DNA of 64,000 nucleotides from Vitis vinifera (taxonomy: Eukaryota > Streptophyta > Magnoliopsida > Vitales > Vitaceae), in NCBI RefSeq assembly GCF_030704535.1, contig NC_081810.1:6830501-6894500 (forward strand), written 5' to 3'. Shown here one piece after another: positions 1 to 64,000 of the stretch (its first letter is position 1; the number at the start of each line of letters is the position of its first letter). The translations under genes and the position numbers were made by a program. The notes under the pieces were generated by a model that was not told where the DNA came from, ran no database searches, and was given only the letters and a program-made list of their open reading frames with translations.

Positions 1-1180
1 AAAAAAAACATCATTTTCCAAAAAAAATAAAAATAAATTATTATTATTATTATTTAAAAATCAAACATCTTAAAAAGTATATATATTTAAAATTATGCAT
101 GTAAAAAATAACTAAAAACATGTCAAAATTATTCTTTTAAATGATATATTTTTAGAATATATTTTTTTAAAAATTAGTTTTCTAAAAATAATAAATTTTT
201 AGAATAATTATTAAAAAAAAATTAAGATAAAAAAGTTTATTTGTAATAGAAAATATTTAAAATAGTTTTGAAAGGTATATAAATCTTTTTATATTTTATA
301 TCATTTCCCTCGATTATGCAATTTTTATGAGTCAAATCTTAATTTTTGGGTCCAAGTAGGTCCAAAATGTAATTATCCATAATAATATTAAGGTTTGTTT
401 GATAATCATTTTTTAAAATAATTTTAAAAACATTTATTAAAAATAATTTTTGAATTATTTTATGATGTTATAAAATAAAAGTTTGTTTGAAAATTTAAAA
501 TATTTTTAACATATTTTTTATATTTTTAAAATAACTTTTATATCTAATAATTTATTTTTAATTATTTTCACATATTTATATAATTATTTTTTAAACCAGA
601 TCTTAAAAAACAATTTAAAATATTTTGAAAAAACACTATATTATTTAATAAATCAAAACATTTTTTTTTCTAATTGAATGTATTTTTTTATTTTATCTAT
701 TTTAAAAAACAAAAATTTATTTTTTAAGACGGTCACCAAACATGTCTTTAGGTTCTAAACAAATTTAAACATGTTCAATAGTATAAAAATAAAAATATAA
801 TGTTTTAAGATAATATATTTTAGTTATTATTTGATGTTGTTTTAAAAAATAATTATAAGGAGAATAATTAAAAAATAATTTATTTTATATAAAAATTATT
901 TTTAAAATGTTAGAAACATTTTAGGTTACAAATAAGCATTTGTTTTGTTACACATAAGTAAAAAGTTTTAAAAATTTATTTCCGAGTTGGTGCCATTGGT
1001 CTCTCCGGTTCCGTTCTCTCCGATTCATTCCGTCATTTCACGCTTAAAAACTTCTCCTTCTACTAAAACACCGAACCGTAGAGGAACCGATCCAATCAAT
1101 AGGTACCACGAATCATCACGGACTTATTCGAATTTAATTGCATTTCAAGTCCGCTTATCCAGAAACTTCTACCGCTTTCT
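1..1180. other. AT-rich intergenic DNA and promoter region upstream of the SR45a-like gene
   Basis: Positions 1-960 are very AT-rich with many A/T runs and no convincing coding frame. From about 975 the composition becomes more balanced, with pyrimidine-rich motifs, leading into the promoter of the downstream splicing-factor gene. The 116-codon open frame at 987-1337 crosses the presumed transcription start and the first splice donor, and its protein resembles nothing I know, so I do not call it. Confidence 0.6.
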
Positions 1181-1183
1181 GTC

Positions 1184-1190
1184 TATATAT
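1184..1190 (+). promoter_or_regulatory. Probable TATA box of the SR45a-like gene
   Basis: The sequence CTATATATACC lies about 105 bases upstream of a good splice donor (ACG|GTGAGT, exon end 1293). A start near 1215 would give a short untranslated first exon. This is inferred from motif and spacing only. Confidence 0.45.
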
Positions 1191-1214
1191 ACCGCTCGTC
1201 CTATGGTTCACATA

Positions 1215-1293
1215 AGATATCGAGGAGCGGGGAGGAGAGAAAATTTTCGAGATAGTCTGAGCAATATTGTGTTCGATCTGCCTCTTGTTCACG
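1215..1293 (+). other. Non-coding first exon (5' UTR) of the SR45a-like gene
   Basis: The exon start is estimated from the TATA box. The end is set by a strong donor, GTGAGT, at 1294. The following intron (1294-3392) ends in TTCTTCCAG immediately before the ATG at 3393, so the start codon opens exon 2. A 5' UTR intron is common in plant SR-protein genes. Confidence 0.5.
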
Positions 1294-1915
1294 GTGAGTT
1301 TTTGCTAATTCTAGGGTTTAGATTTTTATGGATTTGATTCTTAGGTTGCCTTAGATTTTAATTTTACGGTTTTTTTTTTCTTTAAATTATTGTGGTTATT
1401 GAATGTTTCTGCTTTACCAAGTGATCGAACTTGTCGTGGATCTTGATTTCTACCAAACGATTTTATTTTTCTTTTATTCTTTTTACTTCCTTTTTTTTTT
1501 TTTTTTAGTTTTTTTATGGCATGGGTTATGGCGAGTTTATAAGCGTATCTAGAGATTGTTCGATTATTGATCTGTTCTCGTTGTAATATCTTCAGAAGAA
1601 AACCTTAAAAGGAGACTTTTATCTTTTTTCTCGAGAAACTTTCGTTCGAAATGTAGGGAGTGCTTGTTTGGAATTTTTTTTTTCGGTAACGTTTTTGTTT
1701 GAAGATTAATTTAGAAGAATGGCAAGATAGTGCTTCTCATGTTTTAGAAAGATGCAAACACTTAAGACAATTGAAATCCATCTAAAACCAAAATGTTATT
1801 CACTTCAGAAAGTATTTTCCAGTTGTTTCCATTGCCCTACACCAAGAAAGTACGCATTTTCTTGACATAGGAAGTAATGTATGTAGTACTGAATTGAATT
1901 ATGTAACTAAGTTAT

Positions 1916-2893
1916 TTATTTATTTATTTTTGATAAGTAGACACAGATAAAATATGTAGAAAAAAGGGCACCTTAAGGCTGACCCAAAAGCATCCAGGGG
2001 TATACAAGAGGCACCAAAAAGCAAGAACAAAAAGAAGAGGGGATACATAAAATCGCCAGCCCTCAACTATAACCCAACCAATAAAAAAACTGATTAAAGG
2101 AAGGGGTCCTTCATTTTCAACCAACTTAGTCCAAAACCAAATATTACTTAGTCCAAAACCAAATATTACGTACAAAAGAATTCTTCAACCTATGAATTGA
2201 AAGTTCCTCATTTTCAAATGCAATCCTATTTCTTTTCTTCCAAACCATCTAAAAGAGACACAAAGGGGTTGCCTTCCACACCTTACTACGCATCTTACCC
2301 TATTAATACCATGCCAACCAAGAAGGGTATCTCTAATCAAATAAGGAAGGACCCAAATTACGCTCAAAAGAGCAAACGGTAACTCCCATAAAACTCTTGC
2401 CTTGGTGCAATGAATTAGAATATGATCAATAGACTCTTCTTACGCACAACGAAGGAAGCATATATTAGCTAAAGTCCACCCCCTCTTTTTAAGTTGATCC
2501 AAAGTTAACACCTTACTCCAAGAGGCTTTCCAAGCAATAAAAACCCACTTTAGTAGGAACACAAGGGCTCCAAATGATGCTATTAGGAAACTGAACAACA
2601 TTTCTTGAAACTAAAGCTCTATAAAGAGATTTAACTGAGAAAATCCCATCCTTAGTCTCTTTCCACAACACTCTTATCTTCCAAAATTGGATTAAGCCTC
2701 CTTCCTTGGATTGTCAAAAGTAATCTCTCCACCTCCTCCACCTCCCAGTCATTAAAGGGCCTAGAGAACCTAGGGCTCCAACCCCCTTTCTCTCCCGAAG
2801 AGTCCCACAACTCCGCTAACCAAGCCTCTTTAAAAGCTGCAAAGGCATACAAAGTGGGGAAAGAATTACAAAGAGTGAAGTTCCCACACCATT
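1916..2893 (-). mobile_element. 5'-truncated L1-type LINE in intron 1 of the SR45a-like gene
   Basis: Read on the minus strand, the fragment encodes the C-terminal end of a plant LINE reverse-transcriptase polyprotein (zf-RVT region, e.g. [31 protein letters not shown]-like), broken by several frameshifts. It ends in an A/T-rich tail (plus-strand TTATTTATTTATTTTTGATAAG). A perfect 12-base direct repeat, TAACTAAGTTAT, flanks it at 1904-1915 and 2894-2905. This is the expected target-site duplication, so both ends are defined and the copy is strongly 5'-truncated. The element lies antisense to the host gene and is inert as a coding unit. Confidence 0.85.
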
Positions 2894-3392
2894 TAACTAA
2901 GTTATCTCTTTCTGGATTTCTTTCTTCTTGGGACCGGTTGTTCAATAAAATGCTTTTCTGCTTGGTGTATATGATTTTTAGGTTCTAAATATGGAAAAGA
3001 CATGAACAAGAGTAATCCAAGATTTTAATGTGTCTTAGACTCCATTAGGTTTTATAAAAAAACAAATGGAATACATATGTGGCTAAGTATTGAATTGAAA
3101 TGTTCACATATCTTATCCTTCTTTGCATTGACCATCAAATTGCAAGGTGTCATCTTGAAAGAATGTCAATTATCAAGCAGCAAAAAAATGTTCATAGTTT
3201 TTTTTTGTGTCAAATGCTTTTCTGAATAATGTCCACAATTATTTGGGAATAGCTGTTGTATGATTTTGCATTTGGAGACCAGTTCCTTTTCTTGATGACA
3301 TGTCTTTGGATGGGAGTTTTTTCTTGTTTTGTTTGAGAGAAATGTTATTGTTTGGAATTCTGACTGTTTGGTTTGGTTTGATGTTCTTCCAG

Positions 3393-5537
3393 ATGTCATA
3401 CTCCAAAAGATCAAGGTGAGCCTGATATTCGATTTTCCTCTAAAATCTTTAGAATCCGTGTATCTTTCCAATCTATTTATTGTGTATGTTGCTGCATTTG
3501 TTTAGGTATTCTCGCTCACCTTCCCCATATAGAAGATATGGTAGGTCAATGTCAAGGTCTTTGTCAAGTCCAAGGTCAAGGAGCAGGTCAAGGTACTTGT
3601 CTTTTACCAAGCTGCTTCTCTTTTTTTTTTTTTTATTACGAACTTGGTCTTCTTTCATGGATTTATGACTGATTTATCCTTATGTGCTTCAAATGATTAA
3701 CAGGAGTCGTGAATCAAGTGAGGTTGAGAATCCAGGAAACAACTTGTATGTTACAGGATTGTCAACTCGGGTCACCAAGCGGGAACTTGAGAAGCATTTC
3801 GCAAGTGAGGGATCGGTATGCCAAACCATATTTTAATTGTTGCAATCAATACTTGGTTCATTTGCTTTGCTGTGCTTCCATTATGCTTGTTAATGTATAC
3901 CAATTTTTACATGGAGGTGGAGCTAGCTAGAATTGTTCGGCCTATTAGGTTAGGCTATTATAGAAGTTTTTTATTGTTGAGATTATTTTAGTTCCATGCT
4001 GTGTCTTGGTTGAGCTACTTTTTCCCCTTGGTATGAAGTTATTGTATGTGGCAATTTATTATGTTCTCGAGACTCACCCATGCGCACTGATCTAGGTGGC
4101 GGATGTTCACCTTGTGACTGATCCATGGACAAGGGAATCACGAGGATTTGGTTTTGTGACAATGTCAACTGTTGAGGAGGCCAATCGCTGCATTAAGTAC
4201 TTGGACCGCTCTGTACTTGAAGGCCGTGTGATCACAGTGGAGAAGGTAAATTGATCACTTTGCTTTTATGATCTACGTACCAGTTGCTTTGTTCTATATC
4301 ATTTTCTTATGGTTCTCCAAACCCTAAACTGTACCAAGAATATAAACAAACTGTTATTAGTTCTTTGAATTTGAGAGTATAAATGGACTGTTATTAGTTC
4401 CTTCGAATTTGAAGATTGTTTGCTTCTTTTCGCCTGAAGTTTTTGTGCAGCAGGTAGCTGTTTGTAGCAGCTCTTCACCAGACTTCAAAAGTCTTACAAC
4501 TAAACCATCAAATCAAACACATCAAGCAAATATCAGATTAGGGTTGTATGCCCTGCATTTCTCTTTCTCTAGCTGGTTTAACCTTTACGCTATTTCAATT
4601 ACATGTTAATTTGCTGATATGTTCTTTTAATGCAGAGGTGTTTTTGGGCACTTTTTCATTATTTATTTATTTGTTTTTTTAAATTTCTTGCCTACCACAG
4701 AAAGGAAAAAAAATCCTAAATTCCTTTTTCACTGATGTAATTTAAAGTTGATTTTAGTGAATCTCTGGAAGAGTTAGCTATGTTCTCATGCTGTGCTTTT
4801 GTTTTTCCTATTTACTTTTTGCAGGCCAGGAGGAGGAGAGGGCGAACACCTACTCCAGGGAAGTATCTTGGTCTGAGAACAGTCCGCGGTGAGATGATCT
4901 TCTTGTTTAGCTATGTGGGTTATTTCCTTATGTTTATATTGTTTTCTCTTTCTAATTTTAAGCACCAATTTTAATTGCAGTGCGGCGTCGGTCCCCGAGC
5001 TATTCTCCTTATCATAGGAGCCGTTCCTCCAGATATTCATCTGAACGAGACAGGAGCCGGAGCAGATCATACTCCCCTTACTATGGCCGTGGGCGGAGGT
5101 CATACTCACGATCTCACTCACCATACAGCAGATCACCTGTTGGCAGGCGGAACGGCTCCTACTCTCCTTATGACAACAGGTATTACTCACCAGATGTTGG
5201 CTATTATAGAAGGCGGCATTACCGATCCATCTCCCGCAGCCTTTCCCCACGTGAAAGGAGGCGGTTAAGGAGTTATTCCCCACGTGAAAGGAGGCGCTTA
5301 AGGAGTTATTCCCCAAGTGTCTCCCCCAGGCCAAGGAGGAGTTCAAGGAGGAGTTCCTCTCGCAGCATTTCGCCAAGGCCAAGGAGAACGTCTAGGAGGA
5401 GCTATTCTCGCAGCATTTCACCTCGACCTAGGAGATTGAAAAGGAGCCCATACCGAGAAGCTTACTCAGGCAGCAGCGGAAGCGCCAGTTCCAGATCGGT
5501 ATCAAGGTCTCTCACTCCTGGGTCAGCTTCACCATGA
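3393..5537 (+). CDS. SR45A: Serine/arginine-rich splicing factor SR45a-like (Tra2 type)
   Basis: This gene encodes an RNA-binding splicing regulator expected to act in nuclear speckles on exonic enhancers. Six coding exons join in frame: 3393-3415, 3506-3592, 3704-3815, 4096-4245, 4825-4888 and 4981-5537 (993 nt, 330 aa). Residues 1-37 form a short N-terminal RS domain. One RRM spans about 49-125, with RNP2 LYVTGL (51-56) and RNP1 RGFGFVTM (90-97). It is followed by the Tra2-type linker RRGRTPTPGKYLG and a long C-terminal RS domain (about 146-330) with repeated RRLRSYSP and SRSISPRPRR units. The RS-RRM-RS order is that of transformer-2 proteins and Arabidopsis SR45a. Intron 1 holds a LINE insertion. 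The gene converges on the phosphorylase gene, whose stop lies about 800 bases downstream. Family assignment is firm; orthology to SR45a rather than another Tra2-like paralogue is inferred. Confidence 0.9.
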
Positions 5538-6335
5538 GCATGAAGTATATGCATAGTTATAATTGTCAAGTCTCTTGGGCTTTGGTACAGGCTTAGTGTA
5601 TATGGTGTCATAGTTTCAGACCATGAGCATATGAGTATGATTTACTGTTGACTTTATTAAGCCATGGTTGCAGTTGCTCTTTGCTGCTTATCAAGTTATC
5701 GAGTAGATGAATCAGACCTATTGTGCCATTAATCATTAGCGATTTTGAATATCTGATGGGTTAATATGAGAGATAAGGTTATGTTTGGTTTTTATGATAC
5801 GTCCAATCAATCTTATCATTTATTATATTTTATATTTAATTAAATATGAAGTGGGACAAATGATATATAAATATATTTAAGTTATAAAATTATACTTTGT
5901 ATTTGTTTTTATATGCACTGTAACATAGTATAAAATAGCTTTATATGTTAACAATATAATCCTGGTTATGGGTGGTCGCCGGGACCATCAATAAAAATTA
6001 TCCAAAGCTAACCTAAAGATGATTAAGCACCAGCGTATATCCAGAATTTTAATATTTTTATTTACAAATTTTGAATCTGGATTAGGCTACTAGTGCTGTT
6101 CCAAAAACTTGTATTTTTAGAATAATAATGTTAATATAAAAGAAGAAGAAGCAAATAAGGAAGTCACACGTTTAATAAAATAATAACCAGACAGGATGAT
6201 GGTGGAAATTATCAAGCAGTGTCAGCCTTCCTTTTCCCCCGAACTTTCTTATTGGAATGTGTGATATATGTAACATTATTATATAAAAGATGGGTGATCG
6301 TAGAAATGCGGCATTGAAGAGGTGTTGGGAAAGAG
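5538..6335. other. Convergent intergenic region with two 3' UTRs
   Basis: This holds the 3' UTR of the SR45a-like gene and the 3' UTR of the phosphorylase gene, which are transcribed towards each other. From about 5800 to 6130 it is AT-rich. I see no coding frame or RNA gene here. Confidence 0.6.
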
Positions 6336-9300
6336 TTACGGAACGGGACACTCCTCTATGTTCCAAATTTCCTTGGCGTATTGAGCTATGGTTCGATCAC
6401 TGCTGAATTTGCCACTCCCAGCAGTGCTCAATATAGACATCTTTAGCCATCTTTTCCTATCCCTGCAGGCAAAATATGTTTTAGAAATTCAGAACAAATG
6501 TTGAAGTTGAGAAACACGATATTGCAAGGCCATTGCCTTCAGCTAGGGGCATAAAAAGAACCTCTGAGAAGGACTCCTGACTTAGGCATTTAGCTTTCAT
6601 TTGACCAAACATGGTCAAAGCTCAGGCCAAGCTTTTATCATTAGTGCTCCATATTCAAAAGCTTCTATCCAAGCTTACTTGCATCTGGTCATTTTGATTG
6701 AAGCGCAACCCAGGTCCAATACTAATGTTTGAAGAGCCCCTAAGCCAGTTCTGAGGTCAACTCTTGTGAGATTCCGTCCTTAAATTCTTTGAAGAAAGTG
6801 CAATTTTGGATCGTATAGGAAATATTTTTTCCTCTGCTTGAGTTTTTCTAGGTGTTTTGGATCATATAGGAGATATTCTTTATCTATTGAAGTTTTTCTA
6901 GAAATCAATCTTAAGGCTATACCTATATTAAGTGGGTGTTTGATAGTAATTCTAAGAAGTGTTTTTGACATTTTTAGTACATGAAAAATAAAAATTTTAA
7001 AATGTTAAAAAGGTTAAAAACATTTCCTAAAATCATTACCAAACGCACTCTAAGACTTTATAGCTTTCCTTTCCTTGCTTCCTTTTAATATAAAGTAAAA
7101 TCTGATGTACAGAGCGTTGTTATATTTAAAGATTAGGAGAGCGTTAGTTTCTTACTTGTAGGCTTCATCCACTCTTGCCTGAGCATCCATGTAGCCAGGG
7201 AAGTCGTGACCAACAAGAAAGTAATCGCCACGACCATAACCAGAATTTCCCTCTAGAGACTCGAGGAGTGGATTATAATCATAGCTTCCAAATGCTCCAG
7301 TTCTTATGAATTGCATGGCCTCTTCAAACCGGGGATCTGGCTTGAACTGTAGGGGATCAGCAAGGAGTAATGTCAGACCAGAATGAAAATGGTGAATCAC
7401 TAGTACGTACACCAAAATATTTTAGGCCAAAAAAAGCAGCATTGGTAACAATGTTTCAAAATAAAAACAAAAAATCAAATTATTTAGACAAAAAATTCAC
7501 TATAACATAGGTGAAAAGATAGGAAACTTCTAGTTGCAGGTACAGAAAATCTGAAGCATTGAAAACCCTAGCAGCCATGAAGGTTTTATGATCACTAAGC
7601 TAACAGACAACCGTGTGGTACTTAATTTGGTTCTGGTAGTAGCATATTTGGCTTCTGGCTTTGGTTCTGGTAGTGGGATATTTTGCTTTTGGCTTTATTC
7701 AATCTAAACCCCTAACCCCCTTAACCAATTTATATGTTGAGAAGGCAAATCATGTCTTTAAAACATAAATCAAAATTTTCAGCACCAACATCATTTCTCA
7801 AATGGGATAAGAAGTCATCTGCCAATTATAGGAACCTAAAGATTCAGAGTATCAGGAGTCATTTAATGCAAAAGCAAATATTTTTTTTGCTGAACATAAG
7901 GATATCACAGTTTTACCAGTCCAGCCTCTCTTTTCTTGCGCAACTTAGGGACTTCATCTGCTGTGGCACCAAAGAGAAAAAAGTTCTCCTCCCCGATTTC
8001 CTCCCTGATTTCCACGTTAGCCCCATCCAATGTTCCTATTATGAGGCAACCGTTGAGTGCAAATTTCATGTTGCTTGTCCCACTGGCTTCCATGCCAGCT
8101 GTGCTGATGTGCTGTGACAACTCACTTCCTGGAATAAGCACCTCTGCCACAGACACATTATAATTTGGAACAAAAACAACCTGAAATTTTTTTACAGTTA
8201 TGGATGCATCAGCAAGTGTAGCATATACTAAAAAAAAAAGATTGCTGAATATAAAAAAGCTTAAAAAGCCAAAACATACAAAGCACACTCTGAAGAATAT
8301 AGTAATAGAAATATTAAGGAAGACATAGCATACTACACATTCTAATATTTTTAGATCTTAAAATGTCGATCAAGTTTTATCAAAAACTACTACTATTTGA
8401 ATTTTTTTGGTAGTCAAATTCCATTACACAATGTCTTAAATGAAAAAAGACAGGTGCCAACAATAGCCACATACTATAGAAGTGCAAAATGAAAATAAAA
8501 ATAAACAAATTAAAAATCTGGTTTGGAATAATAGAAAATGCATCTATTGAAGAATGTTAGCTGTATATATCTGTACATACCATAATTTGGTTGTTTCCTT
8601 AGGGATAATACCTTCCTAATTCAGGACTCTCAATTGTATATATAAACAAGTATTATTCATCTAATAAATAACAAGGAATTGAGAATTACCTTGATTCGGT
8701 TACATGGTATCAGAGCTGATCCCTGACCCCGGTGTGGGGGTTTGTTTGGCTCCGTAAGGGGGTGTTTGTCTGTTTGGTCCCGTAATCCCATGGGACACAA
8801 CGAGGACGTTGTGTCTGCATGGGGGGGTGTTTGTGATGTCCCACATCGGATAGGGGAGAATGTTCCTGACGCTATATATGTAGAGACTCCTCTTAACCAA
8901 GTAGACGCGTTTTAAAGCCGTGAGGGCCCTCTTGGGCCCAAAGCGGACAATATCTACATGGTTGGGTGCGGGTCGTTACAAATGGTATCAGAGCCACGTT
9001 TGGTTCAAGGGAATTTTCTGGGTTTTGGGTTTTGTTCCTAACAATCTGGAACAGTAACCTGTTACGTGTTTGGTCTGGATTGCGTCACCGCCGACCCAGG
9101 GAGGAGCGCATTCTTGTTTCCGGAGCGTGGGAGTGCTTGAGGCCGCCGTTTCTTCACCTATTTGACGTCCCGACGTTGCTTGAGGCCGCCGTTTCTTCAC
9201 CGATTTGACGTCCCATCTCTCGATCTGACTTTCCGACGTGTTCGATCAACTGTCGAGGGATCGCAAAGATTCATCGACGACTGTGGAATCGCTGTCGCCT

Positions 9301-12300
9301 TCTTCTCAGATCCCGCCGCCCTCTCTTCGCCCCGTTCTCCGTCAACGCGGTCTTCACCTCGGCCGGAACCCTAAGCCCCCCCACCGAAAACTCAGCACGA
9401 CGCCTTTCCTCATCGGCAGCACCGTGTTTGCGCTCAAATCCAGGCCAGAAATCAAACAGTCGGCGTCGTCCGAGATCATTGAAAGCCCCGGCCTCCATTC
9501 TTCTCGGGCCCGACACACGACCCACGTTTGTCAGCAGCCCTGCTCTGTCTCCGGCTCGTGCTGCCGGACCGATCTGAGTTTCTTCGCCCGCCTTGGTCGC
9601 CACGACTCACGACTTTCAGGGTGAGAAAGAGAGGGAGTCAAGGGTTTGACGCACGCTTTTGACCCTTTTACCCTTTTGTCACCTTGTAAGAGAGGTATTT
9701 GTCTTTTTCTTCTTGGAGTGGTAAATTGCAATTTCTGGTCTGGCTGATTGCTTTGAAGATTAAATTTATTGTCATGGAAGAGAGTAAGAATTCTGTTGCT
9801 GATATAGTGCCTATTGTGTCAAAAATAACTGAACACAAATTAAATGGGTCTAATTATATTGAATGGAGCAAGACTATCAAAATTTATTTGAGAAGTGTTG
9901 CTAAAGATGACCACTTGACTGAGGAACCTCCTAATGATCACACTAGAAAACTTTGGATGCAAGATGATGCACGGTTATTTCTGCAGATGAAAAACTCTAT
10001 TAATAGTGATATCGTTGGTCTGCTGAGTCATTGTGAATTTGTTAAAGAGCTAATGGATTATCTTGATTTTCTGTACTCTGGAAAAGGAAATGTATCTCGG
10101 ATGTATGATGTATGGAATGCTTTTCATTGTCCTGAGAAGGGAGCTAAATCCCTCACTGCATATTTTATGGACTTCAAGAAGGTATATGAGGAATTGAATG
10201 CACTTATGCCTTTCAGTCCGGATGTTAGAGTACAACAGGCTCAACGGGAACAGATGGCTGTTATGAGTTTCTTATCCGGTCTCCCATCTGAGTTTGAGAC
10301 TGCAAAATCTCAGATTCTTTCTGGTTCTGACATTGGTTCCCTTCAGGAAGTTTTCAGTAGAGTTCTACGAACTGAGAATGTCTCATCTTCTCAGCACACC
10401 AATGTTCTCGTTGCAAAAGGAGAAAATGCAGAAAATGCAAGAAGGGTGAATAACAGGGGCGGAAACAGGGCATTTGAAAATCGGGGCAATGATTCAAGTA
10501 CAACAATTGTGTGTTTTTACTGCCATGAGGCTGGCCATACCAAGAAGAACTGCAGGAAATTGCAAAATCGAAATCGGAGAATTCAAACTGCCAATGTTGC
10601 TACATCTGATACTGCTACATTTTCAGACTCCTCAAACAAGATCGTCACAATGACAGCAGAGGAGTTTTCTAAATATTCACAGTATCAAGACGCACTGAAA
10701 GCATCTACTCCTGTTAGTGCTCTGGCAGAGTCAGGTAAAACATGTCTTGTCTCCTCCTCAAACAAATGGATAATTGATTCAGGTGCCACAGATCATATGA
10801 CAGGTAATCATAAAACCTTCTCTACCTTCAGAACACATTCTGCTCCTCCTGTTACTGTTGCTGATGGTTCTACCTATGAGATTAAAGGGTCTGGGACTGT
10901 GAAACCAACATCTTCTATTACGTTATCTTCTGTGTTAAACTTACCAAATTTGGCCTTTAACCTAATCTCTGTCAGTAAACTTACCAAAAATCTGAATTGT
11001 AGTGTCTCATTTTTCCCTGATCATTGTGTGTTTCAGGATCTTATGACGAAACGGACATTTGGTAAAGGACATGTATCTGATGGGCTCTATATTCTTGACG
11101 AGTGGGTACCTCGACCAGTTGCGTGTGTCAGTACTGCCTCTCCTGTTGAAGCTCATTGTCGGTTAGGACATCCTTCTCTACCGGTGTTGAAGAAATTATG
11201 CCCTCAGTTTGATACTTTACCTTCATTAGATTGTGAGTCGTGTCATTTTGCGAAGCATCATCGTAGTTCTTTAGGCCCAAGGCTTAATAAACGGGCTGAG
11301 TCTTTGTTTGAACTAGTACATTCTGATGTTTGGGGTCCGTGTCCTGTTACTTCTCAAACTGGGTTTCGATATTTTGTTACCTTTGTGGATGATTTTTCTC
11401 GAATGACTTGGATTTATTTTATGAAGAATCGTTCAAAAGTATTTTCTCATTTTTGTGCCTTCTCTGCTGAGATTAAAACCCAATATGATGTGTCTGTGAA
11501 AATATTAAGAAGCGATAATGGAAAAGAATATGTTTCTAACTCATTTCAGAATTACATGAGTCACAATGGGATTCTTCATCAAACATCTTGTGTTGATACT
11601 CCTTCTCAGAATGGGGTTGCTGAAAGAAAGAACAGGCATTTACTTGAGACAGCTCGTGCCCTCATGTTCCAGATGAAGGTTCCGAAACAGTTTTGGGCTG
11701 ATGCAGTTTCCACAGCTTGCTTTCTGATCAACCGTATGCCCACTGTAGTGCTTAAAGGTGATATTCCGTACAAAGTAATACATCCACAGAAATCACTTTT
11801 TCCATTGGCCCCAAGAATTTTTGGATGTACATGCTATGTTAGAGATACAAGGCCTTTTGTTACTAAACTTGATCCTAAGGCGTTACAGTGTGTTTTCTTG
11901 GGGTACTCAAGACTGCAAAAGGGCTATAGATGTTTCTCGCCTGATCTCAATAAGTATCTAGTATCAACGGATGTTGGGTTTTCAGAAGACACATCATTTT
12001 TCTCTTCACCCACGAGTTCTGCAAGTGCGGAGGATGAAGAATGGCTTGTGTATCAAGTGGTTAATTCAAAACCAACTGTTGGGCAATCAAGTGTGGTCGA
12101 TTCTGATGCATCTCTTGCTCCTTCGGGTCCTGTTGTTCATATTCCTCCTGCTCCAGCCAAACCACCAATTGTTCAGGTGTACTCTCGGCGCCCAGTGACA
12201 ACCGATACATGTCCTGCACCAGCTCCTTCGTCATCTGATCCTTCCAGTGATCTCGACCTTCCTATTAGCCTTCGGAAAGGTAAACGACACTGCAAATCTA

Positions 12301-15300
12301 TCTATTCCATTGCTAACTTTGTGTCTTATGATCACCTGTCATCTTCCTCCAATGTCCTTGTAGCCTCTATAGATTCTATTTCCGTACCTAAAACTGTTAC
12401 AGAGGCCCTGAATCATCCTGGTTGGAAGAATGCAATGCTTGCAGAAATCTGTGCATTGGAGGATAATCATACATGGAAACTTGTCGATTTGCCTCAAGGA
12501 AAGAAAGTTGTTGGCTGCAAGTGGGTCTTTGCGGTAAAAGTTAATCCTGATGGCTCTGTGGTACGATTGAAAGCCAGGCTTGTAGCTAGAGGATATGCTC
12601 AGACATATGGAGTAGACTATTCTGATACTTTCTCTCCAGTTGCCAAACTCAATTCAGTTCGACTATTTATTTCTATTGCTGCTTCCCAACAGTGGATGAT
12701 ACATCAGTTAGACATCAAGAATGCTTTTCTTCATGGTGATCTAGAGGAAGAGGTCTATCTGGAGCAACCTCCTGGGTTTGTTGCTCAGGGGGAGTATGGG
12801 AAGGTTTGTCGTCTGAAAAAAGCTCTCTATGGATTGAAGCAGAGTCCCCGTGCTTGGTTTGGAAAATTCAGTAAGGAGATTCAAGCATTTGGCATGAACA
12901 AGAGCGAGAAAGATCACTCCGTTTTCTACAAGAAATCAGCTGCTGGTATCATACTTCTTGTGGTCTATGTCGATGATATAGTTATTACAGGAAATGATCA
13001 TGCAGGAATCTCTGATCTTAAGACATTCATGCATTCCAAGTTTCATACAAAGGACTTGGGTGAACTGAAGTATTTCCTGGGAATAGAAGTATCAAGGAGC
13101 AAGAAAGGGATGTTCTTATCACAAAGGAAGTATGTGCTTGATCTGCTTAAAGAGACCGGTAAGATAGAAGCAAAGCCATGTACTACCCCGATGGTTCCTA
13201 ATGTACAACTTATGCCAGATGATGGAGATCCCTTCTACAACCCTGAAAGGTATCGGAGAGTGGTTGGGAAGCTGAATTATCTCACCGTGACGCGACCAGA
13301 TATTGCATATGCAGTAAGTGTTGTTAGTCAGTTCACATCTGCGCCTACAATAAAGCATTGGGCGGCTTTAGAGCAGATTTTGTGCTACCTAAAGAAGGCT
13401 CCTGGTCTAGGCATACTATATAGTAGTCAAGGACACACTCGCATTGAGTGTTTTTCTGATGCGGATTGGGCAGGTTCTAAGTTTGATAGAAGATCCACTA
13501 CAGGTTATTGTGTGTTCTTTGGCGGGAATCTAGTGGCTTGGAAAAGTAAGAAGCAGAGTGTTGTATCCCGTTCGAGTGCAGAATCTGAGTACAGGGCCAT
13601 GTCACAGGCTACTTGTGAAATCATATGGATACATCAACTCTTATGTGAAGTGGGAATGAAGTGCACAATGCCAGCAAAGCTTTGGTGTGACAATCAAGCC
13701 GCTCTTCATATTGCTGCGAACCCAGTCTATCATGAAAGAACCAAACACATTGAGGTCGATTGTCACTTCATTCGTGAAAAGATTGAGGAAAATCTAGTCT
13801 CTACTGGCTATGTGAAGACTGGAGAGCAACTTGGGGATATTTTTACAAAAGCTCTAAATGGAACTCGAGTTGAGTACTTTTGTAACAAGCTGGGCATGAT
13901 CAACATCTATGCTCCAGCTTGAGGGGGAGTGTTAGCTGTATATATCTGTACATACCATAATTTGGTTGTTTCCTTAGGGATAATACCTTCCTAATTCAGG
14001 ACTCTCAATTGTATATATAAACAAGTATTATTCATCTAATAAATAACAAGGAATTGAGAATTACCTTGATTCGGTTACAAAGAACATCAACAACTCGGAA
14101 AAATAAATAACCTGAAGCAAGTTGGATTACCATAACAGTCTTAACAACTCAGAAAAATTTCCATGTTCCTCTATTGGTAGGAAAACCACACAATGTTGAA
14201 AAGGATGAAATATCAAGAAAACGGCAAACTTACTCATTAGACATTTCAACTGTAATTGTGGCCACACAAGTGCGAGCAAACAAAATTATATTGCACCATC
14301 TGGAAAGTTAATTAAAGATATTTTACCTTCAAATACTCATTGACTTCAGGATCAGTGTTGACAACAGCACCAACATCATTCACCAGCTTGACTATCCTTT
14401 TAGCATTGGTGTATGTAGCGAATGCTTTTCCTCCAATCATGATCGTGCGTGGTGTTGTATTCTTTCGTTCTTCAGGGCTCATCTCCTGCCATGATCATAT
14501 TTTTTTTTGAAAAAAAAAAAATCAATTACAGCTGTGCTTAAAATACATCTAGTGAAATATTTTCTCTGAAGTTCAACATTGAAGTGCTTTTGAACTAAAT
14601 GCTTCTACAAAATCTGTACTGAACTTTATTTTACTCAAAATACAGTTTGGATCATATCAAACGCCTATGATGGCATCTGGCACCCCAAAGTGTCTGGGTA
14701 ATAGCCATGAACAGAAGGATTTAAATAAACTTATTTTTTTTCCCTGTTCTTTTAATTCCAGAACAAGAATTGAAATCCTAAAGTCAGTGAACTAGAAAAA
14801 AAGATGGATAGCATAAAGTTGTGGGATCATAAAAAATGACAGAAACTAGGGAAGTTGGGAATAAACAGAGACAGATAATAGCAATACTGACAGTAAATTC
14901 ACTATTTGACTACATATTTTTCTTGGTATTCATTGTAATCAGGAACAAACTAATCAAAATGACATCCAACTTTTTGTGAGCATGACTACCGCAAAACAAT
15001 AGACATTGTTGGAAGTGTACCTTTAACTTCTTGTACCTATAGATTGCACCCAGAATATTTAGCAGCTGTCTCTTATATTCGTGGATGCGCTTGACTTGAA
15101 TGTCAAATAAACTATTTGGGTCAATGCTTTCACCTGTTACTTGCAGTATGTACTGTGCCAAACGCTGCTTGTTAGCCATCTTTGCAGATGCCCATTCAGC
15201 CTGGAATTCTTCATTGTCGGAAAACTATTGTAGAAGGGATTAGTATTGAATTGATATTATTACAATAACAGGAAGCATTTACTTTGAGGAAAATGATAAC

Positions 15301-18300
15301 TACATATGTTTAAGTTAGCTTTATACGTACTTTCCGTAGATTTGCAAGTTTGTCAAGGTTGGTAACCCATTCATCAGTTTTTAACCATTTGCTTATTATG
15401 TTACTAAGCTCAGGACTGCAAAACCGGAGCCACCGGCGAGGGGTAATGCCATTGGTTTTATTCTGGAACTTGGTGGGCCATATAGAGACATAGTCTGCAA
15501 ATAACTCGGCTTTTAAAATATCACTGTGTAACTGAGCAACACCATTTACCTGCACAAGGGTGGTCGAGAAAGTTGCTTTTCAAATTTGTACGTGCAAAAA
15601 AAATGGAGACAGAGAGAGAAGAGAGGAAGAGAGAAATTAAAGGAAGAAAGGATGATTGAAACAATGCATATATGGTTTTAAATAGTGTAATTAAGTCATG
15701 ACAGCAAGACCCATTTGGCCAAATCTGAGAAATACATATGCAGTTTTTGTTACTATGATCAACTTGTAATTGAAACTAGGGAAAAAGCTTAATAACAATT
15801 AAATAGGTCCATATTTACAGAGGAGATGTCCTCACAAATGATAACTTTTAAGCAATCATTTGCCTACTATAGCCATGCTATCAGAACTGGAATGAGAAAA
15901 TGGTTTATGTTTATCATGTGAGAGCAGCTATTTAGCTTTCTTGAAACCATCTAAGATTTGATTTTGGGGAAAGCTTAAAAGAGTATGTGCATTTTTAGTT
16001 CTCCAAAAAATAAACCTCTTACCGAATGTGCAGATACCACACACAGATTTGCCATCCGCACCACTGGCTTTTGGGGATTATTATCTAAGATACACATATT
16101 GGGAATTTTACTCTCAAGATCAGTTCGACTGGAGCGTATCATAGTGATGAACTGCAAAAAGTCTGTGGTTCAGTAATCAAATAATTTAAAATAACATATG
16201 CAGACATAGGAGAAATAAGAAATGGGTAGCCAGTTTACCCGCTTATCAATTTCTTCTATGATTTCCATATGGCGTGGAAGAAGCTTCCACATTACAACTT
16301 GTGACCATTTCTCAAGTGCTTCAGGAAGGACAGTGTGATTTGTATAGGCAATTGTTCTGATTCAATATTTTTGCCATAAAGTTGTATTAACATAAGAAAA
16401 AGCAACAGACAAAGAAGGTCATGCTGGAAAACCCATGAGCGAGTGTTCTATCAAACAAAAAACATAGTGAACCTTGATGTCACATCCCAAGCTTCATCCC
16501 ATGCAAGTCCTTCGTCATCCATCAGTAATCGCATCAATTCTGGAATTGCAAGAGTAGGATGTGTATCATTCAACTGCACTGCTACCTTACTGGGAAATTC
16601 AGACCATTGCCATGAGCCCCCATCTTTCCTCTCCTTGAATCTGAAAATAATGTCCTGTAACTCTTACCAAGATTAGAGATGATTCACAAAATTTGGAATG
16701 GAAACTAATAGCTGCAAATGCCATCATTATAACCTAGGGATTGATAATGCATTGAATCTTCCATGGATGCACAGAAATTGTCCTTAAGACGAAGACCTAG
16801 TGTAACGTGAGCATGAACATCTCCTTTAACTAATACCTGAAACAGGGTTTAAGCATATAGGTATACCTTTATAAAAGCACCAAAACCTCAGATTATGTTT
16901 AAAGAAGTGTCTTTGGAGCTTGATGAGCTCTTGTTTCTATTTTGGGGGTATTGTACAGGGCTTGAGTTATAAGCCCTACCATCATAAACAGAGCACTACA
17001 AGAGTCCCACATACAAAATTTCAATGGAAACCATCTTGTGAGTCAATTACATGAGCCAATCAAGGTCTGGTGCTCTCTCCCGTTCAATGGAACTCTGATG
17101 GGCAAATGTTGTTTATTTTATTGTATGTTGGGGCTAAATAAAAGAAATATGATGATATGGTACATTGTTTAATTGCATGTTTAAAATATTTGAATAGAAT
17201 GGAGAGACCATAGGAAGAACGGCACTCTTTTTTTTTTTTTGATAGGCACATGAAAAATAATAATATAAATTAGAGGAGAAAATACAAGAAGGATGAAGCT
17301 AAGGCACACTAAAGTATTTAGGGAAGGGCACTCTCATCCTAAACAAATGTAATGGTTGATACTTGCCATAAGCAATGTGGGCATGATTATGCAGGAATGC
17401 AAGTCCTCTGTCCATTTGCAATTTTGGCCAACCATATCACCACCACCCAGATGCATGAATATAATAAATAAAAGTGTAGGATAGTAAGAAGTATTTTTTC
17501 AAGAAGATAATTAATTTGAATCTCAAAGTAGTACAAATCCATCTTGAAATGCATGGATAACATGAGGATGTGTAGGATGCAAAGTCAACAAACTCCTATT
17601 GAGAAAAACAATAGAAATCATAAACATAATAATAACGGATCACAAAGAAGAGAAGGAACCAACCTGAAGTGAGGCACTGCATAGGAAAAATTGTTGCTTT
17701 AGTCGCAAAAGCTTTCCACTTTCTGTAGCATCTCCAGGATATAGAACAGCACAAATCTGAAAAATGTCAATACATTGTCAGTATGCTTCAGGAAAACAAC
17801 TGAAATACATGAATTTGATGATAAATGATTAAATAAAAAAAGCTCATCAAATAATCATTAGCTTAGAGAGTAAAATGAGTTCATATGCTAGAGGACACCA
17901 ACATCTCAAACAGAATGAGGGAGAGGGAAAGGGCCTACACTAGCACAAAACATTAAACTTCATAAAGAGGACAATGAATAAATGCTTGATGCACCCTCCT
18001 TTCACAGGGGGGCAATGAATAACCAACCTGCTGAGCTTGAGAATGAAGCTGTGCAGCAACTTCATATTGTCCATCATTAAACTGAAATAAGTTAAAATCC
18101 TCAGCACCAGCTTTTGCTTCCCAGAGACGAAGGCTTATAGTGTTTTTGGTTTTGTATCCTGGAATTGGCACATCATAGGCTAGAGCCTTCATGACCTCTC
18201 CCCCAATCCATTTACGGCTGCAATACATTAAAAGCAGGAAGAATCACATAATGAATGTGCAAATGTTGATCTAAATTAGATTAAGACTTAAAGATAAGAA

Positions 18301-21300
18301 AGCCTTTGAAAGCTATTAATGGTCCCCATAGCTGTTAACTCATAAGATGTATCGTGTATCTTTTTTCTATTTTTCTATATTGTGTATTGTATCGTATCAT
18401 GTACCATCGGTTTTTTTATATGGTGAAAAAGAAAAAAAAATTGTATATCTATGCATATATTTTGAAAGCATGATATATAGACTAATATATAACCAATTTT
18501 ATGAAAAAACATTAAGATTTAAAGAGTTAAACTATATTATATCATATGAAAACATTGAATATTATACCAAGTCCTCTAGGATTTGGGATGGGGTGGAAGA
18601 GAGATTTCAAAAAAGATTAGCATTGTGGAAGAGGCAGTATCTTTCAAAAGGTGGAAGGTTGACCTTGGTGAAGAGCACTTTGTCCAGTATGTCTATTTAC
18701 TTTATGTCTCTCTTTGTCATTCCAAGGAGAGTAGCCGCTAGACTAGAGAAGATTCAAATAGACTTTTTGTGGGGAGGAGGTGCTTTAGAACAAAAGCCAC
18801 ACTTGGTGAGATGGGCTATTGTTTGGTTGGACAAACAACAAGAAGGCTTGGGTATCAGAGATTTAACCTTCCTCAATGAGGCTCTCTTAGGCAAGTGGTC
18901 TTGGAGATTTGCAAGTGAAAGGGACCCTCTTTGGAAACGGATGATTGTCGGCAAGTATGGGCAAGTTGAGGGGGGTTGGTGTTCTAAAGTTGTTAGGGAA
19001 GGACATGGTGTGGGGGTGTGGAAGGCTATTAGAGGCAAATGGGAGATGTTCAAAACAAGAACTGGGTTTACAATTGGGTTTGGAAATAGGGTGAAGTTCT
19101 AGAAGGACAAGTGGTGTGGGGATTCATCCTTGAGGGAGTCCTTTCTTGAGCTTTATTCCATAGTCTCCTTTAAAGATGCTTGGGTGAGTGACCTTTGGGA
19201 GGATGGTGATTGGAGTCCTAGGTTTACGAGGCAACTGCATGGTTGAGAGCTAAAGGAGGTGCAAGCCTTTTTGGGAAGATTGTCAGCACACCCCTTGTTT
19301 GTGGAGACCAATGATGCCATGGTATGATTGCCTACAAAGGATGATGCTTTCTCTGTTAAGTCCTTCTACTCCTCCTTGGCCGATAGGAGAGTGGAACCGT
19401 TCCCCCATGGTATTGTTTGGAATTTTTGGGTGCCCTTGAGAATTAGCTTCTTTGCTTGGGAAGCAACTTGGGCCAAGATTTTGACTTTGGATCAACTCAA
19501 AAAGAGGGGTTGGAGGATTTCTAATAGATGTTACTTGTGTAAGGAAGAATAAGAAACTAGCGACCATATTCTCATCCATTGTTCAAAAGCTCGTTTGTTA
19601 TGGCAGTTGATCTTTGCACTTTCTGGCATTCAATAGGTGTTGAGTCGTTCAGTTAGAGAGGTCCTTCTGAGTTGGCATGGATCTTTTGTGGGTAAAAAGA
19701 GGAAGAATGCTTGGAAAACTACTCTGTTGTGTATGCTTTAGGCTTTAAGGCGGGAGAGAAATAAGAGGGCTTTTGACAACTTTGAAAGCACGGATCAAAC
19801 AATTAAAAATTCTTTTTTGTATCTATATTGGGATTGGTTGGATTGTGCATTGAGGGTGGATCTTTATCATTGTTAGACTTTGTGGATTGGGTAGGCTCAC
19901 AATAGGGTGCGGTAACGAGTTTTTGTGTCTTCGCGCCTTTTTGTCATTTTTTCTTTGTATATGACGTGTATACTTTCTTTCTTTTAATACAATTCTCATT
20001 TACCTATCAAAAAAAAAAAAAAAAAAACAACATTGAATATTAGAATTTTGAAAAGTTCAAATTAACAAGATATGACTTTAATGTATAGATTCATCACATA
20101 ATCTACAAAAATAAACTTCTTGAATTTTTAGTCGTGATTTTTAGTTCCAAATTCTAACTGGACATATGCATTTATGTGTGTTGATTGATATATAAAGACA
20201 TATATATAACATTTGACAACAAGAATGTAGTTCTCATATAAAATTATTTTAACTATTTCTCCTTTTATGATCAATTTTTAATCTTTTAATAATTTTTAAA
20301 CAATTAATATAATATATTCTTTTAACAAAAAAAAATTGAATTTGATTTTTTTTTTAAATAATAAAAAATGGTTGAAGATGCATATATCGTTGTATCATTA
20401 TATCACATACCATATCATGTATCGTATATGTACTGTAGACTTTAAGATAAGATACGGATTGCAAAATATAGCAATTTCCATAAAAGTTCCATTGTATCAT
20501 TGTATTGTAAGTTTTTAACAACTATGATGGTCCCTCATAAGTGATAACACGACATTCTTGAACTAAATTGGTTCAAAGACAAACTAAGCCTTGAAACTAC
20601 ACTTACGATCCAGAGGGACTGACTGCAACGTGACCAAAGAATCTGACAGGAAATACAACATCATGCCTGACAACTTCCCAAGGACTGAACTTCTGCATAA
20701 AACCACCATAATTACACATCATGAGAACCTCATAAAATAAACAATTTTAGACACAGATTTGAGATGAAATCAAACCTCAAGCCAATCTTCGGCAATTTCT
20801 TCTTGGCCCTCCTTCGTGATCTTTTGCTTGAACAGCCCATATCTGTATCTCAAACCATATCCCCACGCAGGCAAATTTAATGTTGCCATGGAGTCAAGAA
20901 AGCATGAAGCAAGCCTTCCCAGTCCACCATTTCCTAGTGCCGCATCTTTTTCCTATAAGATATCATTTCTTATAATCATCAAAGTTCAAAAGTTGAGACC
21001 AAACGCAGAGATATCATTATTTCAAATAAACTACAATCGAAGAATGCAGACTACGGCATTTTGTTCAGAACTGGAAATTGAAATGGTGGACCTAGATTCA
21101 TATTGTAGGACAGAAAGTTGAGATGAAGACTTGTTGATTATTGACAACAACTGCCCACAAAGCAAAATAAAGTTTAATTACATGGACTATTGTTGATATG
21201 ATATTCAACTGAACCTACATCTTGCATGTCATAGCTATACTCTTCAATAACTGCTACAGACTTCCACAAGCTTTTGCAGCCTATAATTATCTATAACTTA

Positions 21301-22567
21301 ACACATGTAATCAAGAAAAAAGGCAAATCTAATAAATGGTGAAATGATTAAAAAATTAAGGATCTCAATGATACAGTGTCTTGACATGATAACATGGACA
21401 AAATCTTTGAAAAACAAAGTTTTATATATAAAAAATTGTAAGAGATGGGGCAACCTGCTCAGCAATTTCCTCAAGTCCATGCCCCAGCTTATTTAAAGCA
21501 TCAGCATATGCATCTTGGATGTTAAGGTTTCCAATTGCATTTGTCAAGGCACGCCCTTGAAGATACTCCATGGATAAGTAGTATGTTTGCTTTGGATCAG
21601 TCTTGTGATAGTGAACATATGTATCATTCCATTGCTGCAAAGTGATCAACACATTAGCAGAGGCATCATTAATCCAGCTGCATTTTGTGAATAAGAAAGA
21701 GAAAACAACCTAATTTATCCATAATCTCAGAGCTAAGATTCATTGTACAAAGTAAAAAAAAAAAAGCACAGTTAATTAAAATATTTTCATGAGTGAATTT
21801 GATTACACATATCCCAATGTTTAGTTCTATGGAAAAATTTAAGTTGTTATTTCCTTTTTGTGCAGCGGAAAGCTTTAAATCAACATTTCCTTCACTATAT
21901 TATATCTCATTAATATCAGATATTAAGCATTTAAGCCTCACAAGCACACTTTAATTTTGTTATATATCTTTTTAAGAAAATAACGTAAAAAAATCATGGT
22001 GAAAACCAGATCTACAATATTCCATATCTGAAGAGGATTAAGTAATTAACAAGGCTGAAGTTAGTAAGCAACGTATTTTTCTTCACCAGGGAGGGACAAA
22101 ATCACTCATTTTACATTTAGTTCGTATGGAATTTTAGCAGAAACATTCCAATCTAAAATACATCTACAAGATATCAATATTTAGAAAAATGAATAAAATT
22201 GCAGATGTAAAATAATGACATCACTTCCCTACCCCAATTTTATGAATAAAATAGCATTATTTCAAACTATGCCAAATTTGAAAAGCATCAATAAAGTACA
22301 AACTCCTGAATGTGTCCTTTTAATTCCTTAACTTCCAGATCTAACATGTCTTACTTGTATCAGACGATCGCGGACACTCTCAGCTGTTGCATAATAAGCT
22401 TGCTCTGGCTCAAACTTGAAAGGAGAAAAATGAGGACTGTATTGCACATGGTAATTGATATTAGATGCAATCTCAGCAGGTTCTTCAGCCAAGGGGTGAG
22501 CAATAGCCGGAATTTCAGCAGGGATGCCAGGCGCAGCACTACCATTATTAGCTTTCTTGGTTGCCAT
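6336..22567 (-). CDS. PHS2: Alpha-1,4-glucan phosphorylase, cytosolic H isozyme
   Basis: The enzyme removes glucose-1-phosphate from alpha-1,4-glucans using pyridoxal phosphate; the cytosolic form works on heteroglycans downstream of starch/maltose breakdown. Fifteen minus-strand exons join in frame: 22567-22355, 21634-21455, 20952-20776, 20692-20607, 18217-18028, 17756-17664, 16654-16473, 16356-16239, 16151-16023, 15549-15331, 15224-15021, 14485-14327, 8180-7917, 7346-7156, 6462-6336 (2532 nt, 843 aa). Signatures include [47 protein letters not shown] and [14 protein letters not shown], whose lysine (about residue 689) is the PLP-binding one. There is no transit peptide and no 78-residue insertion typical of the plastid L isozyme, and the length fits the H type. 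The start is the ATG at 22567, followed by ATKKANNG. Intron 12 carries a copia element and intron 4 a LINE, which stretch the gene to 16 kb, but all splice sites look intact. Confidence 0.95.
6804..6901. repeat. 51-base tandem repeat, two units, in the last intron of the phosphorylase gene
   Basis: The segment beginning TTTTGGATCGTATAGGA at 6804 recurs as TTTTGGATCATATAGGA at 6855, and both copies end in AGTTTTTCTAG. The period is 51 bases with a few differences. No function is apparent. Confidence 0.7.
8555..8704 (+). repeat. 5' LTR of the intact copia element
   Basis: This 150-base repeat is bounded by TG...CA and matches 13930-14079 with no difference seen by eye. It contains a TATA motif (TGTATATATAAAC, about 8634-8646) that could start transcription of the element. 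AAGAA immediately precedes it. Confidence 0.95.
8705..8716 (+). promoter_or_regulatory. Primer-binding site of the copia element (initiator tRNA-Met)
   Basis: TGGTATCAGAGC follows the 5' LTR with no gap. This is the standard plant PBS complementary to the 3' end of initiator tRNA-Met. Confidence 0.9.
8832..8980 (+). repeat. TRIM-like LTR embedded in the copia leader
   Basis: A 149-base block runs from TGTGATGTCCCACATCGG to GGGTCGTTACA and is followed two bases later by another TGGTATCAGAGCC (8983-8995). It has the layout of an LTR plus PBS. The preceding stretch, 8717-8831, looks like the internal part of the same small element (TGACCCCGGTGTGGGGG, GTTTGTTTGG). A diverged copy in the reverse block order, LTR then internal part, lies at 34149-34400. 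The motif family is common in plant TRIM/LARD-type repeats (general knowledge). Confidence 0.7.
9135..9214 (+). repeat. 43-base direct duplication in the copia leader
   Basis: GCTTGAGGCCGCCGTTTC starts at 9135 and again at 9178, and each copy continues through TTCACC-ATTTGACGTCCC. The period is 43 bases. It sits in a GC-rich leader segment (about 9060-9640) whose composition differs sharply from the gag-pol region. Confidence 0.8.
9774..13922 (+). CDS. Copia gag-pol polyprotein (intact)
   Basis: A single frame of 1382 aa from the ATG at 9774 (MEESKNSV) encodes all parts needed for copia transposition. In order: a gag (UBN2-like) region; a CCHC zinc knuckle ([14 protein letters not shown]); protease ([11 protein letters not shown]); GAG-pre-integrase HRLGHP-type motif (CRLGHPS) with paired cysteines CESCHFAKH; integrase with D (HSDVWGP), D (FVDDFSR) and [10 protein letters not shown]; reverse transcriptase with [19 protein letters not shown] and the YVDD box; and RNase H ([28 protein letters not shown]). 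No stop or frameshift was seen. The frame can be extended upstream to 9699, but only with a non-ATG codon. The GAGGGGGAG tract follows the stop directly. Confidence 0.95.
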   Translation: MEESKNSVADIVPIVSKITEHKLNGSNYIEWSKTIKIYLRSVAKDDHLTEEPPNDHTRKLWMQDDARLFLQMKNSINSDIVGLLSHCEFVKELMDYLDFLYSGKGNVSRMYDVWNAFHCPEKGAKSLTAYFMDFKKVYEELNALMPFSPDVRVQQAQREQMAVMSFLSGLPSEFETAKSQILSGSDIGSLQEVFSRVLRTENVSSSQHTNVLVAKGENAENARRVNNRGGNRAFENRGNDSSTTIVCFYCHEAGHTKKNCRKLQNRNRRIQTANVATSDTATFSDSSNKIVTMTAEEFSKYSQYQDALKASTPVSALAESGKTCLVSSSNKWIIDSGATDHMTGNHKTFSTFRTHSAPPVTVADGSTYEIKGSGTVKPTSSITLSSVLNLPNLAFNLISVSKLTKNLNCSVSFFPDHCVFQDLMTKRTFGKGHVSDGLYILDEWVPRPVACVSTASPVEAHCRLGHPSLPVLKKLCPQFDTLPSLDCESCHFAKHHRSSLGPRLNKRAESLFELVHSDVWGPCPVTSQTGFRYFVTFVDDFSRMTWIYFMKNRSKVFSHFCAFSAEIKTQYDVSVKILRSDNGKEYVSNSFQNYMSHNGILHQTSCVDTPSQNGVAERKNRHLLETARALMFQMKVPKQFWADAVSTACFLINRMPTVVLKGDIPYKVIHPQKSLFPLAPRIFGCTCYVRDTRPFVTKLDPKALQCVFLGYSRLQKGYRCFSPDLNKYLVSTDVGFSEDTSFFSSPTSSASAEDEEWLVYQVVNSKPTVGQSSVVDSDASLAPSGPVVHIPPAPAKPPIVQVYSRRPVTTDTCPAPAPSSSDPSSDLDLPISLRKGKRHCKSIYSIANFVSYDHLSSSSNVLVASIDSISVPKTVTEALNHPGWKNAMLAEICALEDNHTWKLVDLPQGKKVVGCKWVFAVKVNPDGSVVRLKARLVARGYAQTYGVDYSDTFSPVAKLNSVRLFISIAASQQWMIHQLDIKNAFLHGDLEEEVYLEQPPGFVAQGEYGKVCRLKKALYGLKQSPRAWFGKFSKEIQAFGMNKSEKDHSVFYKKSAAGIILLVVYVDDIVITGNDHAGISDLKTFMHSKFHTKDLGELKYFLGIEVSRSKKGMFLSQRKYVLDLLKETGKIEAKPCTTPMVPNVQLMPDDGDPFYNPERYRRVVGKLNYLTVTRPDIAYAVSVVSQFTSAPTIKHWAALEQILCYLKKAPGLGILYSSQGHTRIECFSDADWAGSKFDRRSTTGYCVFFGGNLVAWKSKKQSVVSRSSAESEYRAMSQATCEIIWIHQLLCEVGMKCTMPAKLWCDNQAALHIAANPVYHERTKHIEVDCHFIREKIEENLVSTGYVKTGEQLGDIFTKALNGTRVEYFCNKLGMINIYAPA
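13921..13929 (+). promoter_or_regulatory. Polypurine tract of the intact copia element
   Basis: GAGGGGGAG overlaps the end of the gag-pol stop codon and abuts the 3' LTR. This is the usual site for plus-strand DNA priming. Confidence 0.85.
13930..14079 (+). repeat. 3' LTR of the intact copia element
   Basis: This 150-base repeat appears identical to 8555-8704 and is followed directly by AAGAA, the second copy of the target-site duplication. Confidence 0.95.
18565..20028 (+). mobile_element. 5'-truncated L1-type LINE in intron 4 of the phosphorylase gene
   Basis: The plus strand encodes the C-terminal part of a LINE polyprotein: [33 protein letters not shown], the zf-RVT region with [20 protein letters not shown], and CYLCKEE. 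Stops follow at several places (about 19100, 19245, 19328, 19550). It ends in ACCTATC plus a run of about 19 A. A perfect 14-base duplication, AACATTGAATATTA, flanks it at 18551-18564 and 20029-20042, so both ends of the insertion are defined. It is antisense to the host gene and no longer codes for an intact protein. Confidence 0.92.
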
Positions 22568-22600
22568 GACCAATTTTTTTCACCAACTTCTAGGAAATAC

Positions 22601-24015
22601 TCTGAAGGACAGAAGACAAAAGATCACCATCAAATAGCAAATGCAAAGATACAAAAGTGAATCTTTTTATTTCTTTTCCCTTTTTTGGGGGGTAATTATA
22701 GGTGTATAAATAGAATTTTATTAAATAGTGGCTGACTGTTTATTTTGATAGGAAAACAGTTCCAAAAGTAGAACATAGAAAAAAAGCATGCTCAAATATT
22801 CCAAATTAATCAAATCAAAGAGAAAATAATTCAATTTCCTCGGATAGTTATAGAAGAAATCCAATCATAATTTCCAATTATAGACGGTTCAAAATTTAGA
22901 GTGGCTTGTTTCTATTCAAAATGTTTTTAGTTGAAGTGTATTTTAAAGATCACCTATCAAGATTTTCTTTAGAAAACATTACAAGTGAATTTTCAACATT
23001 ACAAGTAATTTTAAAAAACCCTTTTTTTTTTTTTTTTTTCAAAAACACTTTTTAGGCTAAAAGCCCTTCTAAAATCATGGTCAAATGGAATCTAAGTATT
23101 AGTACCATTTTATGGCAACAATAGCCCTTCTTCTTTTTTTTTTTTTTTTCCTTTTTACAGAAACTAAAATTGTAATTTAAAGTCTCTGAATTATTGCACC
23201 ATCCTTTCAATAAAAAGTAAGTTGCAACAATGGAATCCATGAGAAACAGGGAAACAAAAAAAAAGGGAAAAACTCTGCAGAAATCAAAAGGAAAATATAC
23301 AGGTTCTCAAGTAAAAAGCAGTTTTAAAACTATGGAATATCTTCAGCTCAACTTTGGTTGCTAAGATAATGAACCAAAGGAAAATAAACTGAAATTGTGA
23401 ATTCAACTATTTACTAAAATCTTAACACCACAAAGCCTAATTCAACTATTCGGTTCAATCAGCTTCTCATCTTCTATTTTTCTGGTTCATAATTCTATTT
23501 CCTTTACATTTCCTCCATTTCTCTCAGCAACCAAACGGAAATTAAAACCAAACCATTAGAAAATCTATTCTACATTCATAAGGGAAAATGATGAAAAAAA
23601 AGGGTAAACGCAACACTACACGGAGGGAATTCAAATTTCAACTATAACCTCCAGTCAAATGAGCACAAGTCAACTGCTCGGCCAACTTCTCACTTCTATT
23701 TTTCAGAAACCAAAAACTAAATTAATTTTTTTTTAAAAAAAAACAAGGATTAGAAATTCTATTTCCTTTTCATTTCCACCATTTCTCAGCAACCTAACAG
23801 ACTTTAAAAAAAAAAAAAAAAAACCGAGAAACCAATCCTCAACTAAGCAGTAACACAACACCGGTACCAAATCTCGACAATCGAAACAAGAGAATTATAT
23901 ATACATACACAAGTAAATTTGAACACTACATATAGGAGAAAAATTACTTGAGCGAAAACGCCTTAGCTCCGATGCTCAGATTGAGAAGCTCAAAGCTGCC
24001 CGAATCATGCTAAGA
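22601..24015 (-). other. 5' UTR of the phosphorylase gene with a probable leader intron
   Basis: On the minus strand a donor, CAA|GTAATT, at 23947-23942 and an acceptor, CTTCAG, ending at 22602 would remove a 1.3-kb leader intron, leaving a short exon before the ATG at 22567. The intron is AT-rich and contains T- and A-runs and no coding frame. This is inferred from splice consensus only. Confidence 0.45.
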
Positions 24016-24044
24016 AAATTCAAAATCGTAAAAATCTCCGGAGT

Positions 24045-24053
24045 CTTTATACA
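24045..24053 (-). promoter_or_regulatory. Probable TATA box of the phosphorylase gene
   Basis: The minus strand reads TGTATAAAG here, followed by CTCCGGAG and a plausible transcription start about 30 bases on. It lies just upstream of the inferred leader exon. Confidence 0.4.
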
Positions 24054-24452
24054 CAGAGAGACAGCGCTTTGAATGGAGCAAGTTGCGGAAAAAACAAAAA
24101 AAAAATGGAAATAAAAATCTCAGAGGCAGAAGGAAACAGCGAGAGAGAAGATATTTGTAGAGGAAAAGGGAATATGCGGAGCGCTAGGGCAATGAGTAAA
24201 AAGGTGGAGAAAAAAAATGGATTTGGCGTGTCTGGAGGAAAATATCGGAGAATGAAGAAGAAGAAGACGGAAGAGTAGTAATCAGACAGCATGGGAGAGG
24301 AAGAGAGAGTATGGCGCTTTTTGGTATTCGGAAGCCATGCTTTGATATTTCTGAGGCGGACGACACGTGCACGTATTCAATTAAAAGCTCAAGGCACGAG
24401 AGTGAGAGAGCACCTCAGTCTACGGATCACGGACATAGGATCGCGATGAGGT

Positions 24453-24668
24453 TAAGTGGATCTCACTCCAGTGAAATGCAGCCGTCCATTGCCGTAAATC
24501 TAGAAACTCTTTTTGCCTCTATATTATTTTAATCTAAGTGGATCTCACTGGATAGAAACTCTTTTTGCCTCTATATTATTTTAATCTAAGTGGATCTCAC
24601 TCCAGTGAAATGCAGCCGTCCATTGCCGTAAATCTAGAAACTCTTTTTGTTTCTATATTATTTTAATC
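24453..24668. repeat. Three-unit tandem repeat upstream of the phosphorylase promoter
   Basis: Unit 1 (24453-24534) and unit 3 (24587-24668) are nearly identical: TAAGTGGATCTCACTCCAGTG... through GCCTCTATATTATTTTAATC, about 82 bases. Unit 2 (24535-24586) is the same unit with about 30 bases missing from its middle. The array lies 400-600 bases upstream of the inferred phosphorylase start. Confidence 0.85.
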
Positions 24669-25772
24669 AAAATATCAAGAACAGTATAGTTAGTTCTACT
24701 TCTATTTTTAATCTATCCTGAATGGATTGGATCCTGTGAACCTGTTTGGATGCTCTTGTTAAAACTGTTTATTAGTTTCAAAAATATATTTAATAAATTC
24801 TCAAAGCAGTTTTTCAAGTTTTTTTAAATAAGTTAATTTTTAAAATAAATATGAAGTGTTTTTTAGTTTTTAAAAATTGTTTTGAGGAATGATTAAAAAG
24901 GAATTTCATATTTGAATTATCAAATGGAATTTTATTTTTGAAAATTTAAAATCACTCAGACTATAAATATGAAAAAGATACTGTCAATGAGCTGACTCCA
25001 CGTGTGCAACTCAGTCCAATCATTCCTTAGTCTCATCTTATGTATCTTTATACCGTATATTTATACAACAATATAGATTTTATCTGATCTAATAATCTAG
25101 ATTTTATCATATACCCAGATTTTATTAATGCCATATGAAGATGAGATGTGACAAGCCATGGCAACCACATTGGTTCCATGTGGTTTTACATCTATGATGC
25201 ACCACTAAATAAAGGTTGATGTATGCTTGTAGAATTGGAATGGTGTCAGCTGCAACCGGTTTTTAGTAAGGGTTGTCATGTGCTGAATGCCTAACATAAT
25301 TTCATTAAGCCCAATAATTGAAGCTGTTTCTGTTTCCTTGTTTCATCAAGATGTAGCATCCAAATGATTGGTTCTCCTTCTCCCTTTTCCATCATTTTCT
25401 CAGCAACCAAACATAGCAGGGAAAGAGTTAGGCATCTTCATTGTGAGTCTGTGACTTGTGATGATAGTGTTGTTTCTTCCAAAAAATCCCAGACCCTACT
25501 TCCTGCTCTTAACACTTCTACATAAAAGTGGAAGAACATCCAGGATGATCAAGAATTCAATCACTTTCTCTTCTCTCTCCAACTTTAGATCTCAATCTCA
25601 TGCTTATTTGAACTTGAATTCAGGCTCCTGAGATGAGTTAAACTACAAGAAGAAAATGCAGGAATCTGATCTGGAGAACAGACCGTGGTTGTGATTGAAG
25701 CACCCAAAAATTATGTATAAATTTGAGATTTATACATTAATACGGATATGGACAAATGCCATAATCAAACAC
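24669..25772. other. Intergenic region
   Basis: This separates the phosphorylase promoter from the 3' end of the kinase gene. It is AT-rich at 24700-25150 and more mixed after that; 25380-25770 probably includes the kinase 3' UTR. I found no coding frame, RNA gene or clear mobile element. Confidence 0.5.
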
Positions 25773-28203
25773 TCATGCAGAAACAAATTTGTAGTTGTCA
25801 CAATCTTCTAGGCCGAAAGCATGGTGGCGATTCTTTCTCGCGTCTTTATTGAGAAAATTATCAGAACGGTGAGAGCTAGGACAAGGAGAATAAGAGAAAG
25901 CTTTCTCTCTGAAATCCTTTCGGATTCCCCACAAAACTTCAGCACATTTCCTCATGGAGGGTCTTGATTGTCTGAGAGGAGCAAGGCATTGGCGAGCGAG
26001 TTTCAGGACTCTCTCAACTGCCTGGTTTGATGCTGGATTCCTTCGCAGTTTTGGATCCATAGCAAGTACTGCATCCCCTTCTTTCAGTCTCTCCATTGCC
26101 TGCATAGAAAAAAGAAATTATGTTAATAATCAAAGAACTATTGTTTTCGAATATCTCCTTGTGTATAGAGGCAGATGAAGAGGGTAACTGGTTATGTGCC
26201 TAGTATGCAACAGTAGAACAATGCTTGATGCTGGTACTCTTGAATGTACTCGACCTTAATTATTTACAAAGAATCAAGATTTTTGGTTGCAGGAGAGGGA
26301 AATTTGAGTGAGTTACTATTCTTCTTGTTTGGCCCTTTTGGGAGTCTTGGAATACTTACCCATCTTGTGGTCACTCTCTCACTGAGCGGTCTCTTTGATT
26401 CAATGGGGTGTCTTCCTGTCACCATTTCTACAAGCAACACCCCAAAGGAGTAAACATCGCTCTTCTCAGTAAGTTGATATGTCCTGAGGTATTCCGGGTC
26501 CAAATAGCCTGCTGTTCCTTTGATCTGAGTTGAAATGTGAGTGGCACCTGGATCCTCTGCTGCCAACCGTGCAAACCCGAAGTCTGCTACTTTGGCACGT
26601 AGTTTCTCTGTGATAAGGATGTTTGATGCTTTGATGTCTCTATGGATTATGGGAGTATCTGTTATTACAATCAGCTAAATTCAGTATACTCCGAATGATC
26701 TATTATCTGAAATGGGCTCAGAAAGAATCATGCTATGGACTACGGAAATTATTAGGAGAAATGACTTTAAATTGAATTGCGAATAGAGGTGAACACCTGT
26801 GTACATGTGTAGATATGCAACTGCATGAGCTACATCAATTGCAATGTCCAGACGCTCTGCAATTTCAAGCCCTTGAGTACCTGGTTCACATATCATCAAT
26901 CTTATTAAGCTGACTTGCACCATCTGCTGAACTTTAGAGACTGTTCTAGGGATCATCTACTACAAGAACCAAGAAAAAGCTTCTGAAATGGAGTTCTTTA
27001 AACTAGCCAAACCATCCAGAGGACTGGGTCCTGATGCTGGACTAAATCTCAATGACAAACTCTGAGATCTGTCTATTGTGAAAATTGACGATCTGGGTGC
27101 TTTTTCATGTGCTTATTCCTAGTTTATTACATAGTTTCTACTCTTAATTACTTTCATTTTTTGGATTTCAGTGTATTAACTGTCAACTGACTTACCATCC
27201 AGATGTTCCCTTAGTGTTCCATTGCCAATATATTCAATTATGATAATCCTTTCATCTTTATGCTCCAGATATCCCAATAACTTCACCAAATTCAGATGCT
27301 CGATCCTCGACAATGTAAGGATTTCATTCTTGAACTCTTGTGATAAGCGCTTGTCATACATGTTCTGCCACAACATTAGAAACTGTCATGCACACCAATT
27401 TAAATCGTTCTGCATCTATATTTCTAATACCACTTTTGCTTACTTCTGTACCCCATTGAAGTGTAAAATCATAGGCTTAACAGTATGTAACTTCTGCAGA
27501 CTTTTGATACAAAATTGTTTACCTTCTTTGCACGCTTTATAGCAACGAGGGATCCATTCCCGAGCCTCCCTTTATACACCGTTCCAAACCCGCCTTCTCC
27601 AATTTTATTTGCCTGGGAGAAATTTTGGGTTGCTTTGTTGATCTCTTCAATGGAGAAATTCTCTGTAACCAGCTGCCCACTTGCAGCATTGGAAGAGCCA
27701 TAGGAGTCAGAGTACTTGAACCTTGATGATCTCTTATTGTTACTGCCTGTAGAAATATCCATAAATCCAGGAATTCAAAGACAAATTTCATTAGTGCATA
27801 CACATATGCATATGTTGCAAAGAGAAATTTCCTGAAATCTAAAGAAAAATCAAAATGAATATCCTTAGATAAGTTAGATTCTATAGATGCTATGACTTCT
27901 GTACAGAATGATGTTAAGATCTTGGGAGGCCCCATGAATCAGCACCCTATATTTTTCAACTAATCAGTTTGGATTCGTGAACTTACAGGAAATCCCAGGA
28001 GGTTGGCCATAGTTTCTGCTGCCATCAGGTGTGGCAGGAGCTCCCTTAGAGGCGGTCTTCGTTGGGCGGGTGAGAAAAGCCAAGGTTGAGAAAACTCCTG
28101 CCAATTTCTTGGCTGCAGCTTTGATATAGTTCAAGGCAGACTGATTCTTCTGATGGTACTTATGTGGCGTTGATGGTCGCTCCATCTCGGAGATGTGCTT
28201 CAT
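25773..28203 (-). CDS. CRCK3: Calmodulin-binding receptor-like cytoplasmic kinase (CRCK3-like)
   Basis: A serine/threonine kinase of the receptor-like cytoplasmic class, expected to act in signalling at the cytoplasmic face of the membrane. Six exons join in frame: 28203-27987, 27746-27523, 27364-27196, 26880-26797, 26658-26360, 26099-25773 (1320 nt, 439 aa). Kinase motifs: glycine loop [11 protein letters not shown] (122-132), catalytic Lys143 in [16 protein letters not shown] (Asp239), DFG (257-259), [10 protein letters not shown] activation segment, and [17 protein letters not shown]. It is an RD kinase with all catalytic residues. The N-terminus is basic with no extracellular domain or clear membrane span. 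The C-terminal tail is rich in Ser, His and Asn. The kinase-family call is firm. Calmodulin binding and CRCK3 identity rest on resemblance ([18 protein letters not shown]...) and were not tested. The ATG at 28203 is chosen as the most upstream in the frame. Confidence 0.87.
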
Positions 28204-29428
28204 GTTTCCTTTGGTTTGGCCGGCTGAGATGTGGACTTGGTGTCTTCTTCATTTGCAGGGGCTTGTGGCCCTTTTGGTGGCCAGGCTTGATGCATACTTG
28301 AATGAAGTTCAACGCTATATCGTGTTTGTTGTTTCTAACTGTATTGTTTATTGATGGAGTGAGAAGGAGACCAATTCAATAACCTGATGGAATGAGAGGC
28401 AATTCCTTTGAGGATGATTACGATTTAAATAACCCAGTCAACGACCAAGGAAACATTTTGTATTATTATCTCCAGAAACTTCGGGCCTTGACCAGTTACG
28501 CTGTGCAAATCCACCAGAACTCGGTTGCCGGCCATCACTAATTCTTCTTAAGTCATTACTATTATTATTATTATTATAATAGTTATTTAACTTATTTTGT
28601 TCCTTTCTTCTTTGAGTTATTTGGAAAGATGATGCACCTTGAAAAATTCAACGGATCACTCGAGCACCTTGAAAAAAAATACAGGAGTGAGTTTTTTTTT
28701 TTTTCTCTCTCAGAGAGAGCATTTTCTAGGACTGTTCTGTAAGTTTTATGGTGCAAGGAGAGGATCCAAAGCCGAAACTGGAGACCAATTTAGAAAATGA
28801 CCAGAACTGCAGTTCTACCAGATTAAATCGATACAGTTCTGTGATAAAAGAAGAGCAATTTTTCCATGATGAGAGAGGGGGTGGTTGTCATGTACCACTG
28901 CCAAGCATCTTCATAAGAATAGAGCTGGTTCCAGGATAAGAAGCAGAACTTAACAAGATCTTGCATGTTGGGTTTGAGTCAAAAACTGTGAAGCACCAAA
29001 ACACATGAACACTTTTGTGCTTTCCAGAAAGGGAGGAAAAAAGAAGGGCAATCCTTATTGTATTGGGGATGGAAGCTCTAAATACCCAAAATTAGTTTCA
29101 GCTCTTCAACCAGACTGCATTAATCAGAACGGTTGAGTGCCTATAATCCATCATCAACTGGCGGTATGTAGCACACAACCTTGGAATCTTGTTCAGGGAA
29201 CTGTTGCACAAAAGAATAACACGGTTCATTAGGAAGTGAAAGGCTGCATCTGATTGCTTGAGTGAAATACGAGAATGAGAGAGAGAGAGAGAGAGAGAGA
29301 GAGGCCAGTTCCCATATGACGCAAGCCACATTAATGATCATGTACAGTTAATTATGTAATTCTGCACAAACTATGATCATATGTATTTGCAGCATATTAT
29401 TACATTATAACCCTCGATCCAAATAGAC
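28204..29428. other. Intergenic region between kinase and transporter genes
   Basis: This holds the kinase promoter and 5' UTR and the 3' flank of the transporter gene. Features seen are an ATT microsatellite-like run near 28560 and a (GA)n run at 29277-29303. The short frames at 28748-28939 and 29098-29341 look accidental. Confidence 0.5.
29277..29303. repeat. (GA)n microsatellite
   Basis: About thirteen uninterrupted GA units lie in the intergenic region downstream of the transporter gene. It should be length-polymorphic between individuals. Confidence 0.9.
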
Positions 29429-29739
29429 AGCTATTAACATAAAAAAAAAAAAGGGGGAGTAGATGATACTAACCAGTTCGATCAAAATTGATTCTTTCTC
29501 CAGTAGAAAAGATGTCAAAGAAAAGAGCAGAAAGAATATACAGGAATGATGTGAGTAACAGAAATCCTTGGAAAGAACCCACAATAGAAAGCTATTAACA
29601 TAAAAAAAGGGAGTAGATGATACTAACCAATTCAATCAAAATTGACTCTTTCTCCAGTAGCAAAGATGTCAAAGAAAAGAGCAGAAAGAATATACAGGAA
29701 TGATGTGAGTAACAGAAATCCTTGGAAAGAACCCACAAG
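29429..29739. repeat. Tandem duplication covering the 3' end of the transporter gene
   Basis: A unit of about 150-160 bases starting AGCTATTAACATAAAAAA occurs at 29429-29589 and 29590-29739 (period 161). It includes the terminal coding part of the last exon. The upstream (29590) copy is the one in frame with the gene; the outer copy is a non-contiguous duplicate of the terminal codons. The two differ at only a few bases. Confidence 0.9.
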
Positions 29740-32700
29740 TTCAACAAAGAAACCAGCTCCAATTGTTCCTACAATGGCAGCAAATGTTCCAGCCGTATTT
29801 GACAATCCTGTCAGCACGAATACAAATTTAGCAACTTGGAAATTACTAGTCATTGTCTGATGGTTTCAGTAGGGTTCTGGAAATAAGAACAGCCATCATA
29901 TACTAAGGATATATAAGATTGTTTAGCAGGAAACTATTAAAATAATGCAGAGCACAAAAAGCAAGGCTTGTAGGAACTACTTCCAGAGTGCAAAATAAGG
30001 AGGTCGAATTCACTGAAAGACTAGATAATGCCAAATACGTTATCATACTTGACACACAGAAAGGTTTTTCCTTTTTTCATTTTTTAATCAAATAACTGGG
30101 CTGCCATAATGTAGCTCTAGAAGTAAGGCAATCAGGAGAAATGATATTTAAATTAATGACTCAAATTAAATACAGTAGATTTATGATGAAATAGATAATA
30201 AAGGTACCATGTAGAACACCAGAATACTGTGGTGCAATCTCCTGGAAACACAAAAGAATAAGAAAAATGTTAGAAGAAAGTGAAAAATCTCTACTAGGTT
30301 CTGATTTAACTCAGGGTTTTGTGGGTATGCCAACCTGAAGGTTCACAAGAAAACCAGAGTGACTGAATGATTTAAGCCCAACGGCTAGAGTAAGCCAAGC
30401 AGATGCAATTAATGGGCTTTTTGCTGCAGTTAGACCAATAAGAGCAATTCCAGGACCAACAAATCCAATTGACTGCAGAGAAGCAGCAGATTTATTGCTT
30501 AATAAATAGACTCAATTAGCAGTAAGGAATCCAGGATTAGAACAAGGGTAGTAAAAAGATGGAAAAAGGTTGAGCATGAAGAGGTATATAATTAAGTTTT
30601 AGTGACTTAGTTCCCAGGTTATTTCAAAAATTGAAAAAAAAAAAAAAGAAAAATTAAAAAGGAAGAAATATAAAAGAAGAAAGTAAAAAGCTGGAAAAGG
30701 GTTGAGCACGAAGAGGTATATAATTAAGTTTTAGTGACTTAGTTCCCAGGTTATTTCAAAAATTGAAAAAAAAAATTAAAATGGAAGAAATACAAAAGAA
30801 GAAAATTCAAATGACATGTTACACAACATTACCAAGCAAGCAAGACACTGATATTACACTGTCAACCAAGACTGCCCAATCGATTTTATACAAAACAAAA
30901 AAGGATATGCAGGAAGCTTTTCTTTAATAAGAGACTTTAGTTTGATAAAAGTAGTGATACGGATATCAGCATAATTTTTAGAACTCACAAAATAAACATA
31001 AGGTAATCTCAAAAGACCAATCAACCTTAACACCATTCCTTCTTTTAGTATGCTTTATTTGTTTGCCCAGAATTACAGGACGTGTAATGTGTGTATGATC
31101 TACATGTTAATGTTTTTCAATGGTCCCATTAATTTGTCAAAACTAGTAGATGGGATTTATCCATGGGTTTTTCTTTGTCCAAAAAACAGAAGAAAATCAT
31201 GTGGAAGATGCCACATGTATAAAGTGGGTTTTCCAACTCCAGATTAAAACTGACAATATACACAAAAGGCAAACCTGCATGATTTTGCGAGTCATAGTGA
31301 CACTTAAGCCCCTCTGTATCAAAATATCTGACCAAGCACCACCAAAGTATCCTACAATTGCCATCATACTCCATGGAACAGCACTGAACCAGGCTGCTTG
31401 TGTGAGGTCAACACGATGTATCTGCAGCAGAAAAGCAGCATTTATGATTTCTTATAAAAAGATTAAGCTCATGTAGACAGTAATAGTACAACAAAAATGT
31501 GTGTTTCATGGCAAAGTAATTGGGCCTTACCGTGTTAAAGTAAATGGGCATCCATGAAAGAATAACAAAGAATCCCTGAGCAAAAAATTAAAAGATGAGT
31601 TAACATAGATACATGTAATTTATGAAACAATTTTTTTTGCCCAATTAATTTAATACTTTATTATTAATTAAGGTAATTTCAGCTTTCTACTGCCCTTGAT
31701 CATGCTAAAGGAATGGAGCATTCAAACTGTCGTATTTATTAATTCAGATTACTATTAACGCAATTCTAGAATAAACTAGAGGGAGATAAGTATGCAATAC
31801 CCAGCTGTGCATGGCATTTGCAACAATTAGGGACCATGTTGGTGGTTTAGAAAGCAAGCGTCTGAAAGGAGGGATCACTTTGGTCCTCTTAGCTTGATTC
31901 TCCACCCTGAAGGACTTCCGTCCATTGTTGAGTATGTAATCCAACTCAGATTTTGATATTTGAGGGTTTTGATCAGGAGTACTAGACGTAGCAGATATCC
32001 ATACCAAAACCCACAGAAAACCAGACAATCCAAATATTACAAATGGTCCAAATATACCACCCTGTGACATGAGGATTGGAGCAAGCGTAAGCCCAATTGC
32101 ACTGCCAAGCTGAAATCCAGCCATTGCAATTCCAACAGCCCTGGATCGTTCTGTTTGAGGAAACCATCTAAAAGAAAAAGTTCAAAAAGTTTCTTCAACA
32201 TCTTTTAACACAAGAACAACACTGTGACCATGATATGATGTAAATCGCGGATCTATCATACATCAAACAACAATTTTCTACAACTTTGGTAATTGGTACC
32301 TTGCTACCATGTTGTTCATGCAAGGAAGAGCCACCCCTTCAGCAACTCCAAGCAAAGCCCGCATAGTGAGTAGAGCCCAAATTGAGGTTTCTGCAGCCCA
32401 TGGAGTGAGAAAGGTAGCTAGTGACCATAGAGCCACACCCCATGCCATGACTACCTTACCACCATAATAGTCCACTAGAGCCCCTCCAGCTATTGGCGAA
32501 ATCAAGTATCCCCATAGGAAAGATGACTGCCATTAGTCGCTATTAATGAATCAGAGATACAAAAAAGCCAATATTTTCATAGCATAAATAATTTCTAAAA
32601 TAGCAATTATTTTCATAAGCTTAACAAAGTGTGTATAATCAGAACACTTCACTAGCAGCCCGACTGATATGTGAATTGAACATTCAAGCAGAATAAATAA

Positions 32701-33544
32701 GCTATATCCACGCAGTAGCAAGAATTTTAAAGAAATCCATCATAGCAATGTCCTAGAAAGTTTGAATCATAGCCTAACCACGCTTGTATTCCAACACAAT
32801 GCTACTGGAGTTAGAGTTAAAGTCCCTTAATGTCAGAGAAATTATGAAACCAATCTCTAAACAACAAATCAAATCCCTTGTCAAGCAAATTTTCAATTGG
32901 AACAGAGTGCATTACAATATGTCATCCAAAGGAATTCAAAATTTGATAATTAATGTTTGGATAGCATTTTCAACTACTTTCCTTGCTTCTCTTTTTTCTT
33001 CCTTGAGCAAAAACCATAGAAAATTTTGCTTCTAAAATCACTGAAATGAACCTCCAAAATGCCGGCCAAACTGTTCCTATTCATAGAGAGAAAGAAACAC
33101 CTGAACAACGCCGCCAAACGATCGGCTCCATCCGTGCGAAAGCGACAAAGGCACGATCGCCACAGACATGACAACTCGATCGGCATTACAGAGAGCCAAA
33201 GCAAGAGCAAGCATCGCCACCACTTTGACCCTCTCGGAAGTGATGAACTCAACGAAACTCGGCGCCTGCAGTTCCTTTTCCTCCTGCAACTCACCGCCGG
33301 TAAAGGAATCACCGCCATCCGAAGAAACCCTAGCTCGCAGTCCGCGCTCAACAGAGTCATACCGAAGTCGAAGCCTCAGAGAAGTGGCAGAAGAAACGAT
33401 CCTGAAGCTATTTTGCTTGGTTGACTCGATCAAACGAAAAGGAAACAGAATTTTGGAAGAATCGTGGGTTGGAAATTTAGGGTTTTGAGAAGTTGGAAGG
33501 GAGGAGAAGTGAATGGACTTACCAAACATGAGCGGTGAGTTCAT
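29632..33544 (-). CDS. Plastid anion/phosphate transporter, PHT4 (ANTR) family
   Basis: A major-facilitator transporter; PHT4 members move inorganic phosphate (one also ascorbate) across plastid membranes. Eight exons join in frame: 33544-33101, 32526-32300, 32167-31801, 31575-31531, 31421-31275, 30472-30335, 30241-30208, 29807-29632 (1578 nt, 525 aa). The first about 90 residues are Ser/Arg-rich with few acids, as in a chloroplast transit peptide. They are followed by the family block NADRVVMSVAIVPLS, then GWSRSFGGVVQSSFLWGYL, WFPQTERSRAVGIAMAGFQLG and the C-terminal SNTAGTFAAIVGTIGAGFF, with about a dozen hydrophobic segments. Both halves of the MFS fold are present. The ATG at 33544 is used; ATG at 33529 is an alternative. 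Which PHT4 member this corresponds to cannot be decided by eye. The last exon lies in a tandem duplication. Confidence 0.88.
30551..30806. repeat. 132-base tandem duplication in a transporter intron
   Basis: The segment with TTGAGCATGAAGAGG (about 30570) recurs as TTGAGCACGAAGAGG (about 30702), and both run through TTAGTGACTTAGTTCCCAGG to an A-rich stretch. The copies are close to identical apart from A-run lengths. Confidence 0.85.
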
Positions 33545-35275
33545 GGTGTGACCGAAGAAAGCGAGAGGGATGAACCAGCCTCAACTGACTCCAGGACTCT
33601 GTAATAAAATATTATAGTGCGGAAATTTATGGGTGTACTAATACGGTGATTTTAAGGATAAGTTAATGCCATTTTGGTTGACGATATGTATTTTAGGTTA
33701 ATTTCACTCTTTTCTTTTAAACTTTAGACTCAATATATTTAGTCCTTATTAATTTAAAATTTTGTCAAATTACTTGTATAAGATAAGTGAATTTAACCAT
33801 ATTTATTTTCTTATAGTTATAAAATATTTTTTTATTAAAAAATTAAATTTATGTTTAAAAAAGAATTAAAAAAATATTTATAAATATGTTGTAAAATAAT
33901 ACTATTATAAAAATCATTTGTATGTATTAAATAATATATATATATATATATATATACATTTAAATATTTTTTATTTATAAATTTATAAATATTTTAATTA
34001 TGAATATTATTAAACATAAGAGAAATTTCATTTTTTAATAATAGATATTGGAATACATTATAATTTTTATTTTAAATAAACATTAAATTTAAAAATAATA
34101 ATATATGCTTTATTTATTTATTTACAGATTAAACATAAACATACTTTATGTGACATCCCACATTGGATACGAAAAAGTTCCTAATGCTATATAAATATGA
34201 ATTGCTCTTAACCATGTAAACGCATTTTAAAGTCGTTAGGATGCCTTTGGGTTCAAAGCGAACAATATTTACATGATTGAAAACTGGTCATTACAAAATG
34301 GTATTAGAGTCGATCCCACACCTCGGTGTGAGGTTTGTTTGGCCCCATAAGGATGTTTGTCTGTTTGGCCCCACAATCCCGTGGACACAACGTACCACAA
34401 TCCCTAAATATTACTTGAACTTTTCAAGTGTCGCATTTATTCAAAATTTATCAATAACACACCTGGAGCTCTTCAAAACCAAGTATAAGTGCTTTCAATC
34501 CGAACCGAGCCTCAGGTGCTTTCAACCCAAGATTAAGCATTCAAGTTCTTGCATTAGTACTATTCCTTTTCAAAAGACAAAAATCTCATTATTAAATCAA
34601 TAAATTTTCAATTCAGCCAAAATTTTACTTTTTTTGCTAGAAATTTTGAAAAATGTCTCTCTAAGAAAAAAATGTGGCCCAATTGAAATTTTACTGATTT
34701 GAGGAATGTACACAAACCTCTATTTTGTTTTCTATGCAGAAAGAAACAATGCTGATATGAGGATTTGAAACGATTAATCCCAACTCGAAGTGCTTGAGAC
34801 TGGTTTAGAAGTTGGTAAACTTTGAACATGAATTTGAATAGCAAAACCCTCCCTACATACATATTTACAAATCTCTTGCTAAAAAGCTATAAGCAAAAAT
34901 TTTGAATCTTTGAATCCATTAGATGGACAAAAATCAAATAGGAATGATTTTGATTTCAATTTCCCAACATAAGCACATGACCAATCAATCACAGACCAAC
35001 ACAAAGTCTCTGCGAAGAAGCCACATTTATTTAATAGTGAAGTAATATGAAGATCAAGTCTTGCTTCATTTTCCAGAATTACCAAACAATATCTACTAAA
35101 GTGTTTACATATCCTAGTAGTATTGAACTTAATCCTCCATGAAAGACACAAGATCACAATAAAATAGCAAATATATGCAATGAAGTTCACAACATACATC
35201 TGTGGCTCCCTGAGACCATAGTTTCCTGTTGTTGCTCCAATTCAAATTCACCAAACAAAGAGGAATGAAATAAGA
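33545..35275. other. Intergenic region with TA microsatellite and a TRIM remnant
   Basis: The promoter of the transporter gene occupies the first few hundred bases. From 33700 to 34140 the DNA is very AT-rich and includes (TA)n at about 33932-33957. A TRIM-like remnant lies at 34149-34400. From 34400 to 35275 there is mixed sequence that includes the 3' UTR of the thioesterase gene; no coding frame is convincing. Confidence 0.55.
34149..34400 (+). mobile_element. TRIM-like retroelement remnant (one LTR plus internal part)
   Basis: A 147-base LTR-like block (34149-34295, TGTGACATCCCACATTGG to GGTCATTACA) is followed by a decayed PBS, TGGTATTAGAGTC, and an internal part (CCTCGGTGTGAGGTTTGTTTGG, repeated GTTTGTCTGTTTGGCC) ending near 34400. 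The right LTR is missing. It aligns by eye with 8832-8995 and 8717-8831 in the copia leader. The changes are mostly C-to-T and G-to-A, as expected of methylated repeats. Confidence 0.7.
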
Positions 35276-37069
35276 TTAGAGTTTGCTAGCGTGTTTCTTG
35301 AACAGTGAATGCCGACCTTCGGCAACTATTTCTCCAGTTGCTTTGTTCTTGAGAAGCACAAGTGTTCCAAAATAACCTCCTTTTTGTCCTAAAAATTTCG
35401 AGGTAATCTCCAACTCATCCTGCCAGTTTTTCCATTTAGAGAAATGAGCTATTGTAAATAACAAGGTACTTATGTTGTCCTTATGAAACTAGAACACGAT
35501 GACCGAACCCCAATCGTTAAAATCTTTACAAGTCATTCTGTGATAAAGGGTGTACAGAACCTAGTGCTATCCACTGAAATGGTTTTGAAAAACCATAATG
35601 ACCCAAGAAAATACTTGTGAATTCATCAGGAAGTGGATCATACAGGCACAACTTAGACAGAATTTCAAGAGCAATGTGGGATTAATCCAACAATGAATTC
35701 ACATGAAATGAAGTCAATGGAATGCCAGAAAAATAGAGAAGCATTTGCTGCTTTAATCTGATATTCCGGTAGAATTCTATGAATTTTGCAAATGATCTTC
35801 ACAAGAGCCTGTGGAAGGATCATACAGACTAAAACTCGAATATTTAGGTCTTTCTTGAAAATATTTTTTTTAACTTAGAAAACATGCTTGCCAAACTTTT
35901 GACAAAAAATAGTTTTTTTGAGAATTTGTTTTGAAATTAGGTCGGTTTAGAACTAATTTGATGTGTTTTCAGAACAAATTTGATGATGAGTAACAATTCA
36001 AAAATATGAATCGAACTACAGAAATTTTTGTAGTGTACATAAATGTATAAGCCAAGAAAACTGTTTTTCAATAATGTGTTTGAAAACTTTGACAAACATA
36101 CCCTGGATATGCTTAGCTACAAAGTCACACCCAATGTTTAGCCATTTAAACAGCCACAAGAAAACACGATTAGGTTCTAAGTGACTGATGAATTGCTTAC
36201 TTCGGCCTTGGCATTTGAAAGATAAGAGATTGACATGTCCACTGAAACATCCATGGGGGAGCCCACAACAAACATCAGGGCAGCACCAATTTCATCAACT
36301 AGGTTCGCAATTGCACCCGAAGACAAATATCCATTCCTATCCTGCAAATACCATTAAAAAATGAACTAGGATCTAGAAGATTCTAATCACAAATATAACC
36401 AAAATCTTCCATTTTCTCAACATAATTTCCTAGAAACCATCTTGAATGATTTAGTCTACATAACTTGTTAATTGCATAACCAAATCGGGCTTAACAACTT
36501 GTGCGTACGGTTTATTCGGTTTTTCACAACCTTCTTCATTTCAAATTGAAGCCAATCCGCTCAAAAGAAATGAATTTCAACAAAATTTACTCTCCGTTTA
36601 GTTACCGGGAAAATTTTGGGGAAAAGAAAATAAATATTTTTAATCACCTCAACAAAGCCAAATTAGTTGTATGGGGACACTATTGTTCCTTATATCCCAA
36701 GTAGGATTCAAAAATTTCAGCTTCTTTTCTTTTTCTTTTCCTACATTAATTTTCTCAGGAACCAAACATAGCACTAGGCTCTCAAATCCGACTCAAATGG
36801 AACTAAATTTCACACATGAACATAGATTACGTGGTGTCCGCTTAAAGAATAACAAGTGAGAGATGGAGAATCCTTACGATGAGTCGAGCAGGAACCTTGA
36901 AGGTACAGGTGATTAGACCGGGTTCCACTCGGTCGACTCGGATACCTCTGATGGAAAATTCTTCGTAGAAACTGGATTCGAGGTTGGGTCGGTGAGGGGG
37001 AACGCTGAGCTGCGAGACGATTCGCGATTCATCGACGGTTAATTTCAAGAGCTCTATTGTTTTCCCCAT
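35276..37069 (-). CDS. Acyl-coenzyme A thioesterase 13-like (hotdog fold)
   Basis: A small thioesterase expected to hydrolyse acyl-CoA (or related aromatic CoA) esters. Three exons join in frame: 37069-36878, 36341-36201, 35419-35276 (477 nt, 158 aa). The N-terminal half ends RGIRVDRVEPGLITCTFKVP, a hotdog beta-strand pair. The central helix reads SSGAIANLVDEIGAALMFV, in which Asp80/Glu81 sit where the catalytic acid of the ACOT13/PaaI group is found. The C-terminal strands contain GTLVLLKNKATGEIVAEGRHS. Length is normal for the family. There is no clear transit peptide, so cytosol or peroxisome is possible. The substrate cannot be told from sequence. Confidence 0.85.
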
Positions 37070-38549
37070 TTGAGCTCATTTCTCCATGTTCTGCAGACGG
37101 TCTACAATTTATACTGTGTTAAGAGGGGAGTTGTAAGGTGTGCTGCCTTCTCATGTGCCTTCAGTGAACCAACTCCTTTGGTATTATGTACACCGTCGGA
37201 TTTTCAATTAATAGCAATTTTAATAATAATAATATAAAACGGGTTATAAAGGAAAATAAAATGAAATGGAAACTATCTATTTTGGAAAACCTAAAATCCC
37301 ATTGCCTAATGTCATTTTTAAGAAAAAAAATAGTATAATATTCTTTCGAAAAAGGAATACAATATAGTAAGATTTTTATTAATTTATTCTTTCTCAAGGA
37401 CAAGGAGACTTGAATATGCTTTATTAAGTAATTTGGCTTGGAATTCTTTGAATCATTGCATTATAATTGTATGTAGGAAATTCTTAAATGTTACCACAGG
37501 GAAAACATTTGCGAATAAGTCCATTAAATTATTATTTAATTTTTTTTCATTGAATATCGATTTCATCACTTTTCTAAAGTTTATATGTATATAAGAATTT
37601 TGATAAAATATGTTTAGTTTGATCACTGCTATTATGAATCTTTTTATTTCTGTAATGCATGTTATGCTATTTTCGTATAATATTGTTTAGTTGCTATTCA
37701 TCAAGAATAGTCCACATGATTCCTTAATATATTGGATCATAAATTTGAGTCACTTCATGTTTTGTATCATGAATTGTAAATATTTTCAAATAATTTGAAG
37801 GTGTATATTCTATTATTTGATTGATAGATGATCTTTTTGAAACAATAGTACCATTATAGGTAAACACATACCTTTTTTTAGTCGAAGTTGTGATAGGTAT
37901 CCTACATCCTCAAGTTCAAACAATTGTAACTGTGATTTTTTTTAAAAAAAATAAAATAAAATAAAATAGATTCATATAAGTCGTTTCATGAAAATAATAC
38001 AATTGTGTTTGATATCATTTCAATGTTTTCGAATTAATGAAGATTTATATTTTACCACAATTGTGTTTATAGTACTAAGATATGACATTTCAAGACCAAG
38101 TGATAATTGTTAATAAGATTATTGTCCAAACTAATAAGTGGATGGGCTTCTATTTTTTTTTATAAATATTAATAGAAAATAAAATAAAATTCACAAATAA
38201 TAAGTTAATTGAGGCTAGAGATTTTTACTATATTCATCAAAACAATTCAAGTGTTTTAGGGGCTGTTCTATATGCCATTATATATTTCTTTTTCTATTAT
38301 TAGTGTAACTATTAATTAATTACTAAAATGTGAAAATTTCCTCTACTTATTTATTAGAAATCATATCTATTTGGAACTAGAGGAGTGTTAAGGGAAATTG
38401 TTGTATTTGATCCCCTACCTATTCATAGTTTAAAGGAATCACTTTTCCCTTTATGCGGACATACAAAGTTTTATTTTTTATTTTAGTTTTCTCAAAAAGT
38501 ATATTAAAATAAATGATGACTATGTTATATCTTTTTTTTATTGGAAAAC
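37070..38549. other. AT-rich intergenic DNA upstream of the thioesterase gene
   Basis: Promoter sequence of the thioesterase gene is followed by very AT-rich DNA with homopolymer runs. No coding frame of note was found. Confidence 0.5.
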
Positions 38550-38792
38550 GAGTCTCAAGTGATATTTGTTTTTTTGTTGAATAGAAACAAAAAAAAAAAA
38601 AAAAAAACTTTTTCTATTTAGTTAAAAGTAATGTGTTGATATCAACCAATATGATTAAACTAAATTGTTATTAATATAACCAGTTTAGTTATATTGGTTG
38701 ATATCAATATATTACTTTTAAATGAATAGAAAAAGTCAAATAATATTTTGATTATTTTTATTTGATAAAAAAATCAAACAACACCTTAATCG
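38550..38792. mobile_element. MITE-like inverted-repeat element
   Basis: Two 54-base arms (38608-38661 and 38682-38735) are near-perfect inverted repeats around a loop of about 20 bases: CTTTTTCTATTTAGTTAAAA against TTTTAAATGAATAGAAAAAG, and GATATCAACCAATAT against ATATTGGTTGATATC. The complementarity extends, more weakly, to both sides (left TCAAGTGATATTTG, right CAAACAACACCTTAA). The whole, about 240 bases, could fold into one long hairpin, as MITEs do. Outer ends and target duplication are not certain. Confidence 0.6.
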
Positions 38793-41700
38793 TTACGAAA
38801 AAATACAAATCCAAAAAATGTAAAATTAAAAATTTTGTATTTTATTTTTCTATTTGATCATTTTCTTTTATTTTTCTTTTTTTATTTGCATTCAATATTC
38901 TAAATTGAGCCTTTATTTGGTTTTATTTTTGAAAAAAAATTATATTACATTATAGGGGTACCATACTAAAATTTTAATATATCAGAGATGTTGGTGATGA
39001 AAAGAAGTATGATTTGGATATGGTATATTGACTTATGTTTTTCAAACCAAAAAAATCACATTTTTAGGGCATGAACTCATCTTCCATACCTTATTATATA
39101 TTTATATTTTTTTCTTGCCATATGTTTTTTTATTTTTTTTTTATCTTCGAGATGTATTTTTATTTCATGGTTATATTATTTCTAACACTACTTACATTTT
39201 TACTTTATATGAATCCAAATGAGATTAGAGATTAGAGGCCATTATTGTGACATTGAAAAGTATTATTACATTTCAAGCAATCACTTTCCTTCTTATTCTT
39301 TTGTTTACAGATTATGTAAATTACTTTTGTCTCACCATTTCCTACTTAATTTATAATCAATGGCATGAATTATTGCCCTGTCCTAGCAATAAAAAGAGAA
39401 AATATTTGTGGAGGTATGAGTTGATGGCAAAATTCCCCTCCTGCAATAGTAATCACCAGCAATAGAATCTCGATCAATGCGTTGTAGTAATTCCTCCTTC
39501 CTCCTTCCTCCTGCAAAAAGGATGTTCGGATGGGTTGTTCGGACACACCCTTCGATGATTATGTTAATCTTTTAAAAAGCAAAAGTATTTTTTTTAATAA
39601 TTAAAAAAATTAAAAGTATTTATTTGAATACATTTTTTCATAATTAAAATAATAATAATAATTTTTATAACAGATATAAGAATTCTTAGATCTTGTTGTG
39701 ATATTAATATTACTCTTAAAAAATTATGAATTTGGTAATAATTTTAACTTTTAGTTGAAACAAAAGAGAAAAAGTTATCCCAAATGAGACTTTAAAATTT
39801 TATATTGAAAAATAATGATTTAAAAAATTATTTAAAAAATTGAAGTATAAAAATATATTTTATTACTTTAAATTTTAAATTTTTTTAAAGTGATTTTTAA
39901 TGATAGAAGATAAATCTATATTTATATATAAGAAGTTCTACTTTTTATATAAAACTTATTTTTACTTTCCAATTTTATTTGTCTATTATGCATTATTTTA
40001 TTTTAAAAAATATTTTATATAAAATCATTCTCATTTATCTAGTCAAATTTATATAAAAATAATCATCCAAAAAAATTAATTCTTTTTTTTTTAAAAAACT
40101 TTTATCAAGTCTCCAATTATCAAAATCTACTAGTTTGTTTGACACAGTAACTCTAAAAAAAAGTGTTTTTAGCCTAAAAATATTTTAAAAATAAAATCAA
40201 AAGTGTGTTTAATATTGTTTTAAAAAAATATTTTTATCTTTTTTTATACTTAAATAATAAAAGTTTTTAAATATTAGAAATGTTAGAAGTACTTATAGAA
40301 TCACTATCAAATAAATCCTAAAAAATTGATAAAATTTAGAAAATGCTATTAAAAATCTAAAAAATTATTTTTAGTGTTAGAAAATCGTTTATAATATTTT
40401 TTTAGATAAACGCTTTATAGTTAAAAGAAATTGAAATATGAAAAATATAATTTCAAATAAATAAAATGGCCAAAAAATATAACCAAAATAACAATAAATA
40501 AGTAGTAGACACATAACTATAATCGTGGGATTTCTTTACTATAGAATTTCTCTTTATTAAAAATGAAAAAAAAAAAATCCTTATGAAAATACAAAAATAA
40601 AGCACATACAAACTTAAGACATTTGTAAAGAATTTCCTTCTCCTTGGGAATAACAATCGCATTGGCATTGTCAAAAAAATTAAAAACTAAAGCCAAAATA
40701 AAACCCCATTTGAGAAAATGGTGGAGGCCCCATTTCTAAAAGAAAATTTCAAACTCAAGCAAAGTGAAAATTACAAAGGAAAAGATTTAATTGTATGAAA
40801 CACTCATTCCCACTCACAACTTTTAGTCTTCCTGCCTTTCTTTGTAAGCAACACATACAATATCCGCCACTCCACCACCATCTAAAAGAGAGAAAAAGTT
40901 GGAAACAAAGCCTACTCCATCTCCACCCTCCTATTCCCAAAATTCCCAAGCAATGGTATAAAGGGAAAAAAAAATCATAAATTGGCCTTAATAAAGCCAT
41001 CAACCATAATAATTTTTTAGCTGTAATCAACAACTTTTATTAACGCAATTTGGTTAGCCCCCATAATAGCTCTGAGGTCTTCTCACCTATTTTTAATAAT
41101 GACACACACCCACAACCCCTCTTGCTCAATCAAGAAAGTGTCATTCATGACCAATTCGGCTTGCCGACTTCCAACTGGTTATATTTATAGATCAATCATA
41201 AAAGAAGTTACTTAAAAGATTTTACTAGAGGGAGGGATAGAGAAGAATGATAGATAGGGAAGTAAGTAACCTTCGATATGAAAGGCATGGAATCAAATTG
41301 ATCATCTCATTTATACTTGGAATCATGATTATAGGTGGTATTGTGTATATATTCTTATATTAAAAGCTAATTTATTTTAGTGGATTAATTGATTAGACCT
41401 TTTTATGTTATGTTGCTGGTTTAAAATAGAATATAAATAATAAATAAACGTAATTTCTTTATAAATATTATAAATAAAAAATAATATTATAATTATTATT
41501 CTTTACATGGTTATGTTCAATTTACTAATTTTTGAAAACAGATTTTTTTTTAAAAAAAAACTTTAGAAAATAAATAAAAATAATTTTAAAGACGAATATA
41601 GGGAAAAAAAAAATTGGGCAGATTAAAGAAGAAGGGGGTTTATCAAGGGTTTTTGGCCCACTCTGTTGTCCTGAGCATACTTTCTATCTATATTATCCAT

Positions 41701-41795
41701 ATTCAGTGTTTACTCTATCTTCTCTCCAGTTTCACCTTCCTAGGCACCTCAGACACACACAAAGCTTCACTCCCAGGTGTACACCCCCTTCTAAA
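38793..41795. other. AT-rich intergenic DNA upstream of the OCTOPUS-like gene
   Basis: Mostly AT-rich with many short A/T runs. From about 41630 the strand becomes pyrimidine-rich (CTATCTTCTCTCCAG...), as in a plant 5' UTR. No coding frame is convincing. Confidence 0.5.
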
Positions 41796-41831
41796 ATGTG
41801 CCCAGTGTGCATTGTACACCTCCATCTATGA
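41796..41831 (+). CDS. Upstream ORF overlapping the OCTOPUS-like start codon
   Basis: ATG at 41796 opens an 11-codon frame (MCPVCIVHLHL) that ends in TGA at 41829-41831. The main ATG is at 41828, so stop and start overlap as ATGA. If the transcript starts upstream of 41796, the main protein would have to be made by leaky scanning or by termination-coupled reinitiation. This is seen directly in the sequence; use of the uORF is inference. Confidence 0.5.
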   Translation: MCPVCIVHLHL

Positions 41832-43639
41832 CTCTTGAACCGCACCCCCACCACCGCCGTCTCTCCACTTGCCACCGCCACCCGGCGGAGCCCTTCACCG
41901 GCGTCTGCGCCTCATGTCTCCGCGACCGCCTCGCCGGCTTCGACCCCGCCACTCGCCTCGAAATCTCCGTTTCCCCTCGCGTCAATGACTCCGGGGGCGT
42001 TCCGTTGCAGCGAGTCGCTAACCGGGCTTCCTGTCCGCTGGAGTTCCGCCGCTGCAAGTCTCTTTCCGCTGGAAAATGCGAGGCTTTGCCCGGCTCGTCC
42101 GAGCAGCGCCGAAAATCCTGCGATGTTGGGGTTCGGAGTACTCTGTGTGATCTATTCACTCTCGACGACGAGAGGAACGGGTCGAACAGAGAAAAATTCC
42201 AGGTGGAATCGAGGAATTTAGGGTTTCAGCGAATTACAGCTCCGGTACTTGAATCGAGAGAAGAGGAGGAAAATGAAGAAGAAATTAGGGGTTTTGAGGA
42301 GGTTTTGGCATCAGATGTGAACGTTATCGATAAGGGAATCGAAGAGTTTGAAGATAATGAAGAAGTAAAGACAATGAAAGAGCACATAGATCTTGAATGG
42401 AAGAATAGAAAACCTAATGTCAGAGATTTCAAGGACATCGCAGGCAGTTTTTGGCTGGCGGCTTCGGTTTTCAGCAAGAAGTTGCGAAAATGGAGGCAAA
42501 AGCAGAAGATGAAGAAGCCCAGTGGAAGTGGCCACAGTTTAGAGGCAATGGAAGTGGAGAAGCCGATTGGGAAACAGATAAGGGAGACGCAATCGGAGAT
42601 TGCAGACTATGGACTCGGACGGAGATCTTGTGATACTGATCCAAGGTTCTCCATGGATGCTGGGAGGATCTCAGTTGATGCTCCACGCTATTCGTTTGAT
42701 GAAGCTAGGGCCTCATGGGATGGTTATTTGATGGGGAGAATGGCTCCAAGGCTTCCCCCCATGGTTTCCGTGGTTGAAGATGTGAACATGGAGGCTTGCA
42801 GGTCTGGGAACAGGGGAATGGTTGTGGAAGAGCAGATGAATTCGATAAACGAGGATGAGATGACATCTGGCGGATCAGCTCAGACTAGGGATTGTTCCGA
42901 TTCTTCTTCCTCACAGAGTCGTAGGAGGAGCTTTGATTGTTCTAGTTCTAGCAGGAAAGGGGCAGGAGCTGAGGCGGATGAGATGAAATCGGTGCCGGAT
43001 GCAAAGGTCTCTCCTGCCACTGTTGATGTCTTCCATGGGCTTAGGTTGCTACTTACGGAAAGAGGTTTGAGAGACTCACACTTGAATTCTCTCAAAGATG
43101 ATCAGTCAGAGGTCATTGAATCTGTCTCCAAGAATGCTGCTTCTGCCTCTGTTGCCGGCACTTGTAGCCGAAATGGGTTCAGGAAATCTAGACAGTGGTG
43201 CAAGGTGTGGAACATTTGGAGTTCGGTGCACAGGCGTGGTGATGGCAAATGTGAAGATAAAAGTGGGTATTTTAGGGGAACTGTAGCTGACCAACCAGTT
43301 GTGGAGACTTGGGAAAGGATGGGAAGAGAGGTCAATGGAGCAGCAAACCATAAGCTGACTCGTAGCCATAGCAGCAGTAGCTCAAAGAGTTCATTCAACA
43401 TGGCAGGATCCTTCCAGGGCATGAAGGGTGGTGCTGAGTCCAAAGGCCATGTGAGTAAGAGAAGAGAAGAATTTGTGCTAGAGCGAAACCGGAGTGCCAG
43501 GTATTCTCCAAACAATCTTGATAATGGTCTATTACGGTTCTATTTGACACCATTGAGGACCAGTAGGAGAAGTAAATCCGGACAAAGTAGGCTAAAGAAC
43601 TCCCCCTCTATAGCAGGGAGTGTCTTGAAGTTATACTGA
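41828..43639 (+). CDS. OCTOPUS/OCTOPUS-like protein (DUF740 family)
   Basis: This is a plant-specific membrane-associated protein; Arabidopsis OCTOPUS is polarly localised and promotes phloem differentiation. A single uninterrupted exon encodes 603 aa from the ATG at 41828. The N-terminus has the family signature: RRLSTCHRHPAEPFTGVCASCL with paired Cys (CASCLRDRL) and a RRCKSLSA-type motif. An acidic segment with runs of Glu follows (about 145-190). The middle contains FWLAASVFSKKLRKWRQK and the conserved RRSCDTDPRFSMDAGRIS and YSFDEARASWDGY blocks. The C-terminus has WNIWSSVHRR and a basic Ser/Arg-rich tail ending in LKNSPSIAGSVLKLY. There is no transmembrane helix. The frame can be extended upstream only from a GTG. 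The gene call is firm; which OCTOPUS-family member it is remains undetermined. Confidence 0.9.
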   Translation: MTLEPHPHHRRLSTCHRHPAEPFTGVCASCLRDRLAGFDPATRLEISVSPRVNDSGGVPLQRVANRASCPLEFRRCKSLSAGKCEALPGSSEQRRKSCDVGVRSTLCDLFTLDDERNGSNREKFQVESRNLGFQRITAPVLESREEEENEEEIRGFEEVLASDVNVIDKGIEEFEDNEEVKTMKEHIDLEWKNRKPNVRDFKDIAGSFWLAASVFSKKLRKWRQKQKMKKPSGSGHSLEAMEVEKPIGKQIRETQSEIADYGLGRRSCDTDPRFSMDAGRISVDAPRYSFDEARASWDGYLMGRMAPRLPPMVSVVEDVNMEACRSGNRGMVVEEQMNSINEDEMTSGGSAQTRDCSDSSSSQSRRRSFDCSSSSRKGAGAEADEMKSVPDAKVSPATVDVFHGLRLLLTERGLRDSHLNSLKDDQSEVIESVSKNAASASVAGTCSRNGFRKSRQWCKVWNIWSSVHRRGDGKCEDKSGYFRGTVADQPVVETWERMGREVNGAANHKLTRSHSSSSSKSSFNMAGSFQGMKGGAESKGHVSKRREEFVLERNRSARYSPNNLDNGLLRFYLTPLRTSRRSKSGQSRLKNSPSIAGSVLKLY

Positions 43640-43757
43640 ATTGAAGGTTTGGTGGGGTGGCCTTCAATGGAGTATTACTTTGTAAAGACGTATTAAGATG
43701 TTATATTGTTGTCTTTAGATAAAATCTCATCATATTGTTGTCTTTGCTCTTCTTAAC

Positions 43758-43997
43758 ATGCTTATTAATAATGCAGTAATGAAATTTTTTGGCATTTCTT
43801 TGTTGCTGTTGTTGATAATTCCTACTGTTTTTGCATGTAGTGTTTATTTGGCTAGTAAGGTAGATGGATTAAAAGGCACGAAAGGGGAAAAGCCCAAGTA
43901 CGTGAGGGTATACACGGAAGAGGAGGGAATAAAAGAAAGCAACAAAACCACACACACAACTAATAAAAGTGGGAATGTGAATGTTCATATATGGTAA
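43758..43997 (+). CDS. Possible small secreted peptide ORF downstream of the OCTOPUS-like gene
   Basis: This 79-codon frame lies 118 bases after the OCTOPUS-like stop and may fall in its 3' UTR. From the inner ATG (43779) it reads MKFFGISLLLLLIIPTVFA, which has the form of a signal peptide with a plausible cleavage after VFA. A hydrophilic, Lys/Thr-rich tail follows. I recognise no family. The frame may be accidental in AT-rich DNA. Confidence 0.2.
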   Translation: MLINNAVMKFFGISLLLLLIIPTVFACSVYLASKVDGLKGTKGEKPKYVRVYTEEEGIKESNKTTHTTNKSGNVNVHIW

Positions 43998-44459
43998 TGA
44001 TCAAGTGCGGTTATCAGATGAAATCATTGAAAAGGGGGTCCATATGGTAGCTTAAACTTTTAAGGGACAGTGAGAGTTACTCCATAAGACCTTGACCAAT
44101 ATAAATGTCATGGTGGGTCTTCCAAGGCAAAACTAGTTTCTTTTTGGTTATCTTCAAGTGAGATAAAGCCAGGATTTTATTTATTTATTTTTCTTGACAG
44201 GCAAGATAGAACCGGGATATTTCTATGTTTTCTCCATTTTTCTTCAAAGGGGAGGGGCATTGAAGGTTTGGTTGGTTTCCAACTATGAATATTTTTTCTG
44301 GAGTGAGTCAGGAATTCAAGGGTTAATGGTTTGGATGAAGCTATGTAACTGGGTAGTGATGATCTATCTCCAAGATGTTTTGCTAATCCAAGATTCTAAC
44401 TAATCGGTAATTCAATCCATGACTTTTAAGGGCTTTAGCATGGGCTTTCCATCTTTCTA
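43998..44459. other. Intergenic region
   Basis: No gene seen. A short frame at 44194-44403 has no recognisable content. Confidence 0.4.
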
Positions 44460-45680
44460 TTTCTTTATTTATTTTGATAGGTAAATAAAGTAAAAGATAA
44501 ATAAAATGTCAAATAGAGGATACGAAAGTACATAGGTCCTATACAATAGACACCAAAAGGCACATCCAAAAATAAGGGGTTCTTCAAAAAATTACTCCAT
44601 CCCTTAGTAAGAACCTTACCAATCAACAAAATGAATTAAGGACATTGGACCTTCATCAATACAATATACAACTTAGCCCACAACAAAAGATTACTAAGAA
44701 AAGTGCTTTTCGATCTTTGATCAAATACCTTCTCGTTTTCAAATGATCTTTTATTCTTTTTCCTTCAAGTTGTAAAAATAAAAAAAATAAAAAAATAAAA
44801 AGCACAAAGGAGCAATTGGCCACATAGTTTTTTGTTTTTTACCCATTAAGGAGCTATGGCATCCTAATAGAGTCTTCCCTAACTAAGGAGGATATCATCT
44901 AAAATATGCCAAATAGAGAAAAGTGCACAAAGGAGGCAGTTGGCCCCACAGTTTTTTGTTTTTCTCCCCATGGAGTCCTGCAATCCTAATGAAGTTTCCC
45001 TAACTAAGGAGGATATCATCTAAAATATGCCAAATAGAGAAAATAATGTGTCATAAAACCTTTGTTTTGACATAGTAAAGGACGATGTGATCAATGGATC
45101 ATATCTCATTTTGACAAAGAAACATTTGTTTGCTAGCGACCATGTCCTCCGAAGTTGATCCAAAGTCAATGCTTTCTCTAGGTTGCCTCCCAAACAAAAA
45201 AACTCACCTTAGAACCGATGAATTCCAAATAGCACCCAATGGGAAAGGGACTTATATCCCTGACTTCAGGACATAGTTTGACACAATAAAAGAGGATGTG
45301 ATCAATGGATTATTTCTCATTTTGACAAAGAAACATTTTTGCTGGTGATCACCTCCTCTAAAGTTGATCCAAAGTCAATACTTTCCCTAGGTTGCCTCTC
45401 AAGCAGAGAAACTTGCATTAGATAGAACCAATGAATTCCAAATAACACCCACTGGGAAAGGAACTTATCTCCCTGACTTCAGGACAGAGTAAAGAGCTTT
45501 GACAGAGATGGTTCCACTCATCGCCTCCATCTAACTCAGCCTGTCCTCACCTTCCCTATTCACCTCCTTCCCTTGCCATCTCAAAAAGAATTGCTCCACA
45601 TTTTTCACCTCTAAATTGTTTAAATGTCTATAGGCTTTCCTTCTTACCCAGCTATCTAGTTAAATAAGGTGATAGCTTAG
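44460..45680 (-). mobile_element. Decayed LINE fragment with internal tandem duplications
   Basis: The plus strand begins with TTTGATAGGTAAATAAAG and AGTACATAGGTCC..., the reverse complement of a LINE 3' end like those at 1916 and 18565. The complement of the LDQL-coding motif (GTTGATCCAAAGTCAA) occurs twice, at 45154 and 45363, and matches the corresponding motif near 2503. Two internal duplications are seen: a 121-base period (AACTAAGGAGGATATCATC at 44881 and 45002) and a 209-base period (about 45056-45264 and 45265-45480). No open frame survives. Target-site duplications were not found. Confidence 0.7.
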
Positions 45681-47720
45681 TGTAGGATATATGACTTGAA
45701 TTCCAAAGTCAAAGCATGCCCGGGCCTTGTTCAAGATTGTCTCTCATGTGTTGCACCTTGGATTGCATTGAAAGTGTAAGGTTTGAATTGAATGCATGGA
45801 AGTCAACTAAGATTGTATCCAAGGCCCAAGGTGATCGCATCAAAGTCGATTAGTCAACAATGATTGAGGAAGTTGGTAACCGGAGACTATATCTAGGGTC
45901 TGATGGAGGTCAATCAAGACTACGTCTGAGGATCAAGGTGATTGCATGAAAATCAACTAGTCAACAATGAGAGAGGAAGTTGACGGATTCATTGAGCGTG
46001 GAAAGCATGATTCTAGTTTGTAATAAATTAGTTTTTAAGTAGTTGGTAGAGTGCATCTGGAATCTCACTAAGTTTGGAAGGATACTTAATAACGTGATCA
46101 ACTATAAGAGCATCTACTTGGGATTGTAGGACAGATTCAGTTATTGAGCCACTTATGGCTCCTCATGAATCCTCTCCAATTTCATTCTCCCTTATCAAAG
46201 TTTAACCTTGGTGATTGTACCGGACTTTATCCTGTGTGCTTTGCCTATTTTTTTACACTTCATGTCTTTATTTCCCCTTCCAGCACAAACCCAAGATAAG
46301 ATATGTATCTCTAAGGCCACAATTCTTAACGAGAGGAAGGAAAATATAGTAGGGCCTGAACCTATCTATCAGATATCCCCTTCTGTTGCTTTTTTTTATA
46401 ATATCCTTAGCACCTTTTTAGCAATTTGGGAATCTTCTCAAGGGCTGAGTTTCCATTTCTTTTCCTTCATTTCTATGAGTTGTAGTGTGTAAATGAATTT
46501 CTTCTTCTTAAGAACTTGACTAGAATTCTACCAAGCAGTCTGCCTCGGTTGTCTTCCTAATGTCTTGAATCTCCTCCCATTCACAGTTTATGCTACTGTC
46601 ATGCCATATGTTCTATCCATCCGTGTCCCTATAATCACGGTTTGTGGTACTTGAAGTTGAAGGAAATGTTCCTTGCCATTGAATTGTGGGGTTGTCCTTC
46701 CCTGAGTTTATATCAGGTGGTTTGTCCATTTCTCATAGAGCTCTTTTGGTCCTTCATGTTTGGAATATAATATTTAAGAACAGAGTTCAGCTATGCAGGG
46801 GAATCTCTCTTACCATACTGAACACGCAAGGAAAGCCCAAAGAAATAGAAACCAAAAGGAAACACTATGCCTCAAAGTACACACATCATCAATAAAATCC
46901 AAAAATGTCCTCCATAAACCCAAAATTCAGGATCCAAGAAATAAACCATCAAGCACTTCTTCAATCTTCATTAAAGAAGCTTCTAACCCTTCAGAAGCCT
47001 ATACCTCTCTTCCCACGTAGGTCCAAAGCAAGCGTAAATGAACCGTCCTTCATGCAACCTGCTTACTCTTACTCAGGAACAAACCGTATTCATGGTAATT
47101 TACGAAAATCAGTTGCTTACCTTCAAATATCCTCTCTAATGTATCTACAACACATGTCCAAAGGCCAAAAACAGGACATATCCAACAAGGAGAATAGGAA
47201 TGCCATTAAGAAAACTTATTAGGAAATAATTATAGAAAAAAAAAAAACCCAAAAGTTGACTTAGAAAATGGCGAGCACTTGTGCAACCTGAATGATGAGA
47301 GACTTGAATAGATAAACATTTGGGGAATTCTATTCCACATTCTAGGTTAAAATCTCTGTTGCGGATTTTTTTAAGCACATTGTAAAAAATCACCCTTTTG
47401 TATTCCTGTGAAAAAATTGATGAGTTATTCTTTCTTTTCTCTTTAGAAGATATCAGAAGTAACTTCATTTAAGAACCATCTACAAAGACAGAAGTGTTCT
47501 ACAATCTCTTCAGAAAGAATTGCATTTTGAGTTGCCACAAAATTTGTATCATACTATTCAGGTTAATATGAAAATGCAAGAAATAGGGCCAAGTTGCCAT
47601 GTACTGATCAGGGCATGCGAGTAAAGCTGTTATATGTATGATACAAGAAACTAGAAAGGAACCTTTTAAGCTCAACCAAGACCTGCAATGAATTTTGAAA
47701 GGAGTTATAGGCTAGCAGCA
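45681..47720. other. Intergenic region upstream of/around the ELM2-like gene 3' end
   Basis: No convincing gene. A loose direct repeat (AAGGTGATCGCATCAAAGTC near 45830 and AAGGTGATTGCATGAAAATC near 45937, followed each time by TAGTCAACAATGA) has a period of about 107 bases. The last 200 bases before 47720 are probably the 3' UTR of the ELM2-like gene. Confidence 0.4.
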
Positions 47721-48449
47721 TTACCGGTGTCCACGCAAGAAGGGAGTCTTCACTTGCTTAGAGCTGGATGAGGTACTATCAGCTTGACACCTTTTCCGAG
47801 AAGTTTTAGAGTTAATGATCTCACTAGGCTCATCGTCATCACTGTCAATAGTTTTGCAACCTGCCCTGGTCAGCTTGCTGATCCTCCTAGGTACAAACAC
47901 ATTACAATAGTAACTCACAATGTCTTTTCTGCTCTTGGATGGGAAAGCCTCTATAGCGGGCTTAAGAAAACTTTTATGTTGCGATGGGGGATGTCCTTTA
48001 ACAAGAGTCTCAAATTTCCTCTGCTCCTTTGCGGTCCACGATCTCAAAACAGCCTCTTCTCCCATTGTATGAAAGTTCCAGTCCCTAAAGGCAGGCCCCA
48101 GATCTTGCTGGAGCTCAGCACTTTTCTCTTGTATATGGAATTTGACGCATTTTGCAGACCCAGGAGATGTACAGGAGCAAGAGTCAGGCCTCCCATTCCC
48201 GATCTTGTCAGCATCGCTATTTGTAATACTACTGCCCTCAATTGGCCAGCTCTTGGTGCCTAGCCACCTTGAAGTATCCGAAGCATCATCCTTATCACAA
48301 GGGTGATGTTTATTGGGCACGCCAATCCACTCTGGCACTTCAGCCTGAAATAGGGAGCCAATTGGAATCGCCAGTTGGGCACTGTCAGTTAAGAATTTCA
48401 CCCGGTCTGCTTCCTTTTTAGGTAACTCAGCATTCTTTTGCTTCCCCAT
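47721..48449 (-). CDS. ELM2/SANT-like domain protein (chromatin-associated)
   Basis: A single-exon frame of 242 aa resembling the C-terminal part of plant ELM2-domain proteins, which are putative subunits of histone-modifying complexes. An ELM2-like start (IPIGSLFQAEVPEWIG) is at about 28-43, followed by RWLGTKSWPIE and a Cys-rich GRPDSCSCTSPGSAKC. A SANT/Myb-like segment is at about 133-190 (LRSWTAKEQRKFETLVK, FPSKSRKDIVSYYCNVFVPRR). The tail is basic and Ser-rich with an acidic DSDDDE. The ATG at 48449 is directly preceded by an acceptor-like CAG, so an upstream non-coding exon, or a coding exon that I have not found, is possible. Family is by resemblance. Confidence 0.7.
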   Translation of the reverse strand: MGKQKNAELPKKEADRVKFLTDSAQLAIPIGSLFQAEVPEWIGVPNKHHPCDKDDASDTSRWLGTKSWPIEGSSITNSDADKIGNGRPDSCSCTSPGSAKCVKFHIQEKSAELQQDLGPAFRDWNFHTMGEEAVLRSWTAKEQRKFETLVKGHPPSQHKSFLKPAIEAFPSKSRKDIVSYYCNVFVPRRISKLTRAGCKTIDSDDDEPSEIINSKTSRKRCQADSTSSSSKQVKTPFLRGHR

Positions 48450-50529
48450 CTGTACGTTTGATGGCTGCTGCTAGATGAATTTTGAACCACAGACTGTTTT
48501 CTTTCCCAGAATAAATCCAAACAAACACTTCCTCCACAAAACTACTCAAGTTCAGTGCACGATGTAGAGTAGGGATTCATGGATGCTGTCTCCATCGCTT
48601 TAGAATGCTTATATCTCTCTTGCCTATATCACCCAAGAAAGCAATGTATATATTTACTACACTTAAATATGGTAATGCAAGATTATTGGTTGGGGAGAAA
48701 CTGATTCGGTGTAAATTTGGTTTATACTATTATTTTCTAAGAAAATTTTATAAGAAGAATGAACAGTATGAAATTGCAACAAAATTTTGGAAGTGATCAA
48801 TCTTTAAACTAATCAAGTATCTTGTGATAGAAAAGTGTCTGAAATGGCAGCCAATTTCACTGCATTTGGCTTCAATGCTAAGAGGCTGCCATGGCAAAGT
48901 AATTTTGATTTTTCTCTGAGGCAATGTAGTTGTAGCTTTAGTTGAAGTCATAACAAAGATGCTATGGGCTTGTTGGGTAATTGTTTTTAAAAATGATTTT
49001 TTATTTTTAACAACAATTTTTTATTTTCTAAAACAAAAAAATAAGAAAAATTTTAAAAATTATTTTTTATTTTCTGTTTTTAAATCCAATGCTTTTTAAG
49101 AACACCATTTAATTGTTTTCATTTGTTTTCTAAAAATTATTTTAAAAAATAATTATACTAACATTGAATAATTAAAAATAAAGTATTAGATATAAAAATT
49201 ATTTTTAAGAGTTATTTTAAAAAATAATTATACTAATGTATCAAAAAGTTCTAAATATAAAAATTATTTTTAAAAATATAAAAAAATAGATTAAAAATAT
49301 TTAAGGTTTTCAAATAAATTTCTATTTTATAAAATATTAAAAAAATGTTACAAAAAACTGTCGTTTTAAGAATTATTTTGAAAAATAATTATCAAATAGG
49401 AAATAAGGCATCTTTTTAACATATTTAACTAATGAATAAGGTTTCGAAACTAGCAGGGAGAAAGAAAAAAATTGTATTTCCAAAGTGGTAGCAGTTAACA
49501 ACCTGGGCAAATTTATGCACGTGTTAGCGGGGCGCTGTCCAATGCCTACAGTCAGATCGCAATGCAGAATAAATAGAATACCTATTTGCTGAATATGACA
49601 AAAAAAAAAAATATACATAATAAAAATTATTTAAAAATTTTGTATATTCTTAAAAGATTTAATAAAATTTACTTTAATTTAATAAAAAATGCCTACGCTC
49701 CTCTAATATTTTTTTTTTCCTTTTCACTAAGTTCTATTTTCAAATCCAGGGAGAAAGTTGAGTGTTTTGTAAGAACCGTAGATATAAAAAATTGCAAGAA
49801 AAAGAAAATTGGAGAGTTGGAAATTTTGATAAAATTGTTAGAGGATATATATTTCTAACTCTTTTACTTTTTTTTTAAAAAAAGGAAAATAATAATTGTT
49901 AAAACTTTTTTTTTTTTTTCCCCTCATTTTCCTTGCCGGATCGTTTCAACCCACACATTTTCCTCGTCCAAATTCCAAATGAAATGAAAGGCAAAAGTAA
50001 CCCGTACCACTACTACTCACAACTGAGATTGTCAATAATTTTCTTCTTTTTTCCCTCCAAGTTCCCATTAAAACCCCAGATTTTCTCCTCTGTCCCCGAG
50101 AGCCAAACACGACCGCAGCAGCATTTGAATATCCGGAACCAACAAAACTCGCCTTCGAATCAACTCCTACCCGTTAATCCATTTTTCGTTCAAGAAATTT
50201 CCCTACTGAGACTCGATCTAACAAAACCTTCACTGAAAAAAAACGGTTTCCTTCACAGCGGTTAGTTAACAGTTGTTCTGTCGTCCTCATGCGGTTAAAA
50301 AAAAAAAAAAAAAAAATCCCTTAAGATCTGACTTCCTCTGGATTCAGGACTCAAATGGATGATGCAGTTTTGGATTCATTCACAATACCTACAGCGATTT
50401 TATCCTAAAGAAAAATAAATACGCATAGTAATAATCACAGAAGGCTAGATCGATCATATATATGTGAAAAATAATATATGCAATTATTTTAAAAATTATG
50501 ATTGAATCAATAAATGAGATGGAAAATGT
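48450..50529. other. Intergenic region
   Basis: From 48960 to 49400 this is very AT-rich with A/T runs. From 49920 to 50330 it is pyrimidine-rich with phrases typical of plant 5' UTRs or leader introns (CCCCGAGAGCCAAACACG). The 110-codon frame at 49933-50265 shows no recognisable domain and its composition fits untranslated sequence. Confidence 0.4.
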
Positions 50530-50534
50530 CGTAC

Positions 50535-52336
50535 CAGTCAGCAGTCACCTCCTCCAATTGATAATTCGGACCACTTCTTGTATGAGCAACCTGTTGGGGA
50601 AAAAAATAAAATGAAATGATTAAAAATATATCTTTATAAGTGTCTTTATATTTACACTTTTTTTTTTTTTTCATTTTTCTATAACAAAGTTTATTTCAGT
50701 AATAACATCATCTAGAATTAACGATTATAAAGAGCAGTTAATAAAAGATTATGGTCACGTTTGAATAAATCTTTTATTTTTTATTTTTTAAAATAAAACT
50801 TTTATACAAAATATAAAACTTATATATATATATATATATATAAAATCTATGCAATCTTAAAAAAATTTAAAAAAAAAATATTTTATTTTCTTAATACTAT
50901 GTTGTTTGTTCCCGAAAAGTATTTATAAAAAAAATAATTAAATGAAGTTAAGGAAGATGGATAAAAAACTTATATCATTTACTTGGGGGTTAAATGGTCC
51001 TTGGCAGTTCGATGGTCCAAATCAAGGCTTATAAAAAAATCTTAAAAAAGAGACTTTCACACCAGGATCCAAATACAACCACACTTTCCCATCTGCGCCT
51101 CTCCTTTTTCCCCGACAACCAAACACACCCATGATAGAATTTCAACTCGCTTCACCTTTTCAGCAAATAAATCAACGCCCTATATATTTGTAAGAATTTT
51201 CTTAAGAGTCCTAATCCAAAAACAGATCCCTTGTTTAATTTTTTTTAAGGAGAAAAATTCTAGGTGTCAGTGATCCTAATCCCTGAAGACTCAGACCGGA
51301 ATTTCTTTAAATTCAAGGCCCATATTTATGATGCGATTAATTCTCATAAAGTCAAAAATAAATAAACATATCAATCATCTAATAATGACAGATAGTTTTG
51401 GTATTTAAATCATGAAGATTATTGATTGTTTTTAATAATATTTCCTTTTTTCGAGACAAAAAAAATTGATAATATTTTGAAATTAAAGATCTGGAGTGAT
51501 TTCAACCATTTATCGTCCCAAAATTTTTAGATGTCTTGTTTTCTTTTCCCTCGTGGTTTCCAAGAATCTAGCAATCATGAAATCCATTTTTGGATTTCTG
51601 AACAAATTTAGAAATATCAAAAAGAAACATTGAAAATAAAATTTAACTTCGTCTAGTTCTAATCAGATCAGACAGATCCAACATTTTCCCTCTATTTTCT
51701 CGAGAACCAAACAGAAAACGTCACAAATCCACAAGCACACTAGCACTAGACACTCTTATTTCAGAAAATTCCCATCATGATTCTTCCTCACATCATCATA
51801 TTTTTCAATCTTGCACTCAACGAATCAACTCTCTGTAATCTCACAATCTTCGTACGAACAATTGCCTCACAAAACCGTTAGTTTCAGTTTCTTCCGTTTA
51901 TACGAATTTTCCGAGGAAAAAATAAAAAGTTAGTTTCGCTAACCCTAACCCTAGAAGAACAGAAACAACCAATCTAGAGATCTGAAATCTTCTGCTTACT
52001 GTTTCGAATTCGAAACCCTAAGGATGGGTGCAGTCTTGGAAATGATTCACAGAAAATCTAGTAATTTTATCATCCAAGAAAAGAAAAAGAAAATAAGCAA
52101 ATTAATCATGTGAAAAAAAAAGACTAAATAAGATAAATGCAAATTACTATATATAATCATTTATATGATTAAAGATTATTATGTCTGAATCTAAATATTT
52201 GTACGGTGAGAAGTGAGAAACTGTACCGTTTGGCAACGAGGAAAAATAAAAATTGAAGCTTCCACGTTGGAAAATCGGGCACCAATCACGACCTTGACCT
52301 CGTACCGATAGTTCCAACTATTTCTCCAGTAGTAAT
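50535..52336 (-). other. Candidate spliced orphan frame or non-coding transcript
   Basis: Two blocks on the minus strand stand out from AT-rich surroundings: 52336-52227 and 50590-50535. Each is preceded by CAG and followed by GTAC. Joined, they keep one open frame (with YEVKVVIGARFSN in the first and GPNYQLEEVTADW in the second). No start codon or family was identified. The gap between them contains 5' UTR-like phrases (ACAACCAAACACACCC, GAGAACCAAACAG). It could be a diverged gene, a leader, a lncRNA or chance. Confidence 0.2.
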
Positions 52337-55170
52337 CTGTCGAAAGGAAAATGAAATTATTAGGATATAAATATATACATTTGAGAAATAAAAAAGAAAA
52401 ATCCCTCTTTTACCTATTTTTTAAATAAAAAAAATGAGAGAATATTTGACACAAAGGTGAAAGAAGCCTACTTTGGCTTCGCTCGACTTGGAAGCATGAT
52501 AAGAATTGCCTTTTTCCAGAGGGGATTGCCTTATATATGATTCGGGTTTTTATTTGTTGTTATAAATTGAGTTTTATTTAATTGATTAGACGTATAAAAT
52601 AAATTTTAATCATATTTTGGATAGTTAATTTCGATATCAAATTTGAAGAAAAAAATATAAATTTATTTTAACTGATATTCGACTCATTTTTAAGTTAAAG
52701 AAAAATCTTTCATAGGTTTTGCATAATTTTATAAAATTTTATGATTTGAAAATAAGATTAATATGAAAGTTAAAAAAATATTATCTTATCGAGCAAAAAT
52801 CATGATGAGATACGATTCTCAGACAAGAAAACAAAATATTAGCCCAAATCGATTTTTTTAAAGAGTTTAGTTTATTCTTCGCATGCCAAGAAATCTTACT
52901 AAATACCAGAAGTGAAGTTATAGGGCAAGATTCAATTCAATGCAAGCAATGAAAAGAACAAAATGTATATGGTGGGTCAAAGACTCAAAGGCATTGACAT
53001 ATAATATACAAGTCAGTGGGAGAAATGAACATTGTGACTTTATCCATCTGTCTTGATTTATAAGACTTTTTTCTACTACCATCGGAAGCATTCACACAAG
53101 CATTTTTTCAAACACCTTGTGAACTCTAAATGAGCCAATAACAAGAGCAAATGGGGGGAGGAGATGGCAAGTTTTGTAATCTCTTACATTTCCCAATTTC
53201 TATTTTTTCATTTTATTTTATTTTATTTTGGTCACTACTATATGTTTTGGGTTTTTATCAATAATACAATCCAAAGATTTTTCTTTTTTTGAAAGATGGT
53301 TTATATAGTTCACTCATTTTGGGGCTTTTGGTGTATCAATAAAGATTCATAATATTTGGGTATAACACTAGAGATCTCAAGTTCAAGTCTTAAAAGAACA
53401 ACATACCATCATTAAGGATTCAAGGAATAGGACTACTTAGAAGAGGTAATTTAAAGTAAAAAGTGAATGGGATCAAGGAAAAATGATAATTCAAACTAGA
53501 GCAAAATTTTCCAAATGTGGAAAGAGATTGAGAAAATGGATTATGGGAACATGATCATTTGGGCTATTCTTCAAAAGGGTTTGATTTGTTTTGTTCCATT
53601 AATCTCAAGTAGATGATCAAATTTTCACTAGACAAGTACTTTCACTAGACATGGAATTGAGGGCTTGTGCAAAGGTTTGAGAGAGAAGTGATCTTCCTCA
53701 GCTCAACCCCTTTAAGGTAAAAGCCCTAATTTTATTCATTGGCTACAATTCTTTTACTTCAGGGTCATCAATTTTGGGGGTTAGGTTTTGTTTATAACCC
53801 AAGAGGTTGGCAAAAGGCAAGTTAAGAATGGTTTTAGACAAGGGCATAATCACAATAATCTTCTATTGAATAGTAGAAAAGCAATTTAGAAAAAAATAAA
53901 AAGAAGGGATATGAAAATAACCTTTGGTAAAGGGTGTGCCTTGATTTTCCACAGGTGGGTTTCTTGATCTTCAGACCTAAAATGTCACAAGTTTCATGTG
54001 AAACTATTTTAGGTTAAAAGGATGATCTAGAGCAAAATCCATATTGATACGCTCTTGTGAAACTCAATTTAAAGATTTTTAGCCCCTCCACAATGAGAGG
54101 GTTGGTGTGGATATACTAAAGGGAGGCAGGTTTTTCAAATTTGTTTTGTGCCATCTTTTTGCTAATATGATATTGTCATGTTTATGGGTTATGAGCTTTT
54201 TCTGTTGTGCTGTAAAATTCATATAATTGACTGAGCGATCTAAATACGATCATATTATGTTGTTAAATGTATAAGTGATAAAAGAGTTTATAAGAATTGC
54301 TTTATTGTGCTTTTATCTTATAAATCAATCGACAAAATGTATAATAATAAAGTTCTATTTGAATCGGATTTAAAAGATTAATCATTCTTTTTTAAACTCC
54401 ATAAGAGTTTTTATATTTATTTTTTCTTAAAAAAATCTTATAACTTTAAAAAAAATAAAAGTTAATAAGTACATCTTTCAGAATTTAATGAGGATGCAAA
54501 TCTTAAGCAATAATAGTACAAAGGAAAACCATAAGAAGTTTAGGGTAAAATGAAGATCGATAGCATTTTTATCTTAATTCTTTACCCACGAGGGCTTAGA
54601 TTTATTCCAACGAGATATAATAAATTTGTAAATGTTTAGCTTGAATATATAAAAAGATAAAAAAGAAATAATGATATTTAGATAATTATTTTTAATTTTA
54701 AAATATTAATATTTTAATTATAAATTTATATTTTTCTAGTGTTTAAATTAGTATATAAAATATAATAAAATTAATTAATTTATAATAATTTTGTTTTAAT
54801 TAATTTATAAAATATATTTATAATTATAATTTATAAAAACAAATGTTATAATAATCAACATCAAACCCATGTGCCGTGGTTCGAGCCCTGCTGGCAACCT
54901 CCACTGCCGTAGCTGATGACGTGGGCCTGACAGTACTGGGCCAGGCCAGCTAAAGCATTAAGTTTGCAACGTGCCACTGCCGTTGCTGATGATGTGGTGT
55001 GGGCCTGGGAGTGATTGGATAATTTCCAGGCCCCAAAACATCCGCATATCGTCGACTTTTCCTCATTTTACGCCATACATTGGCACATTTCAATCCTCGG
55101 TGCATATTTTCTTTTTTAATTAATTTTCATTTCTACTTTTTCTTATTTTCTTAGATGTTGATTTCAAGTC
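52337..55170. other. Intergenic region, AT-rich
   Basis: No convincing gene from 52340 to 55170. A GC-richer island at about 54890-55070 contains two related segments, CCACTGCCGTAGCTGATGACG and CCACTGCCGTTGCTGATGATG, about 75 bases apart, and GGTTCGAGCCC, which looks like a tRNA/SINE B box. Confidence 0.45.
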
Positions 55171-55333
55171 CTACAAACAAACAAGAAACATTATTCAGAA
55201 GCGTCTTCACATACAATATAGAATAAATGAAAAAAGAACTTAATATATACGTTCATATCATTGACACCAGTTCTTCTTAAAGGCTCTTGAACTCTAAATT
55301 CATGCTTGATCCGGTTGGTTTTGACTCCATGAA

Positions 55334-55559
55334 TGTTAAGGCCAATGGTTAACTTGTAAATAGTTGGCTTAGTTGTTAGTTTGAATAATTATCTATTAGA
55401 ACAAACCTAAAAGTTAAGAAGGTAGTTTCACAGTTTGTTATAAGCTTCTATTTAAAGAAGTTCTTGTGATCAATTTCAATAGTCTATGTGAATAATAGGT
55501 CCTTCGTTTTTCTTCAATCCAAAATCTCATATTTTCCTTTGTTTTCTTAAATCCTAATA
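55334..55559 (+). repeat. 5' LTR of the decayed copia element
   Basis: A 226-base repeat, TGTTAAGG to CCTAATA. It is longer than the 3' copy because it keeps about 109 bases (TTTGTTATAAGC... to TTCCTTTG) that the 3' LTR lacks. It ends TA rather than the usual CA. Confidence 0.8.
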
Positions 55560-55577
55560 TGGTATTAGAGCTTTGAA

Positions 55578-58500
55578 ATGCCAACAATGGAGAGCTCTTC
55601 AATTTCCACCATGGGTGGAGCCTCATCATCTGCTCCAAGGTTCATCCTTGTTTCCTTTAGTTACTCTGTTTTAGTTTGATTGGATAACAACAACTTCTTT
55701 CTTTGGCGAAAGCAAGTTCTTGCAACAATTCGAGGGCATAAATTACATAATTTTGTGTTTAGGACAAAACCCCCATCATTGAAGTTTCTTACGCTAAGAG
55801 ATGGAGAAGTGGAAAATGTCAATATAGAATTTCTTGATTGGGAACAACAAGATCAGTTGTTGTTGTCTTGGCTTATTTCTTCAATGTCTGAAGGGATTCT
55901 TGCAAGTATGGTAAACTGTGAGAACTTTGCTCAGGTATGGAAAACTTTGGAAAGATATTTTGTTGTTCAAATTCGAGCACAAATGTCTCAGTTTAAAACA
56001 TAATTGAGAAACACTAGGAAAGACTCTTTGACTATGAATGAATATTTGTTAAAGATCAGAGGCTGTATTGATTTGCTAGGATTAGTAGGTCATTCAATAT
56101 CTGAAAAAGAACACATTGATGCCATCTTTGAGGGTTTATCAACAGATAATGACACCTTTATTCTTTCAATTGAATCACTCATAGACCCTTATACAGTTGA
56201 TGATATAGAATCCTTGTTGTTAGCTCAAGAAGCTAGGATAAAGAAGAAGAATAAGAAGTTAGGTTCTGCACAACCTAGCTTAGCAAATATTGTTGTTACT
56301 GGTCAAAACTCTAAGCAAAGCACAAAAAGGTATATTAATGGTTTTACACAAAATTCCAATTCCAGCTTTGGTGGTCTAAACACCTTTGGTGGTCAGTCTT
56401 TTTATGGTAAACAACGCAATTTTCAGAACAATGCTAGAGGAGGTTTTGGTTTTGCCAATTGGGGAAGAGGTTGTGGAGGCCAATTTAATGGTCAATTTGG
56501 TAGGAGAGATTTTTGGTCTCAAAACAAACCTTAATGTCAACTTTGTGGGAAGATTGGGCATGTGGTGATGAACTGTTATTATCGTTTTGATCAGAGTTTC
56601 GTAGGACCATCTCAATTCCAAAATCAACAGTCTTATGTTCAAAGCCAATTACAAGGTGCAAAAGGCCAAATGACAGCCATGTTTGCTACACCAAAAGTTG
56701 TCAATGATACCAATTGGTATCCTGACTCAAGAGCCTCTAACCATGTTACTTCTGATGCTACAAACCTAATGACTAAGGCTGAATATTATGGATTAGATCA
56801 AGTTCATATTGGAAATGGTATGGGTTTATCCATTAAGCATGTTGGTCAGTTTGTCTTTTTATCTCCTTATACTTCTAAAATTCTTTCTCTTAAACAACTC
56901 TCACATGTCCTACCTATAACAAAAAATTTACTTAGCGTTTCGAAGTTTGCCCATGATAATGATGTTTTCTATGAATTTCACTCATGTTCTTGTTTTATGA
57001 AAGATTGGACTTCTAAAACTGTGCTACTGGAGGGAAAACTTAAAAATGGATTATATGTCTTTGACCACACTCAAATTCATCTCAACCAGCAGTTGCAGCC
57101 TCTGTTGTCTTCCTCAAAGGTCCCAATTCTAGCACCATCTATTCAAATTCATCTCAATCAGCAGTTGCAACCTCCGTTGTTTTCCTCAAAGGTCCCAATT
57201 CCAACACCATCTGACATTGCCTTACATGTACCTATTCTCTCTCATTCCTATTCATTGTATGATTTGTGGCATGATAGATTAGGCCACCCTTCTGAGAAAG
57301 TTGTAAAAGTTGTACTCACAAATTGCAAAATACCTTTTCCTGATTTAAATTCTCATTCTTTTTGTTTAGTTTGTTGCCTTGGTAAAATTCATAAGTTTCC
57401 TTTTAGATTGTCTGATACAACCTACACAAAACCTTTACAATTGGTTCACTTTGACTTATGGGGACCCTTTCCAATGTTGCCATCCAATGGCTATAGATAT
57501 TACATCAGCTTTATAGATGCATTTTCTTGTTTCATTTGGATTTTTTTGTTAAAGCATAAGTCAGATGCTCTTCAAACTTTCTCAAATTTTAAGACACAAG
57601 TTGAGTTGCAACTTGGTTATAAAATAAAGGCTATTCAAACTGATTGGGAAAGAGAATATAGAGTTTTTAGTAATCTTTTAATGTCTCATGGTATAATTCA
57701 TAGAAATTCTTATCCTCATACTCATGAACAAAATGGGGTTGAGAAGAGAAAACATCGTCATATAGTAGAAAATGGTCTTACTTTATTAGCTAAAGCTTCT
57801 ATGCCTTTAAAATATTGGGATGAGACTTTTAGAGCTACTGTTTTTCTATACAACAAGTTGCCTACTTCAGTTTTCCATTGGAAAACTCATTTGGAAGTCT
57901 TGTTTCACTCATTTTTGAGCTACTCTATGCTTAGAGTGTTTGGATGTGCATGTTATCCAAATACTAGACCTTACAATAGGCATAAACTCAATTTTAGATC
58001 AACTAAATGTACTTTTCTTGGTTACAGCTTGAATCATAAAGTCTATAAGTGCTTAGACAAAAATGACAAGATTTTTATCTCTAGAGATGTTATTTTTTAC
58101 GAACACTCCTTCTCATTCTCTTCTTCAAATTCATCACAAACATATCTACCCTCACAAGCATCAAACTCATCTACTTAATCGATCCCAAACACATGCTGAA
58201 ACACATATTGGTCAGAAAATTCCTCTTGTTGACAATGGTTGCAATTTGTCAACTTCTTTGGAAAAGACAATTGAACCTATTGTTGAACAGATTTTGGTGG
58301 GCTCTTCTATTCCAGCACAGGTTCAAGTTAGTGGAAACACTCATAGTATGGTAACCAGGTCAAAAAATGGGATTTCCAAGCTAAAGGTTTATGCTACAAC
58401 ACTAGAACCTAGCTCAGTTGTTGATGCTTTGCAACAAGAACAATGGAAAACAACTATGACAGATGAATTCTTAGCACTTATAAGAAACAAAACATGGTCC

Positions 58501-59890
58501 TTAGTGTCTCTACCAAATGGAAGAAAAACAATTGGATGCAAATGGGTATTCAAGGTCAAAGAAAATTATAATGAGACAATTAACAAGTATAAAACCAGGT
58601 TAGTAGATAAAGGCTTTCATCAAGTGGATGGTTTCGACTTCAATGAAACATTTAGCCTTGTAGTTAAGCCAACAACTATTAGAGTGGTGTTAACTATTGC
58701 CTCAGCAAAGAACTGAGTTGTTAGGCAATTGGATATTAACAATGCATTTTTAAATGGAAACTTACAAGAAGAGGTATTCATGGAACATTCTCCTGGATTT
58801 GTTCATCCTAAGCAACCTCATTTGGTATGCAAATTACACAAATCCTTATATGGATTAAAGCAAGCCCCTAGAGCTTGGTTTGAGAAACTACGTAATGCTC
58901 TCATTGCCTTTGGATTCATCACAACTGGATCTAACCAATCATTGTTTATTCGGATTACTAATACTCATACTATATTTGTTCTAGTCTATGTTGATGACAT
59001 ATTAGTTACTGGATGCAACAATGAAGAAGTTCAAACTATCATCAATCAATTGAATAAGAGCTTTACCTTAAAGGATCTTGGTGAAGTAAACTATTTTCTA
59101 GGCATTCAAGTAAGGCATACAACTGAAGGACTTCATCTCTCTCAAACTAAGTACATCAAGGATTTACTTTGCAAAGCCAAGATGCAGTTTGCCAAGAGTA
59201 GCAGTACACCAATGACTAGTGGACTCAAATTATCTGCTTATGGAAGTGATCCTATAGAGAATGGACAGTTGTATAAAAGCACAGTTGGAGCCTTGCAATA
59301 TGTAACCATTACTAGACCAGAGATCTCCTATTATGTTAACAGGGTGTGTCAATTCATGCAAAATCCACTTGAATTTCACTGGAAGATAGTCAAGAGGATA
59401 CTAAGATACTTGAATGGAACTTTGGATTATGGCCTACATCTTAGAAGATCATCTCAGCTGAACTTGGTGGGATTTTGTGATGTTGATTGGGCCACAAATC
59501 CAGATGATAGGAGGTCTACATCAGGTTATTGCGTATTTCTTGGTGGAAAACTTGGTGTCATGGTCCTCTAAGAAGTAATATACTATTTCTCATTCATCTA
59601 CAGAAGCTGAATATAGAAGTCTTGCAATCATTGTGGGAGAATTAACTTGGTTAACTTCTTTACTTGAGGAGTTAAGGGTAACTACAACTAAAATACCTAT
59701 AATTTGGTGTGATAATTTAAGTACAGTGCAGCTTGCAACAAATCCTATATTACATGCTAGGACAAAGCATGTTGAATTAGATCTATACTTTGTTAGAGAG
59801 AAAGTTCTATAGAAGAAGGTGTTGGTTCAACAAGTTCCTTTAATAGATCAAACAATAGACGTTTTGACAAAGCCCATTTCCAACTCTTAA
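55578..59890 (+). pseudogene. Broken copia gag-pol
   Basis: Homology runs from the ATG at 55578 through gag, protease-like DSRASNHVT (the DSGA motif is altered), integrase (LWHDRLGHPSEKV, VHFDLWGPF, HEQNGVEKRKHR), reverse transcriptase ([31 protein letters not shown]) and RNase H remnants (TKHVELDLYFV, around 59760-59800). In-frame stops were seen at 55677, 56001, 56532 (at the zinc knuckle) and 58714. A frameshift lies between about 58063 and 58178, and another near 59560. The integrase region has a 72-base tandem repeat. It is unable to encode a polyprotein. Confidence 0.88.
57068..57214 (+). repeat. 72-base in-frame tandem repeat in the decayed copia coding region
   Basis: The peptide motif IHLNQQLQP...SSSKVPI occurs twice, 24 codons apart (about 57076 and 57148), between the protease and integrase parts. 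Confidence 0.8.
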
Positions 59891-59953
59891 GTTTCCTTTG
59901 TTAAGAAACATACTCAAAGTAGAAGACTTAGCTACTTTGAGTTTGAGGGGGGC

Positions 59954-60070
59954 TGTTAAGGCCAATGGTTAACTTGTAAATAGTTGGCTTAGTTGTTAGT
60001 TTGAGTAGTTAGTATGTTAAAACAAATCTAGAAGTTAAGAAGACAGTTTCACATTTCTTAAGTCCTAATA
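59954..60070 (+). repeat. 3' LTR of the decayed copia element (deleted)
   Basis: A 117-base copy that follows the 5' LTR closely, then jumps from GTTTCACA directly to TTTCTTAAGTCCTAATA. About 109 bases are missing. Confidence 0.8.
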
Positions 60071-61561
60071 GTGAGCAGCGCTTCCTCGGTAGAAAACTAA
60101 AACCTTCCGGTGATCTCTTTATCAGCAGATTAGCTCTTGTGGCCTTCCAATATCCATCTCCTACTGACCTATTGGGACGTTGCCCATTCCGATATTTCCT
60201 GTCCCTTGGAGTGAAGTAGAACCATTCATCTTTCCCCAGCTGTTCGTATCTCGCTAAGTAAAATCAATTCATATATGCAAATAATACTGAAGAGAAGTAA
60301 AACTCTACTAAAGCCCTAGTTCAAAACATCTCTGCAAACCATTCAAACTTAGACAAAAACAAACTACTGCCCATATTACATCTCATTCAATATTCAGTCA
60401 CAAGATATTATAATCAAAAGAGCAAGAGAAAAGAATATAAAAAAAGAGTTGAACTTGAATACAGAAAGATTCACTTCTATTATCTTGTTCGGTGGCAATG
60501 GCTGATGCTCAACCTTCTTCCTCAAGTAGAAAACTATTATCTCTGCATCTGTGGGATTAAATCTATACCCTGGTGGTAAAGAATTAAAATTAAAAAGCTT
60601 TCCATCTTCACTACCATTAGTCTGCACTTCTTCTGCTTTTCCCTCTGCTGCTGGAATTTGTAGACTAATATTCTCTCCAAGTTCTGAAAGATTGATTTTC
60701 TTTGAGACTGCGTTTTCTCTTCTCTGTCGGAAAGATACAACGCAATATTTTTGGCAACGGGAATTGAAAAGCAATAGCAATATAAGCCTTGTTTCGTAGA
60801 AAGGTTAACATCTAAATTTAGTAGTAGAAAATAGGGTTATTTGATTAAAACGGCTTTCAAAACCCACATTTTAAAATTTAACCTCCGACCCTTTTTTGGC
60901 ATCGTTTGACAAAAATATTCTTATTATTTTCTTGTAAAAATAACAATTTCTTTTAAAACCTACATGTAAATACTTAAAATAAAAAAGAGTATTTATGTCA
61001 AAAATTGATTAAAAACGTGAGAACGGTTAAATTTCCGAATTTGGGGATTATTTCTTCCATTTTAACTAAATATTTCTAGAAAATATAGAAAAATAAATAC
61101 AAGTTAACAATATAGATTCAATGTCTACCTTAGCCATTGAAAACATATGGCAAAATAGGTCCTTAGATGAGGCTACAAATTTCGGACAAACTTCGGTATG
61201 TTACAATCTATCCAAATTATGGGTACAAATCTAGATATGGTATTGTTAGTCAAATTATGGATGGATGGTTATGTTTTCTGCATAATCCGTCATTATTCAT
61301 CGGGTGATTGTTTTATAGGAACCCTTCAATTTTATGTCTAAGAAATGTTTTTTAAATTCATTTTTATTAAAAATAATTATAATATTTTTAAAATTTTTAA
61401 TTAACTAAAAGTTCAAAATTACATCCCTCACAGCTTCTTCAAAACTTGAATAAATTTAAACATTTTGAAAACTTGTGTTTGTAATCTTCAAAGATAATTT
61501 TTAGTGTTTGAGAATTCTCAAACAGAGCCAGTAACATTATGTAAGCAAGAGGCTCTTGGCT

Positions 61562-62940
61562 CTAATCCCACAAGATCTTGATCTTAAACCCTAATTTTTT
61601 TTTCACCCGCTCTCCGTCCGGCCCTGCGTTCTCCCGAGAGCGTGAAAAGCCAAGTCGAAGGAGTGACTCAAATTTTCTGGCATCATTCATGGCTAAGCCC
61701 GTATTGCCCATATTACGTCTTGGTATATAGTCTGGGTTCAAATCCATAGGTGAGACGAACACGGCATTGCCAATATTGCTGCTGCGAAACTCTCTGTCCC
61801 ATGAATGATCGGAATATGTGAAGTCCATGGATTGCATCAAGTTGTTGTTCTGGCCATGGAAAGAAACATCAGTTCCAGCCGGATGAAGAACTTGAAGGTT
61901 GTCCTGGGGAAACACAGCATTTGCAAATTCAGGAATTTGAATGATGGGCTGCTGCGGTGCTGTTGATTTTGGAGAGCCTGGTGACTATTAATATACGGAT
62001 TATATTGGTGATTAATCCTCTCTTGTACAGATTCCATTCCACCACCAACTGTGATCTGATTATTGGCCTTGTTGGGGTTAAGCTCAAGTCTAGAAATCTT
62101 GGAGCTTGAGCTTGATTCATCAATCACAGACTTATCTCGTGATCTTTTGCAGTCTCTATCTCTACTATCATCTTTCCTATAGACCCTGCATAGAACACAG
62201 TCATCCGACTGCAACAAACAAACAAGAAACATCATGATATATATTAATCTGCAGGAGCTTCCTTACATACAATATAGAATAAATAAAAAAAGGGCTTAAT
62301 ATATACCCTCATTTCATTGACACCAGTTCTTCTTAGAGGCTCTGGAGGTTCAGCAACTTTGAATTCATGCATCATCCAGTTGGTTTTGACTCCGCGAGGA
62401 GGGTTTCGTCGATGGAAGGCTAAAGGCTTCCGGTACCCCACTTTTCGATCCTCAAATATGATTTCTTTATCAGCTCCAGTGGCCTTCCAATATCCATTAT
62501 TTCCGGCTGACCTATTGGGACGTTGCCCATTTTGATATTTCCTGTCCCTTGGAGTGAAGTAGAACCATTCATCCTTCCCGGACGGCTCGTATCTCGCTGA
62601 GTAAAATCAATTCATATCTGCAAATAATACTAAAAGAGAAGTAAAACTCTACTAAAACCCTAGTTCTAAACATCTTTGCAGGCCATTTAAACTTGAAAAT
62701 AAAAAGCAATTCATATCCGCAAATAATACTAAAGAGAAGAAGAACCTGCAAGTTCCTCAGGATCATAAGCATAGAGATTTAACTTCTATTATCTTGTTCG
62801 GTGGCAATGGCTGATGATCAACCTTCTTCCTCAAGTAATAAACTATTATCTCTGCATCTGTTGGATTAAATCTATACCCTGGTGGCAAAGAATTAAGATA
62901 AAAAAACTCTGCATCTTTACCATGATTGTTGTGCACTTCT
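61562..62940 (-). pseudogene. NAC transcription factor gene with frameshifts (copy B)
   Basis: Three exons can be traced on the minus strand: about 62940-62746, 62596-62306 and 62208-61562. They encode NAC subdomains [82 protein letters not shown] and the CVLCRVYRKDD end. A C-terminal region follows. Two disruptions are visible. One extra base in the T-run at 62778-62780 shifts the frame within exon 1 (copy A lacks this base). A second shift near 61978-61990 is needed to join the two C-terminal frames. An in-frame stop also lies upstream of LPPGYRF with no ATG between. I call it a probable pseudogene; sequencing error is the alternative. Confidence 0.72.
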
Positions 62941-64000
62941 TCTACTTTTCCTTCTACTGTAGACTTATATTCTCACCAGGTACTGAAAGATACATTTTCT
63001 TGAGACTGAGGTTGAGTTTGAGTTTGAGTTTTCTCTTCTTCTCTTGAGTTTTCTCTTCTCTGTCGTCTCCTTCTTTGAAAGATACAATATCATACGAGTA
63101 TGACTCGAGGCAAGGAGTAGTCTAATTTGAAACCAACTGATATTCCTTGTAATATAGAATTTTTATTTTTCTGGTTATTTTTGTGATTGGTTGGAATTTT
63201 AATTTCATTTAATTGTATTGATATTAATTTTCATCCTGAAGTGACGCAATTAAATTGGTTGAGAAATATTACCATGATTCCAAGCATTTTGGGACAAAAA
63301 TTAATCTCAAAATTAAACTTTATAATTCTTCTCTCTATTTTACCAAAAAAAAAAAAAAATTGTGACAAAACTAGATTAAGTAACGAATTATAAGGTTAAT
63401 AATTATTTATCAGAAAAATCTCAAATCTTATATGTATTTTTTGAATTAAACACTAATTTAAAATAAAATCATATACCCTAATGTAAAATAAAAATACTTA
63501 TCAACAAAAACGTAGGACCGAAATCTAGATATTAGAGAGTAACTTTATTTTTTTATTCTATTTTTTTAATAATGGTTTTAAATTAATTTAATAAATAATA
63601 TTTCAATTAAAAAAATTTTAAATTCCTTTGTTTGTTTGTAAAATTGAGTTGAGAAAATGATCCAAGGGCCGAACCATGCCCAAGCTCAGTTGCTTTCTCT
63701 CAGGGTATTCTTGGGCCTATAAGGAGGTAATCGGGCTGATACGGGGATAGTTGAGGCCGGGCCAGGTTGGCTTGGGGCAGGAAGTTGTAATATATTTGGA
63801 AATTCCCTATGGCCTTGTTTGTTATTTGCATTATTATTGGAATATCTCAAGTCATGAGAAAATAAAGGATGAAAGTTTAAATTTTGAGCATAAAAAAGGA
63901 CTATGTAGATCTTTAGAAACATGTTCTCATTGAATTTTTTTTTAGTGTTTTATAACTTTCTTTTTTTTTTTAATTGTTTGAAAGCTCAAAGGTAACAAAC
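62941..64000. other. Intergenic region to the window end
   Basis: The first part (to about 63120) is the 5' flank of NAC copy B and resembles the exon 1 upstream sequence of copy A. The rest is AT-rich with homopolymer runs and no convincing gene. A GC-richer patch at 63660-63790 has no recognisable content. Confidence 0.45.

Follow-up and report, generated by a model that had tools for sequence, protein, structure and literature searches.

The 64,000-nucleotide stretch of Vitis vinifera DNA analyzed here (the window) contains a young Ty1-copia element in which one complete internal-LTR unit of an unrelated TRIM family is located between the 5' LTR and the leader. As the earlier note had proposed, two retroelement families are fused at this locus; both junctions fall within a shared primer-binding site (PBS) word, and template switching in the course of reverse transcription explains the fusion best. 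Fusions of a similar kind at other genomic loci suggest that the shared PBS is a site where different retroelements recombine. The layout described in that note (copia LTR and PBS, TRIM internal part, TRIM LTR and a second PBS) was confirmed by reading the letters, and the features of the element are as follows.

8550..8554, no strand: target-site duplication (TSD) AAGAA, left
8555..8704, plus strand: copia 5' LTR, TGTTAGCTG...CGGTTACA, equal to the 3' LTR over 150 bp
8705..8716, plus strand: PBS 1, TGGTATCAGAGC, the left junction from copia LTR to TRIM internal part
8705..8831, plus strand: TRIM PBS and internal part, 127 bp, identical to a free TRIM at C14
8832..8980, plus strand: complete TRIM LTR, 149 bp, TGTGATG...GTTACA
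8981..8982, plus strand: AA spacer of the TRIM between LTR and PBS, with AA likewise in free and arrayed TRIMs
8983..8994, plus strand: PBS 2, TGGTATCAGAGC, the right junction from TRIM LTR to copia leader
8995..9773, plus strand: copia leader, starting CACGTTTGG, its first part common to block-free copies
9774..13922, plus strand: copia gag-pol ORF (Retrotran_gag_2, gag_pre-integrs, rve, RVT_2)
13921..13929, plus strand: polypurine tract GAGGGGGAG, adjoining the 3' LTR (by eye)
13930..14079, plus strand: copia 3' LTR, with no TRIM sequence after it
14080..14084, no strand: TSD AAGAA, right

The whole copia element spans 8555-14079, with LTRs identical at 150 of 150 positions and AAGAA on both sides. 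The element was categorized as Ty1-copia based on its LTRs, PBS, polypurine tract, integrase preceding reverse transcriptase, and 5-bp TSD; within the single open gag-pol frame, the rve domain is found at 513-609 and RVT_2 at 898-1141. The foreign block (8705-8982, 278 bp) consists of the TRIM internal part, the whole TRIM LTR, and AA, and is followed by PBS 2 and the copia leader. Both of its junctions are inside the 12-nt PBS word common to copia and TRIM, which is present in the 64-kb window (both strands checked) only as PBS 1 and PBS 2, and the 13th base differs, being T at PBS 1 and C at PBS 2. The claim that one PBS word follows both LTRs holds for the word, which is 12 nt long, but not for the way it is attached: the copia LTR (...TTACA) abuts TGGTATCAGAGC without a spacer, whereas the TRIM LTR (...GTTACA) continues as AATGGTATCAGAGC, with AA in between. 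The copia 3' LTR is plain copia, and the TSD follows it directly.

A search with the block resulted in at least 117 matching pieces at many genomic places, with 84-100% identity (40 of 1232 candidates scored), including free LTR-internal-LTR copies and arrays with a period of up to 278. Judged from these sequence matches, the TRIM identity of the block is not due to chance. The closest free TRIM among the matches listed, at C14:19642672-19643097 (L066; 426 bp, LTRs of 148-149 and an internal part of ~128), is too short for gag or pol. Aligned with the block over 276 bases, it shows a single 1-nt indel and not one substitution; the internal parts are identical, and relative to the TRIM LTR of the block the 5' LTR of this copy has one substitution and its 3' LTR one 1-nt indel. 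Simple TRIMs with a TSD include this copy (ATATC), L073 (GATTC), and L077 (ATTAT), and the PBS of the family is TGGTATCAGAGC, which we take to be complementary to initiator tRNA-Met. Given the 150 of 150 identical copia LTR positions and the near-identical TRIM at C14, the fusion event is young; assuming about 1.3e-8 substitutions per site and year, the lack of any difference between two LTRs of 150 bp sets only a rough upper bound of 0.8 million years on the age. Among 203 exact matches, 11 have a base other than A before the PBS, and one of these, C8:18693666, was considered as a junction candidate and dropped, being an ordinary TRIM by its coordinates. In the portions of the published texts available, the TRIM table of Gao et al. 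2016 (PMC4717578) has a grape row with a total of 5, and a different grape TRIM, with LTRs of 496-499 bp, is described in PMC7166211.

The distribution of the block was examined by genome-wide searches with the copia LTR (40 of 81 candidates scored) and the copia leader (23 of 23 scored). The leader matches comprise 23 loci including the window, and C18:35894645 was added from the LTR search. In all 23 other copia-related loci examined, the block is absent and the LTR meets the leader at the PBS, which supplies the block-free copies of the copia family asked for in the earlier note; 17 of these loci (14 + 3) were read by letters and six were judged by coordinates (end of the LTR match equal to start of the leader match), and the set leaves aside three or more additional loci that match the LTR (among them C7:30511732, C13:15397131, and C13:28961938). 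Searching the genome for the exact left junction returned the window copy only, with six more matches at two mismatches, four of which are TRIMs; the other two (L032 and L033) have no TRIM match and were dropped as further left junctions. The exact right junction was likewise found in the genome only in the window copy, with none at one mismatch. With each exact junction occurring once, and both in the window, the suggestion that the chimera travels as a unit was not supported: the chimera is a singleton in this assembly that shows no sign of spread and does not constitute a new mobile family.

Fusions with a second partner were found at other loci. The Pfam hits of this partner family (Retrotrans_gag, Ty3_capsid, and RVP_2) place it as Ty3-gypsy type, by gag and protease only. 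A sample of 20 TRIM loci was drawn from the upper part of the match list by TRIM similarity only, and at four of these loci (L067, L072, L075, and L083), found in this way independently of the PBS pattern, the gypsy LTR end ...GGGGCGTGACAGAG is located directly before the TRIM internal part. When these four loci are aligned with a plain copy of gypsy, the match in each ends with the final base of the 12-nt PBS word. A pattern consisting of the gypsy LTR end and PBS gave 65 matches, 52 with gypsy's own next base A and 11 with GCC. When the 11 GCC matches were read by letters, nine continued into TRIM internal sequence and two into gypsy, with two other matches outside this reading; the pattern favors GCC over GCA by one mismatch, and 9 of 65 is therefore not a rate. 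L092 and L094 were considered as TRIM fusions on account of GCC and rejected because the sequence continues as gypsy. Five of the nine gypsy-TRIM cases, as well as the reverse cases below, were found with patterns that contain the PBS, and the location of their junctions at the PBS is not independent of the search.

The opposite pattern (TRIM-like LTR end, PBS, and non-TRIM sequence) resulted in eight exact matches: the window, three with a gypsy continuation, and four of other kinds. The reverse junction of TRIM LTR, PBS, and gypsy internal part was read at three loci, C18:12359357 and the more diverged L053 and L065, in which the gypsy part has 81% and 78% identity, and C9:13390362 and C14:4786960 are candidates for TRIM LTR, PBS, and GCACT by a 23-base pattern only. 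The first of the three belongs to a composite at C18:12359214-12366395, in which TRIM LTR, PBS, and gypsy internal part are followed at the other end by gypsy LTR, PBS, and TRIM internal-LTR, all within the TSD GTTTA; the two ends were read, and the length of the middle fits one gypsy internal part plus LTR. Its outer TRIM LTRs differ at 3 of 149 sites. This composite mirrors the topology of the window with another host and another guest. In L083, an inverted TRIM LTR-internal part, a gypsy LTR piece, the PBS, and a TRIM internal-LTR unit share the TSD TATTC.

Several further arrangements were noted alongside these. Pattern matches at C18:7990168, C4:17206993, C4:17208730, and C4:17209153 have LTR-like ends followed by AA, the PBS TGGTATCAGAGC, and a non-TRIM continuation. 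C4:3504072-3504363 (L109) contains three copies of the terminal ~95 nt of the gypsy LTR, two in tandem and one in inverted orientation. A gypsy piece of 92 nt in L067 is nearly equal to the L109 piece and has a similar start, and this piece is possibly a copy of R-U5 strong-stop DNA. In L056, a TRIM near gypsy internal sequence is nested by appearance.

We then considered where the breakpoints fall. Eight TRIM internal parts in the 20-locus sample have no TRIM LTR end before them, and they start at PBS nucleotide 1 (six), nucleotide 4 (one), or nucleotide 82 (one). The partner of the six that start at PBS nucleotide 1 is the gypsy LTR in four cases; the remaining two are both in L084, where the partners are gypsy integrase coding sequence (by eye) and a short stretch without assigned identity. 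The TRIM PBS start is joined to coding sequence in two fusions, namely L084 (by eye) and a copy of the window copia family at C14:13546140-13553301 (L026, L099, and L111), which has a TRIM PBS-internal-LTR unit in its coding region. In the latter, the TRIM unit joins the coding region at the 8-nt word ACAAATGG, corresponding to the TRIM spacer and PBS start. The insert, read except for about 0.9 kb, also contains, in inverted orientation, a piece that is 71% identical to the 3' part of copia; where the copia frame continues, 8 nt are missing, and no LTR end is found at the outer edges of the insert. The end of the TRIM cDNA at the PBS thus seems to be the active partner, with the other side often, but not always, a PBS. 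L084 also contains a stretch of ~207 bp between TRIM LTR and TRIM PBS that begins with a PBS-like word and includes a tRNA-like box, GGGTTTGAACCCC (by eye).

Many of the sampled TRIM loci consist of repeated internal-LTR units, which measure 265-278 bp in L067; some of these arrays are arranged head to head. A total of 21 elements at the 20 loci were searched for a 5-bp TSD outside the TG...CA ends. This search resulted in 14 elements with a TSD (13 at first, with L083 following once its left end was included). As a control, the elements' own flanks match in 13 of 13 cases, and left and right flanks swapped among the 13 match in 0 of 156. No TSD was found in seven of the 21 elements, from six of the 20 loci (L068, L072 twice, L075, L078, L081, and L084), and for L072, L075, and L084 the true ends are not established. 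A single outer TSD encloses each of 11 multi-unit elements (L067, L069, L070, L071, L074, L076, L079, L080, L082, L083, and L085). Because direct arrays can grow by unequal crossing over inside one insertion, a single TSD by itself does not reveal the timing in such arrays, the TRIM-only examples being L071, L080, L082, and L085. Crossing over keeps the TSD of direct arrays, and hence only six composites are informative: four with inverted halves (L069, L070, L074, and L076) and two with gypsy pieces (L067 and L083). The single TSD of each of these six points to assembly before integration.

The four composites with inverted halves (on C16, C18, C7, and C9, respectively) are head-to-head inverted TRIMs in which both outer ends are U5 ends, with single 5-bp TSDs of ATACC (L069), AGTCA (L070), GAGAC (L074), and CCACC (L076), and they look as if palindromic cDNA had been integrated. 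The center of L074 was not counted as a foreign junction because the last nine bases of the TRIM LTR and AA are kept before the PBS. In L067, a gypsy piece and an inverted TRIM LTR are followed by nine direct units, all inside the TSD TGGTG. Four of these units (1, 2, 3, and 5) share the same 278-nt sequence, from which units 4 and 6 deviate by 6-8 substitutions plus indels, and the subtypes alternate within the one array as A A A B A C A' A'' A'''. This order fits serial copying of several RNAs, and later exchange inside the chromosome may have contributed.

We consider it probable that the TRIM unit was added to copia cDNA at the PBS, with the end of the minus strand re-primed on the PBS of a co-packaged TRIM RNA. 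The minus strand normally ends at the PBS, as the RNA 5' of the PBS has already been removed after the first transfer. In the proposed sequence of events, copia minus-strand cDNA would reach the PBS, where the usable template ends, and its 3' end would be that of the tRNA primer. This end would pair with the PBS of the TRIM RNA, replacing the tRNA, and would be extended through the TRIM U5-R. An ordinary R-R transfer would then bring it to the 3' end of the TRIM RNA, where copying would proceed through U3 and on through the internal part as far as the TRIM PBS, yielding exactly one internal-LTR unit. Copia plus-strand strong-stop DNA (LTR-PBS) would then pair with the TRIM PBS and finish the element, and the finished fusion would integrate with a normal 5-bp TSD. 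As a single rule, re-priming at the PBS would explain the structure in the window and would equally produce TRIM concatemers and the composite on C18.

The recurrence with gypsy, including TSD-bounded composites, the exact PBS junctions, and the full TRIM LTR in the middle are observed, as are the identical outer copia LTRs with their TSD and the lack of the block in the sister copies examined; co-packaging, an origin in the last cycle, and re-priming by the cDNA end as opposed to a different sort of jump at the PBS are inferred. Use of the second PBS for starting a later cycle would have placed TRIM sequence in both LTRs. Since only plain copia is found in the 3' LTR, minus-strand synthesis in the cycle of this insertion probably did not begin at the second PBS. 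The plain 3' LTR and the singleton status of the fusion suggest an origin in the same cycle that produced the window insertion. Taken alone, the TSD and outer LTRs of the window and of the C18 composite fit a unit added to an already integrated element as well.

Such an addition would be the outcome of recombination between DNA copies after integration, with gene conversion or repair copying placing the TRIM unit in the copia PBS under guidance of the 12-nt identity. The TSD and LTR identity of the window are compatible with this, as is the C18 composite. Unequal crossing over is given for tandem TRIMs in the available portion of the Wukong paper (PMC4528315), and Cassandra arrays are attributed in part to recombination in that of PMC7215508. 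The insert in the C14 copia copy, with 8 nt missing and no LTR ends at its outer edges, could also be repair filler. However, the common identity amounts to only 12 nt (plus GTTACA), and 12 nt is far below the usual need of homologous recombination; the six TRIM composites with inverted halves or gypsy pieces, each within one TSD, argue in the same direction, as do the alternating unit subtypes in one array, though later exchange could also give these. We therefore regard DNA recombination as unlikely. If the structure were an assembly artefact at the window locus alone, which is very unlikely, the single-copy status of each junction would be accounted for, but not their exact placement at a functional site or the nine gypsy-TRIM junctions of like form at other loci.

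Scarcely any credence is given to the model of Sabot and Schulman, in which reverse transcription reads through the 5' end of one RNA and then jumps to a second RNA at R. Such a jump yields an LTR common to both elements, outer LTRs that are identical, and a TSD (PMC1950507) and could make TRIM-only arrays, but it predicts a chimeric middle LTR that combines the U3 of one family with the R-U5 of the second. The middle LTR of the window is instead TRIM to its last base and the AA, and the gypsy fusions keep gypsy LTR sequence up to the PBS. It was rejected for the window locus because the middle LTR is wholly TRIM and the U5 regions of copia and TRIM are not identical. A nested origin, with a TRIM or a solo LTR of the TRIM inserted in the copia leader, has next to no chance of being correct, even though TRIMs do enter other elements and L056 looks nested: there is a single TRIM LTR, the left edge is a PBS rather than an LTR end, and 5-bp repeats sought around the block (TTACA / TGGTA) and around the TRIM LTR (GTGTT / AATGG) were absent, so that the target duplication by which the earlier note would have recognized nesting was not seen around either. 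That the block is simply native leader of the copia family, the outcome named beforehand in that note as speaking against a fusion, is of vanishing probability and agrees with the position in the leader only, given that free TRIMs are numerous, the block belongs to this independent TRIM family, and the sister copies at all loci examined in this assembly are block-free.

Re-priming at the PBS may also apply more widely. Tentatively, and with a little less than even confidence, we propose that the PBS is a general recombination hinge, at which the minus-strand cDNA end takes the place of the tRNA in priming whichever RNA of the particle has the same PBS. Several rounds of this would give TRIM concatemers; between families, it would join TRIM, Ty1-copia, and Ty3-gypsy elements one PBS-internal-LTR module at a time and swap LTRs. 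With the PBS as such a hinge, families without any relationship would recombine in a single pool as long as their tRNA is the same, the shared tRNA primer would decide the recombination partners, and TRIM fusions would name the particles in which TRIMs are copied. How TRIMs are mobilized is largely open, and a TRIM fused to copia or gypsy at the PBS suggests that both RNAs were in one reverse-transcription reaction, so these fusions could be used for finding the partners of TRIMs. In the available portions of the two texts, Gao et al. (PMC4717578) give related larger elements for 11 of 289 TRIM subfamilies, and Kalendar et al. (PMC7215508) call the partners of Cassandra unknown. The fusions also bear on whether tandem TRIMs originate by crossing over or by template switching, because unrelated LTRs offer little homology.

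Template-switch complexes and tandem TRIMs are known, and what looks new is the PBS-hinged fusion across TRIM, copia, and gypsy. By title and start of abstract, the open-access papers searched yielded no description of PBS-hinged TRIM-copia or TRIM-gypsy fusions. In soybean, LTRs have reportedly been swapped between autonomous and non-autonomous elements, which is alike in the exchange of LTRs between families; the PBS hinge and the whole internal-LTR unit are different here. Sabot and Schulman 2007 (PMC1950507) described complexes of closely related elements and proposed a switch at R. The window element resembles these complexes in having an extra internal LTR, a single TSD (AAGAA), and outer LTRs that are alike (150 of 150), and both interpretations involve template switching between two RNAs in one particle. 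The window differs in that the families are unrelated, the hinge is the PBS, and the middle LTR is wholly TRIM rather than a third LTR gained within one family by a switch at R. The legend of Fig. 2 in Gao et al. 2016 (PMC4717578), a paper available in part, describes tandem TRIMs with one TSD, including an inverted TRIM pair, and Cassandra arrays are ascribed in the accessible text of PMC7215508 to recombination or template switching. As described in those portions, the TRIM arrays (PMC4717578), Wukong (PMC4528315), and Cassandra (PMC7215508) likewise alternate LTR and internal units but are TRIM-only, whereas here copia and gypsy units or LTRs are joined to TRIM at the PBS. In retroviruses, two different RNAs co-packaged in one particle recombine during reverse transcription, according to the available part of a review (PMC5086612), beside which PMC11302176 is named as prior work; here, three plant element classes are involved and the PBS is the hinge.

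The copia leader itself varies in ways that are separate from the block. In four of the 17 loci read by letters (L104-L107; C19:20308325, C2:18306810, C15:1198031, and C10:719250), an unrelated LTR precedes the shared leader. The leader of these loci has 80-91% identity to the window leader over 141-196 query bases, their LTR scores no better against the window LTR than shuffled sequence does, and the change falls at the PBS, perhaps because LTRs were swapped there at an earlier time. L108, another of the 17, has a divergent copia leader but is not claimed as a PBS-bounded exchange because similar words are kept in that leader. The length of the leader match varies among sister copia copies, and at 9134-9214 the leader in the window contains a 43-bp tandem duplication (TGCTTGAGGCCGCCG...).
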